A model generated the notes under the pieces. It saw nothing but the letters and a program-made list of their open reading frames with translations, did no database searches and was not told the DNA's origin. Positions 1 through 64,000 of a stretch of DNA of 64,000 nucleotides are shown one piece after another; position 1 is the first letter of the stretch, and the number at the start of each line of letters is the position of its first letter. This stretch comes from Liolophura sinensis (lineage: Eukaryota > Mollusca > Polyplacophora > Chitonida > Chitonidae), in NCBI RefSeq assembly GCF_032854445.1, contig NC_088303.1, positions 5,341,501 through 5,405,500 on the forward strand, in the 5' to 3' direction. The translations under genes and the position numbers were made by a program.

Positions 1-290
1 AACCAGTATGAACTGGACTTACCGACCGGATTGGTGAGAGGCACCACCATTCGCCGCTGTTTGCTGGTAGACCTTCTCATGTACGTCTGGAGAGGAAACC
101 AGCATGAACTGGATTTACGACCGGATTGGTGAGAGGCACCACCATTCGCTGTTTGCTGGTAGACCTTCCCATGTGGGTCCGGAGAGAAAACCAACATGAA
201 CTGGACTTATCGACCGGGTTGGTGAAAGGCTCCTGAATTATTGTGATGTGCTTGCACTCTAACCGCTCGGTCATGCAGACCCCCTTATAT
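1..290 (+). repeat. SINE tail, tandemly repeated
   Basis: This is the 3' half of the molluscan-type SINE seen elsewhere in the window, with the block 'GCTGGTAGACCTTC', then 'GGAGAG', then 'ACCAGCATGAACTGGA'. A segment of roughly 90-100 bp occurs about two and a half times in a row (starts near 1, 98 and 190), each with the 'GACCGG..TTGGTGA.AGGC' motif. It ends near 290 with 'ACCGCTCGGTCATGCAGACC', as such elements often do. It is not coding; a 65-residue ORF on the - strand is a by-product of the repeat. Confidence 0.6.
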
Positions 291-2129
291 CAGGAGTGAA
301 TAGTCACTGTTATACAAATGACTCTTATAATATTTTTGATGCAAATGTAGCCCGGGGGTCCTTTCCTGACTGGAAGGCCTAATGGTCGCTTCTAGAAAAT
401 GGTATTAGGCCATCATCATTCTTTAGAAATATCTTCACATCCTTGACCATTAGAATCCCGGTTCAAATCTAGCTCTTGCTTCTTTGATCGTGGTTATAAG
501 TCAGGTGGTTTGTCATGTACCTGACATGGAAGTCATTTCTGATTAAATGTCAGTGATTTAAATGTTATATGTACGTCGCTGGGGTATTCATTGCATGTAT
601 TTTACACAGAACAACATCTTTAAAGAAGAAAATATTCATACATATAAAAATGTAAGCGGTATTATAATTTAATTGAATTTGAAACGGCAGTTTTTAACAA
701 AAGAAGATAACTAAATGACCCTAAGTAGTCGATTCAGTCCTGACAATGATGGATTGTCTTTTAAACGAAACGAAAATAGAACCTGTTCTGTATCCATCAC
801 TTAAACATTACATTTTGTCGTATGATAATGTGACCTTGCGGCCGCTGTGATAACATATCACGGAATCTTGGTTGTAACGGCAAGAACTGGACATGTACAA
901 GTACAACTGTTTTGTAATATACATAATTAGAGAATAAATACCGAAACGGTTTTGCATACAATATTATTGTCACCGTTTGCATTTAGTTAGAAAAGTTTAT
1001 AAATTTGATGCTACCGGAAAGCAGGTATGGAATTAGTTTAAAGTGATCCAGGGCTGAAAGCCTCTCACGGAAGATATGAGCATGTAATAGCTATAGTCTG
1101 TTTCTTTTAGCCAGTCGCTTATATTCAGATATCTCTAAAGTCAGTCACACTCGCTACCAGTGTATAAGCCCTACACACTTATATGTTATACGTTTAATTT
1201 ATTGCACGGAAAATGCAGTTAGAATACTCAAGAACTCATTTTCTCGGGCGACGTTATGATTATCCAAGAACAAGTGGCATTGAATTTTTACGGACTGCTG
1301 AGTATAAACGACTGGCGAAATGAAACAGACTTTAGTATCATATATAGCTTCCATATGTAAGTATTGTCGCCCCACACTCACCACTCTCACTCCTGATTTT
1401 GTTCTGTATACATGTTCATGTATATTCCTGCAATGTTTCCTTGTGAAAAGCTGTCCGTTTACTTTATTCCGTTAGGTAAAACAGACACGCACTTTGTCTT
1501 GGGAATTCAAGGTTTGATTGGTTTTATTTTCAATTATTAAATACAGGTTTAGGCCTATATTGTTTCATTTCAAGTATCTTCGTTTGCTTGGACAAGGTCA
1601 TACCTTATCAGTAAGTCTTACAGTTTTCTGTTCTGTTATGTTGGGTTTCATGTAATGTTTCGTTCTTAAATCTGTCAGTTTTCTTTGATCGTTTAGGTGG
1701 CGAATTCTATTTACTTTTCAGAAGCACAAGGTTATATCATTTTATCTAAAATATCTCCTTTTTTATGAGGATTTGGTTTACGTATAAGCCATGGATATGC
1801 CTTATATTTTCGCTACTTAGATCAAACCTTGGTTATGTCATACCAAAGACTTTAAGTATGGCTTTTGTTGCTGGCTTACTTGGCGCTCAACAGTGAGAGG
1901 TTAGAGCAAAGAAACAGGAATGGCCCAGCCCGGTGTCAGTATAATCTGACTGGGTGGGGTATCATCTGATTATGTTAAAAACGATGGAGTATATTTTTTA
2001 TGGACAAGGTTAAGGTTTCAGTTTCACGGAGTACACGAGAGTGACGTCCCTTTGCACTGTGAGATCGCCGTTTGGTGGTATATTTCCTTAACGCGGTCCT
2101 GTTTATCTTTTAAAATGGATATTAATGTG
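291..2129. other. Non-coding, decayed dispersed repeats
   Basis: No exon with both splice sites and a family signature was found here. Around 345-540 there is a tRNA-like SINE remnant (box B-like 'GGTTCAAATC' near 462). Positions 1093-1175 resemble one arm of the foldback element at 61471-62660 ('GTCTGTTTCTTTTAG', then 'CACTCGCTACCA'). Near 1920-1960 lies a short repeat-like block ('CCCGGTGTCAGTATAATCTG'). Upstream exons of the FN3 receptor could be hidden here but more likely lie left of the window. Confidence 0.4.
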
Positions 2130-2215
2130 TGGATGGTTCCCTCCTACCAGAATGCTAGCTGCAGTCGTATAAATGAAATATTCTTCAGTAAGCATACTCC
2201 AGCACCAATCAAATA
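2130..2215 (-). repeat. SINE head fragment (minus strand)
   Basis: Read on the minus strand, this begins 'ATTTGATTGGTGCTGGAGTA', continues 'GAAGAATATTTCATTTATACG' (split by small changes) and ends in 'AGCATTCTGGTAGGAGG'. It is a diverged copy of the head of the SINE found complete at 27905-28332. Confidence 0.55.
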
Positions 2216-2501
2216 ATGATAATGATAATGTGTGAATGAAAAACGTCAAAAATGGAAAAAGGGGTCTATAATATTTTACAAATGAGGTAGATATATTCGC
2301 ATACATTTACTTTTTTATGACTAAACAGTGCAAGTACTGGGATAAAACTTTGCGCTTGTTATTAACAGATCGGTCCTTGCGCTTAATAAGAAATTGGTGA
2401 TTTGCAGTTAACTGTGGCCATAACAAAGAAAGGAAAGAAATTCATTTCTACAATTTAGTATTTTATTATTTGAGAAAAATAGCTGAAATAATTATTTGCA
2501 G

Positions 2502-2689
2502 TTCGTTTGACCCCCCGACGAAAAAGTGTGAATCTTGGGATCCGAATCCACTGACCTGTGTATGGTTAAAAGATGAAACTGATGTCAGAAATGCATTCAA
2601 GCCAGGCTTCATCTACACTGTAATTGCTTCGGCTAAGAACAGATTGGACACGGCCGTGACGCAAGAGGAGGTCAACACTACGGCAATAG
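2502..2689 (+). CDS. Receptor exon: second half of the first (partial) FN3 domain
   Basis: The acceptor is ATTATTTGCAG and the donor is ATAG/GTAAGA. The exon starts in phase 2 and ends in phase 1. It encodes about 62 residues including 'KPGFIYTVIASAKNRLDTAV', a normal FN3 F strand (Y.V.A.A.N). The stretch 'CESWDPNPLTCVW' adds two cysteines that may pair. The matching first half of this domain is not found upstream in the window. Confidence 0.75.
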
Positions 2690-5600
2690 GTAAGACCGAA
2701 TTGTTTTCAGCTTAACCACTAGGAAATGCTTGTATTTATATGTGATTCAGTGACGCGGCCTTCACTGGATCATTGTTTATTTCAGAGGAAACGAAGAATC
2801 TCTAACAATGCATTTTCTTCCAGACATGCTATGGAGGCAATTTCCGCAGAACGATGCAGCTTTATATTTCCATCTTCTCGAAAACTACAGAAATTGCCAT
2901 GTGGTACAACTACTAAATGTGTCAAGGAGCTTCAAAAAGTTAAAACTAAATATCAAACTTTGAATCGAGAAGGAACCCAGATTGTAATATGTAAAACAGA
3001 TTAGATCAATATAATCTCATTTAGTCCAAACAGTTGTCTAGATATGTAGGATACGAGCAAGAAACCGGCGCCCTGATTAGTTTAGGGTGTGCCGTCTGAA
3101 GCAAGTGGATCCCAGCGACTCCGGTTAGAGCCAGATTCACCGTTGTTTCCTCGTAATAGGTCTCATTGCCAAGTTACCAGTTTGCCCACAAATCGTCATG
3201 ACCAAGTCACCAATTTGAGCAAATCTTCATGGCCATGTCACCAGTTTGCCCACCAATCGTCATGGCCAAGTCATCAGTTTGCCCACAAATCGCCATGGCC
3301 AAGTTAGCAATTTGCCCACAAATTTTCATGGCCAGATCACGAGTTTGCTCACAAATCGCCATGGCCGAGTTACCAGTTTGCCCATAAATCGTCATGGCCA
3401 AGTTACCAGTTTGCCCACAAATCGTCATGACCAAATTACCGGTTTGCCCAAAAATCGTAACGGCTAAGTTACCGGTTTGCCCACAAATCGTCATGGACAA
3501 GTTACCAGTTTGCCCAAATATCGTCCACAAATCGTCATGGCCAAGTTACCAGTTTGCCCACAAATCGTCATGGACAAGTTAAGAGTTTGCCTACAAATCA
3601 TCATGGCCAAGTTACCGGTTTGCCCACAAATCGTCATGGCCAAATTAGTAGTTTGCCCACAAGTCGTCATAGCCAAGTTACCCGTTTACCCACAAATCGT
3701 CATGGCCAAGTTAAGAGTTTGCCTACATATCTTCATGGCGAAGTAATGAACAATAGATTACACAGTTTAAATCGAATGATGGTAGTGCGGGAAGTTCCTC
3801 ATTATTCGCGGTGGCTTTCCTGGCTCAGATGCTTAAAACACTGGCTCGTCATATTTATTAGCCCCTTAACCAATGAGGTAGAATCTAGCTCTAGTTATTT
3901 AGGCTGCGGCTTTAAATTAGGAGGTGTGTCAGGAACTTGGGGAAGATCGATGGTTAACTCGAACACTCCCGTCCTTCCACTGATCAGATAAAATCCTTTG
4001 ACTACACGGCGTTAAACACCAATTAATCAGTCGACCTTGAGTATGGCGTTCTCAGAAATCAAATCAAATTTAGACAAGTAACCATGATACATGTATACAT
4101 AAGTTGTCTACTTTCTACCCACGTTTACAGTGAAACCGGCGCCTGTGTACAACGTGTCATCTGTTCCAGTGAACAGCTCCAGCGTTCAGCTGACATGGCA
4201 CGTGGTATTCCCGTCTGGATTTCCGGGAGATCATCTGATATACTCAATTACAGCTGTTAGAGTCGGTGATGCGGATGTAACAGTCACCAAGGTAAAAAAA
4301 TCACGATACCGTGAGATATTTTTGACCACTCCCTCTCCATCATTGAGGACTATCGTAGGCTCTCAATGATGGGTATTTAGTTTGGTCACTTTGGTCAACT
4401 CATGAGATGTTCTTTTTAAGAAAAAACAAACTATTCCGTTTTCAAGTATGTGTTTCAGGTGGGAATTAGGATGATGAGGTCGCCGCCTCAGCGCAAGCAG
4501 TGAGGTAGGGGCATAGGCGTCAGTTACTATAGGATGATGAGGTCGCCGCCTCAGCGCAAGCAGTGAGGTAGGGGCATAGGCGTCAGTTACTATAGGATGA
4601 TGAGGTCGCCGCCTCAGCGAAAGCAGTGAGGCAGGGGCATAGGCGTCAGTTACTATAGGATGATGAGGTCGCCGCCTCAGCGAAAGCAGTGAGGCAGGGG
4701 CATAGGCGTCAGTTACTTTAGGATGATGAGGTCGCCGCCTCAGCGAAAGCAGTGAGGTAGGGGCATAGGCGTCAGTTACTATAGGATGATGAGGTCGCCG
4801 CCTCAGCGCAAGCAGTGAGGCAGGGGCATAGGCGTCAGTTACTACATGGATTGGTAATTAGGACTCAATATGCAGTACGAATAGAAAAGTGTCGCACGCG
4901 CAATGATACCAAATTCTAGCTGAACACAGAAACTCCGTATTCGCGGCGTAAAATGGCGCTCTATTTATCGTGCACCGCCTGCCCGTTAAAACCTTGAACA
5001 TTTGTTATGTCATCTGACCACAAGTGAGGCAAAAATCACGGTTTCAGCGAGCATAGAAAAGCGAAAATTTGAAACGGCCAAGCTTAATGGCTAACAAACG
5101 AACGTGTTTACAAACATGAACAGGCTGCTCATATCACCGACTAGTCAGCTTGCTCAATATAGGAAACATGATATTTTATGAACTAAAACTTCTTTCCCGC
5201 AGACTGGTACGAATCCATGGGCATCCGATTTGCCAGTCACAGTTCTTGTGGATGGACTTCAGCCTTTCACTGACTACGTTTTCACCGTCACAGTCAAACC
5301 GCAGCTCGGTGGCTTCTGGAGCGAGGACCGTCATTTCGAAATCAGAACTCCGGAAGTTGGTGAGTATAAGGCACCCCTAACTGTCTCTAGAAAATCCGAC
5401 TATTGGCTTTTCCTTACCAAAAGTACACACCATGCTGCACTAATCCCTGACATGCCGTGGTTGTACACTATAGTCCTTTTCTTTTGACTTGTCGACTACA
5501 TTCATGTTATTAAGTAAATTATCATGTCACTACCAAAATAAGCCCAGTCGACGCTTCATGGGTATTGTGAGGTCATGCAGATATAGGCGAGGCAAACTAA

Positions 5601-8600
5601 TGTAGTTAAAAGGTTTTATTTTACGGTAGTTCCTAAATTGAACATACATCTGTCTGTCCACTCAAGAGCGTTGTTGGCGTGAACTCCCCAGATCCCTGAA
5701 ATGTCGACTTGGCTTATTGGCTTTGATCCGTGACACGAAACGTCACAAACTCAACAAACTGGTATGTTGGACGTCCATACTATTGCAAATAAAAGACAGC
5801 AAACTTTGTCTAAATAATAACGTTAAACTCTATAGGATTGTTTTTGAAACTTAGACTGCATTGCCATGGGTCATTTCTTAATAAAAACGATATAGCAGGT
5901 TTGATCATCGGGGAAGTATGTTTTGAGATTGACACCTTTTACCTTTTAGCCTAACTTTGTTTCTAATTCTGCGATGTTTGAAATTGTAGTCTGGTACAAC
6001 ATAAATAACTCTATTTCACCTAAAGTTTGGTGTATAAACATGCATTTTCAGAAGTATAAAAACTCTTTAAAATGATACCATCTTTTTCGCTACCATGAGA
6101 TTTCCATGGAATTCCGTGGTTTTACACTCACAGATCCTGAAGTCGGTCCTGGTGTGAGTTTGTCCTCGTTCACAGACTGCCCGACGGACCCCTCTGTTAG
6201 AGATGTATACTTATACTGGAGGGTAAGCACTAATATTGGAACATATGTACTAATATTGGAAGCTAATCATGTAGGCCTAATGGCTACTAACGACACATCA
6301 CTCCCATAACTGTATACTTATACCGGAAAGTAACCATGCAGACCTATTAGCTGCTCCCCGCACATCACTTCTATATCTGTATATTTATACTGCGAGGTAA
6401 CCGTGTATTCCTGCTGGCTGCTCACGACACATCACACCAATAGCTTTATAATTATACCTAAAGGTAACCATGCAGGCCTGCTGGCTTTTCACTACACACC
6501 AATGTCATAGCTGTAATCTTATACTGGTATGTAACTTCCTACTCCCTGCTCACGACACACCACTCTCACAACTGTGTATCTATACCGGAAGGTAACCATG
6601 CAGGCCCGCAGGCTTTTCACTACTTACCAATATCATAGCTGAATACTTATACTGGTATGTAACTTCCTACTCCCTGCTCACGACACACCACTCTCACAAC
6701 TGTGTATCTATACCGGAAGGTAACCATGTAGGCCTGCAGGCTTTTCACTACTTACCAATATCATAGCTGTATACTTATACTGGTATGTAACTTTCTACTC
6801 CCTGCTCACGACACACCACTCTCACAACTGTGTATCTATACCGGAAGGTAACCATGCAGGCCTGCTGGCTTTTCACTACACACCAATGTCATAGCTGTAA
6901 TCTTATACTGGTATGTAACTTCCTACTCCCTGCTCACGACACACCACTCTGACAACTGTGTATCTATACCGGAAGGTAACCATGTAGGCCTGCAGGCTTT
7001 TCACTACTTACCAATATCATAGCTGTATACTTATACTGGTATGTAACTTCCTACTCTCTGCTCACGACACACCACTCTCATAACTGTATATCCATTCCGG
7101 ACGGTAACCATGTAGGCCTATTGGCTGCTCACCACACACCACTGCCATAACTATATACCTATATTGAAAAGTAACAATGTACGCCTGTTAGCTGCTCACG
7201 GCACACCACTTTCATAGCTGTACACTTATAGCGGAAGGTAAACATGTATTCCTACTGGCTACTCCCCGCACAATACTGCCATAGCTGTATACTTATACTG
7301 GAAGGTAACCATGTATTCCTACTGGCTGCTCCCACACACCACTGCCATAGCTGTATACTTTTAATGGAAGGTAACCATGTATTCCTAGTGGCTGCTCCCT
7401 GCACACCACTGCCATAGCTGTATACTTCTACTGGAAGGTAACCATGTATTCCTAGTGGCTGCTCCCTGCACACCACTGCCATAGCTGTATACTTCTACTG
7501 GAAGGTAACCATGTATTCCTTCTGGCTGCTCCCACACACCACTGCTATAGCTGTATACTTCTACTGGAAGGTAACCATGTATTCCTACTGGCTGCTTCCC
7601 GCACACCACTGCCATAGCTGTATACTTTTAGTGGAAGGTAACCATGTATTCCTACTGGCTGCTCCCCGCACTCCGCTGCCATTAGCTGTATACTTCTACT
7701 GGAAGGTAACCATGTGCTCCTTCTGGCTGCTCCCTGCACACCACTGCCATAGCTGTATACTTTTAATGGAAGGTAACCATGTATTCCTACTGGCTGCTCC
7801 CTGCACACCACTGCCATAGCTGTATACTTATACTGGAAGGTAACCATGTATTCCTACTGGCTGCTCCCCGCACACCACTGCCATAACTGTATACTTTTAG
7901 TGGAAGGTAACCATGTATTCCTACTGGCTGCTCCCTGCACACCACTGCCATAGCTGTATACTTCTACTGGAAGGTAACCATGTATTCCTACTGGCTGCTC
8001 CCTGCACTCCTCTGCCATAGCTGTATACTTCTACTGGAAGGTAACCATGTATTCCTACTGGCTGCTCCCTGCACACCACTGCCATAGCTGTATACTTTTA
8101 GTGGAAGGTAACCATGTATTCCTACTGGCTGCTCCCCGCACTCCGCTGCCATTACCTGTATACTTCTACTGGAAGGTAACCATGTATTCCTTCTGGCTGC
8201 TCCCCGCACACCACTGCCATAACTGTATACCTCTACTTGAAGGTAACCATGTATTCCTACTGGCTACTCCCCGCACACCACTGCCATAGCTGTATACTTT
8301 TAATGGAAGGTAACCATGTATTCCTACTGGCTGCTCCCCGCACTCCGCTGCCATTAGCTGTATACTTCTACTGGAAGGTAACCATGTATTCCTTCTGGCT
8401 GCTCCCCGCACACCACTGCCATAACTGTATACTTTTAGTGGAAGGTAACCATGTATTCCTACTGGCTGCTCCCCGCACACCACTGCCATAGCTGTATACT
8501 TCTACTGGAAGGTAACCATGTATTCCTTCTGGCTGCTCCCCGCACACCACTGCCATAACTGTATACTTTTAGTGGAAGGTAACCATGTATTCCTACTGGC

Positions 8601-11600
8601 TGCTCCCCGCACACCACTGCCATAGCTGTATACTACTACTAGAAATTAACCATGTATTCCTTCTGGCTGCTCCCCGCACACCACTGCCATAGCTGTATAC
8701 TACTACTAGAAATTAACCATGTATTCCTTCTGGCTGCTTCCTACACACCACTGCCATAGCTGTATATTTTTACTGGAAAGCTGCTCCCCGCACAACACTG
8801 CCATAGCTGTATACTTATACTGGAAGGTAACCATGTATTCCTACTGGCTGCTCCCACACACCACTGCCATAGCTGTATACTTTTAGTTGAAGGTAGCCAT
8901 GTATTCCTACTGGCTACTCCCCAGACACCACTGCCATGGGTGAATACTCCTACTGGAAGGTAACCATGTATTCCTACTGGCTGCTTCCAGTACACCACTG
9001 CCATAGCTGTATACTTCTACTTGTACACAGCTACTATAGGTACACGAATGTAGGCGTCGTCATGCAGCCGAGTAAAGTGGTGGCCAACTGTTCTGTAGGT
9101 ATCGCACGCAAGTAAAGATACCAGTTGTATCCCAAACTCGTTTATATAATTATTTCTTGGAATTTCCAGAAGCGATAATCTAGTGTCACACTTTGATACG
9201 TTATCATTGCCAGACTCTTTCCTGTCTGGTTTTGGTTTACGTTATCATAGCCAGACTCTTGCCTGTCTGGTTTATATTGGTCATATTTGTTCTGTGTTAA
9301 GGCTCCTGACTCAAGCAAAACCCACGGCCACATCACCGGTTATGATGTGTCCGTGACAAATTTGGACACACAGGAGGTGTTCAATACCAAATCGGGACGT
9401 CGACTACGGCTAGAGAGAGTTGACAGGTACAAGGTAGACATCAAAACTCTGAACAACGCTGGTGTCAGCCGAAGTCAGTCGAGTCTTCTTTTGCCAAGGT
9501 CATCTGAAGGTCAGTACTCTTATACATGTTTCCTTTACTTCCCAGACTTCAAACGATCCCTTCATGGTTTGCGCGTGGTATGCGAATTTCGGACTTGGCT
9601 CCCAGTGTAACTTTGACGTTACAGCCGATATTGTATCATTATGTATTTCCACGTGACGCAACCCAAAATTTATTAGGTGAGCGATTTTTATATCATGTAA
9701 CCACACCTTTATTAGGTTAGAGATTTCCATGTCATGCAACCACACATTTATTAGGTTAAGGATTTCCATGTCATACAGTTTCAGGTCTGTTAAGTCAGGG
9801 AATTCCATGTCATACAGTATATTTATTAAGTCAGGGAATATTTAATAGGCCAGGGAATTTCATGTCATGTACCTACAGGTTTATTAGGTCAGATAATTTC
9901 ATGTCATGTAGCTAGAGTTTTATAAGGTGGAGCTATAAATTAATTATATTCGGGATTCCCACTTTTCCATATCATGTAGCTGCAGGTTTATTAGGGCAGA
10001 GAATTTCATATCACACAGCTGCATATTTGTTTGGTCAGGATCCATCACGTAGCTATAAGTTTATTAGGTCAGGGAGTTTAATATCATGTAGCTACATGTT
10101 TATTAGGTCAGGACAGTTAAACATAATGAGTTTTCCATATCATGGAGCTTTATTAGGTCACAGATTGCAGATGATGCACCTTTATTAGATCAGGAATTTT
10201 GACATGATTCACCTTTATTGGATCCGGAATTCCGCACATGATTCACCTTTATTAGATCAGGAGTTTCCACAAGATACACCTTTATTAGATCAGAAATATC
10301 GACATGATTCACCTTTATTAGATCAGGAATTTCCACAAGATACGCCTTTATTAGATCAGAAATATCGACATGATTCACCTTTATTAGATCCGGAATTTCC
10401 ACATGGTGCACCTTTATTAGATCAGGAATTTCGACATGATTCACCTTTATTAGATCCGGAATTTCCACATGGTGCACCTTTATTAGATCAGGAGTTTCCA
10501 CATGATGCACATATATTAGATCAGGGATTTCCACATGGTGCACCTTTATTAGATTAGGAGTTTCCACATAATGCACATTTATTAGATCAGGGATTTCCAC
10601 ATGGTTCAACGTCATTATTTATTTATTTATTCGATTGCTGTTTTACGCCGTACTCAAGATTATTTCACTTATACGACGGCGACCAGCATTATGGTGGGTG
10701 GAAACCCACCTTTATTAGATCCGGAATTTCCACAAGATGCACCTTTATTAGATCCGGAATTTTGACATGATTCACCTTTATTAGATCAGGAATTTCCACA
10801 TGGTGCACCTGTGTTAGGTGAGGGATTTCCACATGGTGCACCGTCATTATTTATTTATTTATTTGATTGGTGTTTTACACCGTACTCAAGAATATTTCAC
10901 TTATACGACGGCGACCAGCATTATGGTGGGTGGAAACCCACCTTTATTAGATCCGGAATTTCTACATGGTGCACCTTGATTAGATCAGGAATTTCCACAT
11001 GATGCGCCTTGTATAGTTAAAAACTCAGTATTTGTAATTCCTTAGCTGACGTGCAGAAATAAATTATTTGACATAAAACGCTGGAATCATAAATGAGTAT
11101 GCAGACATACTGCATAGAGAGTAAAACCAGAGAAGCGACGACAGTATAATACTTGGCCACACGTAACCAGTGAAATACGGCCTCGTTACAAATACTTCAG
11201 TTAGGATTTATTCTCACTGTTCATGTAAATGCTTCAGTAGTAGCAAACTGAAACGACCCTTGGGCCTTGGCTAAAGCAGTATTAGGTAAAAAAGGAATCC
11301 AATAATGTTACTTGGAAGTTATTAGAATGAATGAATGATTATGGTTTAACGCCACATCGGCAATAGGAATTTTTTAGACGTCACTGGCTTAGAATTACTA
11401 AGAGTAAAGTGTTGTTATCACCCCATCACCCCATTTATCATGGCACTCAGTGAAAGAGTCAAGATGACTGTCATCTGCGTGATCACGAATGTCAGTTTTG
11501 CTCTTGAGTCGCTTTAGCACCACGAAGAGAGCAAAGAGAATATCTTACAAAACACACTGAGCAAAGGCTTTGCGCGAGTGGGAATAAAGATTGGAAAATA

Positions 11601-14600
11601 ATGGGATACCCCAGGATCACGAAGCAATCTTAGACTAAGTCAAAGTTTCATATCACTTTAAACTGTTATTTCTTATTCAACAAGGTCAAAATATTGCTTG
11701 ACAACGTAAGTTCTGGGTAAGTTATTGTAGACCAAATTCCACCTAAAATAATTGAAAGGAACATACCAAATTTGATGATTGAAATTTTGACTTAAAGTGA
11801 AAGACACCATCTGACTTATGATTATGTCCACTGAAAGACCACTATTAAAAGTATCTTAAACCGGCATTAAATATTGTTTTTAGATTTTTTTCATCCCGGT
11901 AACAGTTTAGTGAAACACCGTCTTGACACGGCCTCAGCACGTCTCCATTATCAAAGGGAAAGGTGACTCTAGCTCTCTAAGGTCGAAGGTATTTTTCGTA
12001 TAATAGTCTAATCAGTAGCCTACAACAGATAAACGTTGTAGACTTCGGCTGTGACGGTTCAAGTGATAAATGTAATTTATAACGTGGACATGGAAGAATA
12101 TTTCTTCCACTGCTTAAACTGTTGATACAGCAGGCCCACTATATCATTTAAAAGGAACTCCAGCGACCGGTTTCAATAGCCTAGCTATAGATGCTGATGC
12201 GCTGCCGGTGTAATCCCGGTTCAGCTCGTAGTCTCCAGAGGGGTTGTACTGGTAATTTTGACACCAATTAAATGTTTACAAAATTACAATAGGATTGTTG
12301 TACAACTAGATTCATGCTCAATTTTTAAACAAATGGAAATCAATCTAAGTACCACTGAGGCAGATTTAGGCATTCGACCGTCGCTGGATTTTATGCTTCA
12401 GTTTTGTAGTGGTGGCTTCTAAGGTGAGAGCTGTGCTGGCCTAGTTATCGCAAATGTCAGAGAAAAAACATCGGCTTGAACAGTGCGTTTCAGTAATTTT
12501 ACTGTATTTTATAAAAGACATCCTTTCTATGCGAAAAAGACGAAGGAGCAAAAATTTTCAGTTGTAATATACTCAGAGGAAACAATTATATCAAAAATTT
12601 TTAAATGAATTTTTAGCGTTTTCTGGTGAGATGCAGTCTTCTCATTCCCATAAACCTTCGGCTTCAAGATGGTGCGGAATGCAGTAGTTCCGTGTTATCA
12701 TATTTCACTTCATGGAGTGAATGGGTAAAGGCTACATCACAGCTTACACCGCTCAAACTGATAGCAACGTGTTTGATTGGATAAAATTCTCAAGATGGCT
12801 ACTTCAACTTACTTTTTAGAAAACGTGAGTATCCTGTTTTCGGCTGAAATATGTTTTAGTCAGGATCTAATCAAATGCTACAGGAGAGGTGGAGTTGGGA
12901 TGAGGTGGAGTTGGGATGAGGTGGAGTTGGGATGAGGTGGGCCGGGTGGGTCTACTATCTCATAGTAAATAGTCAGTCGCCTATACCCTGACTCTGTAGG
13001 CAACCTCATACACGTTTTAGCAGATTTTGAGCACCAACGTTTAAGATTTCTTTCCGTTATTTGAAGTAAGATAAAGCTGGAAAAAATTGCTGTTCTTTCC
13101 ACAGTAAGATCCGCCTCCTACGACCCTACCACACCATCTCTTGACCTGTCACGATAACTGGAAAATTGCGATGGTGAAACTGCCTATGTCTTTTTTCACT
13201 CAGTTTTGGCCCCTGTCCAGAAGCCGGAGGCGGAACAAAATGGCACTCACGTGATCGTGACGTGGGGTTTACTTCCTTCCGATGCCAGCAGGAGGTCGGT
13301 GACCGTGCACTCCTGTGTAGGCGTCGTCATGCAGCCGAGTAAAGTGGTGGCCAACTGTTCTGTAGGTATCGCACGCAAGTAAACATACCAGTTGTATTTC
13401 AAACTCATTTATATAATTATTTCTTGGAATTTCCAGAAGCGATAATCTAGTGTCACACTTTGATAAAGTTGGTTTCTCGATGGATATTTCCTGCAAACTG
13501 GAGCGATGTTTGAAGCCTTGCCGTCGTCAGGCGATGCTGGAACATGTCAAAAATATCCATCTTGACGACTGTACCCTAAAACCATCCATGTTTACTGACT
13601 GTTTATTGTTTTGTTTTGTGAAGGATTCCTACAACTGGGTGAAGCTAGAAGAGTCTGCAAAGTCGTGGTCTGTTGCGATTGACAATCGTAGAATCTACGT
13701 ATTTGGAGTGTCCGTGGAAACCGCTGATCAAACAAGTGGTATACAGTGGATCAGTTGCTTGTTCCAGAAAGGAAAAGGTAGTTTGACAAATAAAAAACTC
13801 AATCAAAGGTTACTGTTTTATTGGTTTTGATCTCAAATCTGCCTGGGCCACGTTTCACTAAGTGACCGTAGACTAAGTCAGTTGTATAGTTGCAACTGAC
13901 TTAGTCTACCGTAGTTATTATTCCGTGTTACTTAGTAACACATGCTTTAACCTGTGCTGTCAGGACAGTTACAAACAGCTTAGCTTATCACCTGGTGGAG
14001 ATTCCACAAAGCCATTTTTGACTTAAGGTCAAACATTTAATATAAGATTGTAAGCTTATTTTTGAGCCATGTAAATTAAAAGTTTGACCAACTCACCAAT
14101 GTTATCGTAAGACAAATATATCCACATTTCATCTTCCATCACCGAAAACTGAACCTCTTTAAACGTTTCAAGCTTTGATTTAAGTCAGAAATATCTTTGT
14201 CGAATCGAATCGACCCCTGTTCTTAAATTATATGTCTCTAGCCAAGTGTTTTAGTCTACCCCCGGTCCAGACGCACGTACGTATTTTTTAAGCTTAGGTT
14301 CACCAATTATGTCCTCGCGCAGAGCTATTTATTTAGCATTCATCAATAAAATTGTTTCAGGTTTTGCTTAGAATCATATTGCACATACAAATAAATGTAA
14401 TGCACGTGTAAAAAGTATTATTAGAAACAAACATTCAGCACGTCGCAATGACAAGATAACCTCTCACCATTGCGGTCGCTTAAAGTCTAGCTCACGTTGG
14501 TTTCCTCTCCGGCCGTACGTTGGTAGGTCTGCCAGCAACTTTTGGATGGTCATGGGTTTCCCCGGGCTCTGCCCGGTTTCAGCCCACCATAATGCTGACC

Positions 14601-17600
14601 GACGTCGAATAAGTAAAATATTATATGAGCATGTTTTAAACGGAAAAGTATCCATCCTCAAAGACGTGATTTAAGCCTTGCATGTATATTAGCACAAATT
14701 TAATTGCTGGATCGCTTTTACAATTCATGTACTTACTTTACAGTATTTTACATACATGTTCGGTAACTGCTTCTAGACTTGAAAGGTCAAAATAAACACC
14801 GTTTGAAAACGGCTTCAGAAGGGCCTCTTGCTAACAATATTCTGTCTTAATATAGCGGAGTGTAAAATTCGTTAATTCAATTCCTTAATCTTTTGAACAA
14901 ATGTAACGAAAGCCCTTTATTCTGATGGATTCCAGAGGAATGAGACGAACATTGAATATTGAGTGTAGTATATTGTCTTTAATATGATTGGGTTGAAAAG
15001 TGGGTGAGGTGGGGAGAACATTGGATTACTTTTGAAAGTGCGAGGTCATTGACCCCCTTACATTTAATACACTGACATACATGATGGCGATTGGAGTGTG
15101 ACTGTAACCATTAGGAGCATTTAAAGGACAAGACAGCGCCTGGCTGAAACATATTTCAATCGAAAGCAGGATACTCACCTTTTCTAAAAAGTATGACACT
15201 TGATTATTTTAATGAGATTTCACCGAATAACATATAGAACAAAATTACAACACTGTACAAATGGCTAGTGTGAGTCGAGGCAGCCAGCACAACACCTAAG
15301 GAGACTTAAGCAGTGGAAGAAATATTCTTCCACTATGTCCAATATAGAAAACTATATTTATCACTTGGGCCGTCCCATCGCCAAAGTCCACAACTTTTAT
15401 CTGTCACAGGTCACTGATTAGACTATTACAGGGAAAATACCTTCGACGTTAGAGAGATGGAGTAAACGTTACGTCACCTTTCCCTTCGATAATGGAGACG
15501 TGCTGAAGCCGTGTCAAGACGATGTTTCACTAAACTCTTTACTGGGTTGAAAAAAATCTACAAAATATTTAATGCCGGTTCAAGATACTTTTAATGGTAT
15601 GCTTTCAGTGGACATAAATGTTAGCCAGGTGATGTCTTTGACTTTAAGAACCGTGTGTCTAATCTGTACTTCAGTGCCTAGTAAGATTATGGAAGTGAAA
15701 GCTAGAGAGGTATGGCACAAGTCTGTGGACTTGGTATGGACGCGCCTTGTATGTGGCCAGTCAGCACCAAGCAAAGTCCTGCGCTTTGAAGTCAGTTACT
15801 TCTCTGTACCAGAAAAATCCCGGGCAAGCTGTGACATCGGTAAGTACTTGATACTTCTTCTTAAACCACGGATCCAAGCTACAGCAAAAGAAAGCAATGT
15901 TGATTACTACTCGCCAACTTTTCCGATATCTTTTCAACTTCTAACGAAACACAAATTAAATAGATCGTTGTTTTTATGACTGTTGTACCCCGCGTATGAA
16001 AAATACATAACGATGACATGAACATCTTTTTCTGGAATGTCCGACTGTAAAGAATTTTTGGAAATAATTTGAAGAAACGATAAACGATAGTTCCAAACTA
16101 AACGTTATCTTAACATGAGAAAAAAATTATTTTAGGATTGGGAAATGGCCAATCTGCTCTTAATCTATTAACAGAATTGGCGAAGAAATATATTTTTAAG
16201 TGTGGAAAATAAACCAGGCCCTACATATTACTGGCTTTCTTAACAAATTGAGAGAATACTATAAAGTATACTATAAAGTAAAAAAAAATATTACAAATAT
16301 CTCAGGGAAAAGAGACACATATTAAGGGCAAATAGAAAAAAGTTCATTACTATTTTACAACACACTTTGATTAAAACAGGTATGAATGCTTGAGATGAAT
16401 GAATGGGAGTGGTTAAAAAAAATAGAAGAATAAATGTATTAGATATAGCCTTTTATTCAGATATCACAGATATTGTCTTCTGATTGGTGAGAAAAAAGTT
16501 CTAGATGCTAACTGGCCTGTCTGTCGTATGACCAACATTGTGTTGTTTTCCACAACGTAAATGCCATTTTCCAGAAATGGATATCCTTTCTCGTCTAAAG
16601 AAATTCGGTTAGATCGTTGATAGTCTGTTGTTATATTCCAATCAACTCAACCAGATTATTGCGCTGGGTGGTATTATATGGCCATATAAGCGCTCGAGTA
16701 TCCGAATAACGACGCGACTCAGGTGACCACTACCTGGTTAACATATACCATAGATTAAGACATAACTCGACTGTACTCGACTGTTGTGTCGGGTCCTGAG
16801 GGCTCGTGTATGCGATTCAACTTGGGTTCACTCCTCTCTGCCTGCATGCCGGTTCAAAGTCGCATGGCCGTAGGTGACTGAGACTAACCCCATACCACCA
16901 GCGGAATTCAGTTGAGTACGGCCATAAAGAACCGAGACCAACACCATACCACCAGCGGAACAGAGTTGAGTACGGTCATAAGTGACTCAAACCAACACCA
17001 TACCACCAGCGGAATTGAATTGAGTACGGCCATAAGTGACTGTGACTAACACCATACCACTGGCGGAGTTGAGTACGGCCTTAAGTGACTGAGACCAACA
17101 CCATACCACAAGCGGAGTTGAGTTGAGTACTGCCATAAGTGACTGAGACTAACCCCATACCACCAGCGGAGTTCATTTGAGTATCACCATAAGGAACTGA
17201 GACCAACGCCATACTATCAGCGCAATTGATTGGGTGTGAGCATAAAGGACCAACCCCATACAATCGGCGGATTTGAAGTGAGTACGGCCATAATGACTGA
17301 GACCAACACCACACCACCGGAGGAGTTGCATTCCTCCCACCAGCGTTATGGTGGGAGGAACTGGGCAGAGGCCGGGGAAAACCAACCATCCGCAGGTTGC
17401 TGCAAGACCTTCCCACTTACGGCCGAATTGAGTTGGGTACAGCCATAAGGGACTGGTACCAACGCCATACCACCATCGGAGTTGAGTTGAGTATGACCAT
17501 AAGGGACCGGAACCAACACCATACCGCCAGCGGAGTTGAACTGAGTATGACTATAAGGGGCTGGGACCAACACCATACCACCATCGGAGTTGTGTTTAGT

Positions 17601-20600
17601 ATGGTCATAAGAGACTGAGATGAACACCACACCACCATCGGGATTGATTTGAGTATGACCATAAGTGACTGAGACCGACACCATACAAAAGGCGGAGTAT
17701 GGTCATAAGGGACTAGGACCAACGCCATACCGCCATCGGAGTTGAGTTATGGCCATAAGAGATTGAGAGCAACGCCATACCACCAGTGATGTTGAGTTGA
17801 GCATGACCATAAATGAATGCGACCAACACCATACCACCAGCGAAACTGAACTGAGTATGACCATAAGGGACTGGGACCAACACCGTACCACCAGCGGAGT
17901 TGAGTTGAGTATGGCCATAAAGGGCTGGGACCAACACCGTACCACCAGCGAAACTGAACTGAGTATGACCATAAGGGACTGGGACCAACACCGTACCACC
18001 AGCGGAGTTGAGTTGAGTATGGCCATAAAGGGGTGGGACCAACACCGTACCACCAGCGGAGTTGAGTTGAGCATGACCATAAATGACCGCGACCAACACC
18101 ATACCACCAGCGAAACTGAACTGAGTATGACCATAAGGGACTGGGACCAACACCGTACCACCAGCGGAGTTGAGTTGAGTATGGCCATAAGAGACTGAGA
18201 CCAACACCATACCACCAGCGGAATTAAGCTGAGTATGACCATAAAGGGCTGAGACCAACACTATACCACCGGCGGAGTTGAGTTGAGTATGACTACAAGC
18301 GACTGAGACCAACGCCATACCACCATCGGAGTTGAGTTGAGTATGGCCATAAGAGACTGAGACCAACACCATGCCACCATCAGAGTTGACTTGAGTATGA
18401 TCATAACAGACTGAGACCAACACCATACAAAAGGCGGAGTTGTTTTGACCATGGTCATAAGTTGGCAAACTTGGACTACTGTCTGCTCCAATAAACATAT
18501 AATCATCTCCAACGCAGTTGACAAAATGGGTCCCGTAGGAAATGGACAAGATATTCCAAGTTTATTCCAAGACATTCCCATTTCGAACATTTAAACAATC
18601 AATTCTTATTATTCATAAGCTTATTTCTGTGCTGTGTATCATATTCCCGGCTCGTCGGGATAGGCCGATGGATGTGTGGAGGAATGAAAGCTGATGAAGT
18701 GAGAGCAAAATTAAGTCTGCTTCTTGACTACACTTCATTCATTCATGTGGGTGAAAGTTGTTTGCCAGAATTGTGTTATTTTTGAAACGCATTTGTTATC
18801 CTAAATGACACGGCCGATGCATTCCTGATACAGATGTGATCCATACGATTTTGTCTATACCTTCAGTAGTTATCACGCTGGCACAAATCATCAGTCACTT
18901 TATTAGATCATTTCTGTAAAGGAAACTGGGTACCTTGTCATCTATTCCAGGTACAACAGTAGAAATTGCAGGGGACTGGGAACTGGAATCAGCGTCCTTG
19001 AATGAGCTGCACCCGTCTACACCGTACCATGTGTGCGTCAGGGCTGTTTCTCCCGCCGGCCCCGGTCAGTGGAGTGACGCCATCGATATACGGACGAAAG
19101 CGAACGGTGCGTCTCTGTTTGGTATTGTAGGCGTATGGCTCTTTCTTGTCTGCATAATCTTTTGGGGGTTCAAGCCATTCAAGCTTGAATGTGATCACAA
19201 ACTGGTTGTTTGCCAATAATTTCTACATTGTTGAAATTTTTTGTGGAAAATAGTCCAGTATAAGGCATTTTTGCACGGTAATTCCAAATATGCAATTTTT
19301 GCAAAACCGGAAGAGACATCTGTTAACACAGAATATGGAAATAAATGTTTATCACGTCTGCAGCAAAAACTGGTGTAAGAATCTTCTCAATACCATTCAT
19401 GCGATCGAGATAAACTTCAAACTGCAGTTGCACATTTTGCATATTTAAACTGGGTATTTCTCGGTAGCCAAACGTGTTTTTTTTGTCACATGACATTTTC
19501 ACACAATAGCAAACTTGTACAATTTTGAACCAAAAAATTTCTGATGAACAAACTGAGCATGCCTTGGCGTTGTGCACCTACAGTTTGAATTTCGGCTCAA
19601 GCGCATCAGCTGTTGTGGATAAAAGACTTCTTTCGTTTTGCACAAAATCCAACATGGTCGACAGGTCATGAGATCAATAGTTTCCAAAAGTTTAGGCACA
19701 CAACTTAACGTCCTTACCTAAAACATAATGAAGTTTCATAATTGTCTGAAATGCTCTACAACTTTGGGTGAGAATAATGATAATCCCAACAGATACAACA
19801 GGCATTCAAGAATGATAAGCTTGAATCCCTAGTTATTATTAGAGGTTTATAGCAATAATAAGATGCATATTTTTTAAAGACAACTCCAAAATTGTAAAAC
19901 CTTCCGAAAATATTGCTCAGTTGAATTCGACTATCTCCCTTTTTTGAAATCGATATAAATTGCACAGTTGAAGCATCTATGCCTTAATTCAGATATGCGT
20001 TACACCGAACCTACCATCAGATGGACTTGATGTTGAAATTGTAAACCTGTTATTGGGCTTGTCTCCATATAACCATTTTCCATGGTTAAGTTCTAAACGC
20101 TTTTTGTTTATTTGGTTACAGTGGAAGAAATCGTTATCATTGTGGTAGTATTGGTGTTTGTGTTCGTCGTGGGTTTCTTTCTGTGTTGTTAGTAAGTATA
20201 CCCTTCCTCATAAGAATTGGATAAATATAGACAAATAAGCAAATAATGTCGTGGAAACACAGGTAAATGTTGAGTCCCATTTCTGACTTGACATAAATGA
20301 TATGCCGGTTTGAAGTCACATGCATGCGTCAAATCCAGTCTCTTGCATGATGGCAAGAGATTCGCTGTGATCTCATAGCAAGACCGCCCAGCTGGATAAA
20401 TGAATAAAGAAACTTAAAGGAATCAACAGAGCGCAAACCTCCGCCACGGCGAAATGGACAAATTCCCACAATATGGACAAAGGCCCAATACTTATGTTTC
20501 TTTCCTGAATGGTGGAGAATCGTTGAAAAAGTCCTAAATTCCGACCCCGGTACATTCTAAAATTTAATGGATTGTCTCCTCGTCCAAGTTTAACCTATGT

Positions 20601-23600
20601 ATAAAATTTTATCCAAATCTGTGCATAACCTTTTCTGTAAATTTCCCGACAGACAGACAAAGGAATAAACGCCGTCAAAAACATAACTTTCGAAGTGAAT
20701 GATTACACTTCACAACTTGCATCTTAAGCTCAAAAGCCATTTATGATAAAAAACATGATGCCTTTCTGAACAGTTGCAATCAAAGATACCTTGCGACAGA
20801 GATACCTTGTTTAATTGTTATTTGACCTGGAACTCATTTATGGACTACGAATTTGAACTTTGATATGGAATTCATGCCTGGAATATCCACTGCCTGCCCG
20901 GCATCATTAAAAACTGATGACCGCTTCTCTCTTGTGTGTTACCGGCTTTATTTCCTATTTGTATAATTTCTTCCATACCTTTGTATTTGGGAGCTAGTGT
21001 TAAACGTTGTTTTGGAAATGGATCTTGCGATTATCGACTTGGAACGCCCTTTACGGACTACGAATGGCCTATGAATGGTTTATGACATGACGCTTATATT
21101 GTCAATGATGTCCCCTAAATTGCCCTCACCAATGTGTCTCACAATACTGCCGTTAGAATTTCTGCCATCTCGAGGAATGTCACACTGAGGCATTTTATCC
21201 CACTCAATGTCAAATTGTAGCATTTTATCCCATCCGATGTCACGCTGTGGCATATTATCCCATCCCATGTCACGTTGTGGCATTTTATCCCATACAATGT
21301 CAAACTGAGGCATTTTATGCCAACTTATATCACACTGAGGTATTTCATCCCGTCCGATGTCATGCTGTGGTATTTTATCCCATCTGATGTTACACTGAGG
21401 CATTTTATCCCATCCGGTCACCTGTGACATTTTATCCCATCTGGTGTCACGCTATTGCATTTTATTCCATCAGATGTCACACTGAGGCAGTTTATCAGGG
21501 GCAACGCGACATTGTTGAAGTTTATCCCAGATTAAGTGGATTGAGGTGTATTATCAAGATTACAGGTATGAAATACAGCATCGTTCAATCATAACCTGTG
21601 CTTGTTTTTCAGTGTACGCAGACAATTGGGGTCACCTATGACAATCACCGTTCCTGAGGTTAGCTCCTTAATTTTTCTAACCCTAACTTTTCTAAGCGCA
21701 CATGCGAATTAGTCCTCGGGAATGAAGTTATCAATACTGGTAGCGTATCTTTTTTGTGAAAACTCCAGGCATGAAGTTGTGCACGAGCGGTAGGCCTTAA
21801 TATGTGGCGTATGCCACACCCATCTGTTCAATCCTTAAGAAATTTTGAGAAGATCTCCATATATATCGCTTGGCTGGAAGAAATCCTCCCCCCCCCCCTC
21901 AATAATTAAATTAAAATCTAACTTATTTAGTGAATAAGAATAAATACAGAACTTAAAATGCAAATCTCAAATGTTCTTCACACCTTCAAGGCCATTATAA
22001 ATGTTTTGATTTCTTGTGAATACATCACTTGTACGGACTAATAGTTTAGGGCCTCTTTTTGAGATCTGAAGATAAATATTCTATTTTGACTTGTCTTATT
22101 TTGTTTTTTTTGTTCATAGCCAGTGGTAGATGAATATAGCGCTTGCCAAACGTCTTATTCCCATCGGTACAGCTCGGCGGAACAAGAGGTAACTGATTGC
22201 AGATGGTCAGGCGCCTGCGCATATAAAATCATATTATAATGTTTAACTGTGAGTTAAAAAGATACAATGAGTAGGCTTACCTTACAAGAGTTTACAACTG
22301 GTTAACACCTCGATAATGTAAAAGGCTACCTAAACAAACTATATGTATTTACAGGGAACCGAGATAAATTATTTGTCGCTTAAAAAAAAGAAAATCAAGA
22401 ACACACACACACCACAAAAAAGAATTTTTAAGACTTGTGCTGCTTTCTTAAGTTGCCCGGAAATATTTGTGCTACCGGAAGTTGTCGGACTGAGAGGAAT
22501 CCGGAAGTTCCTTGTAATTGGACAGTCCCATGCCTCTTCCCTGTGACGTAGTTTTGTAGGTTTGTACGTCACAAGCAGAATGCGTACAAGAGAGAAATTT
22601 GTTAGAAACTTTCATTTCTTTGAAAGCAATAAATCCTCATTAAATTAATGTGTTAAATTGACGTTTGACCTGACCTGTTGCAGAACTCCGTGTACACAAT
22701 CAGGGACACCAGAGAGGTAAATCATTCCCGTAGTCTAGCGCTTGTGGTAGCCCGGCGTTTTCCTATTCACATAGTTTGTCTCAATATTACATCTGTGCGG
22801 ACTCTTCACGTTTTGTGATTAACTTAATCACATCACTTGACCTTCATGTTAGCCTAAGGGCCTTTGTTAATTCATCCAACATTCTTAACTTTAAAACAAT
22901 AGCTACACGGCAGGTTCTAGAAAAGCGTAAAACAAATTTTGTATTCTAGGCAACTTTTTGGATCAGTATTTCGAATCCTACAATTGGTCCACGTATCAGA
23001 TTGCATCACATCTGTCAGTCTGTAAAATAATATATACAGAAAAAAACTACAGATTAAAATGTACATGTAGTAGAGTAGCGGGACATTACATCACCACACG
23101 CGTCGAATCGAGAGGAGTAGAGATGAATGTTTGTCCGACGCTACATACGTTCCTGGGTTGTTCCCTGCTTGTGTCGGTGTCTTGTGTGTCCTAACTCGTG
23201 CATGCTGGTGTCGGTGATCTATGTAACGATGATCTGAATGGTTACCTATTCGCTTTAATCCCATATTGGCAATATTCAATCTCTGAAGGTTGATTTGTGT
23301 GAGAAAGAATTGTAGGAACTACTGCATGGACTCGTCACCTATGGTGTACAAAGCGCATTCTGGACCAGGGCAGGCGATTATTGATTCACTCGAAACTTGC
23401 TTGCATGTGGCCAATGGGGGTAACAGTTTCATTACGTACCTTGTAAGCCTCAAACCATCTGATATCTGTGGTTTTATATGTATTCATTAGACATTTGGAA
23501 ATATGTTCCTGGTTGGAGTCAGGTTAAATCATGTATTGAACTTTCATTTAATTTACAAGGTGAGAATTTTGCTGGGTCGAGTAGACTAGGTCAGTGTGTG

Positions 23601-24453
23601 TGTTATCATGTTGGACTGAAAGCGTTAACAAGCATTTTAAAAGCCAAGATTTGCCCAAACCATTGTGAAATATAAATGGGCAGTACAATGTACCGGTTCT
23701 TAAAAAACTTTTCTTCCAATGTCAACATTTCATAGCTGGTGTATGCGCATTTTGGGCAAATTTTTCGTCTAGCTATTTTATGTATTTCTTACACGAAATG
23801 AAAAAATAATTTGCTCTTGTTGTACCTTATAACTTATTTAATATACTGGTATACAAAAACTTGGACAATATGACAGTGAGTTAATTGCTGTCTGTTACCT
23901 CCTATCGCGTATATTTATATTTCAGGTTTTGCTGTGTAATGGGGCTGTTGTTCAGGGTAATCCAAACGTTGGGTTCAAGACTGACGATCGCCCTGTGGTC
24001 TCCAGAAACTTGTCTGTGACCTCCGACAGCACAATTGCGATCCTCGATAGACCCCTTGTCCTCTCACAACACGCGGATGCCAAAACATCCTCAGATTCAA
24101 TGGCAAACGGCGTATCACCGTGTTTGTCGTATAGCCAACTTGCTAAGGCCGACGCGAGCACGACGTCCAATGGTCGGATCTCCCGAGAGACCAGTACAGG
24201 CGATTCCGTCAGAGTTGAGGAGCATTCAGAGGTAAATACGACATCCCATCGACACAGGTCCACAGGCAGTGATATACTTACCAAAGTTTCGAACTTAAAA
24301 AAGCCAGAAGTTTGTAACCTAGGTGAGATTAGTTCAACAACAACGAGACATGCTGAAGACCTGTGTGAAAACGACGAGGAGTCTTGTACAAATGAGTTTG
24401 CTGACGACATCGATAGTATTTCGTACCGTAAAGCACCTATTATCTCAGACTAA
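2502..24453 (+). CDS. FN3-domain type I membrane receptor, 3' part (13 exons in window)
   Basis: Thirteen exons join in phase: 2502-2689, 4131-4291, 5203-5359, 6134-6222, 9302-9509, 13204-13361, 13624-13777, 15675-15839, 18951-19106, 20122-20191, 21613-21658, 22120-22188 plus 22684-22716, then the terminal exon 23926-24453 (14 blocks if the last two small exons are counted apart). They encode the second half of one FN3 domain, four complete FN3 domains (roughly 99-107 residues each), one transmembrane helix and a cytoplasmic tail of about 226 residues ending in TAA at 24451. Each FN3 domain is built from two exons and domain borders are phase 1, the usual metazoan pattern. FN3 signatures include the B/C-strand tryptophans (VQLTW, VYLYWR, VIVTW, VDLVW) and G-strand ends such as GGFWSED and GPGQWSDAI. 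No kinase, phosphatase or clear cytokine-receptor Box1 is visible in the tail, so the ligand and signalling partner are unknown. The N-terminus and signal peptide are outside the window. A cytokine-receptor-like or adhesion receptor is possible; membership of either family is not shown. Confidence 0.82.
2730..3160 (+). other. Intron sequence, nothing recognised
   Basis: This stretch lies between the exon ending at 2689 and the 33-bp minisatellite. A 92-residue ORF (2726-3004) has no recognisable domain and lacks a convincing downstream splice donor, so I treat it as intron. Confidence 0.4.
3165..3748. repeat. 33-bp minisatellite (about 17 copies)
   Basis: The unit is like 'CCAGTTTGCCCACAAATCGT' followed by 'CATGGCCAAGTTA'. 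Because 33 is a multiple of three, both strands show open frames with an 11-residue period (for example GQTGNLAMTIC on the minus strand). The array lies in the intron between receptor exons 2502-2689 and 4131-4291. Confidence 0.95.
3780..4035 (+). repeat. tRNA-like SINE remnant
   Basis: The block 'GGTGGCTTTCCTGGCTCAGA' followed by 'GCCCCTTAACCAATGAGGTAGAATCTAG' (quoted in part) resembles a decayed tRNA-like head. It ends with 'ACGGCGTTAAACACCAATTA', the common 3' end of molluscan short repeats. Family assignment is uncertain. Confidence 0.45.
4131..4291 (+). CDS. Receptor exon: FN3 domain 2, first half
   Basis: The acceptor is ACGTTTACAG and the donor CACCAAG/GTAAAA; phase 1 to 0. It encodes a proline-rich domain start (KPAPVYNVSSVPVNSSSVQL) followed by TWHVVFP. 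Two N-glycosylation sequons, NVS and NSS, are visible, which suits an extracellular domain. Confidence 0.85.
4468..4845. repeat. 63-bp minisatellite, 6 copies
   Basis: Six head-to-tail units of exactly 63 bp start at 4468, 4531, 4594, 4657, 4720 and 4783, with only a few substitutions between copies. Each begins 'AGGATGATGAGGTCGCCGCC' and contains the small hairpin TGAGG-tcgccg-CCTCA. The array lies in the intron that splits FN3 domain 2. Confidence 0.97.
5203..5359 (+). CDS. Receptor exon: FN3 domain 2, second half
   Basis: The acceptor is TCTTTCCCGCAG and the donor AAGTTG/GTGAGT; phase 0 to 1. It encodes 'DGLQPFTDYVFTVTVKPQLG' followed by GFWSEDRHFEIRTPE, a textbook FN3 E-F-G strand set (L.P.T.Y.F.V). 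With exon 4131-4291 it makes a domain of 106 residues. Confidence 0.88.
5500..6130 (+). other. Intron sequence, nothing recognised
   Basis: AT-rich intron between FN3 domains 2 and 3. No repeat array, ORF or known element was recognised. Confidence 0.4.
6134..6222 (+). CDS. Receptor exon: FN3 domain 3, first half
   Basis: The acceptor is TACACTCACAG and the donor CTGGAGG/GTAAGC; phase 1 to 0. It encodes about 30 residues, a domain start DPEVGPGVSL, then a DCPTDPS loop, ending in the C-strand motif VYLYWR. At 89 bp it is the shortest first-half exon of the gene. The sequence of its 3' end and donor is repeated many times downstream (6223-9030). Confidence 0.8.
6200..9030. repeat. 66-bp minisatellite with 128-bp higher-order part, derived from an exon-intron junction
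   Basis: About 40 diverged monomers run from the donor of exon 6134-6222 to about 9030. From about 6463 to 7100 they form a 128-bp two-monomer repeat (phased at 6463, 6591, 6719, 6847, 6975). From about 7100 the period is 66-67 bp. The core 'TGTATACTTCTACTGGAAGG' followed by TAACCATG matches the end of exon 6134-6222, TGTATACTTATACTGGAGGG plus TAAGC. The open frames here reach 107 residues but are repeat artefacts. Confidence 0.93.
9049..9198 (+). repeat. 150-bp copy of an FN3 exon end, intron and following splice acceptor
   Basis: This segment matches 13316-13465 without gaps and with four mismatches by eye. It carries the last 46-50 bp of exon 13204-13361, its 5' splice site region (TGTAG/GTATCG), 70 bp of intron and the acceptor-like TTGGAATTTCCAG. 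It sits 100 bp before the real exon at 9302 and has no intact FN3 frame of its own. Confidence 0.93.
9302..9509 (+). CDS. Receptor exon: FN3 domain 3, second half
   Basis: The acceptor is TCTGTGTTAAG and the donor TGAAG/GTCAGT; phase 0 to 1. It encodes 'SSKTHGHITGYDVSVTNLDT', then 'RYKVDIKTLNNAGVSRSQS', with the typical FN3 GY.V......L and Y.V.I...N.AG.S patterns. Joined to 6134-6222 the domain reads ..LYWR/APDSS.. without a break across a 3-kb intron. Total domain length is about 99 residues. Confidence 0.87.
9630..11010. repeat. 33-42-bp minisatellite interrupted by two SINE heads
   Basis: From 9630 to about 10150 the unit is 39-42 bp or more ('TTATTAGGTCAGGGAATTTC' plus a CATGTAGCTACAGG block). 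From 10150 it is a 33-bp shortened form ('TTATTAGATCAGGAATTTCC' plus ACATGATGCACCT), often as a 66-bp dimer. The array is interrupted at 10612-10705 and 10847-10942 by SINE heads. It lies in the intron between FN3 domains 3 and 4. Confidence 0.92.
10612..10942 (+). repeat. Two truncated SINE heads inside the 33-bp array
   Basis: Both begin in ATTTATTTATTTATT, continue as the SINE head and stop at the same base, after 'CATTATGGTGGGTGGAAACC', where the satellite unit resumes. The copies are about 236 bp apart and share identical junctions, so one insertion was later copied as part of the array. Confidence 0.88.
11100..11420 (+). repeat. Dispersed repeat, related copy at 29190-29520
   Basis: Landmarks shared with 29190-29520 in the same order are AGTAAAACCAGAnnAGCGACGACAGT, a TATTCTnACTnTTCATGTA block, and TTAGACGTCACTGG followed by a GTGTTGTTATCAC block. 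The copies are clearly diverged. No coding capacity is seen, so this is probably a non-autonomous element of unknown class. Confidence 0.6.
11790..12875 (+). repeat. Left arm of a long inverted repeat
   Basis: Positions 11790-12125 match the reverse complement of 15300-15645 along their length at roughly four positions in five by eye, for example 'GAAGAATATTTCTTCCACTG' near 12093. A second block, 12810-12875, matches the reverse complement of 15128-15195 ('TACTTTTTAGAAAACGTGAG'). An insertion of about 700 bp, including tRNA-like sequence near 12160-12240, separates the blocks. The arm is upstream of the FN3 domain 4 exons. Confidence 0.82.
12886..12946. repeat. 17-bp tandem repeat, about 3 copies
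   Basis: The unit GAGGTGGAGTTGGGAT is repeated three times with one base between, giving a purine-rich tract just after the left inverted arm and about 250 bp before the FN3 exon at 13204. Confidence 0.85.
13204..13361 (+). CDS. Receptor exon: FN3 domain 4, first half
   Basis: The acceptor is CTTTTTTCACTCAG; the exon starts in phase 1. It encodes APVQKPEAEQNGTHVIVTW, then RRSVTVHSCVGVV and ends in VVANCS. Two donors compete: after 13361 (TCT/GTAGGT, phase 0) or after 13365 (TAG/GTATCG, phase 1). Only the first joins in frame to the exon at 13624, giving a 104-residue domain. A third choice, CAA/GTAAAC after 13378 joined to an acceptor at 13436, also keeps the frame but needs a 58-bp intron. 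Confidence 0.72.
13624..13777 (+). CDS. Receptor exon: FN3 domain 4, second half
   Basis: The acceptor follows a strong pyrimidine tract (TTTATTGTTTTGTTTTGTGAAG) quoted here from 13602 on, and the donor is AAAAG/GTAGTT; phase 0 to 1. It encodes 'NWVKLEESAKSWSVAIDNRR' followed by IYVFGVSVET and SGIQW, a normal FN3 F-G end. The frame is open upstream to 13437, so a longer exon beginning there is possible and would add an unusual cysteine-rich stretch. Confidence 0.72.
13868..13909. repeat. Perfect 17-bp hairpin
   Basis: GTAGACTAAGTCAGTTG at 13868-13884 is followed by an 8-base loop and its exact reverse complement at 13893-13909. It lies in the intron just after FN3 domain 4 and is probably part of a small repeat element. 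Confidence 0.9.
14460..14625 (-). repeat. SINE copy (minus strand)
   Basis: On the minus strand this reads ATATTTTACTTATTCGACG, then CAGCATTATGGTGGGCTGAAACCGGGCAGAGCC (in part), then CCGGAGAGGAAACCAACGTGAGC. It is a fairly complete copy of the SINE at 27905-28332, lacking the first head bases. Confidence 0.8.
15125..15645 (-). repeat. Right arm of a long inverted repeat
   Basis: This is the reverse-oriented partner of 11790-12875. It ends only about 30 bp before the exon at 15675. The two arms enclose the whole of FN3 domain 4. They may be two independent copies of one non-autonomous transposon in opposite orientation. Confidence 0.82.
15675..15839 (+). CDS. Receptor exon: FN3 domain 5, first half
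   Basis: The acceptor is CTGTACTTCAG and the donor GACATCG/GTAAGT; phase 1 to 1. It encodes SKIMEVKAREVWHKSVDLVW followed by VLRFEVSYFSVPEKSRASCDI. The end '..ASCDI' parallels '..VANCS' of domain 4, suggesting that domains 4 and 5 are sisters. Confidence 0.85.
16000..16860 (+). other. AT-rich intron, nothing recognised
   Basis: AT-rich sequence after exon 15675-15839. No ORF, array or known element was recognised before the 54-bp minisatellite begins. Confidence 0.4.
16862..18470. repeat. 54-bp minisatellite (about 29 copies) with a SINE fragment inside
   Basis: The unit is like 'ACCAACACCGTACCACCAGC' followed by GGAGTTGAGTTGAGTATGGCCATAAGGGACTGGG (in part). A multi-unit higher-order pattern is visible at 17830-18190. 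Because 54 is a multiple of three, a 278-codon open frame appears on the minus strand (18549-17713). It is a repeat artefact in the intron splitting FN3 domain 5. Positions 17334-17422 are a SINE middle piece. Confidence 0.94.
17334..17422 (+). repeat. SINE middle fragment within the 54-bp array
   Basis: The block CACCAGCGTTATGGTGGGAGG, then ACTGGGCAGAGGCCGGGGAAA, then CATCCGCAGGTTGCTGCAAGACC matches the middle of the SINE (each quoted in part). Both ends pass directly into satellite units, so it is an inserted or recombined piece. Confidence 0.8.
18951..19106 (+). CDS. Receptor exon: FN3 domain 5, second half
   Basis: The acceptor is CATCTATTCCAG and the donor GCGAACG/GTGCGT; phase 1 to 1. 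It encodes GDWELESASLNELHPSTPYH followed by VCVRAVSPAGPGQWSDAIDIRT. This is the clearest FN3 half-domain in the window (L.P.T.Y...V.A....G.G.WSD...IRT). It is the membrane-proximal domain. Confidence 0.92.
19230..20100 (+). other. AT-rich intron, nothing recognised
   Basis: Intron between the last FN3 domain and the transmembrane exon. Short ORFs on the minus strand (up to 84 codons) have no recognisable domain. Confidence 0.4.
20122..20191 (+). CDS. Receptor exon: transmembrane helix
   Basis: The acceptor is TTTGGTTACAG and the donor TTGTTA/GTAAGT; phase 1 to 2. It encodes VEEIVIIVVVLVFVFVVGFF followed by LCCY: an acidic start, a helix of about 19 hydrophobic residues and two cysteines that may be palmitoylated. 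The next exon begins with VRRQ, so positive charges follow the helix as expected for a type I protein. Confidence 0.9.
20200..21160 (+). other. Intron, nothing recognised
   Basis: AT-rich intron between the transmembrane exon and the 30-bp array. No element recognised with confidence. Confidence 0.35.
21165..21515. repeat. 30-bp minisatellite (about 11 copies)
   Basis: The unit is like CATTTTATCCCATCCGATGT plus CACACTGAGG. A 116-codon minus-strand frame with a 10-residue period (GWDKMPQCDI) results from the 30-bp length. It lies in the intron just before exon 21613. Confidence 0.93.
21613..21658 (+). CDS. Receptor exon: juxtamembrane, 46 bp
   Basis: The acceptor is CTTGTTTTTCAG and the donor CCTGAG/GTTAGC; phase 2 to 0. 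It completes the tyrosine codon after the helix and encodes VRRQLGSPMTITVPE. The basic RR pair fits the cytoplasmic face. Confidence 0.8.
22120..22188 (+). CDS. Receptor exon: cytoplasmic, 69 bp
   Basis: The acceptor is TTTTTTTGTTCATAG and the donor CAAGAG/GTAACT; phase 0 to 0, 23 codons. It encodes PVVDEYSACQTSYSHRYSSA then EQE. Three tyrosines in 13 residues make this the most likely phosphorylated segment of the tail. Its length is a multiple of three, so it can be skipped in frame. Confidence 0.78.
22684..22716 (+). CDS. Receptor micro-exon: cytoplasmic, 33 bp
   Basis: The acceptor is CTGTTGCAG and the donor AGAGAG/GTAAAT; phase 0 to 0, 11 codons: NSVYTIRDTRE. It is included because both splice sites and phase fit its neighbours. 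It contains one tyrosine and may be a regulated cassette. Confidence 0.68.
23926..24453 (+). CDS. Receptor terminal exon: cytoplasmic tail
   Basis: The acceptor is TTTATATTTCAG; the exon opens in phase 0 and ends at TAA 24451-24453. It encodes 175 residues beginning VLLCNGAVVQGNPNVGFKTD. The segment is rich in serine, threonine and acidic residues, with no folded domain recognised. SYSQLA holds a YxxL-type motif, and the C-terminus is SISYRKAPIISD. GC content and codon quality are higher than in the surrounding introns. Confidence 0.85.
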   Translation, partial: VLLCNGAVVQGNPNVGFKTDDRPVVSRNLSVTSDSTIAILDRPLVLSQHADAKTSSDSMANGVSPCLSYSQLAKADASTTSNGRISRETSTGDSVRVEEHSEVNTTSHRHRSTGSDILTKVSNLKKPEVCNLGEISSTTTRHAEDLCENDEESCTNEFADDIDSISYRKAPIISD

Positions 24454-27400
24454 GCTTCATCAGAGGACACTGCAAGCCAATGTTATCGCTGCACCTTTTA
24501 TCCATTGATTCCAGACAGTATTGTTTGTACATTCTGATACTCGATCCTGAGACATTCGCTGTACGATTTTAAGCTCTGCTACCGTTATTACACAGTGAGA
24601 AATCACTTCTGATTTATGGACATATAATTTATAGGACAGCAGATCTAGGATTCCATCTGACATCATCTTGTCTTTGGGTATCCATCATAATGTGTGATTG
24701 TCTATATAGGATCCAGAATATTGTGTGACTGTAGATATGTAGCATCCAGAATGATGTGTGATTATAGATATGTAGCATCCAGAATAACTATAGTCCTCGG
24801 TGTAGAAAGTAGAAATAACTCCACAACATCAAGGTTAAGATGCTACTTTCACTTCTTTAATGGAAATTATTTAGATATAGGCTGAATATTCCTCGCAGAC
24901 ATTCACAGTTACGTATTTGAGTATTGAAGGAGTCAAAGGCAAGGAAAAGGGCTCAGAGCTGGGTATCAGTTTCCCAAAGTAATCAAAACGACTATGTGTC
25001 TCATCAGGTGTGCTATTCAACCAGTAAACATCTGTGAACACCCAGGTCAGCACTCCAAACTGGTAAGTAACCAGCATTCCCCATCACTGTGAGTAATGTA
25101 CAACTGTGTCCAGCAGTCTTGTTTTCGTAATTACTCTAGAATTGTAATTAATCAAACAACTACGAATAACCTGAATTAAACGATCAATCATCTTATGGGA
25201 TTAACAGACATTACCACCAATTTCAACGTAACACTGATGTGATTTAACCTAAACAAGATCGTGCGACTGCAGATGACGTAGCATGACTTCAGAATTACTT
25301 AAGGTTTACCCTTTTACACGTTTTCGAATAATAGATAAACACAAGCCGCTGATTTTGACTTAAGTACTCGCATGAAACTAATGATACTTAGCATCTTCAT
25401 GAACATTACGAATACAAGAATCATAAGAGTGACGTTCAGTACTATCAGTCCCAACTAAATCGTGTATCAACAATATTGGTCGGACACTCGCTCGCGTCAA
25501 AACATGAACGATGATGGCGTCAATCCCACCAAACACACTAACCTTGAGGTCAGAAAAGGCCGCCTGTGGGCTTGGCCAATACAACATTACATAAAGGTAT
25601 ACACAGGGAGATAACTCTAATTTAACACAAATATAGGAGCATAATTATAGACTCTGCCCACATATTGTGTATAGAGTCCGGCATAATGTGCCATCAGGAA
25701 CACGGTATCCGGGTCACTGTGTGATCGTACACACAATATCATGAACTGTGATGTCATTCTTACTTTGCTGAACCTACATGTAAGTCTATATTAGCATGCA
25801 GATATTATCAAGGATTCGGGGTTATATCAACGTTCTTAAATTCCAGGACATCAGTTCAAGACATCAACCTGGTGGCCATTCTATACCATTCTTAGCTCAG
25901 CAAGCCGTGTCATCATGGAATCGTCATCCAAGATTCCAGGCTTTGTCATCATTCTGACATTTGGTGCGGCGTAATGGTGACATTAACCCGGACGTGCTTT
26001 ACATTCTGGAACATTAGCAGGCCTACTAGAACATATGTTGTGTTACTATTCACACACATAATTTGGTGGTTTGTGTTATTGGCCATGCGATTATTGATCC
26101 GGAGCGTCCTTAATGGTTGACAGCTGCTATACAATAGTCTGTTTCGATGCATCGATACATAATGCTAGCTTTTGTCATTGTTCTTGCTTTTGGTGTGGCG
26201 TAATGCTGACATTGGCCTGGACATGTCTTACAAGCTGGAACATTAGTTCTGTGTTATGTTACTATCCACATGCGCAATATGTCATTATCCTCCGAATTAT
26301 CCTCCGATTTGATGCTGCGTCATCATTTATTCATAATGTTCAATACTTTCATATATTCATTACTGATATATTTATGATGTAAAAACTCAAGCATATATGT
26401 ACATATTGTTACGACCCAAACTGTCTGTATTATACAGAGATGGCTTGTTCGAAATACACGAAAGTTTAGCCGCACAAAAAAGTAACCAAAACCAGCAGAT
26501 TTTATTTTACAACAATTTATGAGCTTTAACAAGAACAGATAATAAGACTTATACAAATACTAAAGTACTTAAGTTTAACAAGAAAGAACAGCAGTATCTA
26601 TACAAATACTAAAGTACTTACGGTGTCAAGTGCAAACGGACGCATATATTCCACAATATATACCACACAGGCATAAATGCTCAGAGGCAAATTCATAAGA
26701 GGGAAAATCCACAGTATAACTGAGTGTATGACGAAATATACACAAAATTCCACAGACAGGGTCGTGTACTAATAAGCACTGTGTACACAAGAGCACGAAT
26801 CAAACATACAAGCTTGGACTGAACAAGTGCTCGGTGGAGGTATAACAAAGCCAGAGGCTGTAAAGACACCAAAATTCAGCACAAAAGGCCTACTAAAGTA
26901 ATACACAGCCAAAGCATCCAAACTCTCAATAATTCTCCGTTCCTCTTCTTTTGACCTGCTTCCATAGGTCTTATATAGCCTGGTGGAATTGTCTAGAATA
27001 AGAAAATTCCTGAACACTTGATGTGAACAAACAGGCACCGAACTGAGCGCATTCTGGAATATTCTAAGGTAGAGGCAGACAGCAGGCGCTGAACTCAGCG
27101 TATGTAAACAGTGGCAAGCTAAATTTAGAAATTGACGGCAGTCGTGCACATAACAATATATATTCATATATTTATGATCATTTTTCACAGTAACTCAAGT
27201 TATGTTATAGTTTGTATCTACTTTTTTGTATTTTTTACCTTATCACTTATATTTTGTAATATTCTTACATTAGTTTTAGACCTGCATTCTGTGTCATTTT
27301 TTTATTTCAATTCAGGGATGTCATGTTCTGTCAATATTCTTACATTAGTTTTACGCCTGCAAGCTGTGTCATCTGTCAGTGAGTTCTATTCGTCGAAACT

Positions 27401-27900
27401 GAGCTTATGCAGTTTAACATTATTAATTTAATTTGATTTTCTTTGCAAAGATATGGGCTTCTAACATATCCATGAGTCGAGCTTGTGTTACGTATCACTG
27501 AATAAAGGCAGTTTTGGTCGCAAGTTACATGAGACGGGTGGAAGGGTTTGTTTGTATCCTGGACAATCCCAGGCAATTCGGTTTCCCTCATCCCTTTCAC
27601 GCACCGCTATTGTATAAACTATGCCTTCAGTATAGAATTAAAGAACAATAAAATAATTTATTCACCAAAATGACTCAAACATGTGCCCACAGCACATCAG
27701 GAAGTGAACTCAAGCCGATGTTACGAACGGGTAGAAAGCATTTCCAAAGACTAACGTGTGACTTATTTAACTGGGTACAGTGTAAAGGTACACAAATTTA
27801 TGGTGTATCACTAACACTTACCATCTTGGTGACAGTTTCATCCAATCAGTTCTTTACCTTTCCTTTGATACTCGGTGAGAAATTTTTGAATTACTTTTTT
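24454..27900. other. Intergenic: short local duplications and decayed repeats
   Basis: At 24680-24795 a unit of roughly 40 bp (TAGATATGTAGCATCCAGAA) occurs about three times. At 25940-26065 and 26172-26295 there is a diverged direct duplication (GGCGTAATGnTGACATT, then GGAACATTAG). At 26527-26625 a block of about 50 bp is duplicated (TACAAATACTAAAGTACTTA). At 27253-27375 'ATATTCTTACATTAGTTTTA' occurs twice. Positions 27465-27540 resemble the right arm of the foldback MITE at 62565-62640. No host exon was recognised, and no confident poly(A) site for the receptor was found. Confidence 0.45.
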
Positions 27901-27904
27901 ATTT

Positions 27905-28332
27905 GATTGGTGTTTTATTTATTTATTTATTTATGTGATTGGTGTTTTACGCCGTACTCAAGAATATTTCACTCATACGACGGTGGCCAGCATTATGATG
28001 GGAGGAAACCGGACAGAACCCAGGGAAAACCCACGACTATCTGCAGGTTGCTGGAAGACCTTCCCACGTACGCCCGGAGAGGAAGCCAGCATAGATTGGT
28101 CTTTTACACCATATTCAAGAATATGTCACTCATATGACGGCGGCCAGCAATATAGTGGAAGGAAACCGGGCAGAGCCCGGGAGAAAACCACGGCCATCCG
28201 CAGGTTGCTGGCATACCTTCTTACATACAGACGGAGTGGAAGCCCGCATGAGTTGGACTTGAACTCACAACGAGAGACTCGTGGGTCATTACGCTGCGCT
28301 AGCGCGCTAACAAACTGACCCAAGGAGGCCCC
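27905..28332 (+). mobile_element. SINE dimer, second unit with complete 3' end
   Basis: The first unit (27905-28105) runs from a poly-ATTT start through TGATTGGTGTTTTACGCCGT, CAGCATTATGATGGGAGGAA and ACCTTCCCACGTACGCCCGG to CCGGAGAGGAAGCCAGCAT. The second unit (28106-28332) restarts at the head and continues to a tRNA-like 3' end: GTTGGACTTGAACTCACA, then CGCTGCGCTAGCGCGCTAAC, then CTGACCCAAGGAGGCCCC. This is the best reference copy in the window. By overall layout it resembles molluscan V-SINE-type elements, but I cannot confirm the named family. Confidence 0.85.
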
Positions 28333-28339
28333 TTTTTGA

Positions 28340-31080
28340 ATTACACATGTGCGGTGTAGTCTAACAGAATTTACAGAACGGAAGCTTCGTCTTTGTGTTC
28401 CACATAGGTATACTTGAACATTGACCATTGCATAACAGCCCTCTGATCTTCAGGCTATTGGTTTTAATGAAATTTTGACCTGATTTGTGTGTTTCGCTGA
28501 GCTGAAGGTTGAATTTCAGAAGGAAGTGCCCAGGTGACATGGGAGAATGTTGCTGAGGGGGAATTTGAGCACTGTCTGTCATGTTTTTTGGACTATTTAT
28601 GATCGAATATTCGGGTTTTGGCTTGTTTTCATGTTATTAAAAATACTCACCGCAAGTTTACAAATCCACCTTATAACGAAACTGTAAAAATGGATTTAGC
28701 AAGTTAAAACTTTTCATCTATAATTTACATATACATGTGAATATATAACGCAAATATACGAACGCACATGAACATATAATTAAATCACATTGAAAACCTG
28801 CCAGGGTCTATTTCAGCGTGACAATTACACTCTGAAACAAAACAATACTGCACTCATAATCAAACATGATTATTTTACCTATGGTCAAGTTGTACAATAT
28901 CGCAATCAGGAAAATCGATAAGTTTGGTTTTCGTCCAAATTTCATATATCTGCTATACAAGGCATGAAGCAACGACAGTATGACATCATGACTTAGGCAG
29001 AATTAGGCAACAAATATGCTGTGATGCTAATTTCAACTCAATTGTTTGTGTGGTCATCACATGTAATAAACAGTCATATACATAAACCTCTCTTGGTAAT
29101 TTACATTGACACTGGAGGCCATCGTGCAGTTATATCAACAAAGCAAACAAGTTTATTTCAGTCAAGTCTTCAGTCACCTGGTATAATATAGAAGGCTACA
29201 TCACATATAGTAAAACCAGATCAGCGACGACAGTGTCATAGTTGGCAAATGATCACATGTGACCGGTGAAGTTCGGCTTCTTGTCAGTTTACCTGAGTTA
29301 CAGCTTTATTCTTACTATTCATGTATAAAGGCTCATAAAATTGCCACTTAAACAGCCTCTAACATCAAACAGAATTATCTACTTAAACTTTTGTGTCTAA
29401 CACTCCTAGGTGTAATTTATTAGACGTCAGTGGACCAGAAATTTTTAAAATGCTGTGTTGTTATCACATTTAATAAACAATCACATGAAAGCAATGCAAC
29501 AAGGCCTCGGGGATAATGAGTCAACCAGCCGAATCCTGGCCAAGGCCTTGCTGTAGGACTTACCATGAATCTGCCTCCTAGTACGTTACTTACATTTGCT
29601 GCACGTTTGAAATACTTAACTGACTTGTCATCACTGAGGTGAGTGACGTGGCCTGTTTCTAATTCATGTGCTAAAGATTTATATTTATAGAGCCTACTAT
29701 TCACATAGCTAAAGACAGTGACATACGACTTCGATTAACCAAACACAGGTGAATGTTTTGTATGTATATGTATATATATATATATATAGCTATATCAAGT
29801 TGTATTCCACGCTTTGTAGTTTTTTTTCAATGCCTTTAAAACAAAAACTGCATGAACACGTGTCTGAACGGCTGGACACTTTACGCGGGGGAGAGGGGTA
29901 TGCATGCTGCTGTATGCTGAGCCTATGTACTCCTGGGCTACGTTATATCGCCGAGTGCTCTCCGTGCGCTTGACTCAGTGTGCTGCAAGTCTGTGTGTCA
30001 TTGACACTGTGTCAGTGACTCGTATAGTGGTTTGGGCTGAACCGCGCTTTCATGAACTCGAGCAGCCGTTACAAACGGGCGTGGAGCGGATACCTCGGAT
30101 TTCCTACTCGGATCTTCATCTAATCCTAACTTCTGCTGGCCGGCCGACTGACATCAGTGCCTGTACAACTACTCTGCCCCAGGCTCACGCTCTCCTCACT
30201 ACCAAGGATCGAGTATATCACGCACGGTGGGTTACCTCATTTCATGTGTTGTGTTAATCCTTACGGTCGTTAAACAGAAAGGGGTTATTTTCTTTACCGT
30301 GCTGAAATTTACAGTCATCTCTATATGTATACTGAGGGTGTCGGAGAACTGGAAATATATACGTTCATAAGTATTCTGCCAATACAGGTAAGTTAACGCT
30401 GTAAGCTGTCCGATTTTGCAATGTTGTGCGATTAAGCTTAGAGTATATATATATATATCTTTGTGACATATTTGAGAGGGAATGCAGCTCAACGGCAGAC
30501 TCTCATATATACGCTCTTTACCGTTGAACTCGAGTTGGCTGTAACAGTACACAGCGTAAGTGTTCCTATACAAATTAAGCCAAATCTGGTATCTTGAAAG
30601 TCAATTCCAGTTTTCAACATATGCACGATACCCTGAAAATGGGCACATATCCTATGACATAAAGATAACATACATATAGTGCTTTACGATTTACGATAAC
30701 CCTAACACTACATGTGTAATCTTCCGTTGGATTGGAGTGGGGTAATTATATGCGTATATTCCTGTCAACGTTAGGTGAACATGGTGGTGTGGTATGGAAT
30801 GCGACCGGCTAGGCCGTTAACCGCTATGCAGTATGACCGAGTTGTAAACTACTGACGCGGGTCTCGCGCCCACTGTTGTATTTCCCCAATAGCAGGCTTC
30901 GTCATATACCCATGGTGTATGAACGCTGTAGCCATCAGTTCTCGTGTGATAGTTGATATAGGCGGATCCAGGTTTAGCAGACTTACTACACCAGTATATA
31001 CACACGGACAACATTGTTATTTTGACCGTCAGCCTGAGTACTGCCGCGCGGACGTGGCATTTCCACGGGTGGCTTTGATA
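28340..31080. other. Intergenic: dispersed repeat copy, otherwise unrecognised
   Basis: Positions 29190-29520 are a second copy of the dispersed repeat at 11100-11420. A (TA)n run lies near 29770. Positions 29870-30250 are unusually GC-rich and open over 117 codons on the + strand, but no domain or splice site supports a gene. Confidence 0.4.
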
Positions 31081-31120
31081 TAATGAACAATTTCCAGAAA
31101 TAAAACCCGCGGAGATGAGA

Positions 31121-31128
31121 TATAAATA
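31121..31128 (+). promoter_or_regulatory. Possible TATA box (TATAAATA)
   Basis: TATAAATA lies in a locally GC-rich block (31020-31330), followed about 50 bp later by GGG/GTGAGT, which could be a splice donor. No coding exon can be tied to it. It could be a distant 5' exon of the CMTM-like gene, but that is only a guess from strand and order. Confidence 0.2.
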
Positions 31129-31199
31129 GTAAAAGGCTGGCGGAGTCCCACGAGCGTATTCTCCGACAGGGGTGAGTGGCGGAGCTAGCATTGTCTCTG

Positions 31200-33290
31200 A
31201 GCACGACCTGTCGGACTAGTTCTCTTGGGAGCTATTGCTTAGCCTGGACCGCGGCGTAACCTGTGCAGATTTGGGGTCACTCGGTCGCGTAGCAGAGGTC
31301 CCGATCGCATAGCTGGAATATCCCGGAGATTCAGCTGAGCGTAAACCACCGAAGGTGGAGTATATTTAGCCACATAACTGATTTCAAAGCCTGTGGCAAA
31401 TGACCCGTCTACCACTTACAGGCTGCTTAGTTCACTTTTAGGTTGGACCGTAATTAGAAGTAAATGAAGAGAGTGAGTGCAGGAAGGCTGTGTGTGCTCG
31501 CGTGATGTTCATACTGTAAGATCAGTAAAAAAAAAAACCAAAAAAACCCCAACAAATATGCGGCCCAGAATGTTCGTCATCAAGTCATTTAATCTCACAC
31601 ATCATATGTCACTACAGTTTCTGTGGCAATTTCACAAGTAAACCCAGACTTTAAAAGACAGTTGTCGCTGTGACTGTCTAAACTTTTTCAACAATGCGAA
31701 TTCAACCTTAAAGTTATCCTGCAAGGTAAATTCACTCGGCCTATCTCAGGATCTTGTTTTGTTATTTGGAGCACTGAGTGGCAGTTGGGTTTAGGTCATT
31801 CGCTTGACGCCCATTAAATTGATTTCGATGGTTTCAGGTAGGTAAATGTTTTGTAGCTTTGTGACGTTTCGGGTTGGGGTGGTTGATGGCAGATTTGCCT
31901 CAACCTGTTTTGCAACATATGCAGTGGCCCCGGGGCTGGCTTATACATAATTACGGTCCAATCAAGCCGTGGCTCGTCTATGGCCCGCATTCTGTCGAGT
32001 GAGGGGAGAGTGAAGAACTTGGTTGATGAGATACGAATGTAGAGACAGAACACTTCCCTTAATTTGTAACTTTTACCACACGAGGCGTATGTGTCTGTCC
32101 TGACGTACGGACTGGTCACTGGATGGTCGTGGATAGCTTGTTTTGAACTTCCAGTGGTAGACAGCTTTACTTCATTCTTAATAATATGCGATGTATGTTT
32201 GAAACATGTGTTTTTTGGGGATATTGCACTTTTCACTAAGCTACATAGTAAACAAACATACACATACAGTCTAATGCCACGACGGATCGCTGATAGACGG
32301 GCATGAGGACATTTGATCACGTTTACAGTGTCATGAGATGTACTTTATATGAAATGAAATTCATGGGTGCTCTCATTAATATGATTAATGTAGTAGTACT
32401 GTAGTACCAGTACATTGTTGCAGTGACTTTTAGTGCCGTATGCATTGTGTGTGTAAAGGGACCAATGCGATACAGTTGCTTTGCATTGATGGCGCTCTCG
32501 GATATTCAAATATCCAAAGTATTGGCGCGTAGACGAAATGTGTAACATGCATATGTCATATTTTCGCCACATTGTGGCTATGCCAGACGTTCATGATTAT
32601 CCAGAATAGGTACGACACAACATTATTTATTGATGAATGTTCATTATAGATTTGTTCTAAGAATAACTGTAGATGAGACTAAACGTCTAGTTGCGTTATC
32701 TACACGCCCGTTTTGACATAGGCCTACTGGTCTATGAATACTGTTTACTCGAGTAATTTTTTAGTAATTCGTCCACAGGCTGACAATGGCGAATCCCGGC
32801 CATATCGAACTCGTTGTCGTAACTCGACGGACATCTTTATGTCATTTTTAAAAGTCAATATCAGTAATAAATTAAAGTGATTTTTTTTTATATAAGAGAC
32901 GATGACTGGGCTCCGGCGTGCAGAGATACTTGGTCAGTAGTTCGCGGATTTTGTGTAATGCCCAGTGTATGGGATACAAAGTGTACTGAACAGCGTAGAA
33001 AGTACACAGTGTCAAGCTTATCAGGTTCTGATATTGCATAGTCTGTATATTTCATATTGTCCACATTACGGGAAACCTAGCTTATTGCACAGTCTGGAAT
33101 GCTTAAGCATAGTGTCCAGTTTATGAGTTTGAAGGTTGGAGCTAACTGCAGTATGCACAGTTAATACTATCGAGTTGATGAGGAGTTAAGTTTATTGTAT
33201 TGTGTGTAGTTACCAGTAAGTGTAGATAGAGTGGAAGATCTTATAAGTTGACAATATGTCGACCCAGAAAAACCTACGTGGGTGCCATGT
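31200..33290. other. Intergenic, nothing recognised
   Basis: No repeat array or gene recognised. A 168-codon minus-strand ORF (32320-31814) shows no family signature, biased composition or splice support. Confidence 0.4.
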
Positions 33291-33625
33291 CGAGGTTGTA
33301 CGGCATCCATACCCAGCTGACAGTTGTACGGCATCCATCCACAGCAGACAGTTGTACGGCATCCATACACAGCTGACAGTTGTACGGCATCCACACACAG
33401 CTGACATTTGTATGGCATCCATATACAGCTGACAGTTCTATAACTTCCATACACTGTTGACAGTTGTACGTCATCCATACACAGCTGACAGTTCTATAAC
33501 TTCCATACACTGTTGACAGTTGTACGGCATCCATACACAGCTGACAGTTCTATGACTTCCATACACAGTTGATAAATGTATAGCATCAATACACAGGTGA
33601 CAATTCTATGGCATCCGTACAGAGT
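33291..33625. repeat. 28-bp minisatellite (about 12 copies)
   Basis: The unit is like CAGTTGTACGGCATCCATAC plus ACAGCTGA, with a 56-bp alternation in the middle (CAGTTCTATAACTTCCATAC). A short inverted piece of the same unit occurs at 34444-34505. Confidence 0.93.
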
Positions 33626-33717
33626 TGATGGCTACCTGGTGTCTTTAGTGTAACTCAAGTGCCCGTCCTTTGTACAGTTGTATTTGCAAATCAATAAGAC
33701 TTTGCTAATCGATTTGT

Positions 33718-34264
33718 TCAGAGGCGAAAATGGCCCTTCGACTTAGTTAACATAGACAACAGCGCTTGGGCGTGGCCTAACACGACGATTTTCAAGAGAT
33801 GACCGTCAGGGTCCCATATACGACTTCCTTCAACTAAAATTGTATTCAGTTCTTGTTGATAAGAACTGAAAACGCCGGTGAGACAGGCCGCCTTGGGATC
33901 TCCTCCCCCATCACGTCTAGGAAATCCTTCAAAACCATGGTCAGGTCCTGTCAATCCCTTCTCAAACACGATATCACCGCAGTGTTAAACGGGTAACGAG
34001 AATAGGCTCTGCAAATGTTCTAGTTTCTGCAGGAGTACATGGAATGAGGTCAACCTTCGTACGTTACTTTGTCTGCCTTTTTTGCACGCCGAAGGCCGGC
34101 ACATACGATAACCAGATGCGGGGCAAGAACGCTAGAACCAAACAATGGTAGCACTCACTCGTGAGTTCGAGTATCCGGGCCATCCGAGCCCCATCTGAAT
34201 CCTTCTGAACTCTGTGTCTTTTATGTACCTGTACATCTCCTTTTAGGAGTAGACCAGAAGCCAT
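33718..34264 (-). CDS. Candidate two-exon small gene, unrecognised
   Basis: Exon 1 (34264-34159) opens with ATG and encodes MASGLLLKGDVQVHKRHRVQ followed by KDSDGARMARILELT, ending at the good donor ACGA/GTGAGT in phase 1. Exon 2 (33947-33718) would start after ATTGACAG in phase 1 and encodes a segment with GFEGFPRRDGGGDPKAACLT and SRIWDPDGHLLKIVVLGHAQ, ending in TGA. The joined protein is about 111 residues. Composition looks protein-like and is free of repeats, but the acceptor has a poor pyrimidine tract and I recognise no family. It could equally be part of a decayed mobile element or chance. Confidence 0.25.
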
Positions 34265-34443
34265 TATAGCTGTTCAAATCTGCTGTGAAAATATGGCATT
34301 GTCCGGAGTTCCCCAGTGCTCGAGGTCTCCTGTCTGTTCCATATATCACTGTAACTGCCACCACTACACATAATGATATGTGTACACAAGATATGGGTTG
34401 CCATGAACGTTAATTACAATTAAAGTTAACAGCTTAAAATCGC

Positions 34444-34505
34444 TTTCAGCTTTCAACTGTGTATAGATTCCGTACAACTGTCAGCTGTGTATGGATGCCA
34501 TTCAG
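34444..34505 (-). repeat. Inverted fragment of the 28-bp minisatellite
   Basis: The reverse complement reads GAATGGCATCCATACACAGC, then TGACAGTTGTACGG, matching about two units of 33291-33625 in opposite orientation 0.85 kb away. Confidence 0.85.
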
Positions 34506-34509
34506 CTGT

Positions 34510-36375
34510 TAAAAGAAAAGTTAGAAAAGTTATTCTCCAAGGAAACCACAATGCGTGGCATTCGGTTGTAGTGATAAGGGGGACCATACTTCGTATGGCA
34601 AAGGAGTGCCTTCCCTCTAATACTGAAGAGCGTAGGGTACGAATGACGCCACATCGTGTTTCTGGTTCTCCAAAATGACTTATCCCGTGACCTTGTAAGA
34701 ATTCCGGATTAAAAGGGGACTTATAGAGTTACCAAAGTCGTAATAGAAATATTCTTATGTTTGGCGTAAAACACCAGTCAAAAAGAAAAAACGTATACAT
34801 CTATCTGCACAGTATGGATGTCAAACCGATAAATCTGTATGAATTCAAATCGTGCATGACTTCAAGTTGCGGCAAATCTCGGCTTCATAGTCTAAACCAT
34901 TCTTCAAGCATAATGTATCTTTTAGGTCAATAATTGTAACTGTGAACTGTAAGTTTGTATCGATAAAGAATGTCATGCATGCAGGGATTCATATGCGGAA
35001 AATCCCCCGTAAATTCATTGAAGAGGATAATCTAATTGTAGCCTGACTTATTTTATTCACCATGCATGACAACCAGTCGGTTGACTGTCTCTAAATCATA
35101 CCCTCACGCCAACTCTAAAACTCTGCCACAAATCGTGATAGGCCACACCTAAAACTGCCTTTGTTTGACTGGTTACATCAGGCGTTGAACTACACAGAAC
35201 TGAACTGCAGTACATATCTGATCAGTTCAGGGTGTTTGAGCGAGTGTGTTACCTGAACTATAAAAGATGCACGACCGACTTACTCGCACAGGTGTTTGAC
35301 ATGCGCTCTGTGTTGGTAACAGTTAGGTGCCGTCTATTGGTGACAATTGTCAAGATGAACCTGAATAACTATCGCAAGTAACGCTAACGGCCTGTGGCTT
35401 GGAAAAGCCACTCTAAGCCTATCAGATAGGTGGGGTTGCCGGTGTACACTTAACAGTGGGATGGTTCGATTTTGTGTAGGCGATAGCGGTTTCATTTCTC
35501 CTACGTCAGAGTGGTATTTGTAGCGGTTTGCATAAGACAGGATATACTGTTCATGCGGCGAGATGATATATCGTGTAAGTGGAAATGAACTGTACAAACG
35601 ACGAGACGATACAACGTGTAAGCGTGAAGAGTACCTCTAGCCTCCAGTCTAAGCTGATGTCATTACACTGATCCATCTCTGTTCTTATGGCACAAACGCT
35701 GAGTATTTTAGTCTTGCCCTATTCTACCCTCCAGAAAAAAGCGTTTTGTACATTCGCTATCTTTAGTGGCTGCACTTGTGAGCACGAAGATGTTTCTGCC
35801 GCCTCTTCCTGCTCCCATGCATTCAGCGTAATATTCGTAAAAGTAAAGACAAAAACTCGAGTAGATAAGGCAGTTCACTGTGTGTTTAAGCAGCAATAAT
35901 GCGCTTATGTCAGCCACAGTAACATATTAAGCGCAGTGTCCCGTCTTTGCCTGACACACTTGCAGCAACACTGCATGTAGTGTCTTCGTCCTTTCTTCAG
36001 ACGTATCGGCGTCTAAACAGCAGACGCTGAGTCGCAAATATAAGTATAATTCCTTAGCCTGCTAAATCACACGTTTTAATTATCAGCGATTAAATCAGTT
36101 TCCAAACTGTTATGGTTTTTCGTTTTATTAAAAGGCTGGATGAGATTACTCATGCAAGCTTTTCTTGTTAAAAGCCAAGCAGTCTATTTGGGAGAACAAC
36201 AGAAAGTTTGTACTTTGAAAAATCAAAAGGTTTCTCTCAGATGAGTGTAAAACAGGTGAAAACCACTTCACATTATAGTCAATCTAATTTCCGAGAAAAC
36301 AGAGTACACACACTACACAACAGCTAGAAACGACACAACACAGCGCTTCAACGCTTCTGCCTAACTCTCCTCCCT
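34510..36375. other. Intergenic; one possible TATA box
   Basis: TATAAAAG at 35259-35266 is followed about 30 bp later by CTCGCACAGGTG, giving a TATA-plus-start spacing that looks like a core promoter on the + strand. No exon downstream can be identified, so it may be chance or a non-coding transcript. Nothing else is recognised. Confidence 0.25.
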
Positions 36376-36380
36376 CTCAC

Positions 36381-36718
36381 CGGCCCGGATAGCACAGTTG
36401 GTGGAGCGGTAGATCCAGGATCAATCCTGGGTCGAGCCACACCTTTAAAAGAGGAAGTTGTAACTTCCTCGCTTGGCGTTCAGCATGAAGAGGATTGTGC
36501 AACGACTGGTTGACCCGTATCAGTATAATGGCTCGGGCTGGGCGGCTTACTTGGCTTCGGTAAGTCGTCTTAGTGAAGGAGCACTAGATAAAAGAACGAT
36601 GAAAGTCCGTCCTGAGGCAAGGAGGCAGATTACATACACCATAAGGATTCCTTCGTCGTCATATGACTGAAGAATTGTTGAGTACCTTGTTAAACCTCAA
36701 GCACTCACTCACTCACTC
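36381..36718 (+). mobile_element. tRNA-derived SINE, copy 1
   Basis: The head GGCCCGGATAGCACAGTTGG holds a tRNA box A-like sequence, and 'GGGTCGAGCCACACC' a box B-like one. The anticodon region is shortened relative to 61587. The body has the near-palindrome GAGGAAGTTGTAACTTCCTC and the block TTCCTTCGTCGTCATATGAC. It ends with (CACT)n. A 65-codon ORF inside it is not a host gene. Confidence 0.9.
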
Positions 36719-36724
36719 CTCCCA

Positions 36725-38610
36725 CTCTGGTCTGTCGCCGCACATCCGTTCTCCGCTTCGTCCCCTTCCCCCTACATCCCACAGTTTCGAATTCAGATAT
36801 AGGCCCTAATACACAAGTTGACAATCAGGAAGGAAAGCACATGGTGTTAAAAATCAAAGTGGAGTATTCTTGAATGCGTTGTATAAAGCACATGTCAAAA
36901 AAATGAAAAGTTCAAAAGCGTCTGTGAAAGTAAACATTAACAAAAGCCTAAGTTGTTGAAGGAAGGTTTAAGCTGGTGAAAAGTCAAGACTTTGTGAGAG
37001 TGGGAATTAACGAAGGCCTAAGTTGTTGAAAAGTCTAAAAGTCTGAGATAGTAAGAATTTTAATAGCTTAGTTTTCATTTCGCGAAGGCACAAGCATTAT
37101 GTAGATCATGTGAAAAACTAGCACAAATTCGCAAATAGCTGCATGCGACATCACGCAAAAGGTTGATGTCGTCTTTCACACAGCTCCCTTGTTAATTGCT
37201 GAACTTGTTAAAAGATAGGATGTTCAAATTATGACTGGCCGAAAGACAGACGAACAGAACACACAGTACGACTTATAGGTCTGTGCTCACAGCTGAAAGG
37301 ATATCTTGTTTTTAAGTTTAACATTTTATTTGTTATACAGGAAGCAATGTAAGACATTTTCTTAATTCATTGTATCTTACAGTGCATACATTGTATTATA
37401 AACCTGTTTAACAGACACCGAAGTCAGTGTGCTTTAAGGCTGTCTTTCTTTCTTATAAGTTTTATTCGACACAGTCGACTTAATTGCTATCAGCAAGATA
37501 TTATAACCTTTCTCGTGATCTCATTAACTTTATTACTAAGCGATTTGTTGAAGATAATTAATGAGAAAGTATGGGTCTAGAACATAGTTGTTCTATCGTC
37601 ACGGCTATAGTATAACTCAGCTGGTGGGAAAATGCTCACAACATTTTGTACAACTCAACCCTCTGTACGCACGAATTGTCATACATTTTGTAAAATTCAA
37701 CCCTCTGAATTATACATTTATCATGAAGTCTCTGCTTAGATGAATCAGGCTATGATAAAACATATTCTGGTCTATATTTATTTCAAACTGTCAAAATAGT
37801 TGTTAAGGTCGTTAGCATCATAGCATCAAGGAATAAAGCGTTTCCTGTTACAAGCGTTACGTTATAAATATCTAGATGTGGAATCTCAGTGCTCATATTT
37901 TTATGTTGTCATTTGAAATTTATGTGGATGTATTGTATCCAAGTATAAATGTTATTTTGCGAAAATATTCAAACACTTGATGACAGTGATGAAATATAGA
38001 TGGCCACCAAAGTTTAATACTATGTATTCACAGCAGGCGCCTATATTAAAGAATAGCACTACGAGTTTGCATTTACGGATATTTTGATTTGGGTCCAAAA
38101 CAAACTGTTTGAGCAAATAACTTCTTAATAGTTGTGTAAGACTGGGATATGAACCTCATGAACGGAAACATGTCTGTTTAAGTAGATGTTCAATTTACCA
38201 TCCTGTTTTAAACTAAACGTACAAATGTAGTCTGTATTTTGTTGCTGGATACTGAAATAATTCTATAATACGCATGCGCTAAAACTCATTTAAAACCGTT
38301 CACCCACTAGCGCTGGTTTGTATGGCGAGTGGTCACCCCGTCCTCCATAGTTTGCGTGGGTGTTCACTGCAGTATGCACGACAGGCGCAATATGGGTAGG
38401 AGTTGATGTGATGGTAAGTCATACCACTTCTAAACCGGGTCATACGGAGTCAGGCAAGTTTCGAGACTTCAGGCGGTGTGGCAGTGGGCCATCTCATCAT
38501 GAGCCTTATACTTTACCTCAACCCACACTTGTGGCTTGATCTTTGAAGTTCAGTGGATGTGACGCAAATATTGCTCGTTACACGACTATATATCAACAGA
38601 TACTCTCTAT
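36725..38610. other. Intergenic, AT-rich, small duplications
   Basis: Short direct duplications are visible at about 36950-37035 (GGCCTAAGTTGTTGAA-type) and 37640-37705 (ACATTTTGTAnAAnTCAACC). No gene recognised. Confidence 0.4.
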
Positions 38611-38624
38611 ACGACGGGCTATTA

Positions 38625-38700
38625 GATTTATTTATTTATTTTGATCGCTGTCTTACGCTGTACTCAAGAATATTTCATGATAATGGATGTTAATCTTGAA
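38625..38700 (+). repeat. SINE head fragment
   Basis: ATTTATTTATTTATTTTGATCGCTG, then ACGCTGTACTCAAGAATATT (quoted in part) is the head of the SINE at 27905, truncated after about 70 bp. Confidence 0.7.
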
Positions 38701-38704
38701 CTAC

Positions 38705-40820
38705 GACCTGCTGAAACCCACCAACACGACTTTCGTCTAAAATAACCTTATAACGGGATAGTTAAAATTGACCAAGTATTATGTCTGGCTGATGCAATAT
38801 GCGTATAAATATGTGTGGAAAGCGGTAATTCAAAGGGGTTTATTTCTATTTGTAAACAGAAAGGCACATATCAGATCGCAACATGAGAATTTTGCGAACT
38901 GAAAATTTCGATGATTCGTGGCCATTTGGGTTGGTTGTCTGGTTGGGTGGAATTGATTTGTGATTTTCAGCGTTGTTCTTAAGGTTGCCTAAGGCTGTGA
39001 GAGTTCGTTCTTTGTTTTCAGTCATTTTAACTGACGTTTTTGGTCGTATTCAGGATTTTTTTGATCTTTGTTGATCACTTTCTTTGGCTCTGCAGGATTG
39101 GCTGATAATGGTATTTTTCAGGATTATTATAATTGTTGTCTTGGGTTGTGCAGAGCCGATTCATTTTTTTCAGGGTCATTTAACCGTCATTTAACAAAGC
39201 ATAGTGCGTGGTTTTGATGTTGAGTTTTGTGGTTGTAGTTGTCTCACAATGATTAATGGGTAGTATATAGTCCTATGGTACATTTGGACAAGACTTGACT
39301 TCCAGATATGTATATAGACTAGTCGCGTGCTACCAGGGAAAATGCGTCTACGTATGAGACCAATTGGTATTACGTTCTCTCTTGTCCATAGGTTTTATTC
39401 AAACTGGTTTGAAGGCAGGAATAACTTTTGATTCATAGGTAAGAAATATTCCACCTGAGGACTGCAAACTTATATACGCGACATATTGCAATTTTCTGAA
39501 ACTTTCCTAAAATTTCATTCTCTTACTCATCTCATCTAGAATACGAATCCTGTGCCAAATGATAGGTACAATATTATATTGACATTGACAATGTCCTACT
39601 CTCTCAGGCCAGAGTTTATGATTGGCATGAAAATGCTGTACACAGTCATTAAAAGTAATGACCCAACTTCAAGGAAACTTAGGGCGTGCTTCCAGTGACA
39701 GGTCCTGTGGTCAGCTCGAGTGATCCGTGACCTACTTCTTCTGGTCACAGATCGTTGTCATCTATAAAACTTTTCAGTCAGCTATAATGGAAATCAGTAC
39801 AAGGGTTCACAGGTGGAATGTATTTGATTACATTGCATCGTGTTTTCCTAAACATAATAAAGCTGCAGCTATAGGGTGAGGTAAAGTCCTGTCGCGTCTG
39901 AAGGATAATAATAACTGTCTTTCGCGCACTTGCTGTACCTAAGCATTTACATGTACCTAAGAAGTAGATGTAAGGGATTCGATTGATTTGGCCCTTTCAC
40001 AGATTTGTATTTGTTCCCATGATCAATGACCCTGATACACTTCACCTGCCAAAACATGTCTGTTGGCCAAAGGCCATATTGGAGCATGAGTGAAAGAACG
40101 CCATGCATGTTGGAATTCCGACTATATGGAAAACATTATTATAAAACCCCGCAACAATAGCAAGGTATGGAAGAGCTTGCGTTAACTACATACATTGATG
40201 GCGAATGGAACATGTGTATCCCTTTTCTCCATGTGCGTTTGGCAGTTCGCGGGTATGAAACTGATTTATATCTTAGCGTTTGCATAAAATAGGCTACAGG
40301 TCAAGGGCTGGAGATAAATAAGATATCGACAATCTTTGTTGGGTACTGTCTCGGAGATCGAGTTATCGTTCTTGTTTTAGAGTGGAACCAGGATGAGATA
40401 TTTGCACACAGATAAGAAAACCAGTTTAAATACCTTCCTTGTTGGCGACTTCAAGCTGATTAATACGCGTTTGTGCGTTTGCATGTGTTCCTCCATAATG
40501 TTATTACCTTAAAAGGTACATGTGTATTACAAAACAAAAAAAAATCACTTCCTCCTATTTAGTTCCTTAACTGATTAATTTGTTTATTTAACCGAACTGA
40601 ATAAGTTTGCGTGGAGTTATCCCGTTGTCATTTCATTATCATGGTTTATGGCCTAGTCGAAGGCCTGAGAAGGAGCATAGTAGATGAGAACGTTTAGACG
40701 TAATGTGTGTTCAGGAAAAATAACACTTGGTGTGATTTACTGGTGAGGACATGACTGACGGTGAAATATGCCAGAGAAGAGCTGTGACACGCGGTTTCCC
40801 GTACCTCGGCAAGGTGTATC
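38705..40820. other. Intergenic, nothing recognised
   Basis: AT-rich, with pyrimidine-rich stretches at 38930-39180. No ORF, array or element recognised. Confidence 0.4.
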
Positions 40821-40821
40821 T

Positions 40822-41295
40822 GTAGGCATAGATGTAGTGTAGGGAAGGTATGCGTGTGCGTACACATGTAGACAAGATGTAGTGTAACGAAGGTATACAT
40901 GTACGTACACATGTAGACAAGATGTAGTGTAACGAAGGTATACATGTATGTACACATGTAGACAAGATGTAGTGTAGGGAAGGCATACATGTACGTACAC
41001 ATGTAGACAAGGTGTGGTGTAGGGAAGGTATACATGTGCGTACACATGTAGACAAGATGTAGTGTACCGAAGGTATACATGTACGTACACATGTAGACAA
41101 GTGTGGTGTAGGGAAGGTATACATATACGTACACATGTAGACAAAGTGTGGTGTAGGGAAGGTATACATGTACGTACACATGTAGACAGGATGTAGTGTA
41201 GGGAAGGTATACATGTAGGTACACATGTAGACAAGGTGTGGTGTAGGGAAGGTATACATGTACGTACACATGTAGACAAGGTGTAAGTAAGGTGT
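40822..41295. repeat. 45-bp minisatellite (about 10 copies)
   Basis: The unit is like GATGTAGTGTAACGAAGGTA plus TACATGTACGTACACATGTAGACAA. Each unit holds a near-palindrome around ACATGTACGTACACATGT. The 45-bp length opens all three minus-strand frames (up to 256 codons), which are artefacts. Confidence 0.94.
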
Positions 41296-41299
41296 GTGT

Positions 41300-42140
41300 G
41301 TATGTATCGTGCAAGTGCACCGAAGGCGTCTGTGTAGGCAAGACATATGCGTAGGCACAGTGTACGTGTGATGATGTACGCCGACACAAGTTGCTCGCAG
41401 GCGTGGTGTACAGGTTGAAAAGGCTTACGTGTAGGCAATGTGTACGCCCAAGCAAGTTGCACAAGTAGTCAGTATGTACATGTAGCCATGTAACCTCAAG
41501 TATGATTCAGGAAATTAATCTGACGCACCACAGGAAAAGTAAATGAGTTTATATGCTGGATATGCTGTCACCATCTGTGCTATAATTTTAGATTTATTGA
41601 TCTATTTGTTTAGATAAAGAGAAAAGCATGCATAACCCGACTATACAGAAAGTTCTCATGATTATGAAGTCTCATGTAATAGTCCGTTTAACAGTTAGTT
41701 ACGAGTTCGAGGCTGCCCGTTCAAGAGGGTGTCAATAGGCTGGTAGAGACAGAACTGCATGAAAGTGCATTTCGCCAGAAAGTAGAATTTCAACAGTACA
41801 ACTTTGTCGACTTTTGTCGTAGATTGGGGGAGTTTTATATCCAAGTACATGTACGTAATGAACCTTTGCTAGAGTTGTTTTACTTGCTGAGGTCCAAGTT
41901 GTAACGCTGAACACTTCGCCAAACTTAAACACATGAATAAAAACTGTGAAAAAAAAGCAAAGGCAAAGTTGAGTTTCGTATACTATAGTTAACATTTAGG
42001 TGGCCCTTGTGGAACTGCAATTTGTTGACGAATTTCCAGGCTGAAACAGATGAAGATGACAAATGAAAGACTGAAAGCCATTTTATGGATGGGGTAAATC
42101 ACTGAGCTTTGCTTCGGTGTAAGACAACTAGTCTCCAGCG
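41300..42140. other. Intergenic, nothing recognised
   Basis: No gene or dispersed element recognised between two tandem arrays. Confidence 0.4.
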
Positions 42141-42145
42141 AACCT

Positions 42146-42285
42146 CAGACAGCGCAAACGGCGACATGAGCGTCAGAGAGCGCAAACGGCGACATGAGCG
42201 TCAGACAGCGCAAACACCAACATGAGCGTCAGACAGCGCGAAAGGCGACACGAGCGCCAGGCAGCGCAAACGGCGGCATGAGCGT
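42146..42285. repeat. 28-bp GC-rich tandem repeat, 5 copies
   Basis: The unit is CAGACAGCGCAAACGGCGAC plus ATGAGCGT, repeated five times with a few substitutions. It stands out as GC-rich among AT-rich neighbours. Confidence 0.92.
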
Positions 42286-42299
42286 CGTGGACCGTGTAT

Positions 42300-44200
42300 T
42301 GTGAGCGCGGTCCCTACTAACCTAGGTAGTTTACGTGTGCACGTCCAAGCAGTGTAGCAAAGTCGCATTGTACTGCGCTACGGCTGTCAGTCAGCAGGTT
42401 CGATTTATGAGGTTTATTTCTCATCGATCCATAAAAAATACAGAGTGGGCCGATTAATTCGGTCTGATACAGTGTAGAGAGAGAGCTATACAGAGCTTAA
42501 CAATTCTCTATATATACCTCCACACAACCAGCATCTGGACTTTACATGAACCGACCGATATTTGTCCTGGTAACCATGGAAACGCTTGCCGTGAGAGCGA
42601 AGATGTTTCGCACATTTGTAGACACTGATATGGTACTATGCACTGACAGCGGTGTATCTGTATTTGTGACTGAATGAAATGTAGATACAAATGACGAATG
42701 CATGGGACAGAATTAAAATAGAATCGACCCTTCTGTCTCCGTTCAGACGACGTGCAAAACATTATGCATGTACAAAATATCAAAGAACCTGGTACGGTAA
42801 GGCGGAGAATCGGCCCCAGAGGGGTACGAGGAGAAAGTGTAAATTTCAAAAGGATGTCTTGCATTAAATAAGTGTTATCGTGAATCAGAATGGATAATTG
42901 TCAAGCTATGGTATTACGTACGAGTAACGAAATCATACGTGAATTCTGGTTGAGAACGCATGTGGTCCTTTGACTATCACTAACATTAACATGTCATGCG
43001 TAGCCGAAGTATAAGGCTGAAATTTGCTATATATGTATTTAATTGATTGGTGCATTATGAGTGTGTCAGCAGCTGTCACTTTCGACTTTAGTCAGTTTCG
43101 CTTCTTGAGTGCACAGTTTCTTGCATTGGGGCCGATTCCCCGCCTTACCACACCAAGTTCTTTGAATCGCACATACCGGCATTTGGTTGATCGGACTTAG
43201 AGAGGTAAGCACGACTTATCCAGTGAAATGGACACTTATGTCTATATGTACACCTCTCGTTGTACAGTTAAATCTTTTTACGAACTCACGCCTTGCAGAT
43301 GTAAAGAAATCTTGCTGCACAATTAGGAGGGAAATGCCCGTACACTACGAAAGCGTCATGGACTTATATCTTTATACGCGTGTCATTCTCTGTCAATTAA
43401 CCCAGATAAACTACCTATTTCATCCTTCCGGCAGAGGGTCGAAATTTGAATACTGGTTCTGCTTTGCCCTGTCTGTGCGTCCTTATCCATGTAATAAAAC
43501 CCCTAGAGTACTACAAGTGTTTGAGATAACGTCTCCAGTGGGTTATCTAGTACTGATTCGCCAGATACTTTTTACAAGGGGATATTTGTAACATGCAAGG
43601 TGTAACATTACAATATAGGTAACGTTACAATAGTCTGTATTTATTTTAAATAGATCCCAAGGGAGTTCTGTGCATTGCAACTCATACGTAAAGAGGATAA
43701 AAGAATAAATAAAAGAGAAATAAGGCATTAGAAGTGTGTATAAAATAAGTGTACTTTGAAGTTTACCCTTGCATATGTTATTTTGTTCGTCAAAAACAAG
43801 GTTAATCTTCAGCCCATTTATCGCCCAATGAAGGCCAGCGGTAGATCCAATATCATCATTCCATTTTGAAAACATGTCGATCCTGATCGGCCTCCTGGCC
43901 AATAGAGTAACTGGATCGAATGTAGCTAACGCCACATCAGCTGCTGCATTAAGTCAGGCGGTTTATCAGGGATTTAGAACAAAGGCGGTGGGCTTTACCG
44001 CGAGCAAAACACATAAACACATAAACACAGACACTTTGTCCACAAACCTGACCGCCGTCGTATGAGTGAAATATTCTAAACTACGGCTTTAAATAACCAG
44101 TGAAATAAATGATATCGATAAGCCGTTGAGAATGTTTAAATACCAGTTTTTCATCATTTGTTCAGATTGAAACGTCTCGCTGTGACCTAAGCATTGTTCA
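42300..44200. other. Upstream region of the CMTM-like gene, unrecognised ORFs
   Basis: ORFs of 118 codons (42864-42508, minus), 134 codons (43187-43591) and 130 codons (43935-43543, minus) lack recognisable domains. Positions 44050-44105 are a short minus-strand SINE head piece. TTTGTTCAG near 44157-44165 could be an acceptor leading into the 5' UTR part of the first coding exon. Confidence 0.35.
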
Positions 44201-44202
44201 GA

Positions 44203-44295
44203 ATGGCTACAACAACAACGTCAACTGTTACGTTTTGTACGTACGACGCTGGATACCTGCGCTCTGTACCTGGAATACTCAAGATTGTTGAGGCG
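44203..44295 (+). CDS. CMTM-like exon 1 (coding)
   Basis: Thirty-one codons from ATG 44203 to the donor GAGGCG/GTGAGT. It encodes the short cytoplasmic N-terminus and the beginning of helix 1. Confidence 0.8.
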
Positions 44296-47200
44296 GTGAG
44301 TAGGTCATGTCCCAGTTCTCCCTCAAAACTCAAATGTTATAGACCTATACACAGTTTCTGTGTAATCCAGCAAGAGGTCGGAAAAAAAACATAACATAAA
44401 ATTCAGATGAAAGAGTGCGAAAAATTAGTTGTAAATGTGTTTATCTCCTCCTGATAATTACTAACAATTTTGCTTGTTTGGTGGTAAACAACTATGAGAT
44501 AAATAAATAAATTGGATTACACATAAACTAGCTCTAGTGCTGGATTACACATAAACTGACTCTAGAGCTAGATTGCACATAAACTGGCTCTAGAGCTGGA
44601 TTACACATAAACTAGCTCTAGTGCTGGATTACACATAAACTATCTCTAGAGCTGGATAACACACAAACTAGCTCTAGAGCTGGATTACACACAAACTAGC
44701 TCTAGAACTGGATTACACACAAACTGACACTAGGGCTGGATAACACACAGACAATCTCTAAAGCTGGATTAAACAGAAACTGGCTCTAGAGCTGGATTAC
44801 ACACAGACTGACTCTAGAGCTGGATTACACACAAACTGACTCTAAAGTTGGATTACAAACATCTGGCTCTAGAGCTGGAGTACACATAAACTAACTCTAG
44901 AGCTGGATTACACACAAACTAGCTTTATTGCTGGATTGCACAGAAACTGGCTCTAGAGCTGGATTATACAGAAACTGGCTCTAGAGCTAGATTACACAGA
45001 AACTAGCTTTAGAGCTGGATTACACACAAACTAGCTCTAGAGCTGGATTACACACAGACTAGCTCTAGAGCTGGATTGCACACACTAGCTTTAGAGCTGG
45101 ATTACACACAAACTAGCTCTCGAGCTCGATCACACACAAACTAGCTCTAGAACTGGATGACACACAAACTGACTCTAGAGCTGGATTACACAGAAACTAT
45201 GTCTAGAGCTGGATTACACAGAAACTATCTCTAGAGCTGGATTACACACAGACTGACTCTAGAGCTGGATTACACACAAACTGACTCTAGAGCTGGATTA
45301 CAAACAATCTGGCTCTAGAGCTGGATTACACATAAACTAGCTCTAGTGCTGGATTACACAGAAACCGCTCTAGAGCTGAATTACACATAAACTAGCTCTA
45401 GTGCTGGATTACACACAAACTAGCTCTAGTGCTGGATTACACATAAACTGGCTCTAGACCTGAATTACACATAAACTGGCTTTAGAGCTGGATTACACAC
45501 AAACTGACTCTAGGGCTGGATTACACACAAACTATATCTAGGGCTGGATCACATACAAACTTGCTCTAGGGCTGGATTACACATAAACTGGCTCTAGATC
45601 TGGATTACACATAAACTAGCTCTAGAGGGGGAGTTACACATAAACTAGCTCTAGTGCTGTATTACACAGAAACTGGCTCTAGAGCTGGATTATACAGAAA
45701 CTGGCTCAAGAGCTGGATTACACATAAACTAGCTCTAGAGCTGGATTACACAGAAACTGGCTCTAGGGCTGGATTACACACAAACTTGATCTAGGGCTGG
45801 ATTACACATAAACTGGCTCTAGATCTGGATTACACATAAACTAGCTCTAGAGGGGGGTTACACATAAACTAGCTCTAGTGCTGTATTACACAGAAACTGG
45901 CTCTAGAGCTGGATTATACAGAAACTGGCTCAAGAGCTGAATTACACACAAACTGGCTCTAGAGCTAGATTGCACATAAACTAGCTCTAGAGCTGGATTA
46001 CACATAAACTAGCTCTAGAGCTGGATTACACATATACTGGCTCTAGAGCTGGATCAGCAAAAATCAGAAGGCGCTTCCTGTCGTTTGACATCCAGGTCAC
46101 TTGGTCACATGTCTGTGTGGTGTATTACATCCCCACGCGTTGTGTATTATCGTCTTCAGATGTGCCGTCAAGAACTCTATGTGCTTTGCTTCATTACTAC
46201 AGTCATTTTTTGAGGGCTTATATCTTATCGCCTTCGTGTGTGTCATAATCAGTATCGCTAAGAACTGTATATCACCCGCACTGTTAAGAATTAATTAAAT
46301 TAATAGAAACAAGTGCTATGTTGCTACTGTGATTTTTTCAGGTCTTGTGTCTTATCGCCTTCATCTGTGCCATCATCTACACACGGCACTGGACCGCACT
46401 AGGCCTTGGCTGGGTACAATTTGTCACCATCTCCGCCTGTATCGCCGTCATGATTATCTTCTTTCTGTACGTCTTCCACATTGTGGATCGCCTCCATGCT
46501 GTATTTGCCTTGCTGGTGAGTTACTTTGTGTGGTGGAATACAAGTCACAAAATATCTTACCCACCGGATGGATGATGGATATGAAGCACTATATTCTGAA
46601 AGCGATGCTATGGGCGTCTGTTGACTCGGTTATGTCCCTTTGTTCAGCTCTCACTTCAATGAACCACGAGATTTGCTGGTACAGCGGCCTGAATTATTTA
46701 TTTATCTGTTTGCTCGGTGTTTTAACGCCGTACTCAAGAATATTTTATACGACGGCAGTCAGCATTATGGTGTAAGTAAACCGGACAGAGCGCTGGGGAA
46801 GCCCACGACCGTCGAGGTTGCCTAGTCTTCTGAGTGTAATTGTGGGCCTTCAGGGAGATATATCCATTCCTCGGTTGGGGTCTACTCTTTGAGAGGGTAC
46901 ATAAACACATGAAGGTTACTGACCCTATATATTTCATAATCCTGTTACTACATAACCACAGAAATAATAAAATTAGGAGCAGCTTGCAGCATGGCAAACT
47001 AATCAACTGGGCATCAAGGAATTTTATGTGACTATATTTTTGTGTTGTTATTGTAGGTGCTAATATTTTACTTCGTCTATGACATATTCCTACTGGTGGC
47101 TGGTATCCTCGCGGCTGTCCAGGCCTCTCAGTACGGAGGACGGTATTATGGAAGCGAAACGGTGGCCGCCGCAGCGGTAAGTGGGAGTTTCACATATGTC

Positions 47201-48654
47201 ACAACAGCGTGGAAGTTATCATCAGTTTTGAAAACGACCAGGAGGCAAGCTCCTCAGCGCACGAGCGAGATTTCTGTATGCACTGAGAGGGGCTTGTGCA
47301 AAGACCTTTTGTTTTCACTGTGGTAATCTTATCGCCCAGCCTGGTCGTGTTATTTTACGGTGTTGTTTTTCTCTCCGTCCATTCGTCCTTAAACTTTTCG
47401 ACGTTATCATCAATTCTACAGAAACTTGTGATGTTTATGCATCTATCACTGGCACACAAGAGCATCTGAAAAGGGATGCCAACAGAGTTATGCCCCTTTT
47501 GATGATGTATTTGATTTCTATATCGTTAAAACAAATATTGTAGGCCTATATGTCTACAGAACCGTTTCACTTTTAAAAAAGTGTGCATGTACCTAGCATT
47601 GACCTAGAGCCTACTGAAAATGAATCCCGAAGGCGAACTGAACTTTTCGCCTTTACCCCTTGTTTGGATGGTTATATTTACATGTACAGAACTGCTATAC
47701 TCTTTGGGCTCTTATACTGAGGGGCTTATGTACCTACAGTTGTCTCAGAAAACTATTGGGATTCCGAAGGGCCTGTTTTGAAGTGTCGAAATTTTACTCA
47801 TTTTTCCGAACATTTCACTTTCTTGGAGTTGTTCAAGAATTTTGTAAAAAAAAAAAAACTTGTTAGTGCTGACAGTGACGTAAAACCAGCGGAAAAACCC
47901 GCGCTGACGCATTAAGCAATATGTGGCATCATGACGCGTGTTCGAGGAGAATTATCCAGCAAAGTGGTATCGGGAAAACTTGGTCAGTCAAGCATACTTC
48001 AAATCCAACAATCATAATAAGACATTTCCTCGCAGGTGCCTAACATAAAAATTCTAATTTGTACCTCAAGTTGATAAATTATAAATAAAGTCTTCCTCCC
48101 AGAAGGTAGCGAACAGTACAGTTCGTTTTCTGCGTGACGATCGGGAAACCGGGATGTTGGAGGTAGGTTCCGAGTTTACACGAACAAGTCGGCAGTTTTA
48201 ACGACTCCCATTGGCTGAGAGCCATCACACCCCCAGTATAAATTACAGTGTGTGAAAGATGGAGGACTCGATGAGCTCAGATTTATGCCTTCTTTGCAAA
48301 ATTGCAAAATTATGCAGTAGGCACCACCAGATAGAAAAAATTTTGCTCTTTTCAGCCTATACTGCTATTTCTTTAAAATTTTCTTCTCCTTTAAAGAGTA
48401 GGCCTGTAAAGTTTTTTAGAATAATGGACGCTCACTCACATTATGTTTTACCTGACTTTGACTGCCAATTTGTATAGCCTATGTGGTGTTTCTGTTTGTT
48501 TCAGGCCTTCGTGTTCTTTGCTTTGATAGCCTTCCTTATCGACACCTACTTGCAGTTCAAGGGATGGCGAATCGTGCGCACGTCTGGTGGCTCATCATCA
48601 ACGACGACGAGAACAACTGTGACCACACACAGTTCATACGTGACAAAGGCCTAG
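44203..48654 (+). CDS. MARVEL-domain four-pass membrane protein (CMTM/plasmolipin-like)
   Basis: Four coding exons (44203-44295, 46342-46515, 47057-47176, 48505-48654) join in phase 0 to give 178 residues, the usual size of CMTM and plasmolipin proteins. The start ATG at 44203 follows two upstream TAA/TTG options and gives MATTTTSTVTFCTYDAGYLR. 'YLRSVPGILKIVEA' resembles the start of the MARVEL domain in plasmolipin-type proteins. Four hydrophobic helices follow: about residues 24-44, 54-78, 82-108 and 127-146. The C-terminal tail of about 30 residues is rich in threonine and serine. Such proteins sit in plasma-membrane or endosomal membranes and affect trafficking or membrane apposition; the specific role of this one is unknown. 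All introns are phase 0, so exons 2 and 3 could be skipped in frame. Whether it is closest to CMTM4, CMTM7, CMTM8 or plasmolipin cannot be decided by eye. Confidence 0.85.
44508..46060. repeat. 28-bp minisatellite (about 55 copies) in CMTM-like intron 1
   Basis: The unit is GGATTACACATAAACTAGCT plus CTAGAGCT. Most copies contain the palindrome AGCTCTAGAGCT. A block of about 138 bp near 45583-45720 is repeated near 45808-45945, an offset of about 224 bp or eight units, including the rare variants AGAGGGGG and GCTGTATTACAC. The array fills three quarters of the intron. Confidence 0.95.
46342..46515 (+). CDS. CMTM-like exon 2
   Basis: The acceptor is GTGATTTTTTCAG and the donor TTGCTG/GTGAGT. 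Fifty-eight codons: the rest of helix 1 (VLCLIAFICAIIY), a short loop TRHWTALGLGW, helix 2 (VQFVTISACIAVMIIFFLYV) and the start of helix 3. Confidence 0.88.
46694..46826 (+). repeat. SINE fragment in CMTM-like intron 2
   Basis: ATTTATTTATCTGTTTGCTCG, then GTTTTAACGCCGTACTCAAG, then CAGCATTATGGTGTAAGTAA and CCCACGACCGTCGAGGTTGC (each quoted in part) give a diverged head and middle of the SINE. Confidence 0.8.
47057..47176 (+). CDS. CMTM-like exon 3
   Basis: The acceptor is GTGTTGTTATTGTAG and the donor GCAGCG/GTAAGT. Forty codons: helix 3 (VLIFYFVYDIFLLVAGILAA), then VQASQYGGRYYGSETVAAAA, an extracellular or lumenal loop with a tyrosine-glycine patch. Confidence 0.88.
47200..48500 (+). other. 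CMTM-like intron 3, with a promoter-like block
   Basis: Most of this intron is unremarkable. At 48209-48242 an ATTGG (inverted CCAAT) is followed about 28 bp later by TATAAATT, a promoter-like arrangement pointing towards the last exon. A 72-codon ORF begins at 48259 but has no recognisable domain. Confidence 0.25.
48505..48654 (+). CDS. CMTM-like exon 4 (last)
   Basis: The acceptor is TCTGTTTGTTTCAG; 49 codons end at TAG 48652-48654. It encodes helix 4 (AFVFFALIAFLIDTYLQF) and a basic-then-polar tail (KGWRIVRTSGGSSSTTTRTT and onward). A chain of ACG/ACA threonine codons in the tail is mildly repetitive. Confidence 0.88.
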   Translation, partial: AFVFFALIAFLIDTYLQFKGWRIVRTSGGSSSTTTRTTVTTHSSYVTKA

Positions 48655-48779
48655 GATGTAACTATAGCAAATATAACATCTAAACTGTATCTGATGTGCA
48701 AACGATACAGAGGTTTTATGTGAACTGTGTACTGATTCTAGACGTTTCTCTGGGATAGTTTACGCAGTGTTTCTGCCTA

Positions 48780-49045
48780 CTATTATCATGTTTCTGTCAG
48801 GTTATGCTATGTTTCTGCCAGCTATTACCATGTTTCTGTTAGGTATTACCATATTTCTGCCAGGTGATACTATGTTTCTACCAGGTAATGCTATGTTCCT
48901 GTCAGGTATTACCATGTTTCTGTCAGGTAACGCTATGTTCCAGTGAGGTATTACCATGCTTCTGTCAGCTATTATCATGCTTCTGTCAGCTATTACCATG
49001 TGTCAGGTATTGCTATGTTTCTACCAGGTCTTCCCATGTTTTGAG
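48780..49045. repeat. 21-bp minisatellite in the probable 3' UTR
   Basis: The unit is CCATGTTTCTGTCAGGTATTA with substitutions, about 12 copies starting roughly 125 bp after the CMTM-like stop codon. If the poly(A) signal at 49336 is used, this array is transcribed into the mature mRNA. Confidence 0.88.
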
Positions 49046-49335
49046 AACAATTTGACGAATTAGTTTGGGGGTTCATGTGTTAAGAAGGTTTCCTCCTCTG
49101 CAAACCTATTCGAAAAATTTCTCAAGTTGTCACATGTACATCCTGTGCCTTTTGGCTGAAATCAACACTTACAACAAAAATATCGACCTCTCAAAATGTT
49201 TATTTTTTGTAACAAAACATCTAAATTTAATTTGTCGCCCTCAGGTACTTTGGTTTGTAGCCTTTTATAAGCTAGGCTTGATGTCAGTGTTCAAGAATAT
49301 TTTCACTGGCTTGTTAAATTTTAAAATTAAATTAA

Positions 49336-49341
49336 AATAAA
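49336..49341 (+). terminator. Possible poly(A) signal AATAAA
   Basis: AATAAA lies 682 bp after the stop codon of the CMTM-like gene in an AT-rich stretch. It is the first canonical signal I noticed downstream, but the hexamer is common by chance here. Confidence 0.35.
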
Positions 49342-49499
49342 ACATAAGTATAGTGGAAATATGTGATCAATTAAATTGGTTTGGTATTTTCATGTCGACG
49401 GATGATTTTAATTTGCATAAAGTGTTTGTTAAGATAAACACAAAGCTGTGCAAATATGTTTGTATGAGGGTACTGTGTATGCTGGTATAAAACCCTTCA

Positions 49500-49560
49500 C
49501 TTAGTTATTTCATTGGTGTTTTACGTCGTACTCCAGAATATTTCAGTTATACGGTAAGTA
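49500..49560 (+). repeat. SINE head fragment
   Basis: TTTCATTGGTGTTTTACGTC, then GTACTCCAGAATATTTCAGT and TATACGG is a 5' SINE piece of about 55 bp. Confidence 0.7.
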
Positions 49561-49564
49561 TATA

Positions 49565-51000
49565 ACACACATGTTAAATATATTCTGAACACAAATGACG
49601 ATTAAGTTTTCCTAACATATGTTTTTGTGAACAAAGCGTTGCAAATTTCTATAAGAGACAGGTGTCTTAACTCTAACTTTATTTTGTATTATATGTATCC
49701 TTTTTGTACTTTCTTACTTATATACCTCGCTTTTTATATTATTGAAATATATTTTTGTTCTGACAAATACCATATAGCATGTGCAGAAAAGCAGCGACAG
49801 TCGCTATCTTATGCTTTGATTTGAAGGTTTGATATTAAATATAGTTATCATGCGAGGCGAATGCTCGAAATGCTGCAAACTCTACCCGCCAAGATGACAT
49901 GGGAATGGATTTGAAGTAGTTTTAGTCATTGTAGTTACAGAGACCTGAGTTAAGCCATTCTAGTCGCGAATACCTGAGTTAAGTCATTGTCATGTGGAGG
50001 ACTCTTATTTTTCTCTGTGATGATGTAATGGCGTGATTTGCATGTTATCTGATTATTAGATACACGGTTACTCAGTGACAGGATACCGAAATATATGGTG
50101 TCTGTCACCCTCAAATTAGTCGAAGCATAAGCCGCGCCCAATATGAAGGTCACTGACGTCATATATTTCCTTACCCTGCGAAAGACCCATTAGTTCAGCG
50201 TAGGCTGATGTACTGGCCGAAAGATAACCTAGTCACAAACGCACATGGTTTCGGCAGCAAGATACAGGATATTTACGTCACTCACGTTACCGTTGCTGTC
50301 CAATGGAAACCGAAGAATTTGCCAGATGCGGGATGATGACTCAAGCTTGTCCTATTATTTTAAACAAAATTCACTCTGATGGACTGTATCAGGATATAAT
50401 GCCCAGGCAGTTCAGTATCACGGGCAAGTTAAAAAAAACAAAACAATGGGAGGCGAACGTATTTAAGCAGCCATTTTTGATACCCTTCTCCAAACAGTCT
50501 ACCGTAATCTGTCCAACTCGTCAGATCACGCTGTGTTGTCTAAGGAGAATAGAAGGACGTATTTGATCTCGTCAAAACCACAGATTTACAGTTATTCTTG
50601 CCATAAGACTTAAAGATATTACTACTCTAGTGTTCATGATAAAGTTTTTTTCTTGGCAATAAATCATAATAAATCTCATTATATCATTCAGTCCCTGTGT
50701 TTGTAATAAAGAAAATACAGATATGTTTTGTGAACGTCTTACTTTTGGATGCGCGGATTTATCTTCAAAGACTGTACAGATTCAACCCAAATTACATGGA
50801 GACAAGAGAACACCAATGTTGTCCATGGACGAGATGATATCGTATAATGCTTATGACTTTTGCATTCCATTCTACTGTAAAACTAGTGTGATCAATTCAA
50901 AAAACACTTTATGCGCATACCTCTAGTTCTCCCGGAGTTTTAATAGCAAATAAAAGAAAGACCAAAATGAGCCCAAAATCCCTGTACTAAGGACGTTCTA
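49565..51000. other. Intergenic; small inverted repeat near 50065-50170
   Basis: AGGATACCGAAATATATGGT plus GTCTGTCACC (50085 area) is answered by an inverted GGTCACTGACGTCATATATT plus TCCTTACC (50145 area). A related block stands near 46910-46955 in the CMTM-like gene. This may be a small MITE. No gene is recognised; an 87-codon ORF at 50303 has no domain. Confidence 0.4.
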
Positions 51001-51039
51001 TATCACGTGATACCTTCTATCACACGTGTAAAATTCGTG

Positions 51040-51230
51040 TGCACCAATGCGGTCGCTGTGAGTTCAAGTCCAGCTCATGTTGCTGTACGTGGTAGGTCTT
51101 CCAGAAACCGGATTGTCGTGGATTTCCCCAGGCTCTGTCCGGTTTACCCCCCCACCGTAATGCTGGCCGCCGCCATATAAGTGAAATATTCTTGAATATG
51201 GCCTAAAAAACTCCAGTCTAATCAAATCAT
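51040..51230 (-). repeat. SINE copy (minus strand)
   Basis: On the minus strand this reads GGCCATATTCAAGAATATTT, CACTTATATGGCGGCGGCCA, GCATTACGGTGG, then ACCGGACAGAGCCTGGGGAA and AGCTGGACTTGAACTCACAG. Head, middle and tail are all present in diverged form. Confidence 0.85.
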
Positions 51231-51284
51231 TCTAGTCGGATGAGAATTAAATGTGAATTCTCGACTGGTGTGTTGACTTGGATG

Positions 51285-51830
51285 ATTGATGTGTTGGCTC
51301 GGGTGATTGTTGTAGTGTCACATGATTGGTGTAAGGTCACATGGTTTGTGTAGGCTCGGGGTATTGGTGTGTTGGTTCAGATGATTTGTATGTTGACTCG
51401 GATGTTTGGTGTGTTGGCTCGGGTGATTGTTGTAGTGTCACATGATTGGTGTAAGGTCACATGGTTTGTGTAGGCTCGGGGTATTGGTGTGTTGGTTCAG
51501 ATGATTTGTATGTTGACTCGGATGTTTGGTGTGTTGGCTCGGGTGATTGTTGTAGTGTCACATGATTGGTGTAAGGTCACATGGTTTGTGTAGGCTCGGG
51601 GTATTGGTGTGTTGGTTCAGATGATTTGTATGTTGACTCGGATGTTTGGTGTGTTGGCTCGGGTGATTGTTGTAGTGTCACATGATTGGTGTAAGGCCAC
51701 ATGGTTTGTGTAGACTCGGGGTATTGGTGTGTTGGTTCAGATGATTTGTATGTTGACTCGGATGTTTGGTGTGTTGGCTCGAATGATTGGTGTATGATCG
51801 GATGGTTGGTGTAGGATCGCATGTTTTGTT
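51285..51830. repeat. 120-bp tandem repeat, 4 copies
   Basis: Copies starting near 51301, 51421, 51541 and 51661 are almost identical; the fourth has a few changes. Each is itself made of degenerate subunits of about 20 bp (GGTGTGTTGGCTCGGGTGAT and variants). The near identity implies recent expansion or gene conversion. Confidence 0.96.
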
Positions 51831-51839
51831 GTTCAACGG

Positions 51840-52305
51840 ATAAGTATGAAAAAAGCGCTTTAGGTTACACGCGCAATTCGGGCATTGAATCCAAGATTTA
51901 CATGTACCTTAGTTCAGACGCTTGACCCGATTGACATGTAGTACACACCACCGTCTTTGCTTCCGAGGTAGCTTTCTGATTGGCTGTTGGCTAATCTCTC
52001 TTAAATCATGACAGTTCTCGGTAACAGGTCAGTTATTTATGAATCCCTAACAGACATTTGGCCCTGACAAACTATCAGTAGCCTATCATTGTTGTCAGAT
52101 TCATCCTCTCGTGACCTTACAGCTGTCCTTCCACCTAATTAAAGCTAAAATAAGTCTGTGCAAATCTGCACAATAAATCCTAAAGTAAGAAACGTGGAAT
52201 TTAATTTCCTTCAACCCAAACAAGTTAATTGTTTGAAGGTGTGTTTGGATTACATTGCTGTACCAACGGGAAATACACCAACGGGAAACGGAAAATCTCT
52301 CCTTC
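51840..52305. other. Intergenic, nothing recognised
   Basis: Spacer between the 120-bp array and the CA microsatellite; no element recognised. Confidence 0.35.
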
Positions 52306-52307
52306 TT

Positions 52308-52393
52308 TCATCCATCCATCCACCCATCCATACAGACATACATACATACATACATACATACAGACATACACACACACACACACAAACACACAC

Positions 52394-52474
<81 letters not shown>

Positions 52475-52605
52475 TAGACATACAGACATACATACAGACA
52501 TACATACATACATACATACAGACAGACAGACAGACAGACATACAGACATACGTACATACATACATACATACAGACAGACAGACATACACACAGACATACA
52601 TGTCA
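52308..52605. repeat. Compound microsatellite (CATA, CA, CAGA)n
   Basis: A (CATC)n start is followed by (CATA)n, about 45-50 CA units (52365-52470), then alternating (CATA)n and (CAGA)n blocks. Open frames across it on both strands are compositional artefacts. Confidence 0.98.
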
Positions 52606-52609
52606 ATCC

Positions 52610-53425
52610 TGTGTCAAACGGCACTCACTCCCATAGCACATGTGATATCATAGCACAGTAATAGCGCAAAAGTCTCAAGCACTTGCTCTCTCCCTGGCAG
52701 TCGTAAATTTTGAGTGTACCGCCACTGCCTAGAGAACATTTTAGCCAATGAAATAGCGGCAAACAAAACAATGGAGGTAATCTTTACTAGACACTGTATT
52801 GTTACAACAGGAGAGGAAACAAGAATCTAGTTAATGGACTAAAAATTGTCTCTAAACTGAAGAGTGAAGGAGCACTGCTTAGATAACACTACAACACAGA
52901 CATTTTAGCTTGTTGATACAGAACAAATTTCTTCACTGCTATTTTCGCATAGTTAAAATCTATCGCATTTTACCTGTTTTAGTTAGAACTAAAAACCCTT
53001 TTTCCAGTGTTATGGACAATGCTATAACTTCATTTGCAACAACCACAGCGAAAAAATGCTAGTCATGTTAAGTTGATTACTTGATATGTTGGAGAGAAAA
53101 GTGCAAGGTGCATGTGAAGTGGTATGGCATGGTGCCACGCGAATGGGATACTTATTTTGGACGCTGATGGTGACAAATTCATTACCTCAACAGTAAGGAA
53201 AATTAATGCGCTCGTGTAAGCTTTGGTCGCGTATGTCACGTGGTCACCCTGCCCCTCGGTGGAAAATGGGAATCCGTGAAAAGAACCGTCTGGACAATGT
53301 TCACCTGTGACCTCACCTGTTAAATTGCGACAACTGATACCGACTATGTATGTTCTTGATAGAAAGGTCGATAGTTCGGAAAGGTCTACATTGGACCCAA
53401 TGTGGACACTAAAAGCAGCTACGGA
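52610..53425. other. Intergenic, nothing recognised
   Basis: No ORF, array or element recognised. Confidence 0.35.
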
Positions 53426-53429
53426 GAAA

Positions 53430-53580
53430 TCGCCTTGAGTTCAAGTCCAGCTCATGCTCACTTTCTCTGTTCGTACTACACAAGGTCCGTCAGCAGCCTG
53501 CGAGTCGTCGTGAGTTTCTCCCAGGCACTGTTGTCATATAAGTGAAATATAATTGAATACGGCTTAAATCACCATTCAGA
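53430..53580 (-). repeat. SINE copy (minus strand), diverged
   Basis: On the minus strand this shows AAGCCGTATTCAATTATATT, TCACTTATATGACAACAGTG, CCTGGGAGAAACTCACGACG and AGCATGAGCTGGACTTGAAC. The middle is shortened relative to the copy at 27905-28332. Confidence 0.75.
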
Positions 53581-53629
53581 CAAAGAAACAAACGATCTCA
53601 ACGACTGTATACTACATGTAGCGGCTCGG

Positions 53630-54335
53630 TGGTTCGACCTCGGCTTTGAGTTAAGAAATTCGACCTCGTCTTTGAGTTAGGAAGTTCCATCTGGGCTTTA
53701 AGTTAAGACGTTCGACCTCAGCTTTGCGTTAGGAAGTCCGACCTCGGATTTGTTTTAAGAAGTTCCATCTGGGCTTTGAGTTAAGACGTTCGACCTCAGC
53801 TTTGCGTTATGAAGTCCGACCTCGTCTTTGAGTTAGGAAGTTCCATCTGGGCTTTGAGTTAAGACGTTCGACCTCAGCTTTGCGTTAGGAAGTCCGACCT
53901 CGTCTTTGAGTTAGGAAGTTCCATCTGGGCTTTGAGTTAAGACGTTCGACCTCAGCTTTGTGTTAGGAAGTCCGAACTCGTCTTTGAGTTAGGAAGTTTC
54001 ATCTGGGCTTTGAGTTAAGACGTTCGACCTCAGCTTTGTGTTAGGAAGTCCGACCTCGTCTTTGAGTTAGGAAGTTCCATCTGGGCTTTGAGTTAAGACG
54101 TTCGACCTCAGCTTTGCGTTAGGAAGCCCGACCTCGGATTTGTTTTTGGGAAGTTCCACCTCAGCTTTGAGTTAGGAAGTTCGACCTTGACACTGAATTT
54201 GGAAGTTCGACGTCAGCCTTGAGTTAGGAAGTTCGACGTCAGCTTTGAGTTAGGAAGGTCCATCTCGATTTTGAGTTAGGAAGTTCGAGCTCAGCTTTGA
54301 GTTTGGAAGTTCGATCTCGACTTTAAGTTAGGAAG
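53630..54335. repeat. 26-bp repeat organised in a 78-bp higher-order unit
   Basis: Three 26-bp variants alternate: GTTCGACCTCAGCTTTGCGT plus TAGGAA; GTCCGACCTCGTCTTTGAGT plus TAGGAA; GTTCCATCTGGGCTTTGAGT plus TAAGAC. The trio repeats about six times between 53640 and 54130. The 3' end reverts to a simple 26-28-bp repeat. Confidence 0.94.
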
Positions 54336-54524
54336 TTCACAGTGTCATAAGTCATATGCAGATGGGTAGACATTTCATCCCTACTTCCTCCCTTGAATAT
54401 CCCATGAATCCTGACCAAATCCCTTACCTTCTGTATTTTGTAAACCATGTGTGCTATGTATGACTGTTGAGTAACTGTCTTGTGATATGTTCAGATGTAG
54501 CTTGTATTTATAAAACCTAGCTGC

Positions 54525-54886
54525 TCTCTGGTACGGTACCTGTATCTGTCATGTCTATACTGGTACGATACCTGTATCTATCATGTCTATACAGGTTCGG
54601 CACCTGTATCTATCATTTCTATACTTGCACGGTGCCTGTATCTGTCATGTCTATACTGGTACGGTGCCTGTATCTATCATGTCTATACTGGTACGGTGCC
54701 TGTATCTATCATGTCTATAGTGATACGCTACCTGTATCTATCATGTCTATACTAGTGTGCTATCTGTATCTATCATGTCGATACTAATACGATGCCTGTA
54801 TCTACCATGTCCATACTGGTACTGTACCTGTATGTATCACGTCTACACTGGTACTGTACCTGTATGTATCATTTCTATACTGGTAC
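54525..54886. repeat. 32-bp minisatellite (about 11 copies)
   Basis: The unit is ATGTCTATACTGGTACGGTG plus CCTGTATCTATC. The array runs directly into a SINE head at 54887. Confidence 0.93.
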
Positions 54887-54925
54887 CTGCCCGGATAGCA
54901 CAGCTGGTAGAGCGGGTAGAGACAA
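54887..54925 (+). repeat. tRNA-derived SINE head, truncated
   Basis: TGCCCGGATAGCACAGCTGG plus TAGAGCG matches the first bases of the SINEs at 36381 and 61587 (box A region), then similarity stops. It abuts the 32-bp array. Confidence 0.75.
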
Positions 54926-55180
54926 TTTATTCAACTCTAAGCCTGCTTTCTTTGAAAGAGCCCCTCCACTCTACCTGTCTTGTTCTTTTTTTTATTATTT
55001 CCACGTACGTTTGTTGTGGAATGTTTTGCTGTGAACAACTCTTTTTTGTGAGTAGCAACAGCAGCTCATGCTCATTCAAGCAATTTGCATTCCACTATGG
55101 AATTGATGCATGTTATCTATCAACTGTTTTTCATACAGCTTACACTAGGATCTGCATGTGTGAATCGTTTGTGCTGACTG

Positions 55181-55184
<4 letters not shown>

Positions 55185-55264
<80 letters not shown>
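55185..55264. repeat. (TG)n microsatellite
   Basis: About 38 TG units with one early interruption (TGCG). Confidence 0.98.
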
Positions 55265-55266
<2 letters not shown>

Positions 55267-55799
55267 CTATAACTTAACTACTGTTATCTTTATAAATGGT
55301 CTTACATTATGATATTTAAATAATTAACAGTTTTGAATGGGTTAATGAGAATGAACTACTTTACAATCTTTACTTGTACATGCTGATTCATGACGTACAC
55401 ACTACTTTTGTACAGTTTGTGTGATGGGAGCGATATGGGGGTGGACGTCACGCAGAAACATCAATTTACCGTTATTTGTGACTTATCAGAATCTGGCACA
55501 TATGATTCTTACGGATGTTTCTGAAATAACAATCTACTTTGCTGTATACAATACATGGAACTGCTTACCTGGAGAAGAGACAAACAAAATACATGCTGGT
55601 GTGAATCGTGTATCATCCGGGAAGAAGGCAAGATGGCGACGAGCACAGGCCATTTCAAGCCACTTATCGGCATGCGACAAAACAGAGAATGCACAATGTG
55701 TATCCCCCCCCCCCCCACCACACACACACACTCTTCTTACTACAATTTTCACATACACAAATTAAATCATAATGCTTGTCGTAGATAACTGGCACAGTT

Positions 55800-57710
55800 A
55801 AACAAATTTAACATTATAACAAAAATGAGGAAACCACAGCGTAGACAATGGGGGTCCCAACGGGGTTCCCACATTTCAACCTCTTCCTTCCGCTTATGAA
55901 AAAAATCGTCCCTATCGTAAGCGACTTAAGATTAACACCTACGAGAATCGAAAGCAGCATCGAACATATAGGAACAAGGTAAACAAAACCTTGCACTACG
56001 CAAGGAAAAAATATTTTGAGGAAAACTTTAATTATTATTATAATATCAAAAAACATGGAAAACTCTGAACCAACTAATGGGTAGGGACAAAATATAAATT
56101 GCCCTCCTCCTTCAGCATAAATTGCACTATTGGTGACGCCGAACCTATTGCCCAACAATTCAACAAGTATTTTAGTTATGTAGCAATGGACCTCGGTTCC
56201 CACACCCCAATAACTGACAGTAGTTTTTCAGATTACCTTGGTGCTCCTTTAGAAATTTCGTTCCTGTAACACAAACATATGTTGAACGTGTCATCCAATT
56301 TCTTAAACCATCTGCTGCACCTGGACTTGATGGCATCTCGGATGTTTATTCTCAAGACTGTATTCAACTACGTCTCTGTCACATTAGCCCATATTGCTAA
56401 TCCTTCATTCTCTACAGGTTCTTTTCCTCACTGCTTTAAAGTCCTTTAAATTATGACAGTCTGTAAATACTTACGTATACCAACATTAATACTATTTGAA
56501 ACATGAACCAGTATATGGATTGAGATCCAACCACTCTACCTCTTTTGCAGCAAACTAAGTAATGCAAAAGAAAATAAACAATATAGCGTGGTCACCATCC
56601 TAGACCTATCCAAGACCTTTGGTATGGTCAATCACACTGTAGTCTTACGTAAGCTTGAGCATAATGGATTTTGAGGGGTGTCCAGTGAATGGTTTAGGAG
56701 ATATTTATGCAACAGAAGTCAAGTAGTATCTTTTAATGACACTCTCTCTCTCTAACTGAAACTCTAGTACATGGTGTTCCTCAAGGCTCTATTCTTGGTC
56801 TCATTCTTTTCCTTCTTAATCTTAACATCTCTAACGTTAGTAGTATTCTCCTTTTTATTTTATTTGCAGATGTCACTAGTACTATATGCTCTTCTAATCA
56901 TGCCTCTGCTCTATCAGTACGATGTCAAGAGAATTGGACGAGCTCCACACCAGGTTTTGTTTACAACCGTTTGTCCTTGAATATATGCAAAACCAAACGT
57001 ATGTTATTTCTACCGGCAACAAAACTAAGGCAAAATTCGCTTCCTCAACTTACTATTCTTGGTGCAACGATTGAAAGAGTTTCTAAATTTAAATTTCACG
57101 GAATAATTTTTAATGAAAAAATATAAATCAAAATACTGTGTAAACAAAAAACACTACTGATCCTTTATTGTTGTAATATTTATCCTTATCTTTCTTATGG
57201 AGTCACTATCTTGGGCAAACATTTCCCATCCATTATAACCCTTACAGCTTGCCCAGAAGCGCTCCACTGGTGCCATCTCATTGTCTAATCGCCTTGACCA
57301 CACCTCTCCTTTGTTTCGTGATATGCAAATCCTCCCTCTTTTTGATCTGAATGTATTTTCTGTCTTATTACTGACGCACAGGTTCTACTATCATCCAGAA
57401 CAAATCACAAATCAACAATTAAGTTTCACTAGTTATATGTCTAAACAGTCTACTGTCAACCATTATGTAGCAAGAGGACATATTTTCAATCTTAATAAGC
57501 CTATATATGAATCTAATCTCTCATATTATTCTATGAAAGGTACGGGTTCCAGTATGAACATAACTCAGGGTGTTGCTTTCATTAATAATAATGAATTATT
57601 ACAAAAGGCAATTTCTAAGTTGGAACCCTTTTGTCATCAACCTACAAACAGCCCTACGGTGTGATGTGACTTGTGAAAATGTTAGGCCACCTTTTCTGAT
57701 ATTAGTTTAC
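55800..57710 (+). pseudogene. Decayed non-LTR retrotransposon (LINE) with reverse transcriptase remnants
   Basis: Shifting + strand frames give reverse-transcriptase landmarks in the right order: KPSAAPGLDGIS near 56305, LDLSKTFGMVNH near 56600 (usual motif A LDLSKAFDxVNH), VHGVPQGSILG near 56770 (motif B) and LLFADVTST near 56855 (usual FADDT). The second aspartate of the catalytic pair is replaced and motif A has lost one aspartate. Stops and frameshifts separate the blocks. Positions 57245-57660 read as a typical post-RT C-terminus (LAQKRSTGA.., then DHTSPLFRDMQILPLFDLN). The upstream half near 56000 shows a linker-like YYYNIKK. No endonuclease domain is seen, so the copy is truncated. The CR1/L2/Jockey group is likely, but clade is uncertain. 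Confidence 0.82.
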
Positions 57711-57719
57711 TGATCACCT

Positions 57720-59498
57720 GTCTTACCCTTTTCCAAAGGCACAAATGATTTTCTTTTACGCGCTTCTCAAGTTCACCAACGCTCAGATCCACATTTACCT
57801 CCAGCCTTTGTCTACTCTAAATCAGTTTTCACGAAACATGGCCCATATGTTATAGTAAATGTGATCAAAAATAGTTGCCTAATATTTTTGACAGGTCACC
57901 TGATACAGCTGGACTTTTTCTACTTTCATCGATAAAGGGTTCAAAATTGAAACTCCAATATTGCAACTCCCAGAGTGTTTTTTGTAATAACTTATTCCGG
58001 CCAAGAATTTATTACAAAAGCCAATCTCATAGTGGCTTTTTGTAAATATTGTTACAAAGATAAATATAAAGTAAATATACCACAATCATCGTTCGAATTT
58101 ATGTTTATTCGAGCCAAAACCTTAGCATACCGGGAAAGAATTAGAGCTGAAAATACACCTCACGACAGGCAGGTATATGAATTGAGTGTGCCTGTCATTA
58201 GCTGTATACATCAGTTTACTTTATGTCTGATCACGTAGCTGTGATTGGATGAACTAGGTTTTCACTTGCAGACGGAAAGAAATCTCGAACTGGCAAGACA
58301 TTAACACCTTCACAATGCTAACATATCTGATGTGCTTTGTTTTATGTATTGATTTAGTTCATTGTTATTTAACGTCACATTCAAAAACCTTTCACCTTTA
58401 TGACGACGATCGGTTTTATCGTTGGAGGAAACCACCAATCTTTGGCAAATTACTGATGAACTTTTCGACATGTGCCACACAAATAGAAATGTACACCACA
58501 CTGATGGGAAACAAATGTTCTTCACCCAACGTTAGACAACGCAAACGACGATATCGGCATCGTCTAAGACTTTATTGTTACCTAGGCCCCAAAGCAGTGA
58601 CGAAAAGGGAATCTTCAAATTCCTTGTACAAGACCGTGTTTGAACCCGCACTCCGTCTGTTGAAAGGTAACCGCATGGTGATCATTATTCACTGTGGTCA
58701 GGTGTATAGGGCCGGAGAAGACCGAAGTGCCTGGAGTAAACCATCGATTGTCTCTGAGACAGCCAAGACTGGATTCGAGCATTCGACCTCTTTGGTCAAG
58801 GAATAGCAGCGAGCCAGCGGTTTTACCACTTTAACCAGCGAGGCCCATATCCGACCACTCAGCAGTTTATCACAGCAACCGCATGTGAATAGTGCAATTA
58901 GTAGACCCTTGTTGTCGGGTTCAGTAAATTTTGCCACCAATGCACCAGGCAGAGGTCATAAATGCAGAGACAAGAGCTGCTAAGAAAAGCGATTGCACTC
59001 AAAGCATCATACCTGTGCTGAAAAAGGCCGACTCGCTTTCTCGGGGAAAGCTGCCAAGTTTACAATTCTGCGTTTCCTGCTTTGTTGATTGACAAGAGTC
59101 TTATATTTCGTTTTGAGAACAAAGTCAAGACAAAGTCTGGCACTGATAATACTGGCAGATGCACCGGGATCGAGCCAATGAGAGAATCTGTTTCCGAAAG
59201 ATAGATCAACAGCCAATGAGAAAATGGTTTGATCAGCAACTGCGCTGGACATGGGAATAGAGTTTGGACTAGAGTTTGGGTGTGAAATGAACCATGTGGC
59301 TTCAGCTATGTTACCATGGAAATACGCATCAACAAAAAATAATAGTGTCTCTGTGTGTTTAATACAACTTAATTTTTAAATACGAACAACCCATTTAAAT
59401 ACAAAAAGCGGTATGACAGATGCATACTGATAAATTTACAGATGCTTAAAATGACGATGGAGAGAGCCATCACCGATCACGGGACGTCCAGTGACAAA
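57720..59498. other. Repeat-derived intergenic region downstream of both neighbours
   Basis: Positions 58335-58470 resemble a diverged SINE head (GTTATTTAACGTCACATTCA, TTTATGACGACGATCGGTTT, GGAGGAAACCACC). Positions 58705-58850 resemble its tail (GCCGGAGAAGACC, AAGACTGGATTCGAGCATTC, TAACCAGCGAGGCCC). The 163-codon ORF between them (58315-58806) is probably composite repeat sequence. No host exon was recognised. Confidence 0.45.
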
Positions 59499-59523
59499 CT
59501 AAAGGTATCCTACTTCTTCAGCA
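59499..59523 (-). CDS. VWC gene terminal exon (coding part)
   Basis: The acceptor is TTTTTTTTCTTGTACTTGCAG (last bases quoted in part), with a long pyrimidine run. It completes a threonine codon and encodes AEEVGYL then TAG. It is short, so support rests on phase and the strong acceptor. Confidence 0.6.
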
Positions 59524-62500
59524 CTGCAAGTACAAGAAAAAAAAACAACAAACAGTTGAGACTTTAAAAATTAATCAAGAATTAGTTGTGAATTAGTTTG
59601 TTTGGTGTTTGTGTACTGAACCAAAGAATGTTATACTGACACAATGACGGTTTGGTTCATTGGTGGAGAATACCAAAAGCAACCGATAGAAACCATCTTA
59701 CTTTCCAAGGAAAGTGTCGCAAACACCTCAGGCGAGCTTTAATGGTGGAACTAGCGGGAGATGAATTCGCACAAATAAACTTACCCACGACTCGTCATTG
59801 GTGGTTTCAGATTAGGGACGTGGTGGAACTATGATAGAAAAGATTCAATGCAGCCTACGTTAGAATTACACTTGCTCCTAAATTCGTATTAGGAAAAACA
59901 CACTTGTAGGTTAGACGATACGTCTAAAGCTTCTTTCGTTGATAAGCAACCAGGTTGCTGATAATATGTACTTACGTGCCGCATTTCTTCATGGCCTGAT
60001 TAACGTTATAGTTCAGCGCACACGTGCACGTCTGCCCTCTCTCAGTCCATACACTGTACAGTTCACGAAGGATTTGATCCTCGCCAATACATAGCTTATC
60101 TGTAACGACAATACATTTCCTAATGTACATGTGTCGGGTTGGCATAAAGAAATGGGCCGTACTTTGATGCTGCATTGCTCCATTATCGTTTGTTCAAACC
60201 CTTTCAAACTCTTGACATTCAATTGGCATGATATAAGATACTGACCAATTTTCAAGGCCATAGCTTGAGCAGTATGTACACAGGGTTAAAATGAAAACAT
60301 AGCCTCAAAAACACACGTTCCGGTGACCCACATTGCATCACCTGTCAGGTGTCATGAGTAGAGCACGCGCTGCACCTGTGTGACACACGTCAATCAAGTG
60401 TCGTCTGGAAAAATTGTCTGGCTCTAGTGTCAGAGAAACCCTTCTGCCAGATAGGCACCAGTTTTGCTGAATCAAGATGGTTTCATCTGCGGCGGACAAG
60501 GAATTGATCACCTTTTCAATTAAAACAAAGTAGAACATCATTTTGAAATGTCCGGAACATGCGTTTTTGATTCTATGTTGATTTTTGTTCCATGAACAGA
60601 AATCTTAAAGGATGAAATTTAAGTTTGGTCTGTATCCTTAGGACATAATGGGTTTTGAGTGTGTAAATTTTTCGAAGCTGACGGGTTTTAGAGGGTTTTG
60701 GAGATATTGAGTGTCAAAGTACGGCCCATTTTTTTATGCCCACCCGATATATATATGTGATGGGGAGGGGCGTGTGAGCGGTGCGTAGGGGAGGGGTGAT
60801 GAGTGATGGATAAGGGAGGGGCGGCTGAGTGATGGGTAGCGGAGGGTATGTATACTGGTCTTCGGAGGTGGATTTTTTGCAACATTATTTGCCTTATGCG
60901 GTATTTGCAGGGAACAAGATGTAAAATTATTACAAAATATCGACTCATTTCAATCTTATCATCTTCATTAAACACATTAGTGTAGAGTGGCTGGTGTGAG
61001 GCTCGAACTCACAGCTTAATCTAGGCAATTTGAGTAGTTTCAAGGTTGGGAATAACATCTACGTAATCGTTTCTGTTTTTGTGAGAATCCATCATTTGAC
61101 GGGTGTGTGTGGTGATCGCTCAGGTGTTGGCGTTGTGATCAAGTGTTCCTGTGATGTTTGTAACCCAAGATGACGAGTTACTCACGTGGGCACACGACTT
61201 TATCACAGCAGTTAAGACTATTGGCGACATCCCTGTCAGGATTGGGTACAATTGTGCAGCCAGGCAAAATGGCTGGTACAGGGCATCTGTAAATGGTAAT
61301 CAGTAAGAGAGTATTAGGACATGTAGGATATATTATCGCTAGTCATTTATGTGAAATTATCATTAGAAGGTGTAGAAAAAAGGTGTAGAAGAAAGGTGTA
61401 AAGAGACAAGAACTCAAAGAATCCCACCATATATATTACCATGAATATAACTTTACCTACGCATTTCATAGTCTGTTTCTTTTAGAGAGTCGCCTATATT
61501 CAGCTCTTTGTGAAATCAGTCATACTCGCTACCAAACTTGCCTTTAGTTACTGACACGTAATAACACAAGCTCTACACATGGGACCGGCCCGGATAGCAC
61601 AGTTGGTAGAGCGTCCGCTTCGGGACCGGTAGATCCTGGATCAATCCTTGATCGAGTCACACCTAAGACTTTAAAAGAGGAAGTTGTAACTTCCTCGCTT
61701 GGCGTTCAGCATGAAGGGAAAAGTGCAACGACTGGTTGACCTGTATCAGTATAATGGGTCGGGCGGGGCGGCTTACTTGCCTTCGGTAAGTCGTCTCAGT
61801 GAAGCAGCACTAAATAAAAGAGCGGTGGAAATCCGTCTCGCAACAAGGAGGCACATTACACGTACATGCACCCTAAGGATTCCTTCGTCGTCATATGACT
61901 GAAAAATTGTTGAGTACGACGTTAAACCCCAAGCACTCACTCACTCTACACATGGATATGTTGGAAGTTCACATTTTGCAAAGAAAATCTAATTAGAACA
62001 CATTTTTTAATTCATAATGTTAAACGCCATAAGCCCCGTTTCGACGGCAAGAGCCCATTGCCTTGTATGACGTCATAATTATTAAAAAAGTGGGCGTGGA
62101 AAGTAATTTGTTTTACATTAGGCGCACCAACATGCGATCAGAACAAACTCCACGCAGTAACACATCCTGCACTACACCCTCAGCGAATAGACCACATTGT
62201 TTTTTATATCAAAATTTCCATAAATCCAGCTTTAAAACCATACTGCCAAGAGATAATATACTACAACGGATAAAATTATATTCATTTATTAAGGTTATAT
62301 TATACTAAAACGTGTAAACACTTTCAAATATGGCAGAAGCAGAAACAGGGTTTAAAGTAAGGTCGATAGCAGTTTAGGAAAATGGTGTCGTCCTCCATCA
62401 AAACGTGATGAACTCGGCCGAATACCCAGCATGCCACTGGTTTTTGATAATTACATCGTCACTCGAAGTAACGGGCTCTTGCCCTCCAAACGGGGCGTAT

Positions 62501-63791
62501 GGGCTTTAACATTATGAATTAGAAAAAGTGTTCTAACATCATTTTCCACGCAATGAGCATCAAGCATATCAATGTGTAGAGCTTATGTTGTTACGTGTCA
62601 CTGACTAAAGGCAATTTTGGTAGGCAGCTGAAACTAGGCGACTCTCTAAAAGAAATAGACAATTGTCTTGCAGTTTCTGAATACTTACGGTATTGGTGAG
62701 CACTGCGCTGAAGTTATCTCCCCTTGTTGAACACATACACACTCTGTCTCACAACCCACTCTCCACGTTTGGCCTACACTGTGCGTATTTTGCTGCTTAT
62801 CTTTGCAAACTGACGCAAACAGAAACAATAAGTTCATTACCAGAAGTATTGGAGAATTAGAAATGCTCATGATTAACCATGGTTTTATATATACGTAAAA
62901 TGGTAAAAACTTTCACCGACATCTTTATATTAGTTTTTGTCCCCCCTCCCACCTCTCCAATTACTTATTTAATGATAACTAACCCACAGGAAAAACGTGA
63001 TCAGTTTGCATAACTTTACGTACAGCAATTCATATACAGTACAATGTACCTTGATGGTCAGGATTAACGAAAGCACTCAATGGAATTAAAAAATATATAA
63101 ACTTACCTTCAACTATCTCGTTTGTTTCGTTGACACCACTTTCACTTTCCCTTTCCCACACAGGCTGCTCTTCATAACGTACTGTAAATAAATAATTGCA
63201 TTTTCAACACTGAGCTAAAAACACAAATTATCGCATGGCATGATCATCGTTTGAAATCAAGTCGTGAGACAAAGGAACAGTCATTTTCTTATGAATTAGG
63301 CTACAGATACTAAAATTACCACTGTTACATCTGACATTTTTGGATATGAATTTCCAAGTTTTTGCATGTCGTATAACGATCTGTCAAAGTCAGTGCTTGA
63401 CAATTGCCATACATGGCACCATGTGCCTCAAAAATAACAGATGCGTCAAAACCAGTGTAGAAGCTACAGATTTACTCCTTTTAACCACATTACCACATTG
63501 CCAAAGTTTTCATTTTAAAGATGGCGTTGGGTTTTATTTATGTTCTACACATGGCAGTAACAATATTTCAAGATGCACCTGCAAGCCTCTATTTGTGTAA
63601 CTTTCTTCATCCGGTATAAAGTACTAAATCTGTAACAATACCTGGTATTGGTACTGGGATGCCGACTTAGGTCTAAGAAAGGACACCTTCAAGAAATTCA
63701 ACTTAAGAAAACTACGATTCGATACCACTTACATTCCATAGGGGCGGGAGGGGCAGGAGGAACCGTGGCGGAAGTTTCAGACTGCAACAAG
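59499..63791 (-). CDS. Cysteine-rich VWC-domain protein, 3' part (6 exons in window)
   Basis: Six minus-strand exons join in phase: 63791-63733, 63181-63107, 62809-62689, 61286-61186, 60099-59976 and 59523-59499, ending at TAG 59501-59499. All have GT/AG sites, most with GTAAGT or GTGAGT donors. The order is a Pro/Ala-rich linker (TVPPAPPAPME), an acidic linker (WERESESGVNETNEIVE), a VWC domain with ten cysteines (CETECVC and CCDKVVC being the two core motifs), then a second cysteine-rich half (CIGEDQ..VWTERGQTCTC..MKKCG) and a short C-terminus AEEVGYL. VWC domains are extracellular and in chordin/kielin-type proteins bind BMP ligands; binding here is not shown. The spacing CxxxCxC and CCxxxC is one residue wider than the common CxxCxC and CCxxC. 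The 5' end and signal peptide lie beyond 64000. Confidence 0.78.
59976..60099 (-). CDS. VWC gene exon: second cysteine-rich half
   Basis: The acceptor is TTGTCGTTACAG and the donor GGCAC/GTAAGT; phase 1 to 2. It encodes LCIGEDQILRELYSVWTERG followed by QTCTCALNYNVNQAMKKCG. The W....C.C...C pattern is like the first half of a VWC repeat, but no CC-containing second half follows. Confidence 0.75.
60270..61180 (-). other. VWC gene intron, nothing firm
   Basis: Positions 60975-61015 on the minus strand hold GAGTTCGAGCCTCACACCAG, a tRNA T-arm-like piece without a matching D arm, so a SINE remnant. Positions 60755-60850 are G-rich with a loose GGGGAGGGG-type repeat. Confidence 0.35.
61186..61286 (-). 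CDS. VWC gene exon: second half of the VWC domain
   Basis: The acceptor is TACCATTTACAG and the donor GCCCAC/GTGAGT; phase 2 to 1, 101 bp. It encodes CPVPAILPGCTIVPNPDRDV followed by ANSLNCCDKVVCP. The C.....GC........CC...C pattern is characteristic of the C-terminal half of VWC. No long ORF marks this exon; it was found by splice signals and phase. Confidence 0.82.
61471..62660. mobile_element. Foldback MITE with long inverted repeats, interrupted by a SINE
   Basis: The left end GTCTGTTTCTTTTAGAGAGT plus CGCC is matched by the inverted right end with one mismatch in 24 bp. Further inward, TTACTGACACGTAATAACAC/AAGCTCTACACAT is answered inverted at 62568-62610, and AATTCATAATGTTAAACGCC at 62010 is answered inverted near 62500-62520. 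The arms total about 200 bp once the SINE at 61587-61950 is removed. There is no transposase. The element lies in the VWC gene intron 61287-62688. Confidence 0.85.
61587..61950 (+). mobile_element. tRNA-derived SINE, copy 2 (full length)
   Basis: The head GGCCCGGATAGCACAGTTGG plus TAGAGCGTCCGCTTCGGGAC is an intact tRNA-like half with box A. 'GATCGAGTCACACC' is box B-like. It carries the same GAGGAAGTTGTAACTTCCTC near-palindrome and CATATGACTGAAAAATTGTT as copy 1. It ends GTACGACGTTAAACCCCAAG plus (CACT)n. It is inserted in the left arm of the foldback MITE. Confidence 0.93.
62689..62809 (-). CDS. VWC gene exon: first half of the VWC domain
   Basis: The acceptor is TTGTTTCTGTTTGCGTCAG and the donor AATACC/GTAAGT; phase 1 to 2. 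It encodes CKDKQQNTHSVGQTWRVGCE followed by TECVCVQQGEITSAQCSPI. The C..........G..W..GC...C.C......C layout is the N-terminal half of VWC. The apparent ATG start at 62870 lies in the intron and is not used in this model. Confidence 0.85.
63107..63181 (-). CDS. VWC gene exon: acidic linker
   Basis: The acceptor is ATTTATTTACAG and the donor GAAG/GTAAGT; phase 1 to 1. It encodes RYEEQPVWERESESGVNETN followed by EIVE, with one N-glycosylation sequon (NET). It is probably an extended linker before the VWC domain. The symmetric phase allows skipping. Confidence 0.75.
63733..63791 (-). CDS. VWC gene exon: Pro/Ala-rich linker
   Basis: The acceptor is TTTTCGTTTTGCCAG (an alternative is GTTGCAG ten bases on) and the donor ATGGAAT/GTAAGT; phase 2 (or 0) to 1. 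It encodes LLQSETSATVPPAPPAPME. Support comes from phase, a strong donor and a good pyrimidine tract; composition is low complexity. Confidence 0.55.
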
Positions 63792-64000
63792 CTGGCAAAA
63801 CGAAAATCCAAAAAATATAGTACAGCAAAGCAAATATAACAAAGTGAATGCTGCTCTTTGATTTGGTTTTATTCTTAAGTTTATATTTTTGCATCAGTGA
63901 ATATGCCATTCACTGTCAATGGAAAAGAACAAATATTCCATAACAGTACTATGGGATACCTAGTCCTGTGCTCTGGCGACTTCAATCCAAACCAAACTGA

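What the first reader, a model, noticed from the sequence alone, without database searches (positions are those of the whole stretch)
6134..9030. A minisatellite that grew out of an exon end and its 5' splice site
The last bases of exon 6134-6222 and its donor (TGTATACTTATACTGGAGGG plus TAAGC) are the template of about 40 downstream monomers (TGTATACTTCTACTGGAAGG plus TAACC). Each monomer re-creates the FN3 C-strand codons (VYFYWK) and a GGTAAC donor-like site, so the real 5' splice site is followed by dozens of decoys over 2.8 kb. I infer possible splice-site competition, or buffering if the first donor mutates. Tandem amplification of a functional exon-intron border is unusual.
Basis: partly seen in the sequence, partly recalled or inferred. 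Interest (0 to 1): 0.72.

Follow-up and report, generated by a model that had tools for sequence, protein, structure and literature searches.

The report
Exon end copied into intron minisatellite
In a chiton gene for a cytokine-receptor-like protein, the end of one coding exon and its splice signal were copied head to tail about forty times into the next intron; this is a real but probably harmless structure of a kind already known from lancelets as a 'mirage'.

Summary
43 units (mostly 67 bp, 6248-9021) follow exon 6134-6222. Exon end plus donor matches the unit consensus at 23 of 25 bases; elsewhere in the window nothing exceeds 19. In the same register the match runs further into the exon (44 of 58 bases, 6172-6229). 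Two distal units used as query hit only this array in the 609-Mb assembly, which matches the published chiton Liolophura japonica genome. The gene is gp130-like; the exon end encodes the FN3 strand with the conserved Trp (B, not C), which favours exon-to-array.

The functional reading is weaker. 38 of 43 units keep a GT at the donor position, all without the real donor's +5 G; five units also hold a shifted, somewhat stronger GTATGT. 0 of 160 intronic GTs score as high as the real donor. All homologous decoys lie beyond an in-frame stop at 6307, so buffering is disfavoured; competition is untestable without RNA.

This matches amphioxus 'mirages' (PMC3087553, PMC3902484; passages read). I judge it a new member of that kind, in a mollusc, and most likely a tolerated by-product.

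The parts
6134..6222 (+). Exon 4 (numbering from the first exon seen in the window): first half of an FN3 domain, ending ...RDVYLYWR; enters in phase 1, leaves in phase 0
   Evidence: acceptor CACAG, donor GTAAGC, frames join with both neighbours; joined with exon 5 it raises the Pfam FN3 score from 17.3 to 21.8 bits, still below the cut-off of 25
6172..6228 (+). Template: last 51 nt of the exon plus the donor hexamer
   Evidence: 44/58 to the unit consensus over 6172-6229; 23/25 over 6204-6228
6223..6228 (+). Real 5' splice site AGG|GTAAGC (with +5 G)
6229..6247 (+). Short stretch (ACTAATATTGGAA...) repeated at 6249-6261; perhaps a truncated further copy of the core
   Evidence: sequence; inference
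6248..9021 (+). Minisatellite, 43 units; proximal units diverged, units 3-12 an alternating 128-bp dimer (67+61), units 16-37 homogeneous (mean identity 0.93)
6307..6309 (+). First in-frame stop if exon 4 is read past its donor
9302..9509 (+). Exon 5: second half of the same FN3 domain (APDSSKTHGHITGYDV...)
9049..9198 (+). 150-bp copy (97.3%) of 13316-13465 (end of exon 6 or start of intron 6) in the tail of the same intron; relation to the array unknown

Best explanation
A segment of about 67 bp that spanned the last ~50 nt of exon 4 and the first nucleotides of intron 4 of a gp130-like receptor gene was duplicated in tandem on its intron side. The intronic copies then multiplied by slippage or unequal exchange (shown: array, shared register, higher-order dimer, homogeneous interior, diverged units next to the exon; inferred: mechanism and founder length). 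The exon copy stayed under coding constraint. The copies carry donor-like GTs as passengers; the spliceosome most likely still uses the real donor because it comes first, scores higher and pairs better with U1, while use of a homologous decoy adds an in-frame stop and would be lost by nonsense-mediated decay (inferred). It is a 'mirage' minisatellite of the amphioxus kind, here in a mollusc, and no function is needed to explain it.
For: 23/25 match in donor register against a window maximum of 18-19; match continues upstream to 6172 in the same register; of 576 pairs of array consensus and exon border tested in the first 25 kb, the 9 best (17-21 of 22 bases) all join this array with the donor of exon 4 (limits in the full report); two distal units as query hit only this array in the genome; phmmer aligns RDVYLYWRAPDSSKTHGHITGYDVSVT to RSVRLIWKALPLSEANGKILDYEVILT of a gp130 chain (whole query E 1.5e-8), and the four FN3-type domains of this gene all have Val and Trp at these columns; the real donor outscores all 160 intron GTs; passages on lancelet mirages state that they do not disturb regular splicing.
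Against: The exon is closest to interior or distal units (23/25 for units 16, 24, 39), not to its neighbours (16 of 21 aligned bases, 21/25 and 20/25 for units 0, 1, 2); interior homogenisation and decay at the edge would explain this but are not proved. The upstream extension is significant only with the register fixed. No RNA, second individual or second species was available. The donor weights are recalled human-like frequencies; of five donors of this gene scored (exons 1-5), exon 2 (2.88) is no better than the common decoy (2.86) and below the five GTATGT decoys (3.5).
Confidence: 0.8

Rival explanations
1. The array came first and the exon end was captured from it: the donor moved into, or was gene-converted by, a unit.
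For: The exon is nearest to interior units, not to the adjacent ones; conversion from array to exon would look like that.
Against: The exon end encodes V-x-L-x-W-R/K at the place where gp130 and the other FN3-type domains of the gene have a like pattern, which predates the array; the unit was found nowhere else in the genome; the resemblance reaches 51 nt into the exon.
Confidence: 0.08
2. The decoys matter: dozens of weak donors sequester U1 or compete with the real donor and tune the amount of receptor through unproductive splicing.
For: 38 of 43 units keep the GT; the common decoy scores like the real donor of exon 2 (2.86 against 2.88), and five CTG|GTATGT sites, which do have +5 G, reach 3.5.
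Against: No site reaches the real donor (4.93; 0 of 160); the GT at the homologous position never has +5 G; homogenisation alone can keep GTs in the interior; lancelet mirages are reported not to disturb splicing.
Confidence: 0.1
3. The copies buffer loss of the first donor.
For: Many donor-like sites follow in order.
Against: All homologous decoys lie beyond the in-frame stop at 6307-6309, so they cannot restore the protein. One weak non-homologous GT at 6271 (score 1.4) would keep the frame with 48 extra nt.
Confidence: 0.02
4. Chance resemblance.
For: None found, except that the upstream part alone is not significant when its register is left free (43 of 500).
Against: 0 of 3044 other windows and 0 of 500 shuffled units reach the observed score of the whole junction.
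Confidence: 0.01

Closest known systems
Amphioxus 'mirages' (Adh3; globins BflGb6 and BflGb9), passages read in PMC3087553; the original Adh and troponin C papers were not seen
   Same: Minisatellite-like tandem duplications that span an exon-intron border, splice signals in many but not all units, concerted evolution inside and exclusion of the cluster edge; Adh3 units 10-72 bp
   Different: Here a mollusc (chiton), 43 units mostly of 67 bp, 5' splice-site side only; no RNA or polymorphism data
Lancelet PGBD5 tandem duplications over splice sites (PMC3902484, passage read)
   Different: 60- and 108-bp units; the 108-bp repeat is a triplication, so far fewer copies
Ordinary intronic minisatellites of this region
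   Same: Same tandem architecture; 24 merged arrays of period 15 or more cover 19.3% of the window
   Different: In the 576 pairs tested none of the other arrays matches an exon border of this gene beyond 15 of 22 bases

Membership tests
Mirage (exon-border minisatellite) | Tandem units that include an exon-intron boundary | tested here: met
   44/58 over 6172-6229, donor in register
Mirage (exon-border minisatellite) | Splice dinucleotides kept in many units | tested here: met
   38 of 43 units have GT at the donor columns
Mirage (exon-border minisatellite) | Concerted evolution inside, edge units excluded | tested here: met
   units 16-37 mean identity 0.93; units 0-2 0.72 among themselves
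Mirage (exon-border minisatellite) | Length instability between alleles or cells | not testable with these tools
   one assembly only
Mirage (exon-border minisatellite) | Regular splicing undisturbed | not testable with these tools
   no RNA data
gp130-like class I cytokine receptor (host gene) | Sequence homology to gp130 | tested here: met
   phmmer E 1.5e-8, query residues 40-263 of 462
gp130-like class I cytokine receptor (host gene) | WSxWS motif (recalled) | tested here: inconclusive
   FWSEDR near the end of exon 3; the full motif is not seen

The most novel reading that the evidence does not exclude
Exon-border minisatellites are not a lancelet peculiarity: molluscs make them too, and in this chiton receptor some 38 donor copies form a bank of decoys that sets the share of unproductive transcripts, with array length as the dial.
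Probability: 0.07. Interest if true: 0.7.

Novelty: new member of a known kind. Interest (0 to 1): 0.38.

Why it matters
It carries a phenomenon that my paper searches turned up only for lancelets into a mollusc, and with some 40 copies it is a natural test of how a spliceosome picks one donor among near-copies. It also bears on the proposal that such duplications seed new introns (PMC3087553, passage read).

Tried and rejected
Chance match: rejected for the junction as a whole. Dispersed satellite: not seen; the query was two distal units (134 bp), one candidate place was scored and all 21 matches lie in this array (the tool warns that counts are lower bounds and that very common words are skipped; proximal units were not used as a query). 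Amphioxus as the source, my first guess from the phenomenon: rejected; the held assembly has 632 contigs, 609,464,459 bases and a contig C1 of 96,433,062, against 632 scaffolds, 609,495,693 bases and a longest of 96,433,062 for Liolophura japonica (passages). Paralogue as a stand-in for a related species: none; the protein search gave 3 matches, the two exons themselves and one at E 7.3. Survey of other FN3 exons: 85 of the 148 matches were typed in; 81 that lie whole in one of the 20 fetched stretches were tested, 4 that cross a stretch border dropped out; 30 of 81 had some same-strand DNA copy within their 10 kb, at most 4 each; many of the listed partners are themselves other FN3 matches (domain duplication), but I did not check each, and a 27-nt copy beside C1:12139478 was not followed. 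These stretches have 2.9% minisatellite coverage against 19.3% in the window, so they are a poor control for array-rich introns. Rfam and tRNA scans of the window: nothing. A repeat motif that I remembered from mollusc DNA occurs 5 times in the window with up to 3 mismatches but gave 0 hits in genome contigs and viral contigs, and like strings gave 0 papers. In one search the donor of exon 6 and its copy were entered at the wrong base and are not used.

Full report
What is there. Exon 4 (6134-6222) ends AGG|GTAAGC. From 6248 to 9021 a wrap-around alignment places 43 units, mostly 67 bp; Tandem Repeats Finder reports the same array in several overlapping rows. The stretch 6204-6228, 19 exonic and 6 intronic bases, matches the unit consensus at 23 of 25 bases (distal-unit consensus 22). 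Every 25-mer outside the array, against all 67 registers and both strands, gives at most 18 (all-unit or distal consensus) or 19 (proximal consensus); 60 shuffled units against the junction reach at most 17. A local alignment extends the match without gaps over 6172-6229, 44 of 58 bases; 0 of 3044 other windows (best 35 against 60) and 0 of 500 shuffled units (best 26) reach it. The added exonic bases upstream of 6204 are significant only with the register held fixed (11 of 60,939 positions, permutation p 1.5e-4; 18 of 29 bases, p 2e-4, with a length chosen by eye); with free register 43 of 500 shuffles do as well. I take an origin of the unit from about 50 nt of exon plus the start of the intron as likely, not proved; the few bases after GTAAGC cannot be assigned cleanly.

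The gene and the species. The exons I number 1 to 6 join in frame by eye; later joins (exons 6-9) are tentative and the donor of exon 6 is uncertain. Joined, they hit gp130 chains in the PDB at E 1.5e-8 and LIFR at 3e-7. The array exon is the first half of the domain aligned to RSVRLIWK of gp130: RDVYLYWR. Joining exons 4 and 5 raises the Pfam FN3 score from 17.3 to 21.8 bits, below the cut-off of 25; the domains of exons 2-3 (31.9) and 8-9 (39.5) and the whole chain (74.7) pass it; the domain of exons 6-7 has no Pfam match in either reading tried. The assembly equals that of Liolophura japonica in scaffold number and in the length of the scaffold named C1 here (the longest there) and is within 0.01% in total length.

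Direction. Exon to array is favoured because the exon's codons fit a fold far older than the array, because two distal units as query hit only this array in the genome, and because of 576 pairs of array consensus and exon border in the first 25 kb the nine best (17-21 of 22 bases) are all this array with the exon-4 donor, the next two being 16 of 22, also with this array (exon-6 donor). Limits of that test: the nine are overlapping report rows of one array; arrays of period over 250 or starting beyond 25 kb were left out; borders that lie inside an array were skipped except for exon 4, whose 60-nt window touches the first 5 bases of the array; the borders of exons 7-9 were entered only to within a few bases. 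Against the direction: the exon is more like interior units (23/25 for 16, 24, 39) than its neighbours (16 of 21 aligned, 21/25, 20/25). Interior homogenisation (units 16-37, mean identity 0.93; units 0-2, 0.72; units 3-12 an alternating dimer, 0.95 and 0.91 within and 0.65 between the two types) with decay at the edge would explain that. In the unit tree rooted on the exon, units 16, 24 and 39 sit near the root; it adds little.

Splicing. With recalled donor frequencies the real donor scores 4.93 and pairs with U1 at -8.9 kcal/mol; the common decoy AAG|GTAACC scores 2.86 and -6.5; five CTG|GTATGT sites in the dimer region, shifted by 4 bases and with a +5 G, score 3.5 and -6.9. None of 160 GTs of the intron up to 9300 reaches the real donor, and none of 83 GTs (the best two of each unit) pairs as well with U1. 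Of the 38 units with GT at the homologous columns none has +5 G (32 C, 1 A; 5 gapped there in the alignment, and read GTAACT in the sequence). The decoys are nevertheless as good as or better than the donor of exon 2 (2.88), so strength alone does not exclude occasional use. Reading past 6222 meets a stop at 6307 and no homologous decoy precedes it; buffering is therefore disfavoured, and competition would lower output rather than give new protein. One non-homologous weak GT at 6271 (score 1.4) would add 48 nt in frame.

What is known. [quoted passage not shown] A passage in PMC3902484 adds PGBD5 and troponin C. Five paper searches listed no such case in a mollusc (20 of 210 papers listed; 15 of 15; 8 of 8; 2 of 2; 12 of 26). 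Apart from the passages named I saw only titles and starts of abstracts; a Conus intron paper (PMC3862624) that mentions minisatellites once was not opened, and most subscription journals are not held. So I call it a new member of a known kind, in what may be a new phylum for it.

How surprising. The window is rich in minisatellites (24 merged arrays of period 15 or more, 19.3% of bases, against 2.9% in 200 kb around other FN3 genes). As a rough estimate of mine, 18 borders times a 67-bp founder over a 16.6-kb gene gives each new array about a 7% chance of starting over a border, so one case among the several arrays of this gene needs no special cause. In the survey of 81 other FN3 exons none had more than 4 DNA copies nearby, but those stretches are poor in arrays.

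Noticed in passing
9049-9198 and 13316-13465: 150-bp direct copy at 97.3% identity, 4.3 kb apart: the stretch around the exon-6 donor recurs in the tail of intron 4, behind the array. It begins one base before a possible phase-0 donor (TGT|GTAGGC), so it may be just the head of intron 6. Whether it is a mobile element is open: the genome search did not complete.
   Followed up: partly
6229-6261: ACTAATATTGGAA repeated at a distance of 20 bp between the real donor and the first unit.
   Followed up: partly
6445-7084: Higher-order 128-bp dimer (67+61 bp); its 61-bp units carry CTG|GTATGT, the highest-scoring decoy donor of the array (5 sites).
   Followed up: partly
2162-2190 (-), 10651-10679, 10883-10911, 27955-27983, 51170-51198 (-): Dispersed repeat motif TACTCAAGAATATTTCACTTATACGACGG, 5 places with up to 3 mismatches; I recall it from mollusc DNA.
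   Followed up: partly
44513-46054: 28-bp minisatellite of about 55 copies, one of 24 merged arrays of period 15 or more that cover 19.3% of the window.
   Followed up: no
13204-13779: The exon 6/7 junction is uncertain: the phase that fits exon 7 points to a weak donor at 13317, while GTs at 13366 and 13379 (not scored) look better but are out of phase.
   Followed up: partly
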